From the IMG/VR virus record IMGVR_UViG_3300009093_000016, positions 1 to 49,544 of that record: 49,544 bases of DNA, one strand, 5' to 3'. The number at the start of each line of letters is the position of its first letter. The stretch's first letter is position 1. A program made the position numbers and the translations under genes. This document shows, in pieces, positions 1 to 49,544 of the stretch. This DNA is from a virus. Under the pieces are notes generated by a model that was not told the DNA's origin, made no database searches, and worked only from the letters and a program-made list of their open reading frames with translations.

Positions 1-41
1 AACTACAGCCTGGTGGATGTTGGCTCGCAAGTCGGGCCACA
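1..41. repeat. Terminal direct repeat, left copy
   Basis: The first 41 bases are identical to the last 41 bases (49504-49544). The open reading frame of the major capsid protein continues across the join without interruption. This shows that the window is a circular or circularly permuted molecule of about 49,503 bp. A 41-base overlap is more like an assembly overlap than a biological terminal repeat, because it lies inside a coding sequence. Confidence 0.95.
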
Positions 42-184
42 CCCTCAAGGCCTTTTGGAGAACTCAACCAGAGTTTGACAGTCAGGATGACTTCGCCACG
101 AAGAGCGCTGCATTCTCAGTTTGGTTCCGAGAGGTCTTCGGTGTTACCTACTGGCACGGGGTTGCCGGTAGCCCAGGACAATAG
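1..184 (+). CDS. Major capsid protein, C-terminal part (continues from the right end)
   Basis: This is the last part of the capsid gene that starts at 48797. The frame begins at base 2 and ends with TAG at 182-184. The C-terminal residues show the pattern of Mu gpT-like HK97-fold capsid proteins: a basic/aromatic stretch (KAFWR), an acidic DSQDDF segment, then an FGVTYWHGVAGSPG ending. Joined across the ends, the protein is about 309 aa. The next gene starts 9 bases downstream behind a strong AGGAGG ribosome site. Confidence 0.85.
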   Translation, partial: TTAWWMLARKSGHTLKAFWRTQPEFDSQDDFATKSAAFSVWFREVFGVTYWHGVAGSPGQ

Positions 185-193
185 GAGGGAACT

Positions 194-862
194 ATGGCGG
201 TAATTCAAAAAGTAGCAGATACCATCTTTGACGTTCCTTCTACAACCGGTTCACTGCAGGGCGGAAGGCTTATGTCTTCCGCTCCACACAACGACGGGAT
301 GATGATTCTTGGAACGGGTAACCTTGACGTTTCTAACTCAGGAGCTGGTGCGGTAGCCAAAACTCGTATTGCAGCAGGCGATTGGGCTATCACAGTTGCT
401 GCAGGAGCTGGGAACGTCTTTGCTCGTGCAACCTTGGATGAGATACTTCGTACAGGGGAAACTTACATCAACGATTTGTTTGGGCAGGATGGGAAGGTAG
501 CTGCACCTGATAAGGGTGTAGCAGTATTAGATATCTTTGCTATCTACTCGATCTCAGTCGCAGATGCAACTTCAGCCACACTCCGGTTGGGTAAAACGGT
601 GTATTCTAAAACTGCTGGTGGAGCAATCTTCGTCCAGACGGATCTACTAGCGGCAGCGAACGTGCAAAAAACCCAAACCCCAGCTGCTAACCAGTATGTA
701 TATTCGGTTTTACCTGTACAAACTCAGTCATCAGGCACCCCTTTAATCTTCCATAAAGACGATCTAGGGTTGATCGAGATTGAGCTGGCGTTGGTAATCC
801 CAGGTACAACAACTCTCCGTATCGCAGCAATCGGAGCTCATTGTGCTTTCAACCGTAATTAA
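194..862 (+). CDS. Putative virion structural protein downstream of the capsid
   Basis: This 222-aa protein follows the capsid gene directly and starts behind AGGAGGGAACT. The sequence is rich in Ala, Gly, Thr and short beta-type stretches, with few charged residues and no catalytic motif. Position and composition suggest a virion protein, perhaps a head decoration or tail component. I do not recognise a named family. It is co-transcribed with the head genes, with 9 bases between stop and next start. Confidence 0.6.
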   Translation: MAVIQKVADTIFDVPSTTGSLQGGRLMSSAPHNDGMMILGTGNLDVSNSGAGAVAKTRIAAGDWAITVAAGAGNVFARATLDEILRTGETYINDLFGQDGKVAAPDKGVAVLDIFAIYSISVADATSATLRLGKTVYSKTAGGAIFVQTDLLAAANVQKTQTPAANQYVYSVLPVQTQSSGTPLIFHKDDLGLIEIELALVIPGTTTLRIAAIGAHCAFNRN

Positions 863-871
863 GGGGGAGAG

Positions 872-1144
872 ATGGCAAATCAACTCGCGCAATCTCCGGC
901 AGTTATCGACACACCCGGAGCAACTATTATCTTCCCAAAAGGTTGTAAAGTAAAACACATGGAGTGGACCAACTACCTAGCTGGTGCTACTCTTATTGTA
1001 AACAACGGGTTGGGGAATCTCATCTGGTCCCCAACCGCCGCAAATGATCTGTCAGAAGTCCGAACAGCAGCAATTGGATGGATAGACACGGGTTTTCAAG
1101 TCCCAACACTCAGCTCTGGAAAGTTATTGGTGTTCTTCGAATGA
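872..1144 (+). CDS. Small putative structural protein
   Basis: A 90-aa protein starting behind GGGGGAGAG. It contains hydrophobic beta-like segments and a proline/glycine-rich N-terminus; no motif is recognised. Its stop overlaps the start of the tail fibre gene by 4 bases (ATGA), so the two are translationally coupled. That coupling suggests a role in the same part of the virion, for instance as a fibre partner, but the sequence alone does not show it. Confidence 0.6.
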   Translation: MANQLAQSPAVIDTPGATIIFPKGCKVKHMEWTNYLAGATLIVNNGLGNLIWSPTAANDLSEVRTAAIGWIDTGFQVPTLSSGKLLVFFE

Positions 1145-3450
1145 GAAAACTACTGGTTGTTCTTCTCTTGGTTGGTGCGGCCCTCGGCCAAACTAAAACT
1201 ACGGTAACTGGGGTGGTACAGGATGCGTCAGGAAATCTTGCCACCTCCGGTACTGTGGTGTTCACTTTGTCTCCTCAGAACAACGGGGTGATTTACTTTG
1301 TTACGGGTACAGGCATTATCGCCCCACAAATAGGCACATGTGGGATTGATGGGTCTGGGAATATCAAAAACCTCGCCTTGTCTGGGGCTTGCCAGGTCTG
1401 GGGGACGGATTTAATTCAACCCGCTAACCTCACCTATCAAGTGGCATTCTTCCCTAATGGGGTAGGGAGTCCTACAAATACTGTTCCTCAGCAGTGTATT
1501 ACAGGAACAACGTATGATCTATCCAACCCCAAATTCTGTCCGGTGATAAAACCCACCCCACAATGGGCGAGTGTGATAACGTCTCCTATACAGAATAACT
1601 TGATTCCTTCTGCGGACAATGTTTTCACTTTGGGATCTTCTGGGTTGAGGTACTCGAACGTTTTCGCTTCTAATGGAACGTTCACTAACGTTACAGCACT
1701 TAACATCCCCGTTGGAACTATCAATACAGGAACTGGTACTACAAACACCCTAACGAAGTTCACTAACGGTGCTACAGGAGTTATAGGAAATTCTGGCATT
1801 ACTGACAATGGAACTACGATTTCTACTTCGGAAAATATAACCGCCACTGTAGGTCAAAACTCCTTTGCTTTCTATAAAGCAAATGGGAAGACTGCTATTG
1901 ACGGTAATAAATATCCATTAACTTCGACAGGCATACAAACTGCAATTAATGATGCCGTTTCGAGTGGTACTTATGAGGTTGATCTTCCATGTGCTGATGT
2001 ATCAATCAACGCTACTGTCAACGTTACCAATTCTGACGTTTCTTTAGTGGGTTGTGCTGGTGGTGATCTCAACACATTATTAACAGGAGCGGTCACACGA
2101 TTCATAGCAGTTCCCCCCATGTCTAGCACACAAGACGTTCTCAACATGGATTGTAGTCCTTCCCGTTGTACTGGACTTAGGGTTTACAACCTAATGCTTG
2201 ATGGGAATGGTATCGCTCGTTACGCTCTTAGACAAAACTCGCAAGATACCACTTACCTAGAAAATGTTAAAGTACGTGGAGGATTGACAGCAAACCACTA
2301 CCATGTTAACTCTACAGGCACAAGTCTTCAAAACTACCAAAACAACTGCCAGCAAAACGGTGGAGCGGGTCTAGTTATTGACTGGGGAAGTTCGATCTTC
2401 AACGCCTATAGTGCATCGTGGGATACGGGTGGGTGTAATGCTAACACAGGACCTTTACTTTGGATTGGTGGTGGGTCGAATCGTAACATTAAGTTTGATG
2501 GGTCTCAGATGAACATTAACACCGCTACCCCAACAGGATTTATTCGTATAGCTGGGTATGATACAGTTAGTCCTTGGCCTAGTGCTGGAACCCCTGTAGT
2601 AGGTGCTCCTGATACCGTTTCTTGGAATGGGTTGGATTTACTCTATGGTGCTAACTCCCCAGCAGCAGCTTCACAGGGAGCGGATGTGCTTATTAATGGT
2701 ACAGCAACAAATCGACCGGCAAACATCTATTTTGACAAATTCAAGTTTGATGCTCGTTTATCTTCTACTCCAGGTCAAACTGCTGTAAAGTCTGACAATG
2801 CTCAGAATGTAAATCTGATGAATGGTATATCTCAAGGTCATACTAGTGCGCCAGCTTGTACTTTAAACGTTACATCAAACACGTTCAGTCCAGGCGCTCA
2901 TATGGTGAATGTAAACAGCACCAACGTAATTGGTGCTGATACCAACCGAACATGCGGACTAACATCTTCCATTTTTGATCTAGCATTTGTTTTTAACGGT
3001 ATGAAGATCAACGGGGGAACTGCTTTATCCGGACAAACTGGTTCGGGGGCTAATATCGTTACTGATACTAGTCCGATTATCACATCAGCTACGCTAACGA
3101 CTGCCACCAAGGTTGGATTCCAAAACCCCATGTTCTTCAATAACACTCCAACTATCTCGTCTGGATTTGGTACGTCTCCTTCTGTTACAGTCTCAAATGG
3201 CACTGCTGATTTCCGTATTAACGTTGGAACTGGTGGTACTGCCGTTGCTGGAGTAATCGGTTTACCCACAGCTGCTAACGGTTGGGATTGTGATTGTGAA
3301 GATAGAACGACATTCTCAACTACAGTGTTTAAATGCCGTCAGACGGGAGAATCAACAAGCACCGCCACGATAGGGAACTTTAACTCCTCGGCAGCTTCAG
3401 CTGCTTGGGTAGCGAGTGATTTGATTGCTGTTAAGTGTCACGCGAGGTAG
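1141..3450 (+). CDS. Tail fibre or tailspike with an N-terminal signal-peptide-like segment
   Basis: A 769-aa protein. I choose the ATG at 1141, which overlaps the previous stop (ATGA); a start at 1078 would lie inside the preceding gene. The N-terminus (MRKLLVVLLLVGAALGQ) looks like a Sec signal peptide with an ALG-Q cleavage site. Next come a carboxypeptidase-regulatory-like beta segment (VTGVVQDASGN), fibre-type Thr/Asn/Gly repeats (about 190-260), and a region about 265-600 that reads like a parallel beta-helix (IQTAIND, then many short strands with Asn/Gly turns). The C-terminal 110 residues form a separate Gly/Thr-rich domain with several Cys (WDCDCED, KCRQTG). Such beta-helix proteins bind or cleave host surface polysaccharide. 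The signal peptide is odd for a virion protein. Confidence 0.7.
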   Translation: MRKLLVVLLLVGAALGQTKTTVTGVVQDASGNLATSGTVVFTLSPQNNGVIYFVTGTGIIAPQIGTCGIDGSGNIKNLALSGACQVWGTDLIQPANLTYQVAFFPNGVGSPTNTVPQQCITGTTYDLSNPKFCPVIKPTPQWASVITSPIQNNLIPSADNVFTLGSSGLRYSNVFASNGTFTNVTALNIPVGTINTGTGTTNTLTKFTNGATGVIGNSGITDNGTTISTSENITATVGQNSFAFYKANGKTAIDGNKYPLTSTGIQTAINDAVSSGTYEVDLPCADVSINATVNVTNSDVSLVGCAGGDLNTLLTGAVTRFIAVPPMSSTQDVLNMDCSPSRCTGLRVYNLMLDGNGIARYALRQNSQDTTYLENVKVRGGLTANHYHVNSTGTSLQNYQNNCQQNGGAGLVIDWGSSIFNAYSASWDTGGCNANTGPLLWIGGGSNRNIKFDGSQMNINTATPTGFIRIAGYDTVSPWPSAGTPVVGAPDTVSWNGLDLLYGANSPAAASQGADVLINGTATNRPANIYFDKFKFDARLSSTPGQTAVKSDNAQNVNLMNGISQGHTSAPACTLNVTSNTFSPGAHMVNVNSTNVIGADTNRTCGLTSSIFDLAFVFNGMKINGGTALSGQTGSGANIVTDTSPIITSATLTTATKVGFQNPMFFNNTPTISSGFGTSPSVTVSNGTADFRINVGTGGTAVAGVIGLPTAANGWDCDCEDRTTFSTTVFKCRQTGESTSTATIGNFNSSAASAAWVASDLIAVKCHAR

Positions 3451-3451
3451 T

Positions 3452-3697
3452 ATGTCCACCGGCAAAGCACAATTCGTTGAGAAGGGGAGGTGTGAGAGAT
3501 GCTGGAGGGAGTTTCCTGTGACGTTGTTGCAGAAACAACAGGGGCATCTACGCTGTACCGTCTCCTGCATCGACGATCTCTCTACCACCCGTGAACGGCG
3601 CCAACGTATCATCTCCGACAAACTTTCGTCCGGGAGGGAAGGTTCCTCAGACAAACCTGAGATCTTTTCCGACCCAGGAGAAATGAGTTTCGAATGA
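3452..3697 (+). CDS. Small four-cysteine protein (zinc-ribbon-like)
   Basis: An 81-aa basic protein that starts one base after the fibre stop. It has CERC near residue 16 and a second cysteine pair (C-x3-C) about 20 residues later, which is a likely zinc site. The rest is charged and probably helical. The stop overlaps the next start by 4 bases (ATGA). The function is unknown. Its location between fibre and TIG protein suggests a late, virion-assembly related role. Confidence 0.6.
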   Translation: MSTGKAQFVEKGRCERCWREFPVTLLQKQQGHLRCTVSCIDDLSTTRERRQRIISDKLSSGREGSSDKPEIFSDPGEMSFE

Positions 3698-4509
3698 GTA
3701 TTTTTCATAGCGATGATGTAAGAAGATTCGACGAGATATTATCTGCACTACGTGATATCCGTAACATAAAAAAGGAGCTCCAACGTATGTCGACAATGCT
3801 TGACAAACTCACCCAGGATGTGGCAGAAGAGAATAATGCAGTAGCATCTCTCATTCAGTTGCTTAACAATATCTCAACTCAGCTTAAGGCAGCGGGAACG
3901 GATCCAGAAAAACTGCAAGCTTTGGATGATACGATCAATGCGGAGAAGGCTGCGATCATCCAGGCAGTTACGACAAACACTCCACAAACCCCAACGATCG
4001 GTTCTTTACTGCCCACCAACGGTCCGGTTGGGTCAACAGTGGTGATTAACGGATCTGGGTTCGGTTTAACCCAATCAGCCTCCAAGGTGACGTTCAACGG
4101 AGTTGATGCTGGTTTGGCTTCTGGTTGGTCCGACACCCAAATCACAACTACGGTCCCCTCCGGCGCTACGACGGGTGATGTGATGGTGGTAACTACTGTA
4201 GGAGGTTCTTCAGCTCGTGGGACGTCCTTCAGTGTGGATGGAGCGGGGCAAATCACTCAATCAAAAGTTGACACTTCTGGTTCGACTGCTTCTTCCGAAA
4301 CCCAGTCTGGTTCGGGAGTATCAACTCCTCAGCAGGGTACGCAGGAACCAAATCCTGCCAATCCTGCATCAACAGCTGTTCAGCAGAACCCCAATCCTAA
4401 CCAGACTCCTGGAGTGGGAAGTACTTCATCTCCGAATCCTTCCGGTACTCCCACTGGGAATGTAACCACAACCGGTAGTGTGCAAGATCCAAATCAGGTT
4501 TCTAAATAG
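3694..4509 (+). CDS. Coiled-coil / IPT-TIG domain protein with low-complexity tail
   Basis: A 271-aa protein with three parts. Residues about 8-92 are charged heptads (KKELQRMSTMLDKLTQ and on), a probable coiled coil. Residues about 100-180 form an IPT/TIG immunoglobulin-like domain (LLPTNGPVGSTVVINGSGFG and later ITTTVPSGATTGDVMV). Residues 181-271 are a Ser/Thr/Pro/Asn/Gln-rich tail without fold signals. IPT/TIG domains are common in secreted bacterial surface proteins and in some phage tail proteins. A role at the particle surface is inferred. A clear terminator follows the stop. Confidence 0.65.
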   Translation: MSIFHSDDVRRFDEILSALRDIRNIKKELQRMSTMLDKLTQDVAEENNAVASLIQLLNNISTQLKAAGTDPEKLQALDDTINAEKAAIIQAVTTNTPQTPTIGSLLPTNGPVGSTVVINGSGFGLTQSASKVTFNGVDAGLASGWSDTQITTTVPSGATTGDVMVVTTVGGSSARGTSFSVDGAGQITQSKVDTSGSTASSETQSGSGVSTPQQGTQEPNPANPASTAVQQNPNPNQTPGVGSTSSPNPSGTPTGNVTTTGSVQDPNQVSK

Positions 4510-4515
4510 TCTAGT

Positions 4516-4541
4516 GGGAGGGTGTAAAAGCCCTCCCGTTT
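4516..4541 (+). terminator. Rho-independent terminator after the TIG gene
   Basis: A 7-bp perfect GC stem (GGGAGGG at 4516-4522, CCCTCCC at 4531-4537) with an 8-base loop is followed by GTTTT. It begins 7 bases after the stop of the TIG gene. It probably reduces transcription into the downstream tail genes, acting as a partial terminator inside the late operon. Confidence 0.8.
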
Positions 4542-4553
4542 TAAGGAGGATGT

Positions 4554-4715
4554 ATGACAGCACACCAAGTCTTGGTCGGTATAGCATGTCTTTGTTGGCT
4601 AGCAGGGATGGGATTTGGATTTAGAGCGCCAAGTCCAAATTATCCTAATGGTTCAATCGCTGCAGTTTCGGCAGGTTTGTTGTTCTTTGGAATTTCACTT
4701 CTAATAAAGGGGTAA
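4554..4715 (+). CDS. Small membrane protein, two predicted helices
   Basis: A 53-aa protein with start ATG at 4554 behind TTAAGGAGG, a strong ribosome site. Two hydrophobic stretches (about residues 5-22 and 34-51) are joined by a short polar loop with prolines (RAPSPNYPNG). The size and topology fit a small holin or a virion-associated membrane protein, but no family is recognised. It lies between the terminator and the 238-aa gene, with one base to the next start. Confidence 0.6.
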   Translation: MTAHQVLVGIACLCWLAGMGFGFRAPSPNYPNGSIAAVSAGLLFFGISLLIKG

Positions 4716-4716
4716 T

Positions 4717-5433
4717 ATGGATCCGTTGATTGGTGCACAGTTGGATGGAGATGTAAAACTTCAAGAGTGGACGAATTTAAACCTGCTCCCATCATTTATA
4801 GATAAAGGTGGAGCAGATACAGGCGGGCCGAATCCTCTTCCTCACGGTTTAAGTATATGGACGCCAGGGTCAACTGCGAGCTTAACCTTCCAACCGAAGG
4901 TGAGGCCTAAGGGACAGCCTTGGGATAATGTTTATAGAGCGGCTACTCTTTCAACAGGACATCTCCCTTGTGTGTATTTTGGGTTTGGATTATCGTTCAT
5001 GTACCCTACCCAGAAAGATATCAACGTCAGCACAGCATCAGAGTTTGAGCTTGCGATGGCTGAAGCTGGGTTGGAGTATGATATGGGATGGCAGTTTAAA
5101 CCGTCTAAGGTTGATGGACCGCCTGCCATTCGGTGGTTCGACGAGTCAGCTCAGCATTGGGTAGTTCCTGCAGGCTTACCTCCGTTCGAACCGAAACCTG
5201 GAGTGTGGACTGATATGCAAGCTTATTTCTCAGTTGACAGGGTGAATCAGACCACCACTCATTTGGGGTTAGTAGTGGATGGACACTCTTATGTAGTCAA
5301 CGCCACTCACAAGGCGAAGTTCAAATATGCAACCAAACCGTGGTACCTCCACGCTGCCGCACAGTTGGACTCGGATGGAAAGGGTTCACCCTACGGTATT
5401 CAGATCAAGAATTGGAACGCGCGAGGTCTGTAA
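4717..5433 (+). CDS. Unknown late protein, beta-rich, lectin-like appearance
   Basis: A 238-aa protein rich in Trp, Pro and Gly with alternating beta-type segments (WQFKPSKVDGPPAIRW, VWTDMQAYFSVDR, THLGLVVDGHSYVV). This resembles concanavalin/LamG-like folds used for sugar binding, but I cannot assign a family. It is in the tail region behind an AAAGGGG ribosome site. It could be an accessory receptor-binding protein. Confidence 0.55.
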   Translation: MDPLIGAQLDGDVKLQEWTNLNLLPSFIDKGGADTGGPNPLPHGLSIWTPGSTASLTFQPKVRPKGQPWDNVYRAATLSTGHLPCVYFGFGLSFMYPTQKDINVSTASEFELAMAEAGLEYDMGWQFKPSKVDGPPAIRWFDESAQHWVVPAGLPPFEPKPGVWTDMQAYFSVDRVNQTTTHLGLVVDGHSYVVNATHKAKFKYATKPWYLHAAAQLDSDGKGSPYGIQIKNWNARGL

Positions 5434-5448
5434 CCTAATTGAGGTCCT

Positions 5449-5838
5449 ATGTCCCCCTGTTCGAGTAAAAATGGCTGGACAGTTGATACTTTACACGAAC
5501 ACTTTATCGCTCTTCTACAAGAACACGAGAAGGCTGTAAAGGCCGCATTAGCGTCATCAGAAACGGCTATAAACAAATCCGAACACAACGTAGAAAAATG
5601 GAGGGATAACGCAAATGAGTGGCGGCAGGCGATGGATGATAGAGAGGTTAAGTTCTTACCTCGTATGGAATATTCTTCCGCCCACCAAGCATTGATTGAC
5701 CGTATTGGCGCTTTAGAAACCCGAATTACCAAAAACGAGGCAACAGGTGCAGGATTAAAACAAGGCTGGAGTTTTCTTGTGGCGGGAGTAGGATTTCTTT
5801 TGGCATTGTTAGGGATTGTTTCTTATTTGAAACGTTAG
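5449..5838 (+). CDS. Coiled-coil protein with C-terminal membrane anchor
   Basis: A 129-aa protein. Residues about 12-98 are charged heptads, including an EHEKAVKAALASSETAINKSE stretch and a WRQAMDDREVKFLPR segment. Residues about 104-126 form one hydrophobic helix (SFLVAGVGFLLALLGIVSY) ending in KR. Proteins of this layout are frequent next to tail and lysis genes of uncultured phages; a spanin-like or holin-associated role is possible. The start at ATG 5449 follows GAGGTCCT. Confidence 0.6.
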   Translation: MSPCSSKNGWTVDTLHEHFIALLQEHEKAVKAALASSETAINKSEHNVEKWRDNANEWRQAMDDREVKFLPRMEYSSAHQALIDRIGALETRITKNEATGAGLKQGWSFLVAGVGFLLALLGIVSYLKR

Positions 5839-5846
5839 GAGTTCGG

Positions 5847-6557
5847 ATGGCAACCATTGCGCAAAGAACCGGAGATGTGGCGTTGGAGTTGGGGGGAAGG
5901 TCTGATATAACTTCAGGCTCCCCTTCTCGTGTTGATGTGTGGTACAAAAACTCCTACATCTCCATCGCGATGGGGTTTAACTTTGAACAGTTGGAGGATT
6001 CGGTAACTGAGATGATGTCTTCCACATTTCAGTTCGCTTTCCCTGCAACCGCTCGTGCGATCAACTCCTTGGTGTTTTACGATCAGAATGGCGGGGTGAC
6101 GAGACCTAAGTTTACGGATATCGAATCGTTACGTAAGTCGGGAGATTTCATGGGAGTAACATCTACTCCCCTCACACCAGGGGTACCTGGGATGTATACG
6201 TTGTATGAAGGGAATTTGTTGTTCTCTCCACCTTTTGACGCCGGTCCATATCAAATGGTTTTGGACCTTTGGGATAAACCAATAATCGCCAACCCTGTTT
6301 CCGCAACAGTTCTCAACGTTCCTGACGATTGGTTGGAGGCTGTCGACTACGGAGCAATTATGCGTGGTCATGTCTTCCTCGGTGAACCTGATAAAGCGAT
6401 GAATGTGCAACGGTTGCTTTATGGATACACCGACCCAGGGTCGGGTAAGTATATTCCCGGTATGCTTTCTAACCTCCAAACCCGCAAACAAGCTAACGCT
6501 CCCGCACGTGATTATGGTATGCAACCCCGTGGGAGCAGAATGAGTTATACGAGGTGA
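5847..6557 (+). CDS. Head-tail adaptor protein (SU10-adaptor-like)
   Basis: A 236-aa protein whose middle and C-terminal part looks like phage adaptor proteins of the SU10 type: LPDDW-like segment followed by helices (DDWLEAVDYGAIMRGHVFLGEPDKAMNVQRLL). These proteins form a ring under the portal and connect to the tail nozzle. The location immediately before the nozzle candidate agrees. Start ATG 5847 follows TTAGGAGTTCGG. Confidence 0.6.
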   Translation: MATIAQRTGDVALELGGRSDITSGSPSRVDVWYKNSYISIAMGFNFEQLEDSVTEMMSSTFQFAFPATARAINSLVFYDQNGGVTRPKFTDIESLRKSGDFMGVTSTPLTPGVPGMYTLYEGNLLFSPPFDAGPYQMVLDLWDKPIIANPVSATVLNVPDDWLEAVDYGAIMRGHVFLGEPDKAMNVQRLLYGYTDPGSGKYIPGMLSNLQTRKQANAPARDYGMQPRGSRMSYTR

Positions 6558-6559
6558 TT

Positions 6560-6778
6560 ATGGATCAGGATTTGAAACACAAGGTACAAAACGATGTGAA
6601 GATGAAGATCGATCAAATGGTAGCCTCTATCGGAGGTACCGAACAGCACTCTGGAATTACCTTCATCGACGATGACGCGGGACCGTTGTTCGGAGCTCTT
6701 AAAGAACATATGGTGGTAAGCGTTGCGTGTGTGATACGTTTGGAAGATTACCTTCAAGCTAACTCTCAAGGGGCATAA
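6560..6778 (+). CDS. Small hypothetical protein between adaptor and nozzle
   Basis: A 72-aa protein, start ATG at 6560 behind GAGG. It is acidic and probably helical, without cysteines at conserved spacing or a recognised motif. The stop (TAA at 6776-6778) abuts the next start at 6779. The function is unknown; the position implies a late role. Confidence 0.55.
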   Translation: MDQDLKHKVQNDVKMKIDQMVASIGGTEQHSGITFIDDDAGPLFGALKEHMVVSVACVIRLEDYLQANSQGA

Positions 6779-7846
6779 ATGACCTACGACCGCTCAAGGA
6801 TGATTGTTCCACCGTTTACTGGATGGGATAATTCTCTGCCTGCGGCGTTTTTACCTCATAACTCATTCCGACAGATAACAGGATGGTTGTTGAATAAGGG
6901 GAGGATTCAATCCTTTCCAAATCTTGTAGCGTTTAACAATCCCCCTAACGGTCAGGTAATTGCTGGAGGTGTGACCTTCCAGGATGTGATGGGGTTTAAT
7001 CATACTGGTATTCTCACTAAAGATAAAGCCTACTACCTCACAGGTTCGGGGTACCTAGACCAAGGGAATATAGGAACGTTTCTTATCCCTTCATCCAACC
7101 AAGCCTACTCAGTAGAAGTCTTCCTCAACCGTATGTTTTGGGTGAATGGAACACCTATATTACAATGGTTGGATGGTTCTCAAGGTATTCAAAATAACAG
7201 CGACGCTCCTGGAGGGTTATTTCTCTCTAAATTGGGTGGATCATTATTCATCTTGAACTTAGGACAGGGTTCGGTGAATGCAGGAAGATTTTCTGCAATC
7301 AACAACCATTTAGAATGGAATAACGCTGTCGACCCTACTGCAGGAAGTTTCATCATCCCTGAGGTTGAGGATGAAATAACTGGTGTGGCTGTCATTCGTG
7401 ACAATATGGCGATATACCGTTCTCATGGGATTTCGATTCTATCCAAGACAGGGTCTTTACCTCGGTTCGCTATCTCCAACTTCAACTCCGGTCCAGTTGG
7501 AGTAGGGGTGTTTTATGAGTACACTCTAGCAAATTATGGAGATGTCTCCATCTTTGCATCAGAGGATGATTTTTATCTGTTTTCTCTGTCCACTCCAGAA
7601 CACATCGGGGGACCTGCCAAAAAGTCAATCTTCGCAGACCTAGCGAATGCATCTAGCCGTCCTTGGTCTTGTCAGTTAGGTCAGCTGGCTGCTGGGATTG
7701 ATTACCGCTCATACTGGCTTTCCATCCCACTCTCCAACAACACAATCTCTTCTGTTTGGGTTTTCCACTTCGACGATAAATCCTGGGTGAATGAACAACT
7801 GCCCTACGGCGCCATCTCTTGGATGGGGAATGTGGCGGTGTCATAA
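6779..7846 (+). CDS. Putative tail nozzle / tail tubular protein
   Basis: A 355-aa, beta-rich protein with repeated short blades (for example ITGVAVIRDNMAIYRSHGISIL, SIFASEDDFYLFSL). Repeated blade-like units around 40 residues fit a beta-propeller, as in podoviral nozzle proteins of T7 gp12 or P22 gp10 type. Position after the adaptor supports this. No catalytic motif is visible. The stop TAA overlaps the next ATG by one base. Confidence 0.55.
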   Translation: MTYDRSRMIVPPFTGWDNSLPAAFLPHNSFRQITGWLLNKGRIQSFPNLVAFNNPPNGQVIAGGVTFQDVMGFNHTGILTKDKAYYLTGSGYLDQGNIGTFLIPSSNQAYSVEVFLNRMFWVNGTPILQWLDGSQGIQNNSDAPGGLFLSKLGGSLFILNLGQGSVNAGRFSAINNHLEWNNAVDPTAGSFIIPEVEDEITGVAVIRDNMAIYRSHGISILSKTGSLPRFAISNFNSGPVGVGVFYEYTLANYGDVSIFASEDDFYLFSLSTPEHIGGPAKKSIFADLANASSRPWSCQLGQLAAGIDYRSYWLSIPLSNNTISSVWVFHFDDKSWVNEQLPYGAISWMGNVAVS

Positions 7847-9009
7847 TGCCAATCACCCCACCTGGAGGAGGCGGCGGAGGGTTTAATCCTCCTCAGTTAG
7901 TTGTATCGCCAGCTGGAGCGTTGGGTTTTGGTTCGGTAGCTGCTGGGTCCACGGCAGATATAGTTATTAATGTTTCCAATGGCGGGGATTTATCATTCAC
8001 GCTTAACTCCATCACTATAGGTGGAGCGCCGTATTCTCTAATCGGTCTACCTACAATCCCCCGTACAATGAAGACTGGAGATAACTTCAACTTCACGTTG
8101 AGGTTCTCTCCTGTTGCTGCTGGGACGTTTAACGACACGTTGAATATCACTTGTTCAACAGGAACTGATGGAGCTCCTTACTCTGCCGCGATATCAGGAA
8201 CAGCGCCGGGAGCGGGAGGAGCGTTAAATGTCAGTCCTTCTCCGATTAACTTCCCTACAACTATCGTTACACATTCTGCAACTCCTATTGTGGTAGTGGT
8301 GAAGAATGTTGGTTCAGCAAACGTAACGATAAACACTATTGCATTGCTGGGAGGTGCTCCGTTTAGCTTAACGGGAGTACCTGCATTACCTTTAACTTTG
8401 GCTCCCGGTAATACTACTACATTTAACGTTACTGCTACTCCAACAGCTCCCAGCCCTTTGGGGGGATCGTATACTGATATTTTAAGGATAGGAACTGCGG
8501 CAATTGGGAATGTGGATACTGCTGTAGTGTTGATTGCAGTACTGTTAATTCCTGTGGGGATAATACAGGATAATTTACGTCGTTTGTTATTCTCCTCCAC
8601 CACAAATGCACCTATAGTAACTACCCAGTATCTGGATGCCACGAATCTCAACGGTCAACAAGCAGGAACATTGATATTCAACGGCACTATCTGGGACGTA
8701 CCTGGGTTTGAAAAGAAGTTGAGGAGGATACGGTTCTGGTATGAGAATTATGGGGTAGCTGTATTGACGGCTACCGTCTCCTCTTGGAGGCCGAGTGTTG
8801 GTGTGGATTCGTTTGATCAAAAGACTGCGAATGCTTCTATAGGTACTGCTTTAGCGGACCAAACCGAACGTACGGGGTTTTTCGAAATCCAGATCTCTGG
8901 TGAGTTGATTATTATGCAAATCACCCGGGTTGGAGGAGGAGGAGCGGTAAGTCTGATCGGCTTTCTCCCAGAATTTGAAGACGGAGGTGAAAAAGTTGCA
9001 GGTACCTAA
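7846..9009 (+). CDS. Virion protein with two choice-of-anchor-D-like domains
   Basis: A 387-aa protein. After a Pro/Gly-rich start come two related immunoglobulin-like repeats (about 18-110 and 122-220) with the pattern LGFGSVAAGSTADIVINVSN and later INFPTTIVTHSATPIVVVVKN. This is the signature of choice-of-anchor-D/ASPM-SPD-2-Hydin-like domains, which are abundant in Acidobacteriota surface proteins. The last 165 residues are a different, phage-like domain (RRLLFSSTTNAPIV). The start at ATG 7846 overlaps the previous TAA. The fusion suggests capture of a host-type adhesion module. Confidence 0.65.
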   Translation: MPITPPGGGGGGFNPPQLVVSPAGALGFGSVAAGSTADIVINVSNGGDLSFTLNSITIGGAPYSLIGLPTIPRTMKTGDNFNFTLRFSPVAAGTFNDTLNITCSTGTDGAPYSAAISGTAPGAGGALNVSPSPINFPTTIVTHSATPIVVVVKNVGSANVTINTIALLGGAPFSLTGVPALPLTLAPGNTTTFNVTATPTAPSPLGGSYTDILRIGTAAIGNVDTAVVLIAVLLIPVGIIQDNLRRLLFSSTTNAPIVTTQYLDATNLNGQQAGTLIFNGTIWDVPGFEKKLRRIRFWYENYGVAVLTATVSSWRPSVGVDSFDQKTANASIGTALADQTERTGFFEIQISGELIIMQITRVGGGGAVSLIGFLPEFEDGGEKVAGT

Positions 9010-9334
9010 TTTCATCACCGAAGACTTCACTAACCGTAAACTGGTTGAGTTTCTGGATGAAGTAATCAAAGCACTCAACGGGGGTATCGAATTCGGTACC
9101 TTCCAAACTGGAACAGTAAACATCAACGGAGCTTGGGTGACGGGAGTTACCCCAAACGTAATCAACACCGACTTTACTCTCACCCATAATTTGGGTAGAA
9201 TCCCTACGGGGTGGTTACTCGTATGGAAGGATGGATACGTAGACTTCAAAATTGGAGCGGGTACATGGACCAACAGACAGATATTTCTACAAGCGAGCGT
9301 AGCGAACGTGAACTACCGAGTTTTCATCTTTTAA
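8996..9334 (+). CDS. Small virion or tail protein
   Basis: A 112-aa protein. I choose the TTG at 8996 because a perfect ribosome site GGAGGTGA (8983-8990) lies 5 bases upstream. The gene then overlaps its neighbour by 14 bases. The N-terminal half is helical, and the C-terminal half is beta-rich (FTLTHNLGRIPTGWLLVWKDG). This NLGRIPTGW-type motif is common in short phage tail proteins. The exact role is unknown. Confidence 0.6.
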   Translation: MQVPNFITEDFTNRKLVEFLDEVIKALNGGIEFGTFQTGTVNINGAWVTGVTPNVINTDFTLTHNLGRIPTGWLLVWKDGYVDFKIGAGTWTNRQIFLQASVANVNYRVFIF

Positions 9335-9813
9335 CGCCGTTAACACGGTTGAGTGATCCCAAGTTGATTGAGCAGACCTGGGAAAAGGTTAGAACTCAAG
9401 AGTATGCGTTTGATGATTTTACGATTAACAATCCTGGATTGTTCCTTGCTGGGATGTTGGATGTTAATACTTACTACTTCCTAGTTGAAGATGCTGGGAT
9501 TGTTATCCTCAACGACCTCTACGAAAACTCAATCTCTTCCAACATCCACTTCTGTATGTGGGATAAGAAGTACCCCCACTCTAAAATTATCCAGGCTGCT
9601 AAGGAAGCGTTGGGGTATATGTTCTCCTTCAACTGCCATCGGGTTACTGCGTTGATTCCCACCTATAATTCCTTTGCGAAGAGGTTAGCCACTCAACTCC
9701 GGTTCCGCTATGAAGGGTGCATGAAAGAAGCCATCCTCTACAAAGGTAAGTGGTATGACGAAGATATCTTCGGGTTGTTGCATTCTAACTTCGTGAAACC
9801 TGAGGTGCAGTGA
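9265..9813 (+). CDS. GNAT-like acetyltransferase-fold protein
   Basis: A 182-aa protein, start ATG 9265 behind GGAG and overlapping the upstream gene by 70 bases. The sequence from about residue 70 (YYFLVEDAGIVILNDL, then IHFCMWDKKYPHSKIIQAAKEAL, then RVTALIPTYNSFAKRLATQLRFRYEG) follows the strand-helix order of GNAT N-acetyltransferases, including the C-terminal xNxxxxxLAxxLGFxxEG-type signature. Such proteins occur among structural genes of many podoviruses. The substrate is unknown. Confidence 0.6.
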   Translation: MDQQTDISTSERSERELPSFHLLTPLTRLSDPKLIEQTWEKVRTQEYAFDDFTINNPGLFLAGMLDVNTYYFLVEDAGIVILNDLYENSISSNIHFCMWDKKYPHSKIIQAAKEALGYMFSFNCHRVTALIPTYNSFAKRLATQLRFRYEGCMKEAILYKGKWYDEDIFGLLHSNFVKPEVQ

Positions 9814-10025
9814 TGATATATAGAAGAGCTGAAGGTATTGCTTCTCGTCAGGGGATTAACTGGACAAACGATAAAGCCAGTTCTCCAATGATTGTTATTA
9901 AAGTTTGGAGGTTGATGATCTTCTTTCGTCGACGTTCGAAATGGATTTGGGAAGCAAACAAGCATAAAAAAGACTTTCCTCGTACTATTCTTGAGTTCGA
10001 ATTTCTTCCTCGTGAGGTGCAGTAA
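9813..10025 (+). CDS. Small basic hypothetical protein
   Basis: A 70-aa protein that begins at ATG 9813, overlapping the previous TGA by one base, behind GAGGT. It is very basic and rich in Arg, Trp and Ile (IVIKVWRLMIFFRRRSKW). It might contact membrane or DNA, but no motif is known. The TAA overlaps the next ATG by one base. Confidence 0.5.
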   Translation: MIYRRAEGIASRQGINWTNDKASSPMIVIKVWRLMIFFRRRSKWIWEANKHKKDFPRTILEFEFLPREVQ

Positions 10026-10585
10026 TGCCAGGATTTGGAGGAAGTAAACCTTCCGCAACACCTATCAAACCACCGGCTCCAATCATGTCTGGGATGAACT
10101 CCCTCTTCCAAACTTTGTTTGGAGGTAAGGGTGGAGCTGGAGCAACAGGTATTGGAGCTTTAACTGATGCAGCTGCGGGAAAGGGAGCTGGAGCTTCAAC
10201 AGTTACTCCAGAAATGATCGCAGCCATTCGAAAAGGGTCTGAAGCAAACCAGCAAGCAGGGTTTGGGCAGATTCAAAATAAGTTTGCCGCGTCAGGGATG
10301 TCGTTGTCATCAGATCTAATGGCGTCGTTGGCGAAGTACAACGTTGATTATGGAGCACAGACCGACCAAACGGTAGCAAACCTTCAATTCCAAGGAGCTG
10401 AGTCGGCAGCAAACCGCCAGATGGGTGCTGCAGGTATGCTTGAGGAAACCTTCAGCAACGCAGCGATGGCATTCGCCCCCACTGAGGCAATAGGCGTACA
10501 GGGCGGTTCGAACCTTGGTGGTTCAATGTTTGGTGGTGCAAGTTCAATTATCTCCGCAATGATTATGGCGGGGATGTTCGCATAA
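10025..10585 (+). CDS. Putative internal virion protein (gp14-like)
   Basis: A 186-aa protein rich in Gly, Ala, Ser, Met and Gln. It has a central helical region (about 60-140: IAAIRKGSEANQQAGFGQIQ) and a hydrophobic C-terminus (SSIISAMIMAGMFA). Size, composition and position just ahead of two larger internal proteins resemble T7 gp14-type ejected proteins, the first of three that cross the outer membrane. The match is by context, not by a motif. Confidence 0.5.
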   Translation: MPGFGGSKPSATPIKPPAPIMSGMNSLFQTLFGGKGGAGATGIGALTDAAAGKGAGASTVTPEMIAAIRKGSEANQQAGFGQIQNKFAASGMSLSSDLMASLAKYNVDYGAQTDQTVANLQFQGAESAANRQMGAAGMLEETFSNAAMAFAPTEAIGVQGGSNLGGSMFGGASSIISAMIMAGMFA

Positions 10586-10594
10586 GGAGTTTCT

Positions 10595-12040
10595 ATGGCA
10601 GGACCGAGTTCTACTTCAGGAGTTGGAGCAAACCTGGGTTTTATGCCAGGTCCGGATTACTCACCGATTGAGAAGGGTATTGCGCAGATTGTTGCAGCCC
10701 ATGATCAAAAGAAACAAAATGCCGCCCAAGAGTTCGACCGGTTGATGAAGGCTGTGGATATGGGGCTTCCCGTTGATCCCAAACAGATTGAAGGGACATT
10801 GAAGAAGTCTGGGATTAAGTTGATGCAGCCGGATGAGATGAAGGCGCATTTACAAGCGAAGCAGTCTGGGGCGGCTGATAATTTGTTGAAGCCAACGGGG
10901 GCGACGGGGGCAACAGGAGTTGCTGCTGGCGCGCAGCCAAATGGTGGGACACAAACTCAAAGCCCCACGGGAGCTGTAGCAGGGGCCAAGCAAACACAAA
11001 AGCAAGCCCAACAGAGTTTGTTAGCGGGACTTGTCCAACACCGTTTAGAAATGGCGAAGATGAAAGGGGAGACGGAAGAGAACCAGTTGAAGTTACAGAG
11101 CACTCTTACCGATCTCCACAACAAAGCGTTGAATGGAGATACAGAAGCTTTAGGTAAGTTGATGGCTCACAACGATATCCCATTCAACCTCGAATCTCAA
11201 GCTTGGCAGAAGGGCACTCCCGAACAACGCCAGAAGATGATGGATGTGGCTAGAGGAGCTGAAACTGACGCTCAGGTAGCAGCTCGTAAGGACGCTATCT
11301 ACGGCCAACTCATGGCGGACGGACGTTTTAAAGACCCTTCAATGGGAATGAAAGCTGCGGAGATTATCTCCAAAGGTGGAGAGCTCCCAACTGAAGTGCG
11401 TAACTCAATGGTTCCTAACACGATGACAGATCTTGTTAAAGAATCCCAGCTCGGTAACCAACTTATCGAGATGGGTGTGCCTGCTGACCAGGTTGGGACT
11501 ATTGCTGCCAATGCGCAAAAGGTTGGGTTGGCAAATGCTTTACCTACTGGGATGAAGCCTTTGGCGACACGTCAGGTTGAAGCAGGTGAGAAGAGAACGG
11601 CTGTTGAAGTAGCTCGTTTCAAAGCCGAAGAAATGCACTACCAAGCAATGGCGTCTGCGATGGATGCTAAAATGAAGGAAGAGGGAGCTAAAGCAGATTT
11701 GGAGATGTTTAAATCTCTCGCTGAGGTGAAGAAACTGTCTCCGTCTGCAGTCACTGATGATATGATCAAAGCCGCTCAAACCAAAGCGATGAGGGCAATG
11801 GGGTGGACGGAGACTGAGACAAAAGGATTCTGGAACACCATCACCGGTGGTTTAATCCCAACCACAAATAGGAGCTTCCGCCCTCAAATGACTCCCTCTG
11901 GACAATCTACGATTGATCGGTCGATTGGGGGGTCTTCTACTTCGGACAAATCGGCTCAAAACACCGTCGGGGCAATCGGTACCGCAATCAAGAAAACAGG
12001 TTCAGGGATTGAAAGTGGGGATGAGGGAGGCCCTTACTAA
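10595..12040 (+). CDS. Putative internal (ejected) virion protein, gp15-like
   Basis: A 481-aa protein, mostly helical and rich in Ala, Gln, Lys and Met. A Gly/Ala/Thr-rich linker at about 90-140 contains ATGATGVAAG-like repeats. Long amphipathic helices follow. The second position in a three-gene set (186 aa, 481 aa, 1843 aa) matches the ejection proteins of T7-like phages (gp14, gp15, gp16). The stop overlaps the next ATG by one base (TAATG). Confidence 0.5.
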   Translation: MAGPSSTSGVGANLGFMPGPDYSPIEKGIAQIVAAHDQKKQNAAQEFDRLMKAVDMGLPVDPKQIEGTLKKSGIKLMQPDEMKAHLQAKQSGAADNLLKPTGATGATGVAAGAQPNGGTQTQSPTGAVAGAKQTQKQAQQSLLAGLVQHRLEMAKMKGETEENQLKLQSTLTDLHNKALNGDTEALGKLMAHNDIPFNLESQAWQKGTPEQRQKMMDVARGAETDAQVAARKDAIYGQLMADGRFKDPSMGMKAAEIISKGGELPTEVRNSMVPNTMTDLVKESQLGNQLIEMGVPADQVGTIAANAQKVGLANALPTGMKPLATRQVEAGEKRTAVEVARFKAEEMHYQAMASAMDAKMKEEGAKADLEMFKSLAEVKKLSPSAVTDDMIKAAQTKAMRAMGWTETETKGFWNTITGGLIPTTNRSFRPQMTPSGQSTIDRSIGGSSTSDKSAQNTVGAIGTAIKKTGSGIESGDEGGPY

Positions 12041-15000
12041 TGCCGCAGGCCACTCAGTCTCAGTTGAATGTTGATCAATGGGCAGAGGGAATCTCCCAGT
12101 ATGAACAGGGTTCCAAGCCTGACGCGAGAAGTGTCAGGAACAACAACCCTGGGAATTTAAAATACGCCAAACAATTTGGTGCCACTGGATATGACAAAGA
12201 TGGTTTTGCAGTATTCGAAAACCGTGAGTTGGGGATGAAGGCGCTGAAGGAACAGCTCCAGAGGAATTTGGAGCGGCATCCGGATTATACTTTAACTCAA
12301 CACATGCATGCTTACCTCGGTGGAACTGGAGAACCTAAAGCTACAGCTGAGGGGGATCCGATTGCCTACGCTGCCTTCCTCTCCAAACATATGGGGTTGG
12401 ACCCCGACTCGAGGTTGGTAGCTCAAGCATCAACTCCTTCTGGTGCTAAACCGTGGTCGGAGATAGCTTCACAGTTTGATCCGTTAATGCCGGAAGAAAC
12501 CTACCAACAGATGAAGAAGTTGTATTTTGACAACTTCATAGCTCCGCACCTCTCAAAGGATGATGATCTTCTAACGTCGTTTAAATACTTCGATGAGAAG
12601 ACGAAACGTCCGCATTTACTGACTGACGAGAATCTGGCCAAGCTAAAACCCATCCAAGCTATGGCATCAACTATGCATGGGTTGTATGCTCCCTTCGACC
12701 ACGAGGCAGCGAGCAAGTTTAAAGATATTCAAGACCACATCTCTACCATCCAACAGAGAGAAGGACAAAACCCTGCTTGGGAGCAGATACCTGGGGAGAT
12801 GTTGGGAGCGTCCGCGCCTTTGATGTTGGCGTCGGAGGGGGCAGAACCTTTGGCTGCGAGTGCTGTAGAGGATATATTTGCTTTAACCAAAGGTGCAAAC
12901 ATTGCGCACAGAGCCCTTCGAGGTGGAATCGCATTCGCTGCTTATGAAGCCGGAGCAGCAGAAGGGAAGGATAAAGGTGTTGCAGCACTTAAGGGTTTTG
13001 CCACTGGTGCGATACTTGATGGAGGTTTATCTCTAGGTGGAAAGTTAATCTCCAAGGGAATTAAAGGGGATCCCGAGGAGCTGTTGAAAAATGCGTTAGA
13101 CCCTTCTAAAGGGGTTTCACTTGATGCTGATCGAGTGATCGCAGATCAGATTTTACAAGACCAACATTTAGCTACTCAGGAAGGTCGCTCTTCCTTCCTC
13201 CGTGAAACTCATAATGTGAGAGGGGCTCAAGTTCAGATCAAACTAAAAGACGGTCGCATAATCCAAGAATCAATTCTCTCTAACGATGTTCCCGGAGCTC
13301 TAAACAAAACCCAATACTGGACTCAACAAGGTGGAGAGGTACTTGGCATTGACTTCCAACCTGGATGGCAGGGGAAGGTTCAGGAGTTTTTGGCGTTACA
13401 GAATAAAGCACAGGAGTCTAAATATACCACAAGAGTTATTAATACATCAACAACAAATAGAATACTAACTCCCGATGAACGCTCTCAGTTAGTAGATCTA
13501 GCTTGGAGAGTATCTTCAAGTGATCATCACGCTACGATCACTGATAAGGATCAAATTGAGACTGCCTTAAAATACTTAGGAATAACTAGAGAGAAGTGGG
13601 TAAGCTGGCCTGATAGCCTAAGAAAGATGAAATTGGATGAACTTCTAGAGAGAGATAAAGGGGGAGCAGAACAGATAGCAGAGCAGTTGCGTTCTCAAGG
13701 TCATCCCGCCGAAGCGATGGGAGATAAGGTAGTTATCTCCCAACCTAAGAAGTCGATGCCCTCCCGCGATCAGATTAAAGAAGTAGTCGACCGTTGGGGT
13801 AGTGATGATGATAGTTTTAAACAGAACGTCACGAATCAGATTCGGCAGATTTGGAATGCGCAGGTACCAACCAAGTCCAAACGGTTAATGGTAGACAAAC
13901 TAGAAGAACTCGTTGGTGAAAAAGCTAACGAACTCCTCCCCGACGAATGGAAGATTCAACCTAAGGTATCTGGAGTTTACAAATCTGAGTTTGAGCAGTG
14001 GTTGTACTCCCTTGGTGCAATGAAACCCGCAGACATCCGTATGGCGAACGGATCGTGGGACTCCTTACAAAACGAAGTAACCATGGGCCACTACTTCCCA
14101 GGGCAGTTGGAAGAGTATGTTTCGGATATTGAGAAACGTCTCCCGAGAGGAGTGAAAGTCCCTGAGAAATTCCTCCCCAAAGAACTCGTCCCTAAACCTG
14201 TGGGGGAGATTGAGGTAGAGAAGGCATTGGGGAATCATGTCTCTCCAACTCAAGAGACTATTCCCACTCTGGACGTTGAAGAGTCACGCACCTCCAAAAT
14301 GCAACGCCTCTACAACATCGTGACAGGACAGGGGTTTGGAAAGGGTGGAGAGATTGATGCGACAGCAGAACGTTTACTGCAAGACCTCGGTCACGACCCC
14401 TACACTGTTGATATGGAAGAGTTGGGGTTTGCTCCAAACTTTGAAGCGTTCCAGTCTGAGTTAAAAGGCTATGAAATCATCCAATCCGCTAAGGAAGAGA
14501 TCAACCAGAAGATCGCGCAAACGGGAGTTTCGCTTGAAGAGTCTTCCGCGTTACAAGAGGCAGCGCGAAAAGGTGAAGTCGAACCAACTTCAGTTAACAA
14601 CCGCATCCCTCCCTCCGAACGTGGCTCATTAGTAATAACTCAAGCGGGACCGAAGTGGGTTAGGGTAACTGAGAACGCAGAACGAATCAGAGTTCAAATG
14701 GATCCTGAAATGCTAGAGGAAGGTTATCCAGGATCCGCTGGTATAACGGTGTTTCCCAAAACCTCCTACTATGAAGGGATTGTGAAAGCATTGGGGATTG
14801 ATGTAGATCCTTTAGATCCTCGCCCGTTACATGTTGCGACAGCTCCAAATGAGACCCTACTCTGGCATGAGAATCTTCACGTAAGGTTGTATAACATAAC
14901 CAAAAAACCTTTCGCTATGGTAGAGTTATGGAAACCTTCTCCTAACTTTGGGACAGCTCAAGAAATCGGCGCACAGTTAATGCAGCATGTTGCATACTCA

Positions 15001-17571
15001 AAGGGGTTAAAACCTCAAATGATTGAGGAAGCTTTCGTTCATGCTGCAACTGCTGTACGTACAGGCGATGTTAACTATCTCGCTAAGTTGGCTTATTGGG
15101 ATACCTCAATCGGTAATGTGTTAAGGATGGTTGAAGACTTTAGTGGTAAGGCGTTAAAGAGAGCAGCGTTGGAGGCTGATACAGTTCCTGTTCGCCAAGC
15201 CAAACGTGCGTTAGATCATGTGATGGTTAAAGCCTCTTCTGATCGTATAGCTGAACTTGTTCGACTTGGAAGAGAAACCGACGGTTTAGCTTTCTACGCT
15301 CCCGAAGAGCAAGTGTGGAAGTATATCGACATGGAAGGCAAATTCCGCACTTCAAAGAATTTCGGTAGTTTAGTCGATCATCTAGAAGAGAGAGCTGCTG
15401 GAAGTGATTTTGCTCCCTCCGCCTCCATCTGGGCTGAGATGAGGGGGTTGAGAGGAGAGATGAATCCTCGTGGGTTAGGCCCAACCGAAAACATGCCGAT
15501 GCCTGAGCACTCGGTTGGGCAGGATCAGAAGTGGGTTGGGTGGAGAGCGATGGAGGGAGCGTTTCGGCCGATGCTCCCTTGGGTTGCTGATATAGACACC
15601 AAATTGAATGAAGCATTTAGTAAGTCAGGTCAGAGACTCCCTATCTACGAAAAGGTTAAAGCTGTTGACGATGCGTTAAAGGCCGGTGATGATTGGTTAA
15701 CAAACCAGAAGGAGTTGGCGGCAGACTTCCTAAAGGGAAACCCAAAGAAGTTATACTCCTACATGGATGCGCTAACTCACACCAAAGAACATTGGGCAGG
15801 GATGGCTGATAAGCTACAGCTAACCCCCGACGATCTCAAAAACCTGTCCCGCGCAGAAGAATGGTTGAGGAATTTTCAAAATGATACCCACATCCCAGCT
15901 TTCAATTACCTTAGAGATCAACTGCCTAGACTTAGGGGTTTCAATTTCAATCCCGATTTCGTGTACGGAAGAGGAGCAAAACTCCCTTCAGACATGTCGT
16001 TCTTCCATCGAGCTATATCAGAAGGGACTCTCGATCCTAAAGACGCGCATCTTGGACGATTCTTTAACTTCCTCATTCGAGAAGGGTTTGAGAAGAAGTT
16101 CACAGGAGGGGCTATCAACGAACTGAAGAAGGTTGTGGATTTGAAGGATGCCGAAGGGAAATATGTCCTCGGGACTAACCGCTGGCCTTTAAACAACTAT
16201 GTGAACTACGTACGTGGTATTCCAGACGTCACTCAACAAGTGATAACTCGGATGTCTGCCGATTTTGGAAGGGCGATGGGAGAACAATTTAAGAAGATTA
16301 ACCCTTATCTCCCAGATGGGTTTAAACTGCCCGAGGAGGTTAACTACCCAGGATCAATCTTCAACAAGCTGATGACAATGTCATATGTTGGAGCGTTGGG
16401 AGCAAGGCCGGCGATCTTTGTACGCGACGTCTTCCAAGCTGCAACAACTACTCTACCCGTACTCGGTATCAAAAACTTCATCAAAGGTGCAACACGTGGT
16501 TTAACCTCCGAAGGCTTCGCACGCGCAGAAGAAGCTGGCGCGTTGCTGAACAAAAAGAACATAGGAGAGATGTATGGAGATATCTTCAACGAACTCCCCG
16601 CGGGCAGTAATACTTTCGACAAAGCCCTTAAACTCAGCTCCAAACTGTTGGCACCTTCAAGGTGGGGTCATAACGTTGCACGAGCTATTGCCTACAACGG
16701 AGAGTTTGACTCAACCTTCGAAGCTGTTAATAAGTATCGAGCAGGGATTATCGACGCCGATAGGTTGATGAGAGATACATCTATCTGGTTCTACGACAAA
16801 CCGGAAATCAATAAAATCCTAGATATGGCTAACAAGCCTGTTACTCAAGCGTCAGAAGTGATTACATTAAAGGATGGTACAAAAACTATAATTAAAGCAG
16901 AAGGATATACTGCAGAAGAAGTAGCGAAGAGATCAGCTTTACAGCTAGTTGACTTAACCCTCTGGCCATACCGCCGCGGGGCTCAACCGACGTTGTTGAG
17001 AACAGGAGCGGGACGTATCTTCGGCCAATTCGGTATGTGGCCGTTAAATTATATGGATTTTCTCCGCAGGATGGCAACAAAGGTTTCTGACTTCCACGGG
17101 CCCGCGTTGAGAACCGTCGGTACCTGGATGGGAGCTAACTTCGCTGCGGCAGCTACAATGGAGGGAATCTTCCACGCAGATGTGGGAAAGTGGTTCTGGT
17201 TGAGCCCAGCTGGGTTTGGAGGCTCGCCTCACCTCGAGCTAGCTCAAAACCTAATGAAGATGGCTGAAGAGACCCAAGAGGGGAGAGAAGCAAGACGTAA
17301 AGTAATGGAATATCCTCTGGACTTCGCTCCAGCATCAAATGAGATAAAGTCGGTTATCAAATCAATGGAAGAAGGTGGACCTCTATTCACAGATGATGGA
17401 CATCTTTCAGATTACACCACGCGTATCTTGGGCTTCCGCCCGTTGAATGAAGCCCACGAACAGCGTCTGCAAGACTTGAGCCCAGAAGACAGGATAAGGT
17501 ATGAGTTCGGTTTCCCAACTAAGTATGATAAGTACGGAATTGAGAAACCCCTAAAGAAGGAGAAACCGTGA
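12040..17571 (+). CDS. Giant internal virion protein with N-terminal NPGNL hydrolase-like domain and HExxH motif
   Basis: An 1843-aa protein, the largest gene here. Residues about 30-130 contain RNNNPGNLKY and HMHAYLGG motifs, a putative peptidoglycan-hydrolase or binding module also present in the 126-aa gene at 18117. Residues about 280-330 are hydrophobic and Gly/Ala-rich. At 943-947 lies HENLH, a zinc-metallopeptidase-type HExxH motif, followed about 60 residues later by EEAFVHAA, which could supply the third ligand. Hydrophobic segments return near 1450 and 1660-1700. The layout fits a gp16-like ejected protein that opens the cell wall and forms part of a DNA channel. Proteolytic activity is only a hypothesis. 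Confidence 0.65.
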   Translation: MPQATQSQLNVDQWAEGISQYEQGSKPDARSVRNNNPGNLKYAKQFGATGYDKDGFAVFENRELGMKALKEQLQRNLERHPDYTLTQHMHAYLGGTGEPKATAEGDPIAYAAFLSKHMGLDPDSRLVAQASTPSGAKPWSEIASQFDPLMPEETYQQMKKLYFDNFIAPHLSKDDDLLTSFKYFDEKTKRPHLLTDENLAKLKPIQAMASTMHGLYAPFDHEAASKFKDIQDHISTIQQREGQNPAWEQIPGEMLGASAPLMLASEGAEPLAASAVEDIFALTKGANIAHRALRGGIAFAAYEAGAAEGKDKGVAALKGFATGAILDGGLSLGGKLISKGIKGDPEELLKNALDPSKGVSLDADRVIADQILQDQHLATQEGRSSFLRETHNVRGAQVQIKLKDGRIIQESILSNDVPGALNKTQYWTQQGGEVLGIDFQPGWQGKVQEFLALQNKAQESKYTTRVINTSTTNRILTPDERSQLVDLAWRVSSSDHHATITDKDQIETALKYLGITREKWVSWPDSLRKMKLDELLERDKGGAEQIAEQLRSQGHPAEAMGDKVVISQPKKSMPSRDQIKEVVDRWGSDDDSFKQNVTNQIRQIWNAQVPTKSKRLMVDKLEELVGEKANELLPDEWKIQPKVSGVYKSEFEQWLYSLGAMKPADIRMANGSWDSLQNEVTMGHYFPGQLEEYVSDIEKRLPRGVKVPEKFLPKELVPKPVGEIEVEKALGNHVSPTQETIPTLDVEESRTSKMQRLYNIVTGQGFGKGGEIDATAERLLQDLGHDPYTVDMEELGFAPNFEAFQSELKGYEIIQSAKEEINQKIAQTGVSLEESSALQEAARKGEVEPTSVNNRIPPSERGSLVITQAGPKWVRVTENAERIRVQMDPEMLEEGYPGSAGITVFPKTSYYEGIVKALGIDVDPLDPRPLHVATAPNETLLWHENLHVRLYNITKKPFAMVELWKPSPNFGTAQEIGAQLMQHVAYSKGLKPQMIEEAFVHAATAVRTGDVNYLAKLAYWDTSIGNVLRMVEDFSGKALKRAALEADTVPVRQAKRALDHVMVKASSDRIAELVRLGRETDGLAFYAPEEQVWKYIDMEGKFRTSKNFGSLVDHLEERAAGSDFAPSASIWAEMRGLRGEMNPRGLGPTENMPMPEHSVGQDQKWVGWRAMEGAFRPMLPWVADIDTKLNEAFSKSGQRLPIYEKVKAVDDALKAGDDWLTNQKELAADFLKGNPKKLYSYMDALTHTKEHWAGMADKLQLTPDDLKNLSRAEEWLRNFQNDTHIPAFNYLRDQLPRLRGFNFNPDFVYGRGAKLPSDMSFFHRAISEGTLDPKDAHLGRFFNFLIREGFEKKFTGGAINELKKVVDLKDAEGKYVLGTNRWPLNNYVNYVRGIPDVTQQVITRMSADFGRAMGEQFKKINPYLPDGFKLPEEVNYPGSIFNKLMTMSYVGALGARPAIFVRDVFQAATTTLPVLGIKNFIKGATRGLTSEGFARAEEAGALLNKKNIGEMYGDIFNELPAGSNTFDKALKLSSKLLAPSRWGHNVARAIAYNGEFDSTFEAVNKYRAGIIDADRLMRDTSIWFYDKPEINKILDMANKPVTQASEVITLKDGTKTIIKAEGYTAEEVAKRSALQLVDLTLWPYRRGAQPTLLRTGAGRIFGQFGMWPLNYMDFLRRMATKVSDFHGPALRTVGTWMGANFAAAATMEGIFHADVGKWFWLSPAGFGGSPHLELAQNLMKMAEETQEGREARRKVMEYPLDFAPASNEIKSVIKSMEEGGPLFTDDGHLSDYTTRILGFRPLNEAHEQRLQDLSPEDRIRYEFGFPTKYDKYGIEKPLKKEKP

Positions 17572-17957
17572 ACATTCAGATGAACGTCATACCTCACAAC
17601 GAACAACGGTACGACACAGCAGGTGATTGGTGGTTGGATGTGGAGACAGACACGCTAAAGATCAACATTTCCTTTCTGGGAGACTGGAAGATGGAGGCGT
17701 GTTTGGGGTTACATGAACTGATCGAAGCAATCCGGTGTATGGCCGATCGGGTTGATCAAAATCTCGTCGACCAGTGGGATCTCAACTTCAAGGGAAAAGG
17801 AGAACCTGGAGATGATCCCAACGCACCCTACCACAGACAGCACGTCCAAGCATCGATTGTGGAACGTACCTTAGCACGCCAACTCGGCGTCGATTGGAAT
17901 AAATACGAACAGAAACTGGAGGAGTTGAAATATGAGCATGAAGCCACGAATCGGTGA
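17568..17957 (+). CDS. Conserved hypothetical late protein
   Basis: A 129-aa protein with GTG start at 17568 behind AAGGAGAAACC, overlapping the previous stop by 4 bases (GTGA). It has the pattern HELIEAIRCMADRVDQNLVDQW, then EPGDDPNAPYHRQHVQA and VERTLARQLGVDW. This pattern is familiar from many uncharacterised tailed-phage genes; no function is known. Confidence 0.65.
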   Translation: MNIQMNVIPHNEQRYDTAGDWWLDVETDTLKINISFLGDWKMEACLGLHELIEAIRCMADRVDQNLVDQWDLNFKGKGEPGDDPNAPYHRQHVQASIVERTLARQLGVDWNKYEQKLEELKYEHEATNR

Positions 17958-18120
17958 TAAACCACATGATATACCTGGGGTTGTCAACCAGACCAAGGAT
18001 GTTGTAGAGGTGGGAGGAACGATTGTTCCCGGGACTGTCACACAACCAAAGGTGGAGTACTGTCATCCAATCCCGGGGACGGTTTCCCAGAAGTATGAGG
18101 GATCGGAGAAAGAGAAATGA
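17932..18120 (+). CDS. Small hypothetical protein
   Basis: A 62-aa protein, start ATG 17932 inside the end of the preceding gene, with GGAGGAG upstream. It is rich in Pro, Val and Gly and ends in a charged EKEK tail, with no motif. The stop overlaps the hydrolase gene start by 4 bases (ATGA). The coupled translation suggests a late function near lysis. Confidence 0.5.
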   Translation: MSMKPRIGDKPHDIPGVVNQTKDVVEVGGTIVPGTVTQPKVEYCHPIPGTVSQKYEGSEKEK

Positions 18121-18497
18121 GAACGGTTGAAGCACTCGCTGATGCGTTTATGCATTATGAAGGATGGTTTCCGGGGAGCAGGTCAAACCGGAACAGAAAC
18201 CCAGGTAACCTCCGCGCGTTTCAGAAGTCTCAACCTGTTGACAGTGGTGGGTATAGGGTTTTTGCATCATTGGTCGATGGCTATCAAGCTTTGTTAGACG
18301 ATCTGTCTGCGAAGCTGAACGGTAGTCATGGGTTAACGAAGGAATCCTCTCTTCTCGACCTCCTCAACATCTACGCTCCAGCTGGAGACAACAACAACCC
18401 GAGTGCTTATGCGGTGGCAGTAGCTCAATGGGCTACAACAGCACTCGGTAAACCAATTACAGTTCACACAACTTTGGGAGAGCTGCAAACAGCATGA
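18117..18497 (+). CDS. Putative endolysin / NPGNL-type peptidoglycan hydrolase
   Basis: A 126-aa protein with a YEGWFPGSRSN start and an RNRNPGNLR motif (around residues 26-34), followed by YRVFASLVDGYQALLDDL and a NPSAYAVAVAQW stretch. The glutamate of HYEGW at about residue 14 is placed like the catalytic Glu of lysozyme-like transglycosylases. The same NPGNL signature occurs in the N-terminus of the giant virion protein. The position before small membrane proteins makes it the best endolysin candidate in the genome. It has no signal peptide. Confidence 0.55.
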   Translation: MRTVEALADAFMHYEGWFPGSRSNRNRNPGNLRAFQKSQPVDSGGYRVFASLVDGYQALLDDLSAKLNGSHGLTKESSLLDLLNIYAPAGDNNNPSAYAVAVAQWATTALGKPITVHTTLGELQTA

Positions 18498-19798
18498 AAT
18501 TTCTACTTATGTCGCGTAGCGGAGACGGCTTGGCCCTAGCCCGCCGTCTCTCTGAAAACGGGCACGATGTGGCCGCGTGGGTTATGGATCGTCGTGCGAA
18601 GAAAAACTTCGATGGGTTGGTGAAGAAGGTAGATAAATGGTCCGACTTCATCGACGCCAAAACGATTGTCGTGTTTGATTCTAACGGAGGTGGGAAGACG
18701 GGGGATATGATGCGGTCGAGGGGTCACCACGTCATAGGTGGTTCCGTCTTCCACGACCAGTTAGAGATGGATAGGGGGTTGGCCTTCCAACTGATGGAGG
18801 AGGTTGGGATTAAAGTGCCACCAACTGAGTCTTTCAATGATTGGGGGGCGGGAAAAGCTTACACTAAGAAGTTCGAAGGAAGACTCGTCTTCAAACCTTC
18901 TGGAGAGTTGGCGAAACAAGGAGCAGACCTCGGTATCGACTCCTACGTCTCCTACGACTCCGAAGACATGATCGCGATGTTGGACTACTTCCAAACCCTC
19001 GCTGGTTCTACCCCCTCCGAGTTTGAGCTTCAAAAATTTATCGAGGGTGGAGTCGCAATCTCCACCGAAGGATGGTTTAATGGCAAAGAATTCATGCTCC
19101 CGTTCAACCACACTGTGGAAAGAAAACAGCTCATGGATCAAAACTTGGGTCCTTCCGGTGGTTGTTCTGGGAATTCTGTCTGGGCTTGCACTTTCAACAA
19201 CCACATCATTGACGACGGAATCGCTCGTATGGCTCCTACTCTTCGGAGTTTTAATTACATTGGACCTATCGATCTTAATTCGATCGTCAATGAACAAGGG
19301 GTTTGGGCGTTAGAGTTTACACCGAGGTTTGGGTATGATGCTCTCCCCGCGTTTTTGGAGCTCTATCAAGGGGATATAGGGGAGTTGTTGGCGAGTTTGG
19401 CGATGTTGACTTACCCTAAAGAAATGGTGTTGAAGTCGGGGTTTGGGTCCGCGTTGAGGCTGTCAATACCACCTTATCCCTCTGAAGAATATCGTCCTAA
19501 GGGTGGAGTTCCCATCAGAGGGTTTGAGCGTAAAGACCGCGACCACCTCTTCTTCTACGAAGTACGTTTGAATACTCAAGACCAACTGGTCACTTCCGAT
19601 TCTGGTGGGGCAGTTGTAGCAATAACAGGCTGGGGAGAATCCATCCCCGGTTCACTCTGGGGTCCGTATGAGTTGGCGAAGGCAGCACGGATCCCTGACA
19701 AACAATACCGTACCGATATGATTGAAAAGCTCTCTGAAGATTATTCACGATGGGAGACTTTAGTTCAAATCGGTAAAACTTTAAGCAAAGGAGCTTAA
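18494..19798 (+). CDS. ATP-grasp ligase related to PurD (phosphoribosylamine-glycine ligase)
   Basis: A 434-aa protein whose start overlaps the hydrolase stop (ATGA). The order of motifs is that of PurD: Rossmann-like N-terminus, LEMDRGLAFQLMEEVGIKVPPTESF, a nucleotide-lysine segment RLVFKPSG (about 130-140), FIEGGVAISTEGWFNG, ERKQLMDQNLGPSGG (equivalent to DHKR..GPNTGGMG), and YIGPIDLNSIV then LEFTPRFGYD. In PurD the last motif reads EFNxRFGDPE, so the metal-binding Asn is Thr at residue 276 and GDPE is altered. It may therefore ligate another substrate. It lies in the late/lysis region, far from purine or modification genes. Confidence 0.75.
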   Translation: MKFLLMSRSGDGLALARRLSENGHDVAAWVMDRRAKKNFDGLVKKVDKWSDFIDAKTIVVFDSNGGGKTGDMMRSRGHHVIGGSVFHDQLEMDRGLAFQLMEEVGIKVPPTESFNDWGAGKAYTKKFEGRLVFKPSGELAKQGADLGIDSYVSYDSEDMIAMLDYFQTLAGSTPSEFELQKFIEGGVAISTEGWFNGKEFMLPFNHTVERKQLMDQNLGPSGGCSGNSVWACTFNNHIIDDGIARMAPTLRSFNYIGPIDLNSIVNEQGVWALEFTPRFGYDALPAFLELYQGDIGELLASLAMLTYPKEMVLKSGFGSALRLSIPPYPSEEYRPKGGVPIRGFERKDRDHLFFYEVRLNTQDQLVTSDSGGAVVAITGWGESIPGSLWGPYELAKAARIPDKQYRTDMIEKLSEDYSRWETLVQIGKTLSKGA

Positions 19799-19799
19799 T

Positions 19800-20006
19800 A
19801 TGAGCACTACACCAGCAACAAATCCCAATCCTCAGCCTGCAGTCTCGGCAATCCCTCTACCTTGGTGGGTAAGTTTTTCCATCAACTCTGGAATTGCCGC
19901 ATTGCATTTGGCGTTGAGGAATCCTCACTATGCTGCAACACTTCAAGAGACGATGTATGAACTTCGTCAGGCGATTGATGCAACCTACGGTCCGGAACAG
20001 CCGTAG
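19800..20006 (+). CDS. Small hypothetical late protein
   Basis: A 68-aa protein behind AAAGGAGCTTAAT. A Pro/Asn-rich N-terminus is followed by WWVSFSINSGIAALHLALRNP, which is amphipathic, and an acidic C-terminus. It may associate with membranes. No family is recognised. Confidence 0.5.
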   Translation: MSTTPATNPNPQPAVSAIPLPWWVSFSINSGIAALHLALRNPHYAATLQETMYELRQAIDATYGPEQP

Positions 20007-20055
20007 TTGAACTGCCTTGGGTATACGGAGAAGGTGTACTTCAAGGGAGAAAAAC

Positions 20056-20211
20056 ATGGTTGAATGGATAAATCACAACTACCCTGCGATGTGTGCTATA
20101 GGGGGACTGGCGGTAAACCTATCTACCCTGGTTATTATGGGGTATCAGCATAGACTGATGTGGAGGGATTATCGCCATCGACACAAAATCAACGGGAAGC
20201 ATACGCAGTGA
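20056..20211 (+). CDS. Small one-helix membrane protein (holin candidate)
   Basis: A 51-aa protein, start ATG 20056 behind AAGGGAG. Residues about 10-30 (AMCAIGGLAVNLSTLVIMGY) form a hydrophobic helix, and the C-terminus is strongly basic (HRLMWRDYRHRHK). Small phage holins and pinholins can look like this. Its 3' end overlaps the opposing gene at 20119-20640 by 93 bases. Confidence 0.5.
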   Translation: MVEWINHNYPAMCAIGGLAVNLSTLVIMGYQHRLMWRDYRHRHKINGKHTQ

Positions 20212-20640
20212 GCGTGGGAAGCGTTTCGAGAAGTGGGTTAGGATAAGGATGAAGAAAATCCAAAGGAGGATGTTTAAACGGTTCAACCATATTGAAGGAG
20301 AGAGGTACAAATTTAACTTCAAACACACAACCTGGGAGGTTATTAACCCGATGAATGTGTATAAAACAGGGAGATAACCTTCTTCACCATCAATAACATA
20401 ACCGGCTAGGGTGATGAAAACAGCTGACATCACCAAGGTGCCAAGCAGATCCACCCACCAAGTGACAAAGGTGAATTTGGATGGAAACCAGTCGAAGGTG
20501 ATCATGAGTAGGAGAGTGGTGGTAAAGCTATACAACGCCATTATCCAGACCACCTTCACCTTACGTGTGATACACGTGTATAGAAAACCTAGCTCGACAA
20601 AACATTTCAAAACCCAGAGTGCTAAAGTCCAATTAGACAT
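20119..20640 (-). CDS. Multi-pass membrane protein, five predicted helices
   Basis: A 173-aa protein on the minus strand, embedded between rightward genes. Five hydrophobic segments are seen at about 4-24, 28-48, 58-83, 88-108 and 118-137, with a basic C-terminal tail. The start at 20640 has GGGAG 9 bases upstream. The family is not recognised. The clean hydrophobic pattern and ribosome site argue for a real gene although it opposes its neighbours. It could act in lysis timing or superinfection exclusion; this is speculation. Confidence 0.55.
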   Translation of the reverse strand: MSNWTLALWVLKCFVELGFLYTCITRKVKVVWIMALYSFTTTLLLMITFDWFPSKFTFVTWWVDLLGTLVMSAVFITLAGYVIDGEEGYLPVLYTFIGLITSQVVCLKLNLYLSPSIWLNRLNILLWIFFILILTHFSKRFPRSLRMLPVDFVSMAIIPPHQSMLIPHNNQGR

Positions 20641-20654
20641 AAGGAGATTCTCCC
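20641..20654. promoter_or_regulatory. Shared, near-palindromic pair of ribosome binding sites
   Basis: Only 14 bases separate the leftward start (20640) and the rightward start (20655). They read AAGGAGATTCTCCC: AAGGAG serves the plus-strand gene with 8 bases spacing, and GGGAG on the other strand serves the membrane protein with 9 bases spacing. No room is left for a promoter between the two genes. Confidence 0.6.
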
Positions 20655-20777
20655 ATGAAGTTGATTGTTAAAGTTGCTGCGTTTGTAGTTTTGGCTGGAG
20701 GTTCGATATACGGAGGAGTTACCTTCTGTTGTGGTAACCCCCCTTGCCAGCCGCCGATTGTTTGTCCGGTTAGATAG
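20655..20777 (+). CDS. 40-aa secreted or membrane peptide, cysteine/proline-rich end
   Basis: A 40-aa protein behind AAGGAG. The N-terminus (MKLIVKVAAFVVLAGGSIYG) is a signal-peptide-like or membrane segment. It is followed by a short tail with four Cys and four Pro (TFCCGNPPCQPP, then VCPV). A small periplasmic o-spanin-like lipoprotein or a toxin-like peptide are options; a consensus lipobox is not clear. It ends the rightward operon just ahead of a strong terminator. Confidence 0.5.
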   Translation: MKLIVKVAAFVVLAGGSIYGGVTFCCGNPPCQPPIVCPVR

Positions 20778-21195
20778 AAACCTCCTCATCAGGTTGTTCT
20801 CCCCGGAGAAAGGACCGCACTTGGTCTTTGTAACTCTCCGGGGTGTTTTCTTCCTCCTCGGTAGATAGAACGTCATTGAAGTCGAGAGAGCGGAAAGTAT
20901 GGCCCAATAATGCAATCTCGGAACCCAACAAGGGCGCAAACCACACCATCTGTCCTACCTTAAAGTTTTCTTGGATGAGTGGGTCGATTGAGATAGCGAC
21001 AATTATCCCACATGAATTACGAGGTTTTTCCTTTTGCGCTGCTACCCCAATTAGAGATTTACCGTTAAGAGGGGATTTAATTCTGGCATACCTCTCCTCA
21101 ATAGTTAATGTTGTGGTAATTGGGCGGACGATAATCCTTCCACCAATCGGCTTCGGAATCTTAATAGCTGGAGTTATACCTAAAATCGTTTCCAT
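20770..21195 (-). CDS. GroES-like co-chaperonin homologue
   Basis: A 141-aa protein. Residues about 10-110 follow the Cpn10 pattern: IPKPIGGRIIVRPI at the start, a central CGIIVAIS strand, then FKVGQMVWFAP and FNDVL near the end of the domain. A charged extension of about 30 residues follows. Phage GroES analogues (T4 gp31) adapt host GroEL for capsid folding; no GroEL gene is present here. The stop is convergent with the 40-aa gene, overlapping by 8 bases. Confidence 0.6.
   Translation of the reverse strand: METILGITPAIKIPKPIGGRIIVRPITTTLTIEERYARIKSPLNGKSLIGVAAQKEKPRNSCGIIVAISIDPLIQENFKVGQMVWFAPLLGSEIALLGHTFRSLDFNDVLSTEEEENTPESYKDQVRSFLRGEQPDEEVSI
20801..20850 (+). terminator. Strong rho-independent terminator of the late operon
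   Basis: A 9-bp perfect stem (CCCCGGAGA at 20801-20809, TCTCCGGGG at 20835-20843) encloses a second stem (GGACC/GGTCT region) and is followed by TGTTTTC. It sits 24 bases past the last rightward stop codon. It lies antisense within the GroES-like gene, so the terminator is written through an opposing coding sequence. Confidence 0.75.
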
Positions 21196-21428
21196 ACTCG
21201 TGTATCGAGTCCTTTCACCCCCGCTGTATTCTCAAACGGGTGTTTGATTTGTGAGAATGTGAGGAAGATTATCTTCCCGGTTTCAGAGAGGAGTTGAGCG
21301 TACGACTCCTCGAGGATGTATATCTCCTTCTCGTCTTGGAAGACGGTGGAGGAGTGGGTTATACGTTGAACGTCACACCAAACTCCGTCGTGTAGATATT
21401 TACTTCCGAGCTGAACTGACGTCGACAC
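21180..21428 (-). CDS. Small hypothetical protein downstream of dpdA
   Basis: An 82-aa protein with GTG start at 21428; GGAGG lies 6 bases upstream, inside the end of dpdA (29-base overlap). It is beta-rich (GVWCDVQRITHSSTVF, KEIYILEESYAQLL). No family is recognised. The tight coupling to dpdA makes it a candidate accessory gene of DNA modification. Confidence 0.6.
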   Translation of the reverse strand: MSTSVQLGSKYLHDGVWCDVQRITHSSTVFQDEKEIYILEESYAQLLSETGKIIFLTFSQIKHPFENTAGVKGLDTRVWKRF

Positions 21429-22200
21429 CGACAGCCTCCAGGTTGGAAAGAATGATTGAATGCTTCATGTCTGTGTTGCTGGTAAACCCTCCATCAGTGA
21501 AATCACATTCAGTTCCAATTTCATCCCATATACGTTGTTGGTCTTCGTTAGTTATGCTTAAGCATTTTGTCCACGCTCTCCAGACTGGTGCAGAAGAGTC
21601 AATCGAATCACATTGTGCGTCCCGCAACATATTCAACTCGTCGACGTTACCTTTTACCATTCCAAAGGCGTGAATGTAAAGTTGATTTTCATACCTCCGC
21701 TTTAAAAACTCACATGCTCGCACTCGGGTAAGGGGATCAATATAATAATGGGTAACTAACGCTCTTGGAAGACCAACCCCGTCTAAAGGCAACTCCTCCA
21801 CCATTCTAAACATTCCCTCCATCCATCCCATTATGTTTCCCTTTGTGGTTTGGGGCACTCCGATGAACTTGCAACCGAGTTGGCGAAATTCATCATAGTG
21901 GTGATCGAGGAAGTTCTTCGTTGCAGCGTAAGTACGTTCCCAGTCTTGGTATAGCTCGTCAGGGCACACGATATATTGTGGCGTGTAGTAGCGGGCTGCT
22001 TCGGCCAGTGTTTGATTATTGATCGACCGCCCTTCTTCGTAGGCCCCATTATCGAGAATGATAGTATCGCCAAGCTCCCTCCTTTTCTTGTAGAATGAGC
22101 GGTATCTCTCATCCTTGATTTGGGCTAACACTAAGTGGGTTTTGGAAAGGGTGGCATACCTCTCCAACCCCGCTATCGGACAAATAATCGCAAAGTTCAT
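21400..22200 (-). CDS. dpdA: DNA 7-deazaguanine transglycosylase (phage DpdA)
   Basis: A 266-aa TIM-barrel protein of the TGT/DpdA superfamily. It has ILDNGAYEEG with Asp50, the expected first catalytic aspartate; IGVPQTTKGN and GVGLPRA base-recognition loops; and HAFGMVKGN followed by CDSIDSSAPVWRA, which resembles the C-terminal active-site region of TGTs. DpdA exchanges guanine in DNA for preQ0 or a derivative. The phage also encodes folE, queD, queE and queC, so it can make its own substrate. The ATG at 22200 has GGAG 6 bases upstream and lies inside the preceding HTH gene. Confidence 0.85.
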   Translation of the reverse strand: MNFAIICPIAGLERYATLSKTHLVLAQIKDERYRSFYKKRRELGDTIILDNGAYEEGRSINNQTLAEAARYYTPQYIVCPDELYQDWERTYAATKNFLDHHYDEFRQLGCKFIGVPQTTKGNIMGWMEGMFRMVEELPLDGVGLPRALVTHYYIDPLTRVRACEFLKRRYENQLYIHAFGMVKGNVDELNMLRDAQCDSIDSSAPVWRAWTKCLSITNEDQQRIWDEIGTECDFTDGGFTSNTDMKHSIILSNLEAVGVDVSSARK

Positions 22201-22534
22201 TGAACTCTCCTTCGTAGAAGTTTCGGTATTTGGAGATTAAAGCTGTTGAAATGTCGAGGAGGATGGATAACTCCTTGATTGTAGAGGTCCATATCACCCT
22301 CTGGTCTAAATGGAACAACTTCGCTCTTTGGTTAGGACTGTAACGCGCACCCCCTGTAGGTCGACGATCAATCTTACAGTGATCCAATCGCCGAATGATA
22401 GTATGCATACCATAGTTCAGCCTCCGGTGGAGTTCTTCGATGGATAGATGTTGAGTTGTGTAGAGATCGGTCCACATGGATTTCTCATCCGTGTAACCGA
22501 GATCACGTGCTACCTTAACCCAGTTTTCAGCCAA
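22109..22534 (-). CDS. HTH DNA-binding protein
   Basis: A 141-aa protein with TTG start at 22534, AGGAG 9 bases upstream. Two helix-turn-helix-like segments are visible: SIEELHRRLNYGMHTIIRRLD (about 31-51) and TIKELSILLDISTALISKYR (about 85-104). Basic residues lie between them. It could be a regulator or a site-specific DNA-binding factor; the target is unknown. The last 92 bases overlap dpdA. Confidence 0.55.
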   Translation of the reverse strand: MAENWVKVARDLGYTDEKSMWTDLYTTQHLSIEELHRRLNYGMHTIIRRLDHCKIDRRPTGGARYSPNQRAKLFHLDQRVIWTSTIKELSILLDISTALISKYRNFYEGEFNELCDYLSDSGVGEVCHPFQNPLSVSPNQG

Positions 22535-22539
22535 AGGGG

Positions 22540-22737
22540 TTACTCCTCTGTTTTGGTTATTTCATCTAACTTCTTCTGCAACTGATATACAACATCAGGC
22601 GTCATAGCTTGATAACCACGTTTTAGACCTAACGCAGCAGCGAACACATCAACTATCGCCATCTGAGCGGTTAGTATTTCGTTCTGGCGACGTAGGGTGG
22701 TGATTTCGTGGATTGCGTCTTGCAGTAGTTGTTTCAT
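22540..22737 (-). CDS. Small coiled-coil conserved phage protein
   Basis: A 65-aa protein with ITTLRRQNEILTAQM followed by VDVFAAALGLK and a C-terminal helix. This combination recurs next to replication genes in many uncultured phages. The function is unknown. The start is ATG 22737 behind TAGGAG. Confidence 0.6.
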   Translation of the reverse strand: MKQLLQDAIHEITTLRRQNEILTAQMAIVDVFAAALGLKRGYQAMTPDVVYQLQKKLDEITKTEE

Positions 22738-22746
22738 CTTGTTCTC

Positions 22747-24228
22747 CTATTCTAGTATGTAAATATGCCCAAGCACCCCATTCTCTTCCCGTATCTGCCC
22801 TGCCTCCTTCAACGACGAGATGACGGATTTGACTTGGGTTGCCGCAAATTTGTACTGCATTTTACGGATAAGGTTGCTATGAGCGATCGTGCCGCCAGAG
22901 GAACGTATTGCTCGCAAAATAATCTCCGCATCCTGTCCAGCTTGTGTTTTGAAAAGCTGCCGGAAGAGATTAGGCAGAAACTTCTCATTCCAATCGAGGA
23001 TTTTAACCGCTCTCTCAAAGCACTCCTCGCAGATTGTATGGATGTCGTATTCATAATGGGTTCCTACGTGAAGGCACATCGCCAAACGAACGACATGTCC
23101 CTGTTTACGTTGATAATACGTTCCCAACAACTCATGTTCGGGGTGTTGGGAGTCAATCGTGTGTTTGCGATACCAGGTACAGAATTTACATTTACAACCC
23201 GGGATACCTGTATGACCTTCGATTTTACAAGCTCCCATAAACGTGTGGAACCACGCCAGCTGCATCATCAGTCGTTCTTTGATTGTGGGGTCTCCGGGAC
23301 GTGGGATTGGTTCACATCTAGCGGAAGATTCTTGGACGACCAATAAGTTCCTAGCAACAAAACCTCCACCAAAGGTGTCTTCAGGAATATTAGTAACGAA
23401 CCAGTCTGGTGTCGAACACATGAGGACGGATATGGCGATGTTTCGAAGTGGCGTTTTGCCGCGCATGATAGTCCCAGATGCCCATTCATCAGGGCAATCC
23501 ATAAACCGAGTGATGAGCTGAACAAGCCCTTCGTTGTACTTCTGTTTGTTGAGAAAAACGGCCATTTCCGGAGCATATATAAGTCCAGTCGCATTTTCAC
23601 CTTTCATGGAGTCGATTAGGGCTTCGGGAGTTAATTTCTCACTGTAGATTGGAGTGATCTGGAGTTCTTGTAACATCTTAACGATAATATCCGCTGCGGA
23701 GGTTTTCCTAAGGCCGGAGGGCCCCAGAATAATAACGCCCGTCGCAGGGTAAAAGTTAAAGTAACCCATCTCGACCCAGATCCTACGGTTGCATACCGCT
23801 GCCACGCCGACAACCGATGAGAAAAAATGGTATGGGAGTGGTGCTTCAGCCCGAGAGGTATATTCCACGTAATCCCTAAAGAAACCAGTTTCAGGAATGA
23901 GAGAGTTAAGCTCCCGCTCAGCCAACTCTGGATCGTAATTGGAGCGTTTGTAGTTGGCTCCAACTTGGTTGCCGTTAAGGGAAGAGTTGGAGTTCCCATT
24001 TCCGTTTTGTATTCCATATACCACCTCGATAAGTTCGTCAGTTGAGATTTCAAAGGTTTCACAAACGAGGGATTTTAGAGCATCCCGTTCGTCTACTGGA
24101 ACCGATCCCGCATGTAGTGTTCTCAAAAACTCCGTCACACCCCCAAACAGTTCAGAAGAACGGGGGTATTTCTTACCCGTCATTACTTCCTTAAACCGTG
24201 CTAACTGCTCTAGCACTGTTCTGCTCAT
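22747..24228 (-). CDS. DUF3987-type primase/helicase-like ATPase
   Basis: A 493-aa protein. An N-terminal helical region (1-110) precedes a RecA/AAA-type core with GPSGLRKT at 169-176, a Walker A variant where Gly before Lys is Arg. LIYAPEMAVFL supplies a Walker-B-like strand, and ISVLMCSTPDWF a sensor-like strand. Cys pairs (GCKCKFCTW and ICEEC) suggest bound zinc, and the C-terminus looks like a winged helix (about 430-490). DUF3987 proteins occupy the replicative helicase/primase slot in many phages. The gene lies right after the polymerase (38-base overlap). No other helicase or primase is seen. Confidence 0.7.
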   Translation of the reverse strand: MSRTVLEQLARFKEVMTGKKYPRSSELFGGVTEFLRTLHAGSVPVDERDALKSLVCETFEISTDELIEVVYGIQNGNGNSNSSLNGNQVGANYKRSNYDPELAERELNSLIPETGFFRDYVEYTSRAEAPLPYHFFSSVVGVAAVCNRRIWVEMGYFNFYPATGVIILGPSGLRKTSAADIIVKMLQELQITPIYSEKLTPEALIDSMKGENATGLIYAPEMAVFLNKQKYNEGLVQLITRFMDCPDEWASGTIMRGKTPLRNIAISVLMCSTPDWFVTNIPEDTFGGGFVARNLLVVQESSARCEPIPRPGDPTIKERLMMQLAWFHTFMGACKIEGHTGIPGCKCKFCTWYRKHTIDSQHPEHELLGTYYQRKQGHVVRLAMCLHVGTHYEYDIHTICEECFERAVKILDWNEKFLPNLFRQLFKTQAGQDAEIILRAIRSSGGTIAHSNLIRKMQYKFAATQVKSVISSLKEAGQIREENGVLGHIYILE

Positions 24229-26626
24229 GCCAGCTCTCCTTGGTGTGGACGTTTTGCCAGTTAGTACCTATCTTCGTCTCGCATCGCAAGAAGAAACCAT
24301 TCATTTCGGGGATTGGTGAGGACAAGGTAGAAGTGACGAGCTCACAGGCATCTGTTGCTGTTTTAACTTCTCGAGCAGCCCCTTGAATATTACACACAAC
24401 TGAGTCGTGGACCGTGAAAAGTACTCTCGATCGCTCCCCGAATAATCTTGGCAGAGCTCCACCAAGCGGGAGGATAGCATTTCGTATAAGCACATCAGGC
24501 AATGTGGATTGCCCTGGGAAAGCGAGGATTTGGTTGTGTTGTCCGCGGGGATTAGGGAAACGACGCATTCTCCCAAAGACAGTTTGTAAATATCCATCTC
24601 TTGTCGCTCGAAAGATGAGCTCACTGTGGAAGGGAGCAACTCTAGTAAACTTTTTATGGTACCAGTCCAGTAACCATTTATATTTAGACTCCACTGCTCG
24701 TCTACCGTAGGTGAACCCCAGAGGGTAGCTTTTTGTAACGAGAAGCTTCCAAGGTTCGATATCTTTACGGGCGTATTTCTTCTGCCGCGGCTTCCCTTCT
24801 TGGAAGTACGGTTCTTTCCAGATTTCTTCGTGGAAGAATCCATAACAGTAGTCTCCGCTTTCGTGTATGGTTAACAACTCGGGGTCTTGGGTGTACCAGG
24901 CGTAGATGAAGAATTCGGCCTGGCTGAAGTCGGACACGAGAATGAGATCGTCAGGGTGGTCTGGAATAAACAAACTTCTAGGAAGAGTCCCTCCTAATTT
25001 CTCAGGAACGGTCTGAAGAGCCTTGTCAACAAGTTGTATTCTTCCTCCAGACTGTCCATGAAGCTTAGCTCTAGTTCGAACTCTTCCATCCTTATCCGCA
25101 AGATCAACAAAATCGCCGGAGTGACGTAACATCTTCATCTCTTGGATGAGACCAGCAAGTTGAACTCCTTTATTCTTAAAATTCTCAAGGGTGTCATCAT
25201 CCACACAAGGAGTGTATTTGCCGTTAGGTCTCTTCTTTTTAGGGACATTCAACCCCATTGCGGTGAAGAGAGTTACTAACTGTTTTGGAGAACCCCAATC
25301 AACTAGAGGAAGTTTCTCTCTCCAGAACTTCTCGTAGGCTTCTAGAGTTTTAGAGAGCGTAACTAAGAGTGTCATACTCTCTTTAGTATCATACCTACAA
25401 CCAGTTGTTCTCCAAGGTTCGATTGCTTTGATTACAGGCATGAGAGACCAGAAGAGGGACTCCATATTCTGCTTCTTTCGTCTCATCTCTTCCAGACAAC
25501 GTTCTCCAATCTCCATTGCAGTGTAGGTGTCGTAGCAGTTACCAAGAGTTTCATACAACTCAGGTTTCAACTTCGCCCAGTTCTTGTAATAGGAAGTAGT
25601 TGAATAATAAGTCTGAGCCGTTGCTAGATCGAATGCTCCTCCTCCCTTCTTCTTCTTCCCAGTTGAAGGATCAGTGGCAAGATCTGACCAGAGAAGGTAG
25701 AAGGCAATCATAGCGTCTGCTATTCTTACATTCTTTAATGACCATTTCTTGCCTAGGTGTTGAAAGTCAAACCCAGCTCCGTATGCCCAAAGGATGACTT
25801 CTTTCTCTCCGTTAAGAAGAGATTCGAGAAGAAAGAACTGATCTGGATGAACGATAATACTCTCATGCAGATTAGCGGACAGCCCAATCTGAGTTACAGG
25901 GATATCAATAACAGCATCAGCCTCATCCTCATCTAAGGACATATAGCGAGGAGTTTCTATATCAAGACCTCCCTTTCCTTTACTAAGGATAAGAGACACG
26001 TACTCTTCAGTCTCCTTATCAGAGGGGTTTTGGATGAATACAGGTTCGACTATTTTCAGCTCACCCTCAGCAAACTTCCCTGCTCTATCCACATCATGCT
26101 CGAAAGTAGGGGCGTTCATGAAGCCTGTCCTCATGACATGAGAGGGGTGAGCTGTTCCTATAACTACCTTATCTCCCAAGACGAAAGGAGCTCCTCTTAA
26201 CCAGACGTCGGGATCTTCTTCATGTGACTTCCTAACATGAACCAACTTCATATCCTTCCCAGTCACTCCATCAAAAGCTTCCTTACCAACCGTAAGTATT
26301 GTTTTGCAGTTAGGGAGAAGGTCCATTTCGCGGGACAGTAGAGGTCTGCAGTGTTTAACCGCCGACGGGTCCACTTTTTCTCCCGCGGGTACATAACACT
26401 TAACCATGTTACTAACGTAATTCTGGGTCCTGGAAATACCAGCTTTTCGAAGTGCAGTGTTAAGCACCTCACCCGAGGGGCCAGAGAACGGTTTGCCCGA
26501 CTCCCTCTCCCTATCACCCGGAGATTGTCCGAGGATGAAGAGTTGGGCGGAGGGGTGGCCGTCTCCTCGGACCATGGGGCGATCGAAGTAGGGACAGCCG
26601 GCGCAGGTAGGGGGTTTTTCATTCAC
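24191..26626 (-). CDS. Family A DNA polymerase fused to an N-terminal uracil-DNA-glycosylase-like domain
   Basis: An 811-aa protein. I choose the GTG at 26626, which shares an 8-base overlap with the previous stop and has GGAG 6 bases upstream. Residues about 1-190 are a family 4/5 UDG-like domain: CAGC near the start, GQSPGDRERESGKPFSGPSG, and later C residues that may hold a 4Fe-4S cluster. A 3'-5' exonuclease follows (DIET, then FDFQHL and YDTYT). The polymerase has motif A DFSQAE, motif B TKSYPLGFTYG and motif C VHDS. At the position of E. coli Phe762 there is Leu, and Arg754 is not conserved. The likely role is genome replication with uracil sensing or removal. Confidence 0.88.
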   Translation of the reverse strand: MNEKPPTCAGCPYFDRPMVRGDGHPSAQLFILGQSPGDRERESGKPFSGPSGEVLNTALRKAGISRTQNYVSNMVKCYVPAGEKVDPSAVKHCRPLLSREMDLLPNCKTILTVGKEAFDGVTGKDMKLVHVRKSHEEDPDVWLRGAPFVLGDKVVIGTAHPSHVMRTGFMNAPTFEHDVDRAGKFAEGELKIVEPVFIQNPSDKETEEYVSLILSKGKGGLDIETPRYMSLDEDEADAVIDIPVTQIGLSANLHESIIVHPDQFFLLESLLNGEKEVILWAYGAGFDFQHLGKKWSLKNVRIADAMIAFYLLWSDLATDPSTGKKKKGGGAFDLATAQTYYSTTSYYKNWAKLKPELYETLGNCYDTYTAMEIGERCLEEMRRKKQNMESLFWSLMPVIKAIEPWRTTGCRYDTKESMTLLVTLSKTLEAYEKFWREKLPLVDWGSPKQLVTLFTAMGLNVPKKKRPNGKYTPCVDDDTLENFKNKGVQLAGLIQEMKMLRHSGDFVDLADKDGRVRTRAKLHGQSGGRIQLVDKALQTVPEKLGGTLPRSLFIPDHPDDLILVSDFSQAEFFIYAWYTQDPELLTIHESGDYCYGFFHEEIWKEPYFQEGKPRQKKYARKDIEPWKLLVTKSYPLGFTYGRRAVESKYKWLLDWYHKKFTRVAPFHSELIFRATRDGYLQTVFGRMRRFPNPRGQHNQILAFPGQSTLPDVLIRNAILPLGGALPRLFGERSRVLFTVHDSVVCNIQGAAREVKTATDACELVTSTLSSPIPEMNGFFLRCETKIGTNWQNVHTKESWHEQNSARAVSTV

Positions 26627-26990
26627 GACATTCTCCATTGCATTGGATATGACCGCATAGTTTACATGTTGGCATGTTTTCAATGTTTAGAGCGAGGTTG
26701 GTTAATTGTCTGCCATGTAGTTCTGCAGCTCTTTCTTCAAACTCTCTGAAAGCCGAACGTAGATAGTTTATACCTCGGAGAGTATGTATATTAGATCTCT
26801 GTATGTTAACATAGATAGCTCTATCTATAACACACCGAAGTACTTCCTGCATTGTTACACCTGGTGAAGTACCTACATTACCAGGGTATTTTTCTCCTTC
26901 ACGTTTGACGAATTGGAGGACAGCTGTTAGGTTGTCGTCTTTATCCAACTCATCCATTTCATAGAGGTGTCCGGGATCTAGTACCTTCAT
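26619..26990 (-). CDS. Conserved phage protein with C-terminal zinc ribbon
   Basis: A 123-aa protein with DPGHLYEMDEL, then LQFVKREGEKYPGN, then MQEVLRCVIDRAIYV, a pattern frequent in phage replication clusters. The C-terminus CKLCGHIQCNGEC provides four Cys. The function is unknown. It overlaps the polymerase start by 8 bases. Confidence 0.65.
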   Translation of the reverse strand: MKVLDPGHLYEMDELDKDDNLTAVLQFVKREGEKYPGNVGTSPGVTMQEVLRCVIDRAIYVNIQRSNIHTLRGINYLRSAFREFEERAAELHGRQLTNLALNIENMPTCKLCGHIQCNGECRE

Positions 26991-26993
26991 CTC

Positions 26994-27545
26994 TCACTTC
27001 CCATACCCATTTCTGGCGAGTTCGAGGAACCGCCTTTCCTGATCAGGGTCCGTCTGAAACTCTCCTCGGATGCTGTAGGTTCTGAAATCCCCCTTGGTGT
27101 GAACCCCTCGTATCTTGGCGCATCCGTGTTTTCCGGTGACGACGCATGCCGCACCTTTGCATTTTGGGAGGACTTCGTAGATTTTGTCGATAACGTCATT
27201 TGTGAATTTCTCCTGGAGGATTGGACCGCGGTTGATGTCGTGGAGCAGTCTGGCAAGTTTGGAAAGACCGAGCACATGACCGTTAGGGATGTAGGCAACG
27301 TCGACGGACATCTCGACTGGCAGAAGGTGGTGAGGGCAAAACCCCCATATTTCATGTCCACGGAGGAGGATGAAGTTGTTATACCTCTCCTCGAACGTTG
27401 GATACTCTACATCCGGACAGTTGAATATTTCGTGGTACATACGTGCAACACGATCCGGCGTTTCGAGGAAGTTTTGATCTTTAGTGTCACAGTTCAATCC
27501 TTGTAGGATTAACTTCACACCCTTTTCGATTTTACCGTGGTCCAC
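26994..27545 (-). CDS. folE: GTP cyclohydrolase I
   Basis: A 183-aa protein. I choose GTG 27545 because AGGAG lies 7 bases upstream. The family motifs are present: FLETPDRVARMYHEIF, FCPHHLLPV (zinc Cys and His), VAYIPNGHVLGLSKLARL, and a late HGCAKIRGV with the second zinc Cys. The enzyme converts GTP to dihydroneopterin triphosphate, the first step of preQ0 synthesis. It overlaps the DUF3310 gene by 14 bases and is followed by the polymerase cluster. Confidence 0.9.
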   Translation of the reverse strand: MDHGKIEKGVKLILQGLNCDTKDQNFLETPDRVARMYHEIFNCPDVEYPTFEERYNNFILLRGHEIWGFCPHHLLPVEMSVDVAYIPNGHVLGLSKLARLLHDINRGPILQEKFTNDVIDKIYEVLPKCKGAACVVTGKHGCAKIRGVHTKGDFRTYSIRGEFQTDPDQERRFLELARNGYGK

Positions 27546-27864
27546 GTTTGATCTCCTGTTTGTCACGAATTTCTGAATAGGATTGCTGAAGTAATCTCTG
27601 TTTCTCTCGTTGGATATACCAGATAGCTTTATCAAGAGAAACTAATCCATCCTTATCTGCATACCTCCAGATATACTTTACAGCATTACCAAGATTGAAC
27701 GACATATGCTCAACAATATCAATACACTCAATCCCTGAAGGGTGAACGTTGTAATGCCTTGGGTGGTTTACAGGATCAGACGATAATGTTTGGTTTGTCT
27801 GAGGTGTATCCGTGTTTCTTGGCTTCCTTCTGGAGGTACTTTTGGAGTTCGATCTCCCAGTCAT
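27532..27864 (-). CDS. DUF3310 protein
   Basis: A 110-aa protein with a basic Ser/Thr/Asn-rich N-terminus and the DUF3310 pattern: DPVNHPRHYN, then GIECIDIVEHM, NAVKYIWRYADKDG and LDKAIWYIQRE. The family is widespread in phages and its function is not established. It overlaps both neighbours. Confidence 0.85.
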   Translation of the reverse strand: MTGRSNSKSTSRRKPRNTDTPQTNQTLSSDPVNHPRHYNVHPSGIECIDIVEHMSFNLGNAVKYIWRYADKDGLVSLDKAIWYIQREKQRLLQQSYSEIRDKQEIKRGPR

Positions 27865-28141
27865 CTTTTTCTTCCTTCTCTGGAGCCTTGGTCATACCGG
27901 TGAGGAAGGCCTCCCAGAAGATCAAAGCTTCCGCTTTGGGATCGGTGGACCCCGCATCTGTGTTGTAGTGACGGGCTCTGTCTTCGGAGGTAACGGTGTT
28001 AATGGCCCCAACAATCCAACACTCCTTACCCGCGTGGTGGTAGTGACGCCCGAGATAGAGGTAATATTTGTGAGACCACGACATTGTGTCTTGTTCGATG
28101 ATACACTTCGGTTTACGGAAGGAGATGTGTGGGTCGCTCAT
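27776..28141 (-). CDS. Hypothetical protein
   Basis: A 121-aa protein with an aromatic N-terminal half (WSHKYYLYLGRHYHHAGKE) and a highly charged helical C-terminus. The ATG overlaps the previous TGA. No family is recognised. The 89-base overlap with DUF3310 is long for this genome, so the true start of one of the pair may differ. Confidence 0.5.
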   Translation of the reverse strand: MSDPHISFRKPKCIIEQDTMSWSHKYYLYLGRHYHHAGKECWIVGAINTVTSEDRARHYNTDAGSTDPKAEALIFWEAFLTGMTKAPEKEEKDDWEIELQKYLQKEAKKHGYTSDKPNIIV

Positions 28142-28305
28142 AAGAGGTCTTCTCCACAGGACTCGCAGTAAGCTTTGTGCTCTTTTGGGTCCCAGATTAG
28201 TTTGTCACCCTCAAAGATTTCTACCTCACACTCCACACACTCCCCATCTCGGGTAGCGGTCATCTCAAAGGGGGCTTTGTCGTCACGATGTGGGATTAAA
28301 ACCAT
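28138..28305 (-). CDS. Small zinc-ribbon protein
   Basis: A 55-aa acidic protein behind GAGGTGAAAAT. CVEC (about 23-26) and CESC (about 47-50) form a classic two-knuckle zinc site. It sits between queE and an unknown gene, overlapping the latter by 4 bases. The function is unknown. Confidence 0.65.
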   Translation of the reverse strand: MVLIPHRDDKAPFEMTATRDGECVECEVEIFEGDKLIWDPKEHKAYCESCGEDLL

Positions 28306-28309
28306 ATTT

Positions 28310-29050
28310 TCACCTCAGGTTCAGAAACTTGTGCCATTGGCAACTCAACCTCCATGTTGGGTGAGAACGTAGAACTGCGAGAGCGAGTCGGACGTTCTCT
28401 TGGTTAATAGTTTTTTCTTCGTTGATAGGGGAGACAAAGATAGGGGTTTGAATACTATCCCATAAAAACTTACTTTCATCCCATCCTTCATCTATGAGGA
28501 GTTTAACTTCGTTTGCTAGCTGGATCATTTCAGGTAAGAAACTCCATTTAGGAGCTACAGTAATCCACACGCGTTTATCATAATGAAGAGCATGGAAAAG
28601 CATGACCGTACCTGAAGTCTCAATGTGTATTTGGATACCTTTTTGGAACGCCTTTTGGAAGAACCCTTGAGGAATTAAACTCTGTTGGTGGATGAGAGGC
28701 TCCCCTCCAGTCAAACAGATATGTTTCTCCCAGGTTTCACCAATAAGCTCATCCACAGTTTTGTAGGTGTGACAGGAGAAGTCGGTGTCGCAGGGGAAGA
28801 AGCGCCCATCCCAGGTTTGACACATTGAGCCTGCAACTCCGTTAGATAAGATAGGATGACCTTCTAAAGCGTTGTGTTTTTCTCCCCAATCTTTAGAAGC
28901 CTTCTTCCCCACAGGACATCCCGCTAGGCGGATGAAATGCATTGGGGTACCGACCCAAGTCCCCTCACCCTGAATCGAGTGAAAGGTTTCTGCAATAGGC
29001 AACCCTCTATCTCGACTTGTAGGCATTGTGGATTGTTGTATCGTGTTCAT
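28310..29050 (-). CDS. queE: 7-carboxy-7-deazaguanine synthase, radical SAM
   Basis: A 246-aa protein with the QueE start motif AETFHSIQGEGTWVGTP, RLAGC (Cys45), CQTWDGRFFPCDTDFSC (Cys77, 87, 93) and LTGGEPL. It converts 6-carboxytetrahydropterin to 7-carboxy-7-deazaguanine. The usual compact CX3CX2C cluster motif is not present: about 31 residues are inserted after the first Cys, and the next two are nine residues apart. This may be an expanded cluster loop of a phage subgroup. The ATG at 29050 has GGAG 7 bases upstream. Confidence 0.82.
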   Translation of the reverse strand: MNTIQQSTMPTSRDRGLPIAETFHSIQGEGTWVGTPMHFIRLAGCPVGKKASKDWGEKHNALEGHPILSNGVAGSMCQTWDGRFFPCDTDFSCHTYKTVDELIGETWEKHICLTGGEPLIHQQSLIPQGFFQKAFQKGIQIHIETSGTVMLFHALHYDKRVWITVAPKWSFLPEMIQLANEVKLLIDEGWDESKFLWDSIQTPIFVSPINEEKTINQENVRLALAVLRSHPTWRLSCQWHKFLNLR

Positions 29051-29279
29051 ACACCTTCTCCATTTCTAACCTCAACGGGGGTTTACAGAGGTGACAGATA
29101 ACCCAGGGGCCTCGCACCTTCTGTATCTCTGTTTGTATGTGACCTGCCAACATCCTTAGGTTTTTGAAATCGTAAAGGATGTCAGCGGGGTTTGCTTTCT
29201 GTAACAACACCATCAGTCCTGCGATACGGTCTACTAAACTCGTAGGGAGGATGATGTCGGTAGTTGGGGTTTCACTCAT
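29007..29279 (-). CDS. Hypothetical protein with possible zinc finger
   Basis: A 90-aa protein. Helical N-terminal two thirds are followed by VICHLCKPPLRLEMEKVYEHDTTIH, a Cys2-His2-like spacing. The ATG overlaps the HNH stop (ATGA). It is situated between HNH and queE; a role is not known. Confidence 0.55.
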   Translation of the reverse strand: MSETPTTDIILPTSLVDRIAGLMVLLQKANPADILYDFKNLRMLAGHIQTEIQKVRGPWVICHLCKPPLRLEMEKVYEHDTTIHNAYKSR

Positions 29280-29650
29280 TTTAGTATTTCCCCGGGCGTT
29301 GGGACTTCTTGGGTTTCTTTTTGGTTTTCTTGGGACTCATAACGTTTAATTATCTCCTTTCGTAGGGCTGAACGTTTTCGGGTGTGGTGGGAGCGGTGAC
29401 AAGAGTCGTGACACCACGCGAGGTTCTCGGGTTTGTTGTTCTCACGGTTTTCGTCGATATGGTGGAGAGTAATGTCTTGAGGGAAACGTTGGTGGTGACG
29501 ATGGCCGAAAGTTAAGCCTTCTACCAATACTCCCATCCGCTTAGGCGAGTCAATAAGGTAACATTGACAGAAATAGCATACTCTGTTATGGAGAAAGAAC
29601 CAAGCTACCTCACGCAGCATCTGGAGTTCGGATTTGGTATCGGAACGCAT
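29276..29650 (-). CDS. HNH endonuclease
   Basis: A 124-aa protein; the start at ATG 29650 overlaps the queD stop (TAATG). Features are a CYFCQC knuckle, LHHIDENRENNKPENL as the HH-N core, and CHDSCHRSHH as the second zinc knuckle and final His. It probably cuts DNA as a free-standing homing-type endonuclease. It lies within the preQ0 gene cluster between queD and queE, and may be a mobile insertion. Confidence 0.8.
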   Translation of the reverse strand: MRSDTKSELQMLREVAWFFLHNRVCYFCQCYLIDSPKRMGVLVEGLTFGHRHHQRFPQDITLHHIDENRENNKPENLAWCHDSCHRSHHTRKRSALRKEIIKRYESQENQKETQEVPTPGEILK

Positions 29651-30090
29651 TATTGTTTGCCTAGTTGATTGAATTCTTCCCAGGTGAGTAGACACGATAC
29701 AGTACAGGTCTCATCCAGCGTCAACGATGAAAACACCTGACCACGTTTGACGATTTGTTTGGCGATTTCGATCAGCAGGTTTTCTGAAGTGGGGTTTGTT
29801 GTTCTTAACCAAGATACCTGTTTTGTGCATCCTGGATATTCTTGCTTAGAAGAAATACTAACTTTATCTGTCTCCCACGCTCCCAGATGTGCATGATCCA
29901 ACTCATCAATAATCGGTTGGATGGAAGATTTAATATCCCCATAATCAACAACCATGCCTGTTTCGGTATCAACGGGGCCTCGCACGTAGACCGTTAACTT
30001 CCACGAATGTCCGTGGAGGTTAGAACACTTCCCTTTGTGATGAGGTAAAACATGGGAAGCTTCGAATGTAAACTCCTTACAAATTTCCAT
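29650..30090 (-). CDS. queD: 6-carboxytetrahydropterin synthase
   Basis: A 146-aa protein. I choose ATG 30090 with GGAG 6 bases upstream. It shows FEASHVLPHHKGKCSNLHGHSW with the catalytic Cys and zinc His residues, VVDYGDIK, ELDHAHLG and TSENLLIEIA, all expected of QueD. It converts dihydroneopterin triphosphate to 6-carboxytetrahydropterin, the second step to preQ0. A hairpin precedes the gene. Confidence 0.92.
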   Translation of the reverse strand: MEICKEFTFEASHVLPHHKGKCSNLHGHSWKLTVYVRGPVDTETGMVVDYGDIKSSIQPIIDELDHAHLGAWETDKVSISSKQEYPGCTKQVSWLRTTNPTSENLLIEIAKQIVKRGQVFSSLTLDETCTVSCLLTWEEFNQLGKQ

Positions 30091-30107
30091 CCTGATCTCC
30101 AAAAACT

Positions 30108-30145
30108 GCAGAGTGAGCATCGCCAGAGCTGGGTGCTCACCCTGC
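30108..30145 (-). promoter_or_regulatory. RNA hairpin in front of queD
   Basis: On the leftward transcript an 11-bp stem with one G-U pair (GCAGGGTGAGC and GCTCACTCTGC) encloses a small CCAG-CT-CTGG hairpin. It is followed by AGTTTTT just before the queD ribosome site. It could be an attenuator/terminator or a processing site. Confidence 0.5.
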
Positions 30146-30156
30146 GTTAGTTGTTT

Positions 30157-30267
30157 TTACTTCAACCCTAACCGTTTACGCCGTCGGTCGTTAAACCGTC
30201 GTTCATAGCGGTTTTCGTAGAGTACTACGAAGATACACCAAAGGGTGATGAATAAAACGGGACCCAT
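30157..30267 (-). CDS. 36-aa single-helix membrane peptide
   Basis: A 36-aa gene with ATG overlapping the DUF669 stop (TAATG). Residues 2-17 (GPVLFITLWCIFVVLY) form a membrane helix, and the tail is very basic (RRFNDRRRKR). It is transcribed with queD. The function is unknown. Confidence 0.5.
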   Translation of the reverse strand: MGPVLFITLWCIFVVLYENRYERRFNDRRRKRLGLK

Positions 30268-30668
30268 TACTTCCCCTTTGGATTGGAACCTTTACCTTGT
30301 TGCATTGAACGGATCGACCAGGGCGCCACGTTCGCGTAAGTCTTGTCTCCATTCGTGTTGTGCACGACGTAGACATAAAACTCACCATCCAGGAGTTTTT
30401 CTGGATCATGACCTTCAGGTCCTGGTGTATATCCAACCGCTGCGTAGTAGGCTTTTACCTTTGACGCACCCATGGGAACATCAGACTGGGGGTTGTCAAA
30501 GATGATTCGTCCAGTAAACCCCTCATCTTGAATCGCAAGTTGGAGGTTTACCCTGTTCTTTTCAGCTGGGATGTGTTCGACGTGTTTAACACGAACAGCA
30601 TACCAACCTTCTGGTACATTGTCACCGGCAGCTGGCACTTTTGTCATGTCTTGTTGAATCATTGTCAT
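30267..30668 (-). CDS. DUF669-like protein, probable ssDNA-associated protein
   Basis: A 133-aa protein with VPEGWYAVRVKHVE, LQLAIQDEGFTGRIIFDNP, MGASKVKAYYAAVGYTP and LLDGEFYVYV, the order seen in DUF669 proteins. These lie beside Sak4-like ATPases and Cas4-like nucleases in many phages and are thought to act as single-strand binding partners. It is close to the Sak4-like gene here. Confidence 0.65.
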   Translation of the reverse strand: MTMIQQDMTKVPAAGDNVPEGWYAVRVKHVEHIPAEKNRVNLQLAIQDEGFTGRIIFDNPQSDVPMGASKVKAYYAAVGYTPGPEGHDPEKLLDGEFYVYVVHNTNGDKTYANVAPWSIRSMQQGKGSNPKGK

Positions 30669-30671
30669 TTG

Positions 30672-30878
30672 TCATTGTCCTCTTTGTCGGGATTTAACTA
30701 CACTCTCTACAATCGGGCGTAAAACGTTGTGTAAATCATTCTCGAACTTCGTATACGCCAGGTCGTATCTTTCTTTGGAATCGACCAGAATCGGTCGACC
30801 AAACTCGTCGTTGGCGGAGATTACCATTTGTAACTTCGGCCAGGAGTTGGTGTTGATGGTGATGTCGATTTTAGCCAC
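30672..30878 (-). CDS. Hypothetical protein
   Basis: A 68-aa protein, start GTG 30878 with AGAGG 8 bases upstream; it overlaps the previous tiny gene by 8 bases (GTGGCTAA). It begins with a beta-type segment (VAKIDITINT), followed by helices. No family is recognised. Confidence 0.55.
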   Translation of the reverse strand: MAKIDITINTNSWPKLQMVISANDEFGRPILVDSKERYDLAYTKFENDLHNVLRPIVESVVKSRQRGQ

Positions 30879-30975
30879 GTGGAAACCTCTTTCCAAAATT
30901 GTGTATAGCCCAAATTAGGTAGCATGTAGTGGCCAAAGTTATGGCAAGTGTTGTAAGCTGAATAATAATTATCAT
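30871..30975 (-). CDS. 34-aa membrane peptide
   Basis: A 34-aa gene whose ATG overlaps the stop of the Sak4-like gene by 4 bases and whose end overlaps the next start by 8 bases. Residues 2-23 (IIIIQLTTLAITLATTCYLIW) form a membrane helix, followed by a basic end (GKRFPRG). It has no good ribosome site, so translation would depend on coupling. Confidence 0.4.
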   Translation of the reverse strand: MIIIIQLTTLAITLATTCYLIWAIHNFGKRFPRG

Positions 30976-31751
30976 CCGAACGTGGCCTCCAGTTCACTTA
31001 CAAATCTCTCATAGTGGTTGGACTCTTCACAGTCGATATCATCGACGATGTCAAACACCTCTCCCTTTTTACGGAGATCGTCCACTTCGTGTTTAATGAC
31101 GGTTGAGCCGCGGTCAAGATCGAAAAGTTTCAACGGACGTGGGAAGGAGAGGAGACTGCGTGTTTTCTTAATACCAAACACCCCATAGATAATCCAGATA
31201 TAAGGGAGGTCAAGTTTGACGTTAAACTTATTTGCAGCCTCAAGTAGACCTGTGTATGAGGCAGGAAGTAAAGCCGACTGGATCGCATCAGCATTAAACC
31301 TTGCTTTGACTTCCCAATAGTCTCCTCCTCCACCGATAGGTTCTCTTCGTGCTACCCATATTGGATTGCCGTTCATGTTTCTCATCCGGAAGACGTTGTC
31401 GGCCGCACGGGCAAACTCTTCTGGAGTTTGTTTTCCCGGCATTTCTGGAAGACCTTTGATAGCGATGGGTTCCATCGGTTGCTCACCCTTCTTCGCCATC
31501 ATCCCACCCTTGGCGTAGATACGTTCGATCTGTTCGTGAGCGAGGAAAACGACTTCTGTACCTTGATCGCGAAGGTTTTTGCAACGTCGCACGAGCATGT
31601 TTAAGCGTTCGGTTGTGCCTGGGTAGTTCTGCATACCACGGATGGTTTCCATACCGGATTTATCAGCGTGCTTCCCCATGTCTTTAGAGAAGTATAAACG
31701 GGCTAACTCACCTACGGAGTCGAAAGCAACTGTTTTGTATTTGGGCGCCAT
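30972..31751 (-). CDS. Sak4/AAA_24-like recombination ATPase, apparently circularly permuted
   Basis: A 259-aa protein. Residues 5-172 match the second half of Sak4-like RecA-fold ATPases: a Walker B strand KTVAFDSVGEL (6-16), VVFLAHEQ (67-74), and the LPGK-type segment ending in a YWEVKARF strand. Residues 184-259 match the first half: YIWIIYGVFGIKKTRSLLSF with Walker A GVFGIKKT (190-197), then LFDLDRG (209-215). Normal family members have the reverse order. The start overlaps the queC stop (TAATG), so the order is not a start-site artefact. Walker A has Lys instead of Gly before the catalytic Lys. Homologues promote single-strand annealing. Confidence 0.7.
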   Translation of the reverse strand: MAPKYKTVAFDSVGELARLYFSKDMGKHADKSGMETIRGMQNYPGTTERLNMLVRRCKNLRDQGTEVVFLAHEQIERIYAKGGMMAKKGEQPMEPIAIKGLPEMPGKQTPEEFARAADNVFRMRNMNGNPIWVARREPIGGGGDYWEVKARFNADAIQSALLPASYTGLLEAANKFNVKLDLPYIWIIYGVFGIKKTRSLLSFPRPLKLFDLDRGSTVIKHEVDDLRKKGEVFDIVDDIDCEESNHYERFVSELEATFG

Positions 31752-32425
31752 TATTTCTCATACTCCGTAGGGTCAACTACCCCTGCAAGTTGGAAGGCTT
31801 CCCGACGTTCCACACACGTTCCACATCGACCGCAGTGAAGTATACCTCCCTTATAACAACTCCAACTCTGATCTATAGGGGCGTGGAGGTCAGTCCCAAG
31901 TTTAACGATCTCAGCTTTCGTTTTGGTAACAAACGGTGCTCCGAGATCTACATAAGACCATTTATTACCTTCATGAATAGCGTTGGCCATCGCGATATAA
32001 AACTCGGGTCGACAATCAGGATAGATTGCGTGGTCTCCCGCATGCGCTGCCCAGTAAACTTCACTAGAACCTGTAGATACCGCCCAGCCGACCGCGATAG
32101 AAATCATGATCATGTTGCGGTTAGGGACGACAGTCGCCTTCATCGACTCTTCCGCGTAATGGCCTTCTGGAACGGGTTGGTTGCCTGTTTGGGAGCCGGA
32201 TTTAATCAACTCAAACACCGACGTAAATCCTTTTCTCGCCCAAGCCATATCTACAACTTCATGCTCGACCCCTGCTGCAGAGCTGATAATGTCAGCTTGG
32301 GTGAGCTCTTTGTTATGTCGCTGGCCATAATCAAACGATATCGCCTTCACATTCGGCCGTAGGGACCAAAGTAAAACAGTAGAATCAAGCCCCCCAGAAA
32401 AAAGCACAATAGGTTTGTTACTCAT
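31751..32425 (-). CDS. queC: 7-cyano-7-deazaguanine (preQ0) synthase
   Basis: A 224-aa protein. I choose ATG 32425, which overlaps the nuclease stop by 8 bases. It has the PP-loop SGGLDSTVLL, FDYGQRHNKEL, VVPNRNMIMISIA and the C-terminal zinc motif CYKGGILHCGRCGTCVER. QueC turns 7-carboxy-7-deazaguanine into preQ0 with ATP and ammonia. No glutamine amidotransferase domain is fused, so the product should be preQ0 rather than an archaeosine precursor. Confidence 0.93.
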   Translation of the reverse strand: MSNKPIVLFSGGLDSTVLLWSLRPNVKAISFDYGQRHNKELTQADIISSAAGVEHEVVDMAWARKGFTSVFELIKSGSQTGNQPVPEGHYAEESMKATVVPNRNMIMISIAVGWAVSTGSSEVYWAAHAGDHAIYPDCRPEFYIAMANAIHEGNKWSYVDLGAPFVTKTKAEIVKLGTDLHAPIDQSWSCYKGGILHCGRCGTCVERREAFQLAGVVDPTEYEK

Positions 32426-33452
32426 CAGTAAATACCTCCTGTGTAGCTCCGCACCGTTCCGGTGGGGTGAGCCCGAGGATTTTATAGTATTGTTCGTCGA
32501 CGTAGTCGGGTTCTTTTTGGCGGAACTGTTCCGGGACGATCCTGCCGTGATTTTTACACACATCCCAGAAGTAACATCTCCGGTTGTATTTTACACAGGA
32601 TTCATTCCACGCCCCATCCATCGCCCAGCGGTTGTGGGTTACTGCGTGTTCGTAATCCTCGGCGGAGTGGATGAATTCCTGCTCAAAGCGTGATATATCT
32701 TCCTCCGAGCGGAGATAAGGTTCCCGTTCGAATGAGACAGAGAGTTGATCCTTCGCATTCTTGTTCGGTTTTTTGAGAACGTTTAATAGGAATCCGTGTG
32801 GCCTCGTACCAAGCGCCTTGCCAATGCCGTACAAATACCCTGTAGTCTGAAAATCTAACATAAACTTGTCGTAAAAAATGTTGCCCGTCATTGCTGTGGT
32901 TTTGTGTTCGAGAAGCCATATTTTCCCTTTCCATGAGATCACCGCGTCCGTTTTGCCGCGAAAGTAGTGGGGTTGCATACAGCCTTCAGAAGGAACGCCA
33001 TCTTTAAACTGACCCATAAAGACTGCAGGACAATCTTTAAAAGGGATATCAGGATGGAGAATATCATGAAAAAACTTGCAGTGATGTAGTGTCTTATCCA
33101 TCGCCACACAAAACTCTACCTCAGGTGAAATCACCATCATTTCATGGTCGGAGAAGTTGGAGGCAAAGACGTCAACCATTCGTTTGGAGAGTTCGATTTG
33201 TTGTTCGATTGTTTGGCGTTCTTCGGGTAAGATCATCTGTCCAACAAGACGTTCACGGTATTTGGCTTCGGAGGTTTGGACGGCTTGTTTAACGTCTCGG
33301 TGTGCGAGGAATTCAGCAGCACCTTCGTGGAAAGCCCCACCAGTCATAAGTGGGATTGCGATAGAGTTTTCTTCCAGACCATTTATTTGATGATACTTCG
33401 TCTTCATCGAACACTGCTTGAACTCTTTTATCCGCGATATATTCAATATCAC
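32418..33452 (-). CDS. PD-(D/E)XK nuclease, Cas4/RecB-like
   Basis: A 344-aa protein, GTG start 33452 with GGAG 7 bases upstream. It has ISRIKEFKQC (Cys14), FRGKTDAVISWKGKIWLLEHKTT with Asp and EHK catalytic residues, LDFQTTGYLYG (Gln motif), and C-terminal Cys (CVKYNRRCYFWDVC). One N-terminal plus three C-terminal Cys is typical of 4Fe-4S Cas4/AddB-type nucleases. It likely processes DNA ends with the Sak4-like ATPase and DUF669 protein. Promoter P1 lies directly upstream. Confidence 0.8.
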   Translation of the reverse strand: MILNISRIKEFKQCSMKTKYHQINGLEENSIAIPLMTGGAFHEGAAEFLAHRDVKQAVQTSEAKYRERLVGQMILPEERQTIEQQIELSKRMVDVFASNFSDHEMMVISPEVEFCVAMDKTLHHCKFFHDILHPDIPFKDCPAVFMGQFKDGVPSEGCMQPHYFRGKTDAVISWKGKIWLLEHKTTAMTGNIFYDKFMLDFQTTGYLYGIGKALGTRPHGFLLNVLKKPNKNAKDQLSVSFEREPYLRSEEDISRFEQEFIHSAEDYEHAVTHNRWAMDGAWNESCVKYNRRCYFWDVCKNHGRIVPEQFRQKEPDYVDEQYYKILGLTPPERCGATQEVFTDE

Positions 33453-33493
33453 ACGCGATCTCCAATCCGGAGTGATTGCTTATCAATACTCCT

Positions 33494-33535
33494 ATTTTAT
33501 GCTTTTGAACTTCCTTTTTCACTAGCCAGTGGGAA
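33494..33535 (-). promoter_or_regulatory. Early-type promoter P1 (TTCCCACTGG box)
   Basis: TTCCCACTGG (33535-33526), 26 bases, then TAAAAT (33499-33494). Within the gap, GTGAAA stands 17 bases before the -10. It drives the nuclease/queC/replication cluster. Confidence 0.7.
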
Positions 33536-33812
33536 GCCAGAGTTGATGGATTGTTAGGGTTGAGTGTTAGGTTACTTCCGGTGAGCTACGCGGCTCCGCC
33601 GGGGGTTAGTTACTTATCTCCAAACACAGCAATAGGAGAGGGGCTGGAGATCAGTCTCCCCTCTCCTACGGTGCGCGGGCGGCTACACCTGGCTGCGAGG
33701 GTGGTAGTGTTGCGTTACCCTCAAATCTTTAACGGGAGGCGGTTCCCTTGTAGTTCCAACCTCCCGCTGACGCCGGTTGTGGAAGCGGATGAACGCCGGC
33801 GCCAAACTGGTG
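33536..33812 (-). ncRNA. Gene-free GC-richer region with three hairpins
   Basis: No credible gene lies in these 277 bases. There is a 10-bp perfect stem (AGGAGAGGGG with CCCCTCTCCT, around 33641-33674), a second stem (CGGGAGG with CCTCCCG, around 33732-33768) and small hairpins in a GC-rich stretch near 33580-33605. None is followed by a clear T-run on the leftward strand. It may be a structured 3' UTR, terminator array or small RNA. Confidence 0.4.
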
Positions 33813-34139
33813 TTAGTTGGCTTCAACCTCTTCAGGCTCGTTCTCAGACTGAGCCGCCAACCACTCTTCGTGTCTCCTGGTGGCTTCCTCGTCAGCCTTC
33901 GCATCGAGCTCGTCTGCTACACCCTTCTTTGCTATTGCTTCACGGATGAGCTTCTCCATCATCTTCTTCTTCTGCTGGTACGCCTTCATCGCGCCCGAAC
34001 CCTGCTGTTTCTTCTGCTGGGTTTTTTGCCGTGTGCGCAGTTTGAGGTATTCGGCTTCAAGCTGACCTGAATTCGCCAGTTTTTCCACCTCCGCCTGGAT
34101 TGCTGCCATGTCAATCTGTGGTGTGTTTGGATCTGCCAT
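33813..34139 (-). CDS. Charged helical protein
   Basis: A 108-aa protein behind AAAAGGAGCAG with its own promoter (P2). It is almost entirely charged helix: LANSGQLEAEYLKLRTRQK, then KKMMEKLIREAI and an acidic end. A coiled coil is probable. No function is recognised. Its being the only gene between P2 and the hairpin region suggests independent, high expression. Confidence 0.6.
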   Translation of the reverse strand: MADPNTPQIDMAAIQAEVEKLANSGQLEAEYLKLRTRQKTQQKKQQGSGAMKAYQQKKKMMEKLIREAIAKKGVADELDAKADEEATRRHEEWLAAQSENEPEEVEAN

Positions 34140-34186
34140 ACTTTACTGCTCCTTTTAAGGGTATATTTAACCCGATTTACAAAACC

Positions 34187-34228
34187 AGTATAAATCATTT
34201 GAAAAAACTTATCAATGGCCAGTGGGAA
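34187..34228 (-). promoter_or_regulatory. Early-type promoter P2 (TTCCCACTGG box)
   Basis: TTCCCACTGG (34228-34219), exactly 26 bases, TATACT (34192-34187). TTGATA is placed 17 bases before the -10, a good sigma70-type pair. The box overlaps the last codons of the 336-aa gene. Confidence 0.8.
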
Positions 34229-35222
34229 GGCCTTTTTTGTCTTCCGGTCCCGGCTGAGCGGGTGCACCTACTAAGTGCTCAGGAAAGAACGGTCTGAGAG
34301 CTTTACGAACCGCATCCCTCTGACATACTCGATCACGCGTGTACCCTAACCGCATAATTGCTTCGACGGCCTCTTCCACCTGTGGCGTACCTTGGGCCGC
34401 GCCGGATTTCATTGTTTCCAACTGAGCTTCAGCGGACTCGGCTCGAATGGCCTGATCTACTTCTTTCTCGGCCAAGCGCGCAGATAATTCTTTCTCTACA
34501 GCCAGTTCTCTACGTAGCTCAGCAGCCTCTTTGTTTCCAATCCACCCGCATTCAAGCAGAGTTTCCATGGCTTTAGTGGCACGTTCATCACATCCGCAAA
34601 ATGGCCAATCGCAATCTTGCGGATAGTTGCCGCCAGCGGTTCCAGCAGCACGCGCTTTGCAAGTCGTGGGCTGCGTTCCTGCCAAGGAGGGAGCGGCCAG
34701 ATATTCTTTTGCGGCGAATGTTATTTGATCTTCCGTCAGCGGAAACTCACCATGGAGCACGCCAGCCTTGACCAGAACTTCTCCCAATAACTGACCTAGC
34801 TGTGGCGCGGAGGCCGTCTCCGTTGTTTGGGTGGGCCGCTCGTGTAATGGTCTACCGGCTTTGTCGCAGTGCATTCTTTCTGAGCACACTTCAGGCGATA
34901 CACAGTTTTCGCATGTGAATTGCGGCTCAACCTTGGGCGCGGATGGCTCAGAGGGCCGCGCTGCTCCGTGAATCTTCTCGCGCATTTCAGTCATGTTGAT
35001 AGCTGTACCGCTTGCGGTGTGATAAAGCATTTCCGGGGCTGGTGGTAAGCCAATGACAGTTCGCGGCTGCTCCCCTGTGGATGCTACTCTGGAGATGGGC
35101 TCGGGAGTATGTGAAGATGCGTTATAATTCACATGCTTCCACTTTCCACCTATGCGTTCCAGTTTCTGGTTACAGTACCTACATCTGCTGCTATTCTCCG
35201 CGGGCTGCTCGGGTTCAGTCAT
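34212..35222 (-). CDS. Hypothetical protein with cysteine clusters
   Basis: A 336-aa protein, ATG 35222 behind AGGAG, 8-base overlap with the upstream stop. CRYC (near 14-17), CENC-x5-C-x4-HC (near 103-119), and a CDWPFCGCDE segment (near 205-214) suggest zinc binding. A helical charged region follows (REL AVEKELSARLAEKEVD type). Codons look more GC-rich than those of adjacent genes, which may indicate separate acquisition. The function is unknown. Confidence 0.55.
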   Translation of the reverse strand: MTEPEQPAENSSRCRYCNQKLERIGGKWKHVNYNASSHTPEPISRVASTGEQPRTVIGLPPAPEMLYHTASGTAINMTEMREKIHGAARPSEPSAPKVEPQFTCENCVSPEVCSERMHCDKAGRPLHERPTQTTETASAPQLGQLLGEVLVKAGVLHGEFPLTEDQITFAAKEYLAAPSLAGTQPTTCKARAAGTAGGNYPQDCDWPFCGCDERATKAMETLLECGWIGNKEAAELRRELAVEKELSARLAEKEVDQAIRAESAEAQLETMKSGAAQGTPQVEEAVEAIMRLGYTRDRVCQRDAVRKALRPFFPEHLVGAPAQPGPEDKKGLPTGH

Positions 35223-35619
35223 GATGTTCTCCTAAATTCACAACTTCTGTCTGAGGTTCTTGCTCTAACTCAGTTAGGTTATGTAATAACCGAGTTTTGG
35301 TTAAATTCAACATCTCTATCGCCTTTTCAGTGATTATTTCAATCTGCATTGCTGGGAGGTGGGACATCCGCTCTGTTGCATCTTGTAACGCTCCCATAAT
35401 ACCGTTTGAGGGTTCAACTCTTGCAACATGGGTTAATTTCATTCCTCCAAAAGGTACTACAGCTTGGATAGGAGCGGCAGAGAGTTTGTAAATATGTACA
35501 TCCCAATACTCAAACATGCATTTCTGGGTGAGAGCGTAGAGGGAGTCGGATTTTACCAAATGGAGAGTGGGAGTATTCCTACTCTCCTGGATTAGGACTA
35601 GATAAGTTTCCTCCGCCAT
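35215..35619 (-). CDS. Hypothetical protein
   Basis: A 134-aa protein, ATG 35619 with GGAGG 6 bases upstream. An N-terminal beta-rich half (TYLVLIQESRNTPTLHLV, DVHIYKLSAAPIQAVV) is followed by helices. No family is recognised. Confidence 0.55.
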   Translation of the reverse strand: MAEETYLVLIQESRNTPTLHLVKSDSLYALTQKCMFEYWDVHIYKLSAAPIQAVVPFGGMKLTHVARVEPSNGIMGALQDATERMSHLPAMQIEIITEKAIEMLNLTKTRLLHNLTELEQEPQTEVVNLGEHHD

Positions 35620-35938
35620 TCTGTACCTCCATCTGTTGGATTTTAAACCAAACGTCTTCACGGAAGACTTGGATCCCGTGAGGGATTTTCTTCTCTCCGA
35701 TGATTGTTGGGTGGTAACCGAGAGCTTTTAACTTCTGGCAGAAGACCACGACTTTTGCTAGGTTCGTCTGTGTGGATTCTCGGATGTATTCGGATAAACT
35801 TTGTTGGAGGAGGTCAGCTAGCTCGGTGACAAGACTCTTTAACCCCCTCAACTCCTTCGGCTCTGCCCAAGGTGGGTTGAAGTTCTGCTGCAACTTCTTC
35901 TCCAACGCGCGGATGTGGTGTTCGTCGTGGCTAGCCAT
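35579..35938 (-). CDS. Hypothetical helical protein
   Basis: A 119-aa protein. It starts with HHIRALEKKLQQNFNPP and is mostly helical, with a C-terminal Gly/Asn-rich end. The ATG overlaps the previous stop by 8 bases (ATGGCTAG). The function is unknown. Confidence 0.55.
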   Translation of the reverse strand: MASHDEHHIRALEKKLQQNFNPPWAEPKELRGLKSLVTELADLLQQSLSEYIRESTQTNLAKVVVFCQKLKALGYHPTIIGEKKIPHGIQVFREDVWFKIQQMEVQNGGGNLSSPNPGE

Positions 35939-36248
35939 TTATCTCACGCTCCGCTTGTTTTTTGATTGCTTCCAGTTCGTCGGGAGTGAGAAGTTTCTTC
36001 GCCGTCTCCATGAAGAGTTTCTGTTCTGCCTGACGTTTTTGGTGGTAGGATTTACGGTTTGACAGTGAAGTGTGAAGCCAGTCGAGGGCTTCAACGCATT
36101 CTTGTAACAACTCATTACGCTGAAGAGTGGATAGATTGCATGTGTGAGGCATACTCCCACTGTGATCTTTCTCCAACGTTAAAGCCTCCATCAACTCTTC
36201 CAACCGCTCTACCTTCGGACAAGCAGGACCGCCGTTACGTGTCGCCAT
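35931..36248 (-). CDS. Hypothetical helical protein, first gene of the P3 unit
   Basis: A 105-aa protein behind TAGGAGATCAAA. It is mostly helical (ERLEELMEALTLEKDH, LQECVEALDWLHTSLS, LTPDELEAIKKQAE). No family is recognised. Promoter P3 and a leader hairpin stand upstream. Confidence 0.6.
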   Translation of the reverse strand: MATRNGGPACPKVERLEELMEALTLEKDHSGSMPHTCNLSTLQRNELLQECVEALDWLHTSLSNRKSYHQKRQAEQKLFMETAKKLLTPDELEAIKKQAEREING

Positions 36249-36288
36249 TTTGATCTCCTATTTATGATTTACCTTCTACTCAGCCCGC

Positions 36289-36311
36289 GGAGAGTTGAAA
36301 ACCAACTCTCC
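36289..36311 (-). promoter_or_regulatory. Leader hairpin of the P3 transcript
   Basis: A 9-bp perfect stem (GGAGAGTTG with CAACTCTCC) around a GTTTT loop, close to the expected 5' end of the P3 RNA. No T-run follows, so it is more likely a stabilising 5' hairpin than a terminator. Confidence 0.55.
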
Positions 36312-36319
36312 ATTGTTTA

Positions 36320-36361
36320 ACTATAACACATCTTGAATTTAAAAGCTCTATCCAGTGGGAA
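36320..36361 (-). promoter_or_regulatory. Early-type promoter P3 (TTCCCACTGG box)
   Basis: TTCCCACTGG (36361-36352), 26 bases, TATAGT (36325-36320) with TGT just before it (extended -10). The -35 position is poor (GAGCTT), so this promoter would need the upstream box most. Confidence 0.7.
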
Positions 36362-36367
36362 GGAGGT

Positions 36368-36577
36368 TTATTGAGTACTTCCTAAATATTCAGCCAAACC
36401 TTCATTACACACCCAATGCCCGCATTTAGTCAAGCAAGGCACCCTTTCGGGCACGAATCGAATGCATTGTTCGCAGCATCCAGGGTGCTGTTCTCCACAT
36501 GCTATACACCTATGTTCACTAGCAAGCTGAATTAAAGGTGCCTTTGGATTACTAATCGTGCTTGGTGGTTTACTCAC
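36368..36577 (-). CDS. Small cysteine-rich (RING/zinc-like) protein
   Basis: A 69-aa protein with GTG start 36577, AAGGAGG 5 bases upstream. CIAC, HPGCCEQC, then VPCLTKCGHWVC give seven or more Cys/His in zinc-finger-like spacing. The function is unknown. Confidence 0.6.
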   Translation of the reverse strand: MSKPPSTISNPKAPLIQLASEHRCIACGEQHPGCCEQCIRFVPERVPCLTKCGHWVCNEGLAEYLGSTQ

Positions 36578-36897
36578 ACAAACCTCCTTTGGATGGGAGG
36601 AAGAGACTTCTGTTCTTCCTCAGGTTGAGTGTTCTGAGTGTTCTTATTCGCGGAGTCTTTATACCCCACTATCTCTCCATCCACATCCCTTTCATACTCG
36701 ATAGGGATACTGATTGGGCTGATTGGCTTCGCGGAGTTCCTCCGGGTGAAGGCGGAGCAGTAGAAGGTGTCCAACTCAGAATGTTTTATTACAGGGCGTA
36801 ATCCATCTACTACAGGTATCCCTTCACATCTCATTCCTGTGTTGGGTATATTTTTCCCCAAAAGATGCACACAATCCCTACAGCACTTCACCGTCAT
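36574..36897 (-). CDS. Small protein with N-terminal Cys cluster
   Basis: A 107-aa protein, ATG 36897 behind AAAGGAG. VKCCRDCVHLL near the start, then MRCEG and FYCSAF supply more Cys. The C-terminal half is polar (NKNTQNTQPEEEQ). It is the kind of small Cys-containing early protein common in phages. It overlaps the next gene by 4 bases. Confidence 0.55.
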   Translation of the reverse strand: MTVKCCRDCVHLLGKNIPNTGMRCEGIPVVDGLRPVIKHSELDTFYCSAFTRRNSAKPISPISIPIEYERDVDGEIVGYKDSANKNTQNTQPEEEQKSLPPIQRRFV

Positions 36898-37048
36898 GGT
36901 TGTTCTCCTTTCGTGAGAAGACTTTGACGTTGGTGTTAATCCACTCGTTGATAAACTCGGTGAATGCATCCACCCGGTTGGTGGGTTGGATATTAGTTGT
37001 TACCTCCTTTGGGCTTGGAGGCGTTCCGCCTGGGTTAAGGTTCATCAT
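36878..37048 (-). CDS. Small hypothetical protein
   Basis: A 56-aa protein, start at the first of two ATGs (37048) behind GAGGAG. It has a Pro/Gly-rich N-terminus and a helical centre (VDAFTEFINEWINTNV). No family is recognised. Confidence 0.5.
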   Translation of the reverse strand: MMNLNPGGTPPSPKEVTTNIQPTNRVDAFTEFINEWINTNVKVFSRKENNHDGEVL

Positions 37049-37151
37049 AAACTCTCCTCGCATTTCGTTCCAACGCACGCTGGCGTTGTTGATTGTGTTC
37101 GTTTGAATATTCTTCCTGTTGCTCGTCTCGATCGTCTTGCTCGTTACTCAT
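37035..37151 (-). CDS. Tiny charged protein
   Basis: A 38-aa protein behind GGAGG with 5 bases spacing. It is extremely rich in Glu, Gln, Asp, Asn and Arg (NEQDDRDEQQEEYSNEH). The start overlaps the previous stop by 8 bases. Function unknown. Confidence 0.5.
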   Translation of the reverse strand: MSNEQDDRDEQQEEYSNEHNQQRQRALERNARRVYDEP

Positions 37152-37323
37152 ACATCCCTCCATGTCTCTCATCCGCATAAAACATCATCACGATGAGGTA
37201 GCCTTTCGGTGTCATCACGACAAACGGATCGTCGGCAAAATGGTTGTTATATAGGTAGGTTGTGCCATACTCAGCAAGCACAGCGTGTTGGAGTTCGTGT
37301 AATGTTACTTCTTGCGTGTTCAT
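37144..37323 (-). CDS. Small hypothetical protein
   Basis: A 59-aa protein with ATG overlapping the preceding TGA. VTLHELQHAVLAEYG followed by a beta-rich segment (DPFVVMTPKGYLIVMMFY). HELQH resembles a metallopeptidase HExxH pattern only weakly (H-E-L-Q-H does fit), but the protein is too short for a peptidase. Confidence 0.5.
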   Translation of the reverse strand: MNTQEVTLHELQHAVLAEYGTTYLYNNHFADDPFVVMTPKGYLIVMMFYADERHGGMYE

Positions 37324-38015
37324 CTAAGTTGAGCCTTAACTGCATCCAACGCTTGAAGAAGTGTTTTATCTTTCTGGATCTTTTTCTCTACTCTCACCGC
37401 TTCTGCTTGCAAGCTTGCCAACCTCTCTTCCGCGTGTTTGTGTCGCATATAAATCCTCTGCCGAGCTTGTTGTCTTGCAAACCTCCGAATGGATTTATCC
37501 TCAATCGTGGTAGATAACGCAACCGCTAGCCATTCATCCACGCTCATTGTGGTGCTTTGTTCACGTTGAATGGCTTCCCATTGTTTGTACACCCAAGGAT
37601 CCATCTTGGTTGGTATTCCGTAAGCGGACTCAACGAGAGGTAATATCTCTTCTTGTTGCTTTGTGCGGAGGTAAAGGGATTTAGGGTAAGCAAACTGCGC
37701 TTTATACCCTTTGGTGAATTCTACAATTCTCCCCCAAAGATAAACCTCTCCATAAACCAAAGCTGGGAATTGTTTTTGAACTTCTTCCTTCGTCTGGAGC
37801 GCGTAGATTCCACAAGTGCACTCGATGGAGGGTATTTCTTTACCTTCTGGATGTTCTTCCCTAATACACCTCGCTTCCATCCTTTCTCTCGGTAACCACA
37901 AATCATGGTTGTTAAGGTTGACAAGATGGTAAGGCCAGAGAACGTTCCATGCTCTCCAGGCAATAATTGGTTCCACCCCATCAGGGATGATATTGTCGTC
38001 TAGGTTGTTAAGCAT
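37320..38015 (-). CDS. Conserved phage protein with WRAW and CTCGIYA motifs
   Basis: A 231-aa protein, ATG 38015, 8-base overlap with the upstream stop. It has IIAWRAWNV, ARCIREEHPEGKEIPSIECTCGIYA, VYGEVYLWGRIVEFTKGYKAQFAYP. This pattern (G/A-WRAW, C-H-C-C, LWG, YRAxxAYP) is common in phage and actinobacterial genes of unknown function. The C-terminal 100 residues are charged coiled coil. Cys and His may bind a metal. Confidence 0.65.
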   Translation of the reverse strand: MLNNLDDNIIPDGVEPIIAWRAWNVLWPYHLVNLNNHDLWLPRERMEARCIREEHPEGKEIPSIECTCGIYALQTKEEVQKQFPALVYGEVYLWGRIVEFTKGYKAQFAYPKSLYLRTKQQEEILPLVESAYGIPTKMDPWVYKQWEAIQREQSTTMSVDEWLAVALSTTIEDKSIRRFARQQARQRIYMRHKHAEERLASLQAEAVRVEKKIQKDKTLLQALDAVKAQLR

Positions 38016-38142
38016 GTGTTGGTACCTCTTGGGGCTCTTCCTGTGGTACATATTGAGGGTTAGGCTCCTCAATACGATCAGGAACAGGTTCTTTCAAAGG
38101 TTCGATAACTATCTCCCTTTGTGGTTCTCCTACATTAGCCAT
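38008..38142 (-). CDS. Small Pro/Glu-rich protein
   Basis: A 44-aa protein rich in Pro and Glu (EPLKEPVPDRIEEPNPQ). The ATG overlaps the previous stop by 8 bases, and its own stop overlaps the next start by 8 bases. Likely disordered. Function unknown. Confidence 0.5.
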   Translation of the reverse strand: MANVGEPQREIVIEPLKEPVPDRIEEPNPQYVPQEEPQEVPTHA

Positions 38143-38506
38143 TTACTTCCTCCTTTAAGTCAACTCCGAATTCTTTTAGTTTAGCTCCAATTCTCTTCAT
38201 CATATCTGTTCTCATTGGGCTATCGGGCATGTTCTTCGCCAACTCATAAGCCTTCTGAGCTGCCGCTACCTCAGCACTTGCTGCTGGAGGTAGGGTTGAA
38301 GTTTGTTTGCCATTGTTAGGGATGATGATAGGGGAGGTTTTCTTCTCTTCTGGTATCTCCCTCCCTCCGTTAATAATTCTTATTTCTACCCCAGTGAGCT
38401 GTTCCTCCCAATACTTGAATTCCTCTGTACCCTCCGTCTCCTTCATCATACGTTTATACTTCCGCCAGTGGGAGCAGTAGGATGTGTAGGTGTTGTCTGC
38501 GAGCAT
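38135..38506 (-). CDS. Hypothetical protein, first gene of the P4 unit
   Basis: A 123-aa protein, ATG 38506 behind GGAGG. The N-terminal region (YCSHWRKYKRMMKETEG) is basic and helical; the middle is Pro/Ala-rich; the C-terminus is helical (TDMMKRIGAKLKEFGV). No family is recognised. Confidence 0.55.
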   Translation of the reverse strand: MLADNTYTSYCSHWRKYKRMMKETEGTEEFKYWEEQLTGVEIRIINGGREIPEEKKTSPIIIPNNGKQTSTLPPAASAEVAAAQKAYELAKNMPDSPMRTDMMKRIGAKLKEFGVDLKEEVNG

Positions 38507-38527
38507 TGTTGCCTCCATTCTTTAACA

Positions 38528-38569
38528 ATTGTAACATTTTTCTTACTTTTTTGCAAGCTCCAGTGGGAA
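38528..38569 (-). promoter_or_regulatory. Early-type promoter P4 (TTCCCACTGG box)
   Basis: TTCCCACTGG (38569-38560), 26 bases, TACAAT (38533-38528), with TTGCAA 17 bases before the -10 and TGT directly preceding it. A second box copy lies 33 bp upstream at 38593-38602. Confidence 0.8.
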
Positions 38570-38592
38570 GGTCTCTCTCAACTTCCCTTTGG

Positions 38593-38831
38593 CCAGTGGG
38601 AATGCTTACAGATGACGACGTAAAGTATAGCTTATGTTAATGTTATTTTTGTTGCGTTGTCTTTTTTACTTTGTTGCTTTCTTGTTTCTTCTTTGTTATA
38701 GGGGGGGTATAGGGTTGTTTGTTTTGTTTTTTTTATTCTTTAATAATAACAACATCCTTACTCCCTTTGCAACAAAAACAAAAGTAACAATATCTATTTT
38801 TTACGTAGGCAAACATCGGCATTCCCACTGG
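38593..38831. other. Long inverted repeat around a T-rich core, candidate replication origin
   Basis: A gene-free stretch (the whole gap is 38507-38888). The outer 13 bases are a perfect inverted repeat (CCAGTGGGAATGC at 38593-38605, GCATTCCCACTGG at 38819-38831). The inverted similarity extends to 63-base arms (38593-38655 and 38769-38831), with 30 of 38 inner positions matching and both arms ending in TTTTTGTTGC when read inward. The core is strongly T/G-rich on the plus strand, with a run of seven G. Symmetric protein boxes around an easily melted, strand-biased core fit an origin. Confidence 0.5.
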
Positions 38832-38888
38832 AGGAAGGAAGAGCGGTGGGTTGCTCCTCCCTCCGTGGGTTGGTTAGTAGTTGTTAAT

Positions 38889-39134
38889 CTACTCCACCAT
38901 ACTCCCAATCTCGGAAATCTCTACGAGAAGTTCCTTTGGTGGTTTGGTTGTGGGGAGGCAGTAGGTTGATGGTGTTGCTACTACAGTTTGTGAGTTAGAT
39001 ACTCCACCGAACTTCGGTATCTGGATGATAGATGAACGGGCCTGCCCGGGGAATTTGAGTGAGTAGATATGGTGCTTCTCCGTCTGTCGCACCCAGGTGA
39101 GTTTTAACCTCGCGTGGAATTGTTGGTTAGGCAT
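38889..39134 (-). CDS. Hypothetical protein
   Basis: An 81-aa protein, ATG 39134 behind AAGGAGGAG, 8-base overlap with the upstream stop. It is beta-rich (HARLKLTWVRQTEKHHIYSL), with a hydrophilic C-terminus. No family is recognised. Confidence 0.55.
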   Translation of the reverse strand: MPNQQFHARLKLTWVRQTEKHHIYSLKFPGQARSSIIQIPKFGGVSNSQTVVATPSTYCLPTTKPPKELLVEISEIGSMVE

Positions 39135-39417
39135 TCTTCTCCTCCTTCGGTTGATACTTCTCACACTCAGGGTCGAACCAAAACGCAGAAGCCCATCCTG
39201 TACCCCCTTTTAACCACAACTGGTCTGGATGGGTGAAAGAATGGATACATCCAGTATTCTCACATTTCTCTTCATACGCATGGAGGTCTGAATCCCTTGC
39301 AATCCGAGTAACGGTGAAGGTAGTCCCAACTTGTCTTAATGACTGCCAAAACTCCAAACAATGTTTCTGCACCTCCACAACATCCCCAGGTTTAAAATGG
39401 GTAAAGTTTCGTTTCAT
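39127..39417 (-). CDS. Hypothetical protein, SH3/beta-barrel-like start
   Basis: A 96-aa protein, ATG 39417 behind AAGGGAG. FKPGDVVEVQKHCLEFW then TTFTVTRIARDSD reads like a small beta-barrel that starts with a KPGD-type turn. It has several Cys/His residues (CENTGCIHSF). Function unknown. Confidence 0.55.
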   Translation of the reverse strand: MKRNFTHFKPGDVVEVQKHCLEFWQSLRQVGTTFTVTRIARDSDLHAYEEKCENTGCIHSFTHPDQLWLKGGTGWASAFWFDPECEKYQPKEEKNA

Positions 39418-39803
39418 TGTCCCTCTCCCTTCGGTTTGTAAACCTCTGCAACAGCGGCCTTCAGTTGTTCCTCCGTGGCATTGGCCCAAGAGGTTGTAGG
39501 AAACAGACGTTTAAACGCCTCCTTCACCGGTTTTTCAGCATCCCTCTGCGCCTGTGACCTTTCCCGGTGGATTTTACGTGAGTATTCCATCTGATATAGC
39601 GCGCGGTTGACTAGAGCAACTACCTGTTCAGGTGTGAACACCTGTAGTACAGCTTTTGTCCCGTCTTCAGGGAAAGAATATAACCCAGCTGTTTGACCAA
39701 GTTCGGTGAATGCTGGATCTCCATCTTCACTCCTCGGTATCTCCCCCTCCACCTTCTTCAGGTCGATGACGACGCGCCGAGTTACATCCTGTTGTCGGCT
39801 CAT
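39414..39803 (-). CDS. Hypothetical protein
   Basis: A 129-aa protein, ATG 39803 behind GGAGGG, overlapping neighbours by 4 bases on both sides. Beta-type N-terminus (RRVVIDLKKVEGEIP) followed by helices (TPEQVVALVNRALYQ, RDAEKPVKEAFKRLF). No family is recognised. Confidence 0.55.
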   Translation of the reverse strand: MSRQQDVTRRVVIDLKKVEGEIPRSEDGDPAFTELGQTAGLYSFPEDGTKAVLQVFTPEQVVALVNRALYQMEYSRKIHRERSQAQRDAEKPVKEAFKRLFPTTSWANATEEQLKAAVAEVYKPKGEGQ

Positions 39804-40057
39804 TTCGTTACCCTCCTATCCAACGCTTGGATCTCCATCGCGTGGTTGAGGTCCTTGAACGCCTTGTCGATCGTGATGTTGAGTTTTAACGGATTGCGAT
39901 GATCCTCGCAAATCCTATCAGGTTTGTTAGATGAACGGTCTTTGGTGTATTCCCTCATCCGTTTGTAGAGGAGTTTTGCAGTCTCGATTGTGGTAGCATT
40001 GGGATGCCGTCTAGCCTCCCCACACTGATTGACATACTTACACACATAACACTTCAT
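39800..40057 (-). CDS. Small protein with N-terminal Cys motif
   Basis: An 85-aa basic protein starting MKCYVCKYVNQCGE, three Cys in zinc-like spacing, then helices. ATG 40057 is chosen; GGAGG lies 10 bases upstream. Unknown function. Confidence 0.5.
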   Translation of the reverse strand: MKCYVCKYVNQCGEARRHPNATTIETAKLLYKRMREYTKDRSSNKPDRICEDHRNPLKLNITIDKAFKDLNHAMEIQALDRRVTK

Positions 40058-40098
40058 CGTGGTTTTACCTCCCACTTCGTTGTTGGGTAGATGTAGGT

Positions 40099-40230
40099 CT
40101 ACCAGCCAAACATCCTCTCACCAACGACCTCAGCAGTCATCAGTTCTAGGGCTTCAGAGATAACATCTTCTAGAAGCCATGGATCACCATCTCGTAAACA
40201 CTCGTTAATAAGCGGAAAGTGTCTATCCAT
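40099..40230 (-). CDS. Small acidic protein
   Basis: A 43-aa acidic helical protein (LEDVISEALELMTAEVV). The ATG overlaps the previous TAA by one base (TAATG). Nothing is recognised. Confidence 0.5.
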   Translation of the reverse strand: MDRHFPLINECLRDGDPWLLEDVISEALELMTAEVVGERMFGW

Positions 40231-40529
40231 TACTTCGTCACCATCCCTTCCGCCAGCTTGTTGAGGAGTTCAACTCGTCCGGACGCCTTAATCCTCTCCC
40301 GTATCGCCTTCTGCACGGCAGCCTTCTCTTGGTTGCGCAACTTCCTCGCCGCGATCACTTCGGGCCTCAGGTTGTATGCCTTCCGGTAGGCAATCTTGCC
40401 CAGGTAGGATTGGACGTCTTTTTCTGGCAACCCCAGTTCTGCCGCCAGGTCTCGGATTGCTCGGACGGGAGCGGCAGCCTCGGTTACGATGTTGTGAGCA
40501 AGCTCGTTCGCATTCTTATCATTCGTCAT
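40230..40529 (-). CDS. Hypothetical helical protein, possible HTH
   Basis: A 99-aa protein. VRAIRDLAAELGLPEKDVQSYLGKIAYRKAY could be a helix-turn-helix. The rest is basic helix (KLRNQEKAAVQKAIRERIK). Promoter and hairpin sequences precede it. It may be an early DNA-binding protein; that is inference from the HTH-like stretch. Confidence 0.5.
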   Translation of the reverse strand: MTNDKNANELAHNIVTEAAAPVRAIRDLAAELGLPEKDVQSYLGKIAYRKAYNLRPEVIAARKLRNQEKAAVQKAIRERIKASGRVELLNKLAEGMVTK

Positions 40530-40577
40530 TGTGTGTTTCCCTTCTCACTCGTTACGTGAGTGAATCGTATTGTTAAG

Positions 40578-40607
40578 ATTATAAATCAAACACCGTGGGG
40601 ATTGCAA
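40578..40607 (-). promoter_or_regulatory. Sigma70-type promoter without the conserved box
   Basis: TTGCAA (40607-40602), 18 bases, TATAAT (40583-40578), both near consensus. There is no TTCCCACTGG at the 26-base position. A hairpin (TCACTC with GAGTGA) follows in the leader. It is likely an immediate-early promoter using the unmodified host polymerase. Confidence 0.65.
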
Positions 40608-40635
40608 CAGAATTTTTCTAAAATCTTTCTTAGAA

Positions 40636-40821
40636 TCACCACTCCCAGTAGAGGTTGCCGACAAGTCGTTGGTAGCCTTTTAGCGAGAGATTGTAAACCT
40701 CCAGCTTTGAATTCCACGTCAGCGCGCGGAAGAACGTCCAATCATCGTCTCCAGTATGGATATACAACGACCAGTAGCCTTCCTCTCGGGCGGTGTGAAT
40801 GCACAATCCAAATATCTTCAT
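40636..40821 (-). CDS. Small hypothetical protein of the P5 unit
   Basis: A 61-aa protein rich in Trp/Tyr and beta-type segments (YWSLYIHTGDDDWTFFRALTW). ATG 40821; AAGGAG is 11 bases upstream. Unknown function. Confidence 0.5.
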   Translation of the reverse strand: MKIFGLCIHTAREEGYWSLYIHTGDDDWTFFRALTWNSKLEVYNLSLKGYQRLVGNLYWEW

Positions 40822-40845
40822 CGCAGTCTAATCTCCTTTGTGTTA

Positions 40846-40887
40846 AGTTTACTACTATCTTCAAACCAAATCACTCTCCAGTGGGAA
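40846..40887 (-). promoter_or_regulatory. Early-type promoter P5 (TTCCCACTGG box)
   Basis: TTCCCACTGG (40887-40878), 26 bases, TAAACT (40851-40846), with GTGATT 17 bases before the -10. Confidence 0.7.
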
Positions 40888-41047
40888 GTCGGAAGTGCCG
40901 CAGCCGTCACCGCTCTCGTCGGTCTAAGTCACGCGGTCGGATACCCGAACCGAGACTTCGCCCTCCCGGGCGATTTTAGGTTTCCCTAGGGCGTATCGAG
41001 GTAGTCTGCCCTTATGGCTTGCTATTCAATTGTTCGTAGTGCTGTAC
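40888..41047 (-). ncRNA. Gene-free GC-rich region, possible structured RNA
   Basis: No gene is credible here. The leftward strand contains CGCCC-GGGA-GGGCG, a GC stem with a GNRA-type loop, and next to it TCGG/CCGA and CGGT/ACCG stems. The base composition differs from the AT-richer surroundings. It lies between the 54-aa gene and P5 and could be a structured 3' end or small RNA. Confidence 0.35.
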
Positions 41048-41074
41048 TTACGGTGGTGCCCTGATGTGTAGCAT
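41048..41074 (-). CDS. Eight-residue leader-like peptide
   Basis: GGAAGGAG with 7 bases spacing, an ATG at 41074, seven further sense codons (MLHIRAPP) and a stop. The good ribosome site in front of such a short frame, ahead of a structured region, suggests a leader peptide or remnant. Confidence 0.25.
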   Translation of the reverse strand: MLHIRAPP

Positions 41075-41088
41075 TATGTTACTCCTTC

Positions 41089-41253
41089 CTACGCTTGCGC
41101 TGCCTTTGGCATCGCTAACGTTATCTCAACCTTACACCCACACTCTGCTTCCCAATACTGCTTCACTAACACTTGTGTCCCATCATCATCTATCTCTGTA
41201 CTAACTCTCTTCAACTCAACTGCGTGATTGGTGCAATACACTTTCGGATTCAT
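41089..41253 (-). CDS. Small zinc-ribbon-like protein of the P6 unit
   Basis: A 54-aa protein, ATG 41253 behind AAAGGAG. KVYCTNHAVELKR near the start and EAECGCKVEI near the end. It resembles the 49-aa protein at 41584-41733 in length, start (C-x2-H) and Cys pair near the end. Unknown function. Confidence 0.55.
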   Translation of the reverse strand: MNPKVYCTNHAVELKRVSTEIDDDGTQVLVKQYWEAECGCKVEITLAMPKAAQA

Positions 41254-41275
41254 TTGTGTTTTCTCCTTTGTTTTA

Positions 41276-41317
41276 ATGTTAAACGTTGGTAGTTGGTAAA
41301 TCAACATCCAGTGGTGT
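41276..41317 (-). promoter_or_regulatory. Early-type promoter P6 (degenerate box)
   Basis: ACACCACTGG (41317-41308) keeps the CCACTGG core, then 26 bases and TAACAT (41281-41276). TTGATT stands 17 bases before the -10. Confidence 0.6.
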
Positions 41318-41508
41318 TAGCTCTTCAAGCTCTGCTTGTAGGCTTTAAACTCCTGCCATTGTTGTTTGTTCCGTTTGGTGCGATACGTCAAATCATACAA
41401 CCCTCTATCGATGATCTGACTCAACAGCTCCGCATCAGTCTTGTCCTGCCTTGTAGCCTTCAACTCCTTCATCTTGCTCAGCTGTTCCTTCGACAGTTCG
41501 ATGTTCAT
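41317..41508 (-). CDS. Small helical protein
   Basis: A 63-aa protein. I choose ATG 41508, with GGAG 6 bases upstream. IELSKEQLSKMKELKATRQDKTDAELLSQIIDRGL looks like a ribbon-helix-helix or small helical regulator. Unknown function. Confidence 0.5.
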   Translation of the reverse strand: MNIELSKEQLSKMKELKATRQDKTDAELLSQIIDRGLYDLTYRTKRNKQQWQEFKAYKQSLKS

Positions 41509-41551
41509 GTTGATCTCCATTTTGTTTGAATTAGGTATGCTAAGCACACCA

Positions 41552-41576
41552 TAGAGTGGTCTGTCACACCACTCTA
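41552..41576. other. Perfect 9-bp inverted repeat
   Basis: TAGAGTGGT and ACCACTCTA surround a 7-base loop between two small leftward genes. No T-run follows. It may be an operator or mRNA hairpin. Confidence 0.5.
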
Positions 41577-41583
41577 GCTATGC

Positions 41584-41733
41584 TTACTCTACTGTTGTGA
41601 GTACTTCTACTCTCTGCTTACATCCTTCTTCTTCACATGCATACTCACTCATATATCCATGTGGTATCTCACATTCAGACTGTAACTTCATCTGTTTGTG
41701 ATGGTCGATGCAATGTATCTTAGTTGTGATCAT
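41584..41733 (-). CDS. Small zinc-ribbon-like protein, first leftward gene
   Basis: A 49-aa protein behind AAAAGGAG. It has a KIHCIDHHKQ start, a lone Cys, and YACEEEGCKQRVEV at the end. It is a likely paralogue of the 54-aa protein at 41089-41253. It is the first gene on the leftward side of the divergent region. Confidence 0.6.
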   Translation of the reverse strand: MITTKIHCIDHHKQMKLQSECEIPHGYMSEYACEEEGCKQRVEVLTTVE

Positions 41734-41830
41734 AATTTGATCTCCTTTTCAACGATGGTAGGTCATCACCCTTATAATGCAGTCTCCTGCACCCGGGTCC
41801 CCAAAAAATCTCGTGTTTGGAGAGCCCGTA

Positions 41831-41869
41831 TTAAGTCATCCCGATAACCACGGGGGGTTTACGACTTAA
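41831..41869. promoter_or_regulatory. Nested inverted repeat in the divergent control region
   Basis: TTAAGTC (41831-41837) and GACTTAA (41863-41869) enclose CCCG/CGGG. The symmetric layout in the 250-base gap between the first leftward and first rightward genes suggests an operator or a structured RNA element. The rest of the gap left of it shows no clear promoter. Confidence 0.45.
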
Positions 41870-41899
41870 GGCCCAATGAAAAGCAGAGGGGTGTTTCTT

Positions 41900-41962
41900 T
41901 TCATTGTCCTGCTGAAGTCCCTTCATTATCCCGTTGCCGTCCTTTCATTAACCCGTTATAAT
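41900..41962 (+). promoter_or_regulatory. Late promoter with three 22-bp-spaced direct repeats
   Basis: TTGCCG (41934-41939), 17 bases, TATAAT (41957-41962). TTCATTGTCCTGCT (41900), TTCATTATCCCGTT (41922) and TTCATTAACCCGTT (41944) are direct repeats at an exact 22-bp period, two helical turns. The third copy abuts the -10. A regulator binding one face of the DNA could control the terminase and all later rightward genes. Confidence 0.7.
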
Positions 41963-41983
41963 GGTAGTGTTAAAGGGGTCTGT

Positions 41984-42517
41984 ATGGCTTCGCCGATAGG
42001 TGGATATACTCAATACGAAGGGCTGAGGATTAGAGGGGATGGAGAGACAGGAGCCCTTCCTAACGATTGTAAGGCAGCTCGGCTGGCTCAGAAGGAAGTT
42101 GTGCTGAGACTGTTAGCGTCTGGGTTACCGGTATATGAGGTAGCAAAGCAGACAAAGACGTCTGGTTTAACTATTGTAAAGTGGTTTAGAGATCCTGTGA
42201 TGTTGGAGCGGTTGAAAGAGTTGAATGAAATGGTTTGGGCCGATCTCGACTCTCAACTGAAGGTTAGGGCGACGCGGACGTTTGAACGCATCCAGGAAGC
42301 TTCAGATGAGGCGTTGGATAAAGTTCTAGAACTGATGCATGGCGCGGATAGTGAGGTTGTTCAAATGAGATGCGCTCAGGATATTCTTGATAGGGATCCA
42401 GATACATCGAAAACGAAGAAGGTTGAGAAGACCATGAGGAGTGTATCCATCTCAGCCGAATTCCTCCGGTTGGTTGAGACGTCAGAGCGAGAGGCGGGGA
42501 CGACGATAGATGGATAG
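41984..42517 (+). CDS. Terminase small subunit
   Basis: A 177-aa protein. I choose ATG 41984 (AAAGGGG upstream) because the promoter -10 lies at 41957-41962 and earlier starts would precede transcription. An HTH (VYEVAKQTKTSGLTIVKWFRDP, about 44-65) is followed by a long helical region. TerS recognises the packaging site and presents DNA to TerL. The end overlaps terL by 8 bases (ATGGATAG). Confidence 0.7.
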   Translation: MASPIGGYTQYEGLRIRGDGETGALPNDCKAARLAQKEVVLRLLASGLPVYEVAKQTKTSGLTIVKWFRDPVMLERLKELNEMVWADLDSQLKVRATRTFERIQEASDEALDKVLELMHGADSEVVQMRCAQDILDRDPDTSKTKKVEKTMRSVSISAEFLRLVETSEREAGTTIDG

Positions 42518-44234
42518 TTTGCTACATACCGCGACGAGTGATCAGGCGCATTTGTTGCGTTCGAAGTTGCGCCGGAAGTTCCTTGGTCCGCAGTTAGGCT
42601 CGTTCTACGTGTTTTGTAAGGCTGTTATGGGTTATAAGGATTTGACAGAAGGGTTTCATTTACCCCTGTGTAACCACATTCAAAGCTCCCTGCAGGATTT
42701 AAAACGTGGGTACCTTGAGCCTCGCGGCAGCTTCAAATCTACGATTGTAGGGAAGTCTTATTGGGCGTGGAGGCTTTTGGGTGGTGGTTCAGAGCACATA
42801 GAAGAGATTCTTTCCTACGAAGATAATGACGCTCTCTTAGCTTTCTACGACGCCAATAAGGATAAAGACCCACGTAACCACCGCATCCTAATCCTCTCCG
42901 AAGCCCAGGACATCGCCAACAAAGACCTTAAAGACGTCAAGTGGAAGATAGAACACGATCAACAATTCCAGTGGTTGTTCCCTGAAATCATCCCTGAATC
43001 GATAACAAAAACTGTCTGGAATACTGGCGAGATCCTTCTGCCGCGTAGCCAGTCGTTTGACGAATCAACCGTAACTGCTTTGGGACTTGAATCAGCTGGA
43101 ACTGGCTTCCATTACACAATCATTATCTACGACGATCTCTCAGGAGAGAAAGCCGCCAAGTCCGAACCGTTGATGCAGGCAGGGAAGGATAGGATAACTG
43201 CCGCTCCTGGATTGTTAGTTGATCCAAGGAAATCCGAAGAGCTCTTCATCGCCACACGCTGGAAACACGGGACGGCTGACGTACCCGGCTGGATGATGAA
43301 GGAGATGCCGTATGGTACTACAGAATCTGGACGCCCTATTGGCTTTAAGTGGCATATTCGCGCCGCTATTGAGGAGAATCAGGAGACTGGGGAGAGGCGC
43401 GCCACTTTCCCTGAGAAGTATCCGTTAGAGGTGTTAGACGACCTGTTGCAGAGAGAGAAGGAATACCTATTTAACTGCAACTACATGAACCGTCCGAGCT
43501 CTCCAGAAGGTTCTGACTTCAACCCGAAGTTGTATAAAGAGTTTGAGGTGAAGGAGAGTTCACCTGGTGTGTTGGATTTGATAGTGCCTTTAGATGGTAC
43601 CCCTCCAGTTCGTCTACGTCACCTCTATCGTGTAGGTTTCTACGACCCCTCTTCTGGTGGTAAAACGGCCAAGTGTGAGGGAGCTATCGCGGTAGGTGGA
43701 ATGGCTGCTGATCGTAGAGTTTTTATCTTCCGTGTGTGGGGGAAGAATACAGGATATGATGAAGCCTTGGAGCAATTCTTCCTCTATAATGATTCATACG
43801 TTCTCCACCGTAGGTTGTTTGAGGCAGTCGGGGCCCAAAAGGAAGTTGAGAACACGGTGTCGATGAAACGCCAGATACAAACACTAAACGGTTGCTGCCC
43901 CAAATGTAACAAAAAACACCGCAACTTCCAAATTGAAGGGTTCAACCCCGGTAGCCAAAATAAAGAAGAACGAATTCGCGCCTTCTTAGGTCCCACTTAC
44001 GAACAGGGAAGGTTATACGTTCGGAAGGGGGAGTTTGAGTTTAAACGGCAGGTGGAAGACTTCCCACATGGGGATTTAATCGACCGTTTGGATGCCGCGA
44101 GTTCGATGGTGAAACATTTGAGAGCTCCCTTTTCGGCTGACGAGATTGAAAGCCTGCAAACCGAGATGGAAGATGTCCACATCCCGAAAGAGCCCCGTAC
44201 CTTCACAACGCAGAATTATGGAGGGTATGTATAA
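42510..44234 (+). CDS. Terminase large subunit
   Basis: A 574-aa protein with PRGSFKST (71-78) as Walker A, IIIYDDLSGE (about 204-213) as Walker B, VGFYDPSSGG as the first nuclease Asp, and PHGDLIDRLDAAS as the last nuclease motif. It pumps DNA into the head and cuts it. Around residue 460 there is an insertion CCPKCNKKH, a possible zinc knuckle inside the nuclease domain. The stop overlaps the next ATG by one base. Confidence 0.9.
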   Translation: MDSLLHTATSDQAHLLRSKLRRKFLGPQLGSFYVFCKAVMGYKDLTEGFHLPLCNHIQSSLQDLKRGYLEPRGSFKSTIVGKSYWAWRLLGGGSEHIEEILSYEDNDALLAFYDANKDKDPRNHRILILSEAQDIANKDLKDVKWKIEHDQQFQWLFPEIIPESITKTVWNTGEILLPRSQSFDESTVTALGLESAGTGFHYTIIIYDDLSGEKAAKSEPLMQAGKDRITAAPGLLVDPRKSEELFIATRWKHGTADVPGWMMKEMPYGTTESGRPIGFKWHIRAAIEENQETGERRATFPEKYPLEVLDDLLQREKEYLFNCNYMNRPSSPEGSDFNPKLYKEFEVKESSPGVLDLIVPLDGTPPVRLRHLYRVGFYDPSSGGKTAKCEGAIAVGGMAADRRVFIFRVWGKNTGYDEALEQFFLYNDSYVLHRRLFEAVGAQKEVENTVSMKRQIQTLNGCCPKCNKKHRNFQIEGFNPGSQNKEERIRAFLGPTYEQGRLYVRKGEFEFKRQVEDFPHGDLIDRLDAASSMVKHLRAPFSADEIESLQTEMEDVHIPKEPRTFTTQNYGGYV

Positions 44235-44461
44235 TGTCTCGTACTCCATCTGAAGCTCTCATGAACGCCCTTGAAAATGTTGAGGGTGCAGAACAAGTTG
44301 TAATAATAACAATTAAGGAAGGCTCCCTTTGGTGGGACTCAACTAAAGCTGGAGATAGTGAACCAGATATAGATGAAGTGATGTTAGTTATTCAGAAAAC
44401 TCTACACGCTATGATGTGTGAGTGTTTGGGTTTGATCGAGAAGGAAGAAGATGCCTCGTAG
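44234..44461 (+). CDS. Small hypothetical protein between terL and portal
   Basis: A 75-aa protein starting with the last base of the terL stop (TAATG). It is acidic, with beta-type VVIITIKEGSLWW and a helical C-terminus. It overlaps the portal start by 11 bases. Unknown function. Confidence 0.55.
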   Translation: MSRTPSEALMNALENVEGAEQVVIITIKEGSLWWDSTKAGDSEPDIDEVMLVIQKTLHAMMCECLGLIEKEEDAS

Positions 44462-46388
44462 TCTAGTCCCACTTCAAATCCCGAAGGAATCTCAACCCAA
44501 CATCTATGGGAAGTTGTCTGCATTCCTGAATGAAAAGTTAAGGAAGACGATCGAAGCACGTTCCGTCCAAATCGAACAGAAGATGACGCAGTGGGAGAGT
44601 AACTACCAAGGTATCCCGAAGACACAGGGAATGCGTACCACCCCATTTGTTGGAGCAGCTAACTTCGTCCCTGGTCTCATTCGTATGCATGTCGATATTA
44701 TGCATGCTCGGATTCAAGGTCTCCTCTGGGGGGTTAAACCGTTCTGGAAACCAACGTGGTATAGTAGTAAGATCAAACACGAGTGGTTGGATCAGCTTTC
44801 TGAATGGATGGATTACAAATGGTATAACGAGATTGAAGCGTTTGATCCCGTCGATGCCGCGCTGCATGATGTTTCCAAACTTGGCGTCTGTATCCTCAAA
44901 CCATCCTGGGTAGAACGCCAGAAGTTCTTCTCCACTCAGGCTGGGCAGGTCCAAAACAAAACATTCAAAAAGATGGAACTCTTCCCTATCGGGTTTGGTG
45001 ATTTTCTCCCATACCCAATCACCGCTCGTACCTTGAAACAATGCACTATCAAATTTCACAAACTCCGTTTCACGCGTGAGGAAGTGGAGTTTAAAAAGAA
45101 CACTGGTGAGTGGAGTCAAGAGGGTGCAGCGAGTGTGTTAAGATCTCCTATCACCTCCGAAGGACCTGCAGCAGAAAAGTCAGCTAACTTCTCGGGAATA
45201 TTTCTTTCTACCGACGTTACCCGTCCCTATCAAGTCGTCGAAGCCTGGCTAGAGTACGAACTCACCCCGGGTCAAATGCATTCAATCGTGGTGGTGTTTA
45301 ACCCTCAGATGAACTCACATCAATCGATCATCAGGGCTTACTACCACCCGATTGGGTTGGATCAGGATGCGTTTGTGGACTTTCGGTTGTTTGTGAAGAA
45401 TAACTCTTTCTATCCAGATTCCATCCCGCAGCTTTTAGAGGACTCTCAAGAAGAGAAAGCCCAAATCCACAATACACGTAGAGATGCATCTACAATTGGA
45501 AACGTACCTACTTTCATCAAGAAACGCTTTGCCGATGTAGGTAATCCTAAAGATGAATGGTACCCTGGCAAGGTTTTTGAAGTTGACGCCATGGACGACC
45601 TCAAGATTGATCGAGGTTCTGCTAATTATGATAGTATGATGGAAGAGGAACGGTATGTTGATCAAGATGCTGAAAAGCTTGTGGGCAATCCCCCTCCCTC
45701 TCAAGGTTTTGCTAGCGGTTCAATGGGGAAGCGTGGTGTATACAATACTCAAGGCACACTGGCACTTATGGCTGCCGGTAACGATCGCCTGGATAACATT
45801 CTTCGTAGGGCTCGTCTGCCCTTTCATCGTATTGGGCGTGCAATATATGAAGGATATCGGGACTTCGGAGATGAAGGACAAGCCCAAATATCCGAACCCG
45901 ATCTCCAAGCTGCGTTTAACCTTCAACCACCTGCAGGCTACGAAGGTACCTTCTTCGGACTCGGATGTTCCGACGCTGGAGCAAACCGTGAAACCCAACG
46001 CACCGCCCTCCTCCTTATGGGCAACACGATGGCTGGATACTATGGGCAGGTTATGCAGCTCCTTCCTGAAGTCGTTAAAGCGACCGGTCCAGTCCAAGAA
46101 CTTATGCTCGAAGTGCTTGATGGAGCAAAAGATCTCGCTACAAGATTACTCACGGCTTTTGATATCCCAGACAGAACCAAACTGGTCCCCGATCTGCGAA
46201 ATGTGTTGGCTGGAAGAGGCACTAACGACGGACCTCCCGCGCCTAACCGTGCAGGAGTGCCTGGACCTGAAACGGCTGTTCAGCAGTCCGATCTACAAGA
46301 TCTATCCTCGTCAGTTGCTGCGATTGCGGGTGCAACTCGTACGGGAGCTAGCTCGGGTGGGGGCGTCAATGGAAGACCTCCGGTTTAA
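44451..46388 (+). CDS. Portal protein
   Basis: A 645-aa protein in the order terL, portal, capsid. It has a helical N-terminus, FVGAANFVPGLIRMHVDIMHARI, repeated DWM/EWL-type helices, a MEEERYVDQDAEKLVGNPPPSQGFASGSMGKRG tunnel-loop-like stretch (nt 45640-45735) and a helical crown with a disordered Pro/Gly/Ser end. This is the pattern of large podoviral portal proteins. Twelve copies form the DNA channel and bind the terminase and the adaptor. Confidence 0.8.
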   Translation: MPRSLVPLQIPKESQPNIYGKLSAFLNEKLRKTIEARSVQIEQKMTQWESNYQGIPKTQGMRTTPFVGAANFVPGLIRMHVDIMHARIQGLLWGVKPFWKPTWYSSKIKHEWLDQLSEWMDYKWYNEIEAFDPVDAALHDVSKLGVCILKPSWVERQKFFSTQAGQVQNKTFKKMELFPIGFGDFLPYPITARTLKQCTIKFHKLRFTREEVEFKKNTGEWSQEGAASVLRSPITSEGPAAEKSANFSGIFLSTDVTRPYQVVEAWLEYELTPGQMHSIVVVFNPQMNSHQSIIRAYYHPIGLDQDAFVDFRLFVKNNSFYPDSIPQLLEDSQEEKAQIHNTRRDASTIGNVPTFIKKRFADVGNPKDEWYPGKVFEVDAMDDLKIDRGSANYDSMMEEERYVDQDAEKLVGNPPPSQGFASGSMGKRGVYNTQGTLALMAAGNDRLDNILRRARLPFHRIGRAIYEGYRDFGDEGQAQISEPDLQAAFNLQPPAGYEGTFFGLGCSDAGANRETQRTALLLMGNTMAGYYGQVMQLLPEVVKATGPVQELMLEVLDGAKDLATRLLTAFDIPDRTKLVPDLRNVLAGRGTNDGPPAPNRAGVPGPETAVQQSDLQDLSSSVAAIAGATRTGASSGGGVNGRPPV

Positions 46389-46536
46389 CCAGGGGAGGTT
46401 GTCAGTGTTGAAGGCGTTAGAAAACATGCCGTACGAAATCGAACGTGAACTCGAGAAATTCGAGGAAGATGATAAAAAAGAGAGGAAGGGACAAGATGGC
46501 GGATCCAGTGTTCGGAAGCAACGATCGAGTTGGTGA
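46369..46536 (+). CDS. Small charged helical protein bridging portal and scaffold genes
   Basis: A 55-aa frame from ATG 46369, overlapping the portal end by 20 bases and the next gene by 41 bases. The middle is charged helix (VLKALENMPYEIERELEKFEEDDKKER). It fills the otherwise empty 107 bases between the portal stop and the next start. The ribosome site is weak, so the start is uncertain. Confidence 0.45.
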   Translation: MEDLRFNQGRLSVLKALENMPYEIERELEKFEEDDKKERKGQDGGSSVRKQRSSW

Positions 46537-47248
46537 GGGAGCGTTTCCCGCAGACCTTCAAAGCCAACTTGAAGGTAAGGATGTAAAAGATCATGCGAGG
46601 ATTATTTCGGCTTATTACGCGAACCGCGAAAATGCATTGATGACTGAAGCTCGCAAAAGAATTACGCAGGCAAGAGAGAGTGGGGTTCCTAATACCGAAC
46701 CGATTACTCGTCAGCCTCTAACTTCTCCAACCCTCACCAAAGAGCAGGTGTGGAACGACCCTGTCAAAGTGTTGAATGATTTAAAGTCTGGGTTGATGAC
46801 GAAGGAAGAGTTTGCGGCTTCAACGAGTTCAGCACAGAAGACTGTTATCCGCATGGCGGAACAGCTTTCCCGCCAAGACAAGGATGAAGCAGGTCAAAAG
46901 CTTTGGATGAAGTATCGCAGCGAGATTACCAGTATCATGAATAATCTCCCTACCGATCAACAAGCAGATCCTGAATTTTGGGACACAGCATACAACGCAG
47001 TAATCGGGCGCCACGTCTCTGAGATCCGTACTGAAGCGGTGACGAAGGCAACAACGATTTCAGAACCCGGTCAACCGGCGGCTGAGGAGAATACCCCTCC
47101 CGAAGATCTCTCAACCCTCCGTGCTGGTGATAAAACGGCCAATGATGTGGTAGTAGGACTCGGTATCACCGCCGACAAATACCGTAAAGCCAAAAAAGAG
47201 ATGTACACCGGGACTCTCGGTATGACTCTCACGAATGTGGGGAGATAA
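46496..47248 (+). CDS. Putative capsid scaffolding protein
   Basis: A 250-aa protein, ATG 46496 behind GGAAGG. It is charged and mostly helical (EARKRITQARESG, MAEQLSRQDKDEAGQKLW), with a low-complexity Pro/Glu linker (about 197-215) and a basic C-terminus. Position between portal and capsid and this composition match scaffolding proteins. No protease gene is seen. Confidence 0.55.
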   Translation: MADPVFGSNDRVGEGAFPADLQSQLEGKDVKDHARIISAYYANRENALMTEARKRITQARESGVPNTEPITRQPLTSPTLTKEQVWNDPVKVLNDLKSGLMTKEEFAASTSSAQKTVIRMAEQLSRQDKDEAGQKLWMKYRSEITSIMNNLPTDQQADPEFWDTAYNAVIGRHVSEIRTEAVTKATTISEPGQPAAEENTPPEDLSTLRAGDKTANDVVVGLGITADKYRKAKKEMYTGTLGMTLTNVGR

Positions 47249-47251
47249 TTT

Positions 47252-47746
47252 ATGTCAACGACACCAGCAGTTATAGAAAAACCGGCACTAACCCCGGAGC
47301 AAGAAAAAGCGGCGCGCAAAGCGCGGTATGAAGCTTATCGTAAAAAGCAAGGTCAGCCGAAACTGGCTGTGCAGGCTGTCTCTCTCAAAGGCAAACACTT
47401 CTTCTGGGCGCCAAACCCCGGTACGTGGAAAGGGGACGACTCCGAAATGGTTCGTCTCGACACGTTGGGGTACGCCTTGGTCAAGGAACCTAAAGCGAAG
47501 GAAATCCTCGCTGGTCAGGATGTTAAAGACCGACTTGTTATAGCGGGCGGTTTACGCCAAGACGGTACGTACGTCATCGGCGACGTCATCCTCACCTACT
47601 GCGACCAGGAAGTATATGAATTCCATCTACTCGATGTAGAGGAAAGGTCCGACCAGCTCATCAGTGGAGCTCAAGAGGACTTCAAAACCGAAGCAGCGAG
47701 AGCAGGCATACCGACCTTCGAAACAACCGGTCGGAGAAAGAGTTAA
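47252..47746 (+). CDS. Hypothetical head-region protein
   Basis: A 164-aa protein behind GGAG. A charged N-terminal helix (EQEKAARKARYEAYRKKQ) is followed by a beta-rich part with LKGKHFFWAPNPGTW and a segment VYEFHLLDVEERSDQLI. It is probably a minor head protein or assembly factor. No family name can be given. Confidence 0.55.
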   Translation: MSTTPAVIEKPALTPEQEKAARKARYEAYRKKQGQPKLAVQAVSLKGKHFFWAPNPGTWKGDDSEMVRLDTLGYALVKEPKAKEILAGQDVKDRLVIAGGLRQDGTYVIGDVILTYCDQEVYEFHLLDVEERSDQLISGAQEDFKTEAARAGIPTFETTGRRKS

Positions 47747-47758
47747 CAAGGAGAGAAT

Positions 47759-48367
47759 ATGGCAGCTTCTTCAAACGTCGCAACGCCGATCCTCCACAAA
47801 CGCACAAGGTTGGATACGTCCGCTATCGCCAACATGAAGCGTATGCTGGAGAAGTCAGGCCAGACGTTCAACAACGGAGTTCCGGTTCAGGTGGAGGTCG
47901 CATCGGGGTTTATCATTGAGTGTGCCACGATCAATAGCGCGGCAACCGCTATCATCGCTGGCATTGCGACTGAACCTGCGAATAACTTAACCACAAGCGG
48001 TACAGCCAAAACCTTGAACACCGGGTTTAAGGTAAACAACCAGGCTTCGGCTGTAGTCATTCCAATCGGCGCCCCGATCAATGACGGAACCCTCGGTATG
48101 GTTCTTGCAACCGAATCGATGGAGTTTATCGGTACTTATGGCGACTCTGCAACCGCCGCGAACGCAACCCTGGCTCAAGTCCAAGTGGGCGCCATCCGTG
48201 GTCTCACTAAAGACGCCGGAAATGGCTTCTGGTACGTCGACAACAACATCACCACAGCCGCAGGTGGTGCGTGTGTTGAAATCGTCGAACTCGTAGATCC
48301 GGTCGGTACTTTGAACGGCAAGGTAATCTTCAAAGTAACCAAAGCCGCACAACAACTGAGCACATAA
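47759..48367 (+). CDS. Putative head decoration protein
   Basis: A 202-aa protein behind AAGGAG. VPVQVEVASGFIIEC, IIAGIATEPANN and IPIGAPIN resemble capsid decoration/fibre proteins (DUF2190-like beta-tulip type). Position just upstream of the capsid supports this. The rest is Ala/Thr/Gly-rich and probably beta. Confidence 0.6.
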   Translation: MAASSNVATPILHKRTRLDTSAIANMKRMLEKSGQTFNNGVPVQVEVASGFIIECATINSAATAIIAGIATEPANNLTTSGTAKTLNTGFKVNNQASAVVIPIGAPINDGTLGMVLATESMEFIGTYGDSATAANATLAQVQVGAIRGLTKDAGNGFWYVDNNITTAAGGACVEIVELVDPVGTLNGKVIFKVTKAAQQLST

Positions 48368-48375
48368 GGAGAGTT

Positions 48376-48795
48376 ATGACTTGGGAGTATTTAGCAGGCT
48401 TCTTTGATGGAGAAGGCTGTATCCACATGATGACAAATCAGTGTGGAAACCCGCAGTTAAAGGTCACCATTACTCAAGCAAACTTTCCTTTGTTACAGTT
48501 AGTAGGCGCCTTCACCGGTTTTGGAAAGATTGACAAGACCGGTAGTGGGGAAGTTTGGGTATGGAGACTTACTAAGCGAGAAGATATCCAAACCTTTCTT
48601 GTGAATATAGCTCCTCATTTAATTCTCAAGAAGGCGGAAGCGGAAATCGCAATCGCTATATGTAAGTTAAATCCTGTCCAAGGACGTCACACAGCTCCTG
48701 AAGACAGACAAAAACAGGTGGAGTTAGCTTCTAAGTTGAAGCAGACAGCTGCGCAACGTAAAGAAGATCGGCTCTCACTACAGGAGGTAATGTAA
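48376..48795 (+). CDS. LAGLIDADG-type homing endonuclease
   Basis: A 139-aa protein with YLAGFFDGEGCI at about 5-16, the single LAGLIDADG helix motif, followed by PQLKVTITQ and VWVWRLTKREDIQTFL, typical beta strands of this fold. Single-motif enzymes act as dimers. It is free-standing, inserted between the decoration and capsid genes, and ends one base before the capsid GTG. It is probably selfish. Confidence 0.8.
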   Translation: MTWEYLAGFFDGEGCIHMMTNQCGNPQLKVTITQANFPLLQLVGAFTGFGKIDKTGSGEVWVWRLTKREDIQTFLVNIAPHLILKKAEAEIAIAICKLNPVQGRHTAPEDRQKQVELASKLKQTAAQRKEDRLSLQEVM

Positions 48796-48796
48796 C

Positions 48797-49544
48797 GTGC
48801 CTGCAACCAGAGGCGGTTTTTCGCAACTACTTGCCCCAGGTCTTTATAGTGTCATTTATGAAGATCTGGAACTCCACCCTGAGGAGTACACACAGTTTTT
48901 CAACGTTTACTCTTCTTCGAAGGCTTATGAAGAAGATCAACTCTACGCAGGCCTTGGTTCTGTACCGGGCAAACCTGAGGGGGAACCGATTAAATTCGAC
49001 GAACCCATGCAGGGTGGTTCGGTGAGATATCAGCACGCCGGGTTTGGTTTGGGGTTCCAAGTTACCCGAGAAATGTGGGATGATGACCAGTACGGATTGA
49101 TGAAGAAGGTTTCGGGGGACTTCGGTGGATCGATTCGCCAGACGGTTGAGTCGGGAGGTGCTGCAGTTCTGAACAACTCCTTCACTTCCGTAAAGACCAT
49201 CGATGGTGGAACCTTCATCGGTTCCCACAATCTGATGGGAGGAGGCACTTACTCTAACGCGTCAGCCACAAACGTCGCGTTCGGAGTTACGGGCCTTCAA
49301 GAACTCATCCTCATCTTCGAGAAGATGGTCAATGAACGTGGGTTGATCAAACGGATGGTGCCGGAGAGTATCCTCATCCCAGTCGACCTCCAGTTCAAAG
49401 CCCAGGAGGTTCTCCACTCCTCCTACAAACCTTACACCGGTACTAACGAGGTGAACTCAGTCCAGGGGCGCGTTGCTCCCATGACCGATCACTACCTCAC
49501 ATCAACTACAGCCTGGTGGATGTTGGCTCGCAAGTCGGGCCACA
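48797..49544 (+). CDS. Major capsid protein, N-terminal part (continues at base 1)
   Basis: GTG start at 48797 with GGAGGT 8 bases upstream. It follows the Mu gpT-like capsid pattern: GEPIKFDEPMQGG, YQHAGFGLGFQVTREMWDDDQYGLMK, an alanine/serine-rich spine helix, HNLMGGGTYSN, LIFEKMVNERG and an ILIPVDLQFKAQEVL strand. Joined to bases 1-184 the protein is about 309 aa, a usual length for the family. It is predicted to form the icosahedral shell in the HK97 fold. Confidence 0.85.
   Translation, partial: MPATRGGFSQLLAPGLYSVIYEDLELHPEEYTQFFNVYSSSKAYEEDQLYAGLGSVPGKPEGEPIKFDEPMQGGSVRYQHAGFGLGFQVTREMWDDDQYGLMKKVSGDFGGSIRQTVESGGAAVLNNSFTSVKTIDGGTFIGSHNLMGGGTYSNASATNVAFGVTGLQELILIFEKMVNERGLIKRMVPESILIPVDLQFKAQEVLHSSYKPYTGTNEVNSVQGRVAPMTDHYLTSTTAWWMLARKSGH
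49504..49544. repeat. Terminal direct repeat, right copy
   Basis: Identical to bases 1-41; see the left copy. It proves continuity of the capsid gene over the join. Confidence 0.95.

Follow-up and report, generated by a model that had tools for sequence, protein, structure and literature searches.

Circular permutation of the P-loop NTPase core is best known in nature from the GTPases of ribosome assembly. RbgA is one example of a circularly permuted P-loop GTPase (PMC6912228), and circularly permuted DNA methyltransferases have been reported in phages (PMC7824862). Among annealing proteins, HK620 Sak4 binds single-stranded DNA (ssDNA) and anneals it in an ATP-dependent manner, and it is stimulated by its cognate single-strand DNA-binding protein (SSB), which is a DUF669 protein; an ssb gene adjoins up to 80% of sak4 genes, and RadB and the RecA/Rad51 core proteins are distant relatives of Sak4 (PMC5928155).

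We analyzed a viral DNA of 49,544 nucleotides (IMG/VR record IMGVR_UViG_3300009093_000016, its whole length, hereafter the window), which encodes a 259-residue protein that resembles the Sak4 proteins of HK620 and PA73. Like them, it is a P-loop ATPase by family, of similar size and with a predicted RecA core, and has a Walker A motif, a D-x-D-R-G strand, a Walker B strand and a His-Glu strand, and its gene neighbors those for a DUF669 SSB and an exonuclease. In contrast to Sak4, the Walker B motif comes first, the new termini lie ahead of the Walker B strand, and the subclade to which the window belongs has Lys or Glu in place of the Walker A Gly. Archaeal RadB and RecA/Rad51 have the RecA-type core that is predicted here, but in the canonical order. 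The permuted TRAFAC GTPases (YjeQ/RsgA and YlqF/RbgA) likewise have a natural permuted P-loop NTPase core that is still functional, but they act in ribosome assembly, carry other motifs and show no family-level homology, which makes them an analogy only; a Pfam scan of the window protein at E up to 1 returned AAA_24 alone, which places it outside the TRAFAC GTPase family by sequence. The permuted phage methyltransferases illustrate that phage enzymes can have permuted catalytic cores, but their fold and function are unrelated.

An earlier note on the window had described this gene as encoding a Sak4-like ATPase with its halves in reversed order and had known of no permuted phage annealing ATPase. 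It held the protein to be full length and not truncated, and named structure prediction, alignment of a duplicated copy of the sequence to AAA_24 and a search for homologues of the same order as ways to examine the claim, and an assembly rearrangement as grounds to abandon it. The description is now supported by profile order, rotation of the sequence, alignment of separated halves, homologues and a predicted structure. The openly accessible journal literature searched contained no earlier report joining Sak4 with circular permutation and none of a circularly permuted RecA-family ATPase or phage recombinase, and no GenBank phage example of a permuted Sak4 was found. Where the Sak4 papers checked do mention permutation, the word has another meaning.

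Order of the two halves

The gene is an intact open reading frame with its ATG at 31751 and its stop at 30974-30972 on the minus strand (Table 1). As the earlier note had claimed, the start overlaps the stop of its neighbor: QueC and the permuted gene share the sequence TAATG. The N-terminal half extends from the Walker B strand, which the new N-terminus precedes by just four residues, to the old C-terminal helix, and corresponds to the C-terminal part of canonical Sak4. The C-terminal half comprises the P-loop strand, Walker A, the FDLDRG strand and a last helix, and corresponds to the N-terminal part of canonical Sak4. The linker between them is short, variable in the alignment and fast-evolving, and the codon comparison shows residues 131-182 to be more divergent.

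Table 1. Coordinates in the window of the permuted gene, its parts and other features discussed in the text
Feature	Position	Strand	Basis
PD-(D/E)XK exonuclease (PDDEXK_1, phrog_1218)	32418..33452	-	conserved neighbor in related loci
QueC	31751..32422	-	
Gene for the circularly permuted 259-aa ATPase (Sak4-like, AAA_24)	30972..31751	-	ORF, Pfam/PHROG, rotation test, same-order homologues
N-terminal half, residues 1-172	31236..31751	-	AAA_24 profile and canonical B-half alignment
Walker B strand YKTVAFDS, residues 5-12	31716..31739	-	
Linker from old C-terminus to old N-terminus, about residues 173-183	31203..31235	-	alignment
C-terminal half, residues 184-259	30975..31202	-	AAA_24 profile 6-58 and canonical A-half alignment
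Altered Walker A GVFGIKKT, residues 190-197	31161..31184	-	
Gly to Lys at residue 195, codon AAG	31167-31169	-	
Small conserved ORF of no known family, 74 aa, starting with TTG	30672..30896	-	
DUF669 single-strand DNA-binding protein (phrog_378)	30267..30668	-	
Fusion of uracil-DNA glycosylase (UDG, N-terminal) and DNA polymerase A	24191-26683	-	
DUF3987 primase/helicase	22747-24228	-	
Direct terminal repeat, 41 bp	1-41 and 49504-49544		

The window protein matches both the Pfam family AAA_24 (PF13479; whole-protein score of 41.5 bits against a cut-off of 27) and phrog_124, the "Sak4-like ssDNA annealing protein" (E 6.8e-17). Each of these matches is split into two stretches in reversed order, which confirms that the Walker B half precedes the Walker A half: residues 4-92 correspond to AAA_24 profile positions 64-142, and the C-terminal 75 residues, searched alone, correspond to positions 6-58. 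Rotating the sequence merged the two stretches into one continuous match and raised the score from 41.5 to 47.1 bits for Pfam and from 62.9 to 71.7 for phrog_124, and for the rotated relative L007 the scores rose from 55.5 to 60.8 (Pfam) and from 92.6 to 101.4 (PHROG). When scored with an HMM of 64 canonical relatives, all 14 intact permuted proteins gave two reversed stretches natively and one after rotation, with a gain of 7-12 bits. The best cuts for rotation fell in or near residues of about 130-170, and cuts within the Walker A half were among the worst. The collinear order, Walker A then Walker B, is absent from every intact permuted member. Judged by these profiles, the protein is a Sak4 homologue that scores above the family cut-off and lacks the family's collinear order. 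Profile methods can list such permuted proteins as two partial hits, which is a warning for annotation.

A scan seeded with canonical relatives yielded 80 loci, with matches in the same order as in the canonical query. We split 64 canonical proteins directly ahead of Walker B and entered each half as its own row in an alignment that included the permuted proteins. MAFFT, left unguided, placed the Walker A Lys on K196 in 64 of 64 canonical A halves and the Walker B Asp on D11 in 64 of 64 B halves. The acidic D11 of the KTVAFDS Walker B is invariant among the permuted proteins, as are the catalytic Lys and the Thr of Walker A. A rival idea is that the two halves are unrelated domains that merely resemble the halves of Sak4. 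The Walker A half by itself does score weakly in the window member (Pfam, 17.1 bits), as that idea would have it, but the same half scores higher in relatives (up to 42.7 bits for L021 with the canonical HMM) and rotation gives one continuous match in every intact member, which leaves it next to no likelihood. In a tree of rotated and canonical sequences, all permuted rows fell on one side of a single branch with support of 96/99, on a stem that is long (2.0 changes per column), and the placement of such a branch is uncertain. A single old permutation event is consistent with this tree.

Permuted homologues and selection on the gene

Successive scans of IMG/VR recovered 17 further contigs in which Walker B precedes Walker A within the same ORF. 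Identity to the window protein is 98% for L002, 85% for L003, about 70% for L006 and 67% for L008, and about 46-57% for L007, L012, L013, L016, L018, L021, L028, L031, L032, L033 and L040, as well as for L030 and L057, which are fragments at contig edges. No homologue with the permuted order was present among 50,697 phage records or the GTDB genome contigs. The same order in 17 other contigs excludes chance, misassembly and truncation, and it supports the permuted order as an old trait common to a phage clade and not peculiar to the window genome.

Two members give some color to an artefact of assembly or binning, or a decaying pseudogene of fused fragments, as the source of the unusual order: an in-frame TGA lies in the gene of L008, and the N-terminal frame is not intact in L033. 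Against this stand 14 full-length, intact genes (the window included) on independent contigs, the 98% protein identity between the window and L002 at a dS of about 1, and the direct terminal repeat of the window (Table 1), as in a complete genome. That independent contigs share the order refutes the artefact, and we give this account as a whole hardly any credence; the gene encodes a full-length permuted protein, as the earlier note had held, and the assembly rearrangement that it had named is ruled out. The TGA of L008 is the only one in its permuted gene (positions 3403-3405 of that contig), at a codon that is TGG (Trp) in L006; its flanking codons are strongly constrained, and an error of sequencing, a nonsense mutation of recent date or readthrough may account for it.

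We also looked for an additional Sak4 of canonical order in these genomes. A search of 16 whole permuted records with PF13479, several of which are fragments, found matches at the permuted gene alone, mostly as two pieces in reversed order. Given its terminal repeat, the window probably represents an entire phage genome (about 49.5 kb), and the absence of a canonical copy is therefore probably real.

Between the window and L002, 97 of 248 compared codons differ in the two halves and nearly all of the differences are synonymous, with a dS of about 1.0-1.3 and a dN/dS of 0.01-0.02, where the dS values are saturated and rough. The dN/dS is 0.04-0.05 between the window and L003, and about 0.01-0.06 for both halves among near relatives. 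These ratios indicate that both halves are under very strong purifying selection.

Predicted fold and the Walker A motif

Using an alignment of 145 rows comprising permuted proteins and canonical halves, AlphaFold2 predicted one confident fold for the 259-residue protein (mean pLDDT 90.6, pTM 0.88); the canonical half-rows, which took their places from the aligner without manual adjustment, do help the model. With five close sequences, the pLDDT was 33 and no usable model resulted. When the chain is followed from residue 185 past its end and on to residue 175, the model runs strand, P-loop, helix, strand, helix, strand, helix, Walker B strand, helices, strand and further elements, an order that a RecA-like core would be expected to show. 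Foldseek, which follows sequence order, matched part of the chain to viral models of Sak4-like and other AAA phage proteins (best match E 3.9e-7, TM about 0.4), and against the PDB it returned nothing below E 0.001. Such partial coverage would be expected of a permutant, yet it is no proof of the fold. Searching the PDB by sequence gave only weak, chance-like matches (E 0.016 or worse) and no solved relative.

A confident monomer model with a single core also speaks against an intertwined oligomer in which halves are swapped, so that Walker A of one chain meets Walker B of another and oligomerization becomes obligatory. The short, variable linker and the free new termini at the boundary of the halves could allow such an exchange, but HK620 Sak4 is monomeric in solution (PMC5928155), and we regard this arrangement as quite improbable.

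The earlier note had also pointed to an altered Walker A with Lys for Gly. The substitution is real (Table 1), but it is confined to one subclade and most permuted members keep Gly. The window motif GVFGIKKT departs from GxxxxGK[ST], whereas most permuted relatives have GxxxxGKT: among 17 permuted sequences, the residue before the catalytic Lys is Gly in 14, Lys in two (the window and L002) and Glu in one (L006). L008 also has Glu, and the Walker A of both L006 and L008 reads GTIGMEKT. The close relative L003 keeps Gly, so that the change most simply arose twice. All 64 canonical proteins have GKT, in part by construction, as the scan pattern favored GKT. Within the window subclade, the substitution is conserved despite saturated synonymous divergence. 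This distribution supports a change separate from the permutation, later than it and restricted to a single subclade.

The change from Gly to Lys could abolish ATP binding in the window member, which raises the question of whether the fold was kept and the annealase role lost, at least in the KKT/EKT subclade, where the protein would be a RadB-like mediator or a structural ssDNA binder and ATP hydrolysis would be gone. The Gly is missing in four members, with the change fixed under strong purifying selection, and the PA73 Sak4 Walker A mutant K30A kept part of its recombineering activity (PMC5928155), both of which favor such a loss. However, GKT is kept in most permuted members, the catalytic Lys, the Thr and the Walker B Asp do not vary, and the DUF3987 primase of the same phages carries a comparable residue. 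In the window, the Walker A of this primase/helicase is GPSGLRKT, with a basic residue replacing the usual Gly, and GPSG[LI][RK]KT was found in eight of the eight relatives in which the motif was read (L146, L148-L151, L155, L156 and L158), which indicates that a basic residue at this position need not kill the P-loop. We therefore consider loss of the annealase role unlikely, if a reading of some substance, and ATP binding or hydrolysis has probably been tuned in the window subclade and not abandoned.

A more speculative proposal, which we also think unlikely, is that the permutation, which would leave new termini free at the ATP site and the old ones buried, altered oligomerization or the coupling to the SSB and thereby the working of the annealase, and that the KKT/EKT subclade then became an annealase that only binds ATP or is independent of it. 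If this were true, the protein would be a permuted RecA-fold protein without the RecA cycle.

Gene neighborhood and proposed function

On the same strand, the genes run in the order PDDEXK_1 exonuclease, QueC, permuted gene, small ORF, DUF669 SSB, QueD, HNH nuclease, QueE, FolE, UDG-DNA polymerase A fusion and DUF3987 primase. In the canonical relative L025, the order is PDDEXK_1, AAA_24 (a single stretch, profile 3-194), DUF669 and UDG-PolA, from which it follows that the permuted gene occupies the slot of the canonical one. The fusion of the UDG domain to DNA polymerase A is the same in the window and in L025, which is a phage with canonical Sak4. The 74-aa small ORF (MAKIDITINTNSWPKLQ... 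in relatives) adjoins the permuted gene in L002, L003, L006 and L008 as well. QueC, QueD, QueE and FolE are interleaved with the recombination genes (window 26994-32563), and they probably represent 7-deazaguanine DNA modification or a preQ pathway. At its C-terminus, the DUF669 SSB of the window has a basic tail, GSNPKGK. HK620 Sak4 requires the final six residues of its SSB, and given this tail, the contact or partnership with the SSB may differ from that in HK620.

Taken together, we conclude that the gene very probably encodes a complete, circularly permuted Sak4-family ATPase that arose in one ancestral event, and that it is a probable annealase working with the exonuclease and the DUF669 SSB. 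By homology, the protein is most likely an ATP-dependent single-strand annealing protein that was permuted once in an ancestral phage; its annealing activity is suggested by the family and the neighboring genes, and we infer its ATP use, ssDNA binding and route of origin in the same manner. The ancestor would have been that of a group of phages with genomes of about 47-51 kb, in which the gene would have been duplicated in tandem, fused and trimmed of its outer halves, and so permuted once. This would have connected the old C-terminus to the old N-terminus through a short linker and created new termini in the loop directly ahead of the Walker B strand. The chain is predicted to refold to the usual core, in which the C-terminal half would supply Walker A to the ATP site and the N-terminal half Walker B; in the window subclade, the Walker A Gly later changed to Lys or Glu. 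The neighboring exonuclease would make single strands and the DUF669 SSB would coat them, and the permuted Sak4 would bind the coated strands and anneal complementary ones for phage recombination, repair and replication. In six-frame translations of the sequence flanking the gene in L002 and L003, no remnant of a duplicated copy was seen, and a small P-loop ORF upstream in L002, considered as such a remnant, is a different protein.

A permuted, strongly constrained enzyme that is found throughout a clade and sits in the canonical gene slot is a natural experiment, which bears on the question of what connections within the RecA core are important when ssDNA binding and annealing are coupled to ATP. 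RecA and Rad51 polymerize through a free N-terminus, and the permuted protein asks whether a free N-terminus is needed at all. In these uncultured phages, nature has rewired an enzyme central to recombination, apparently with its purpose kept.
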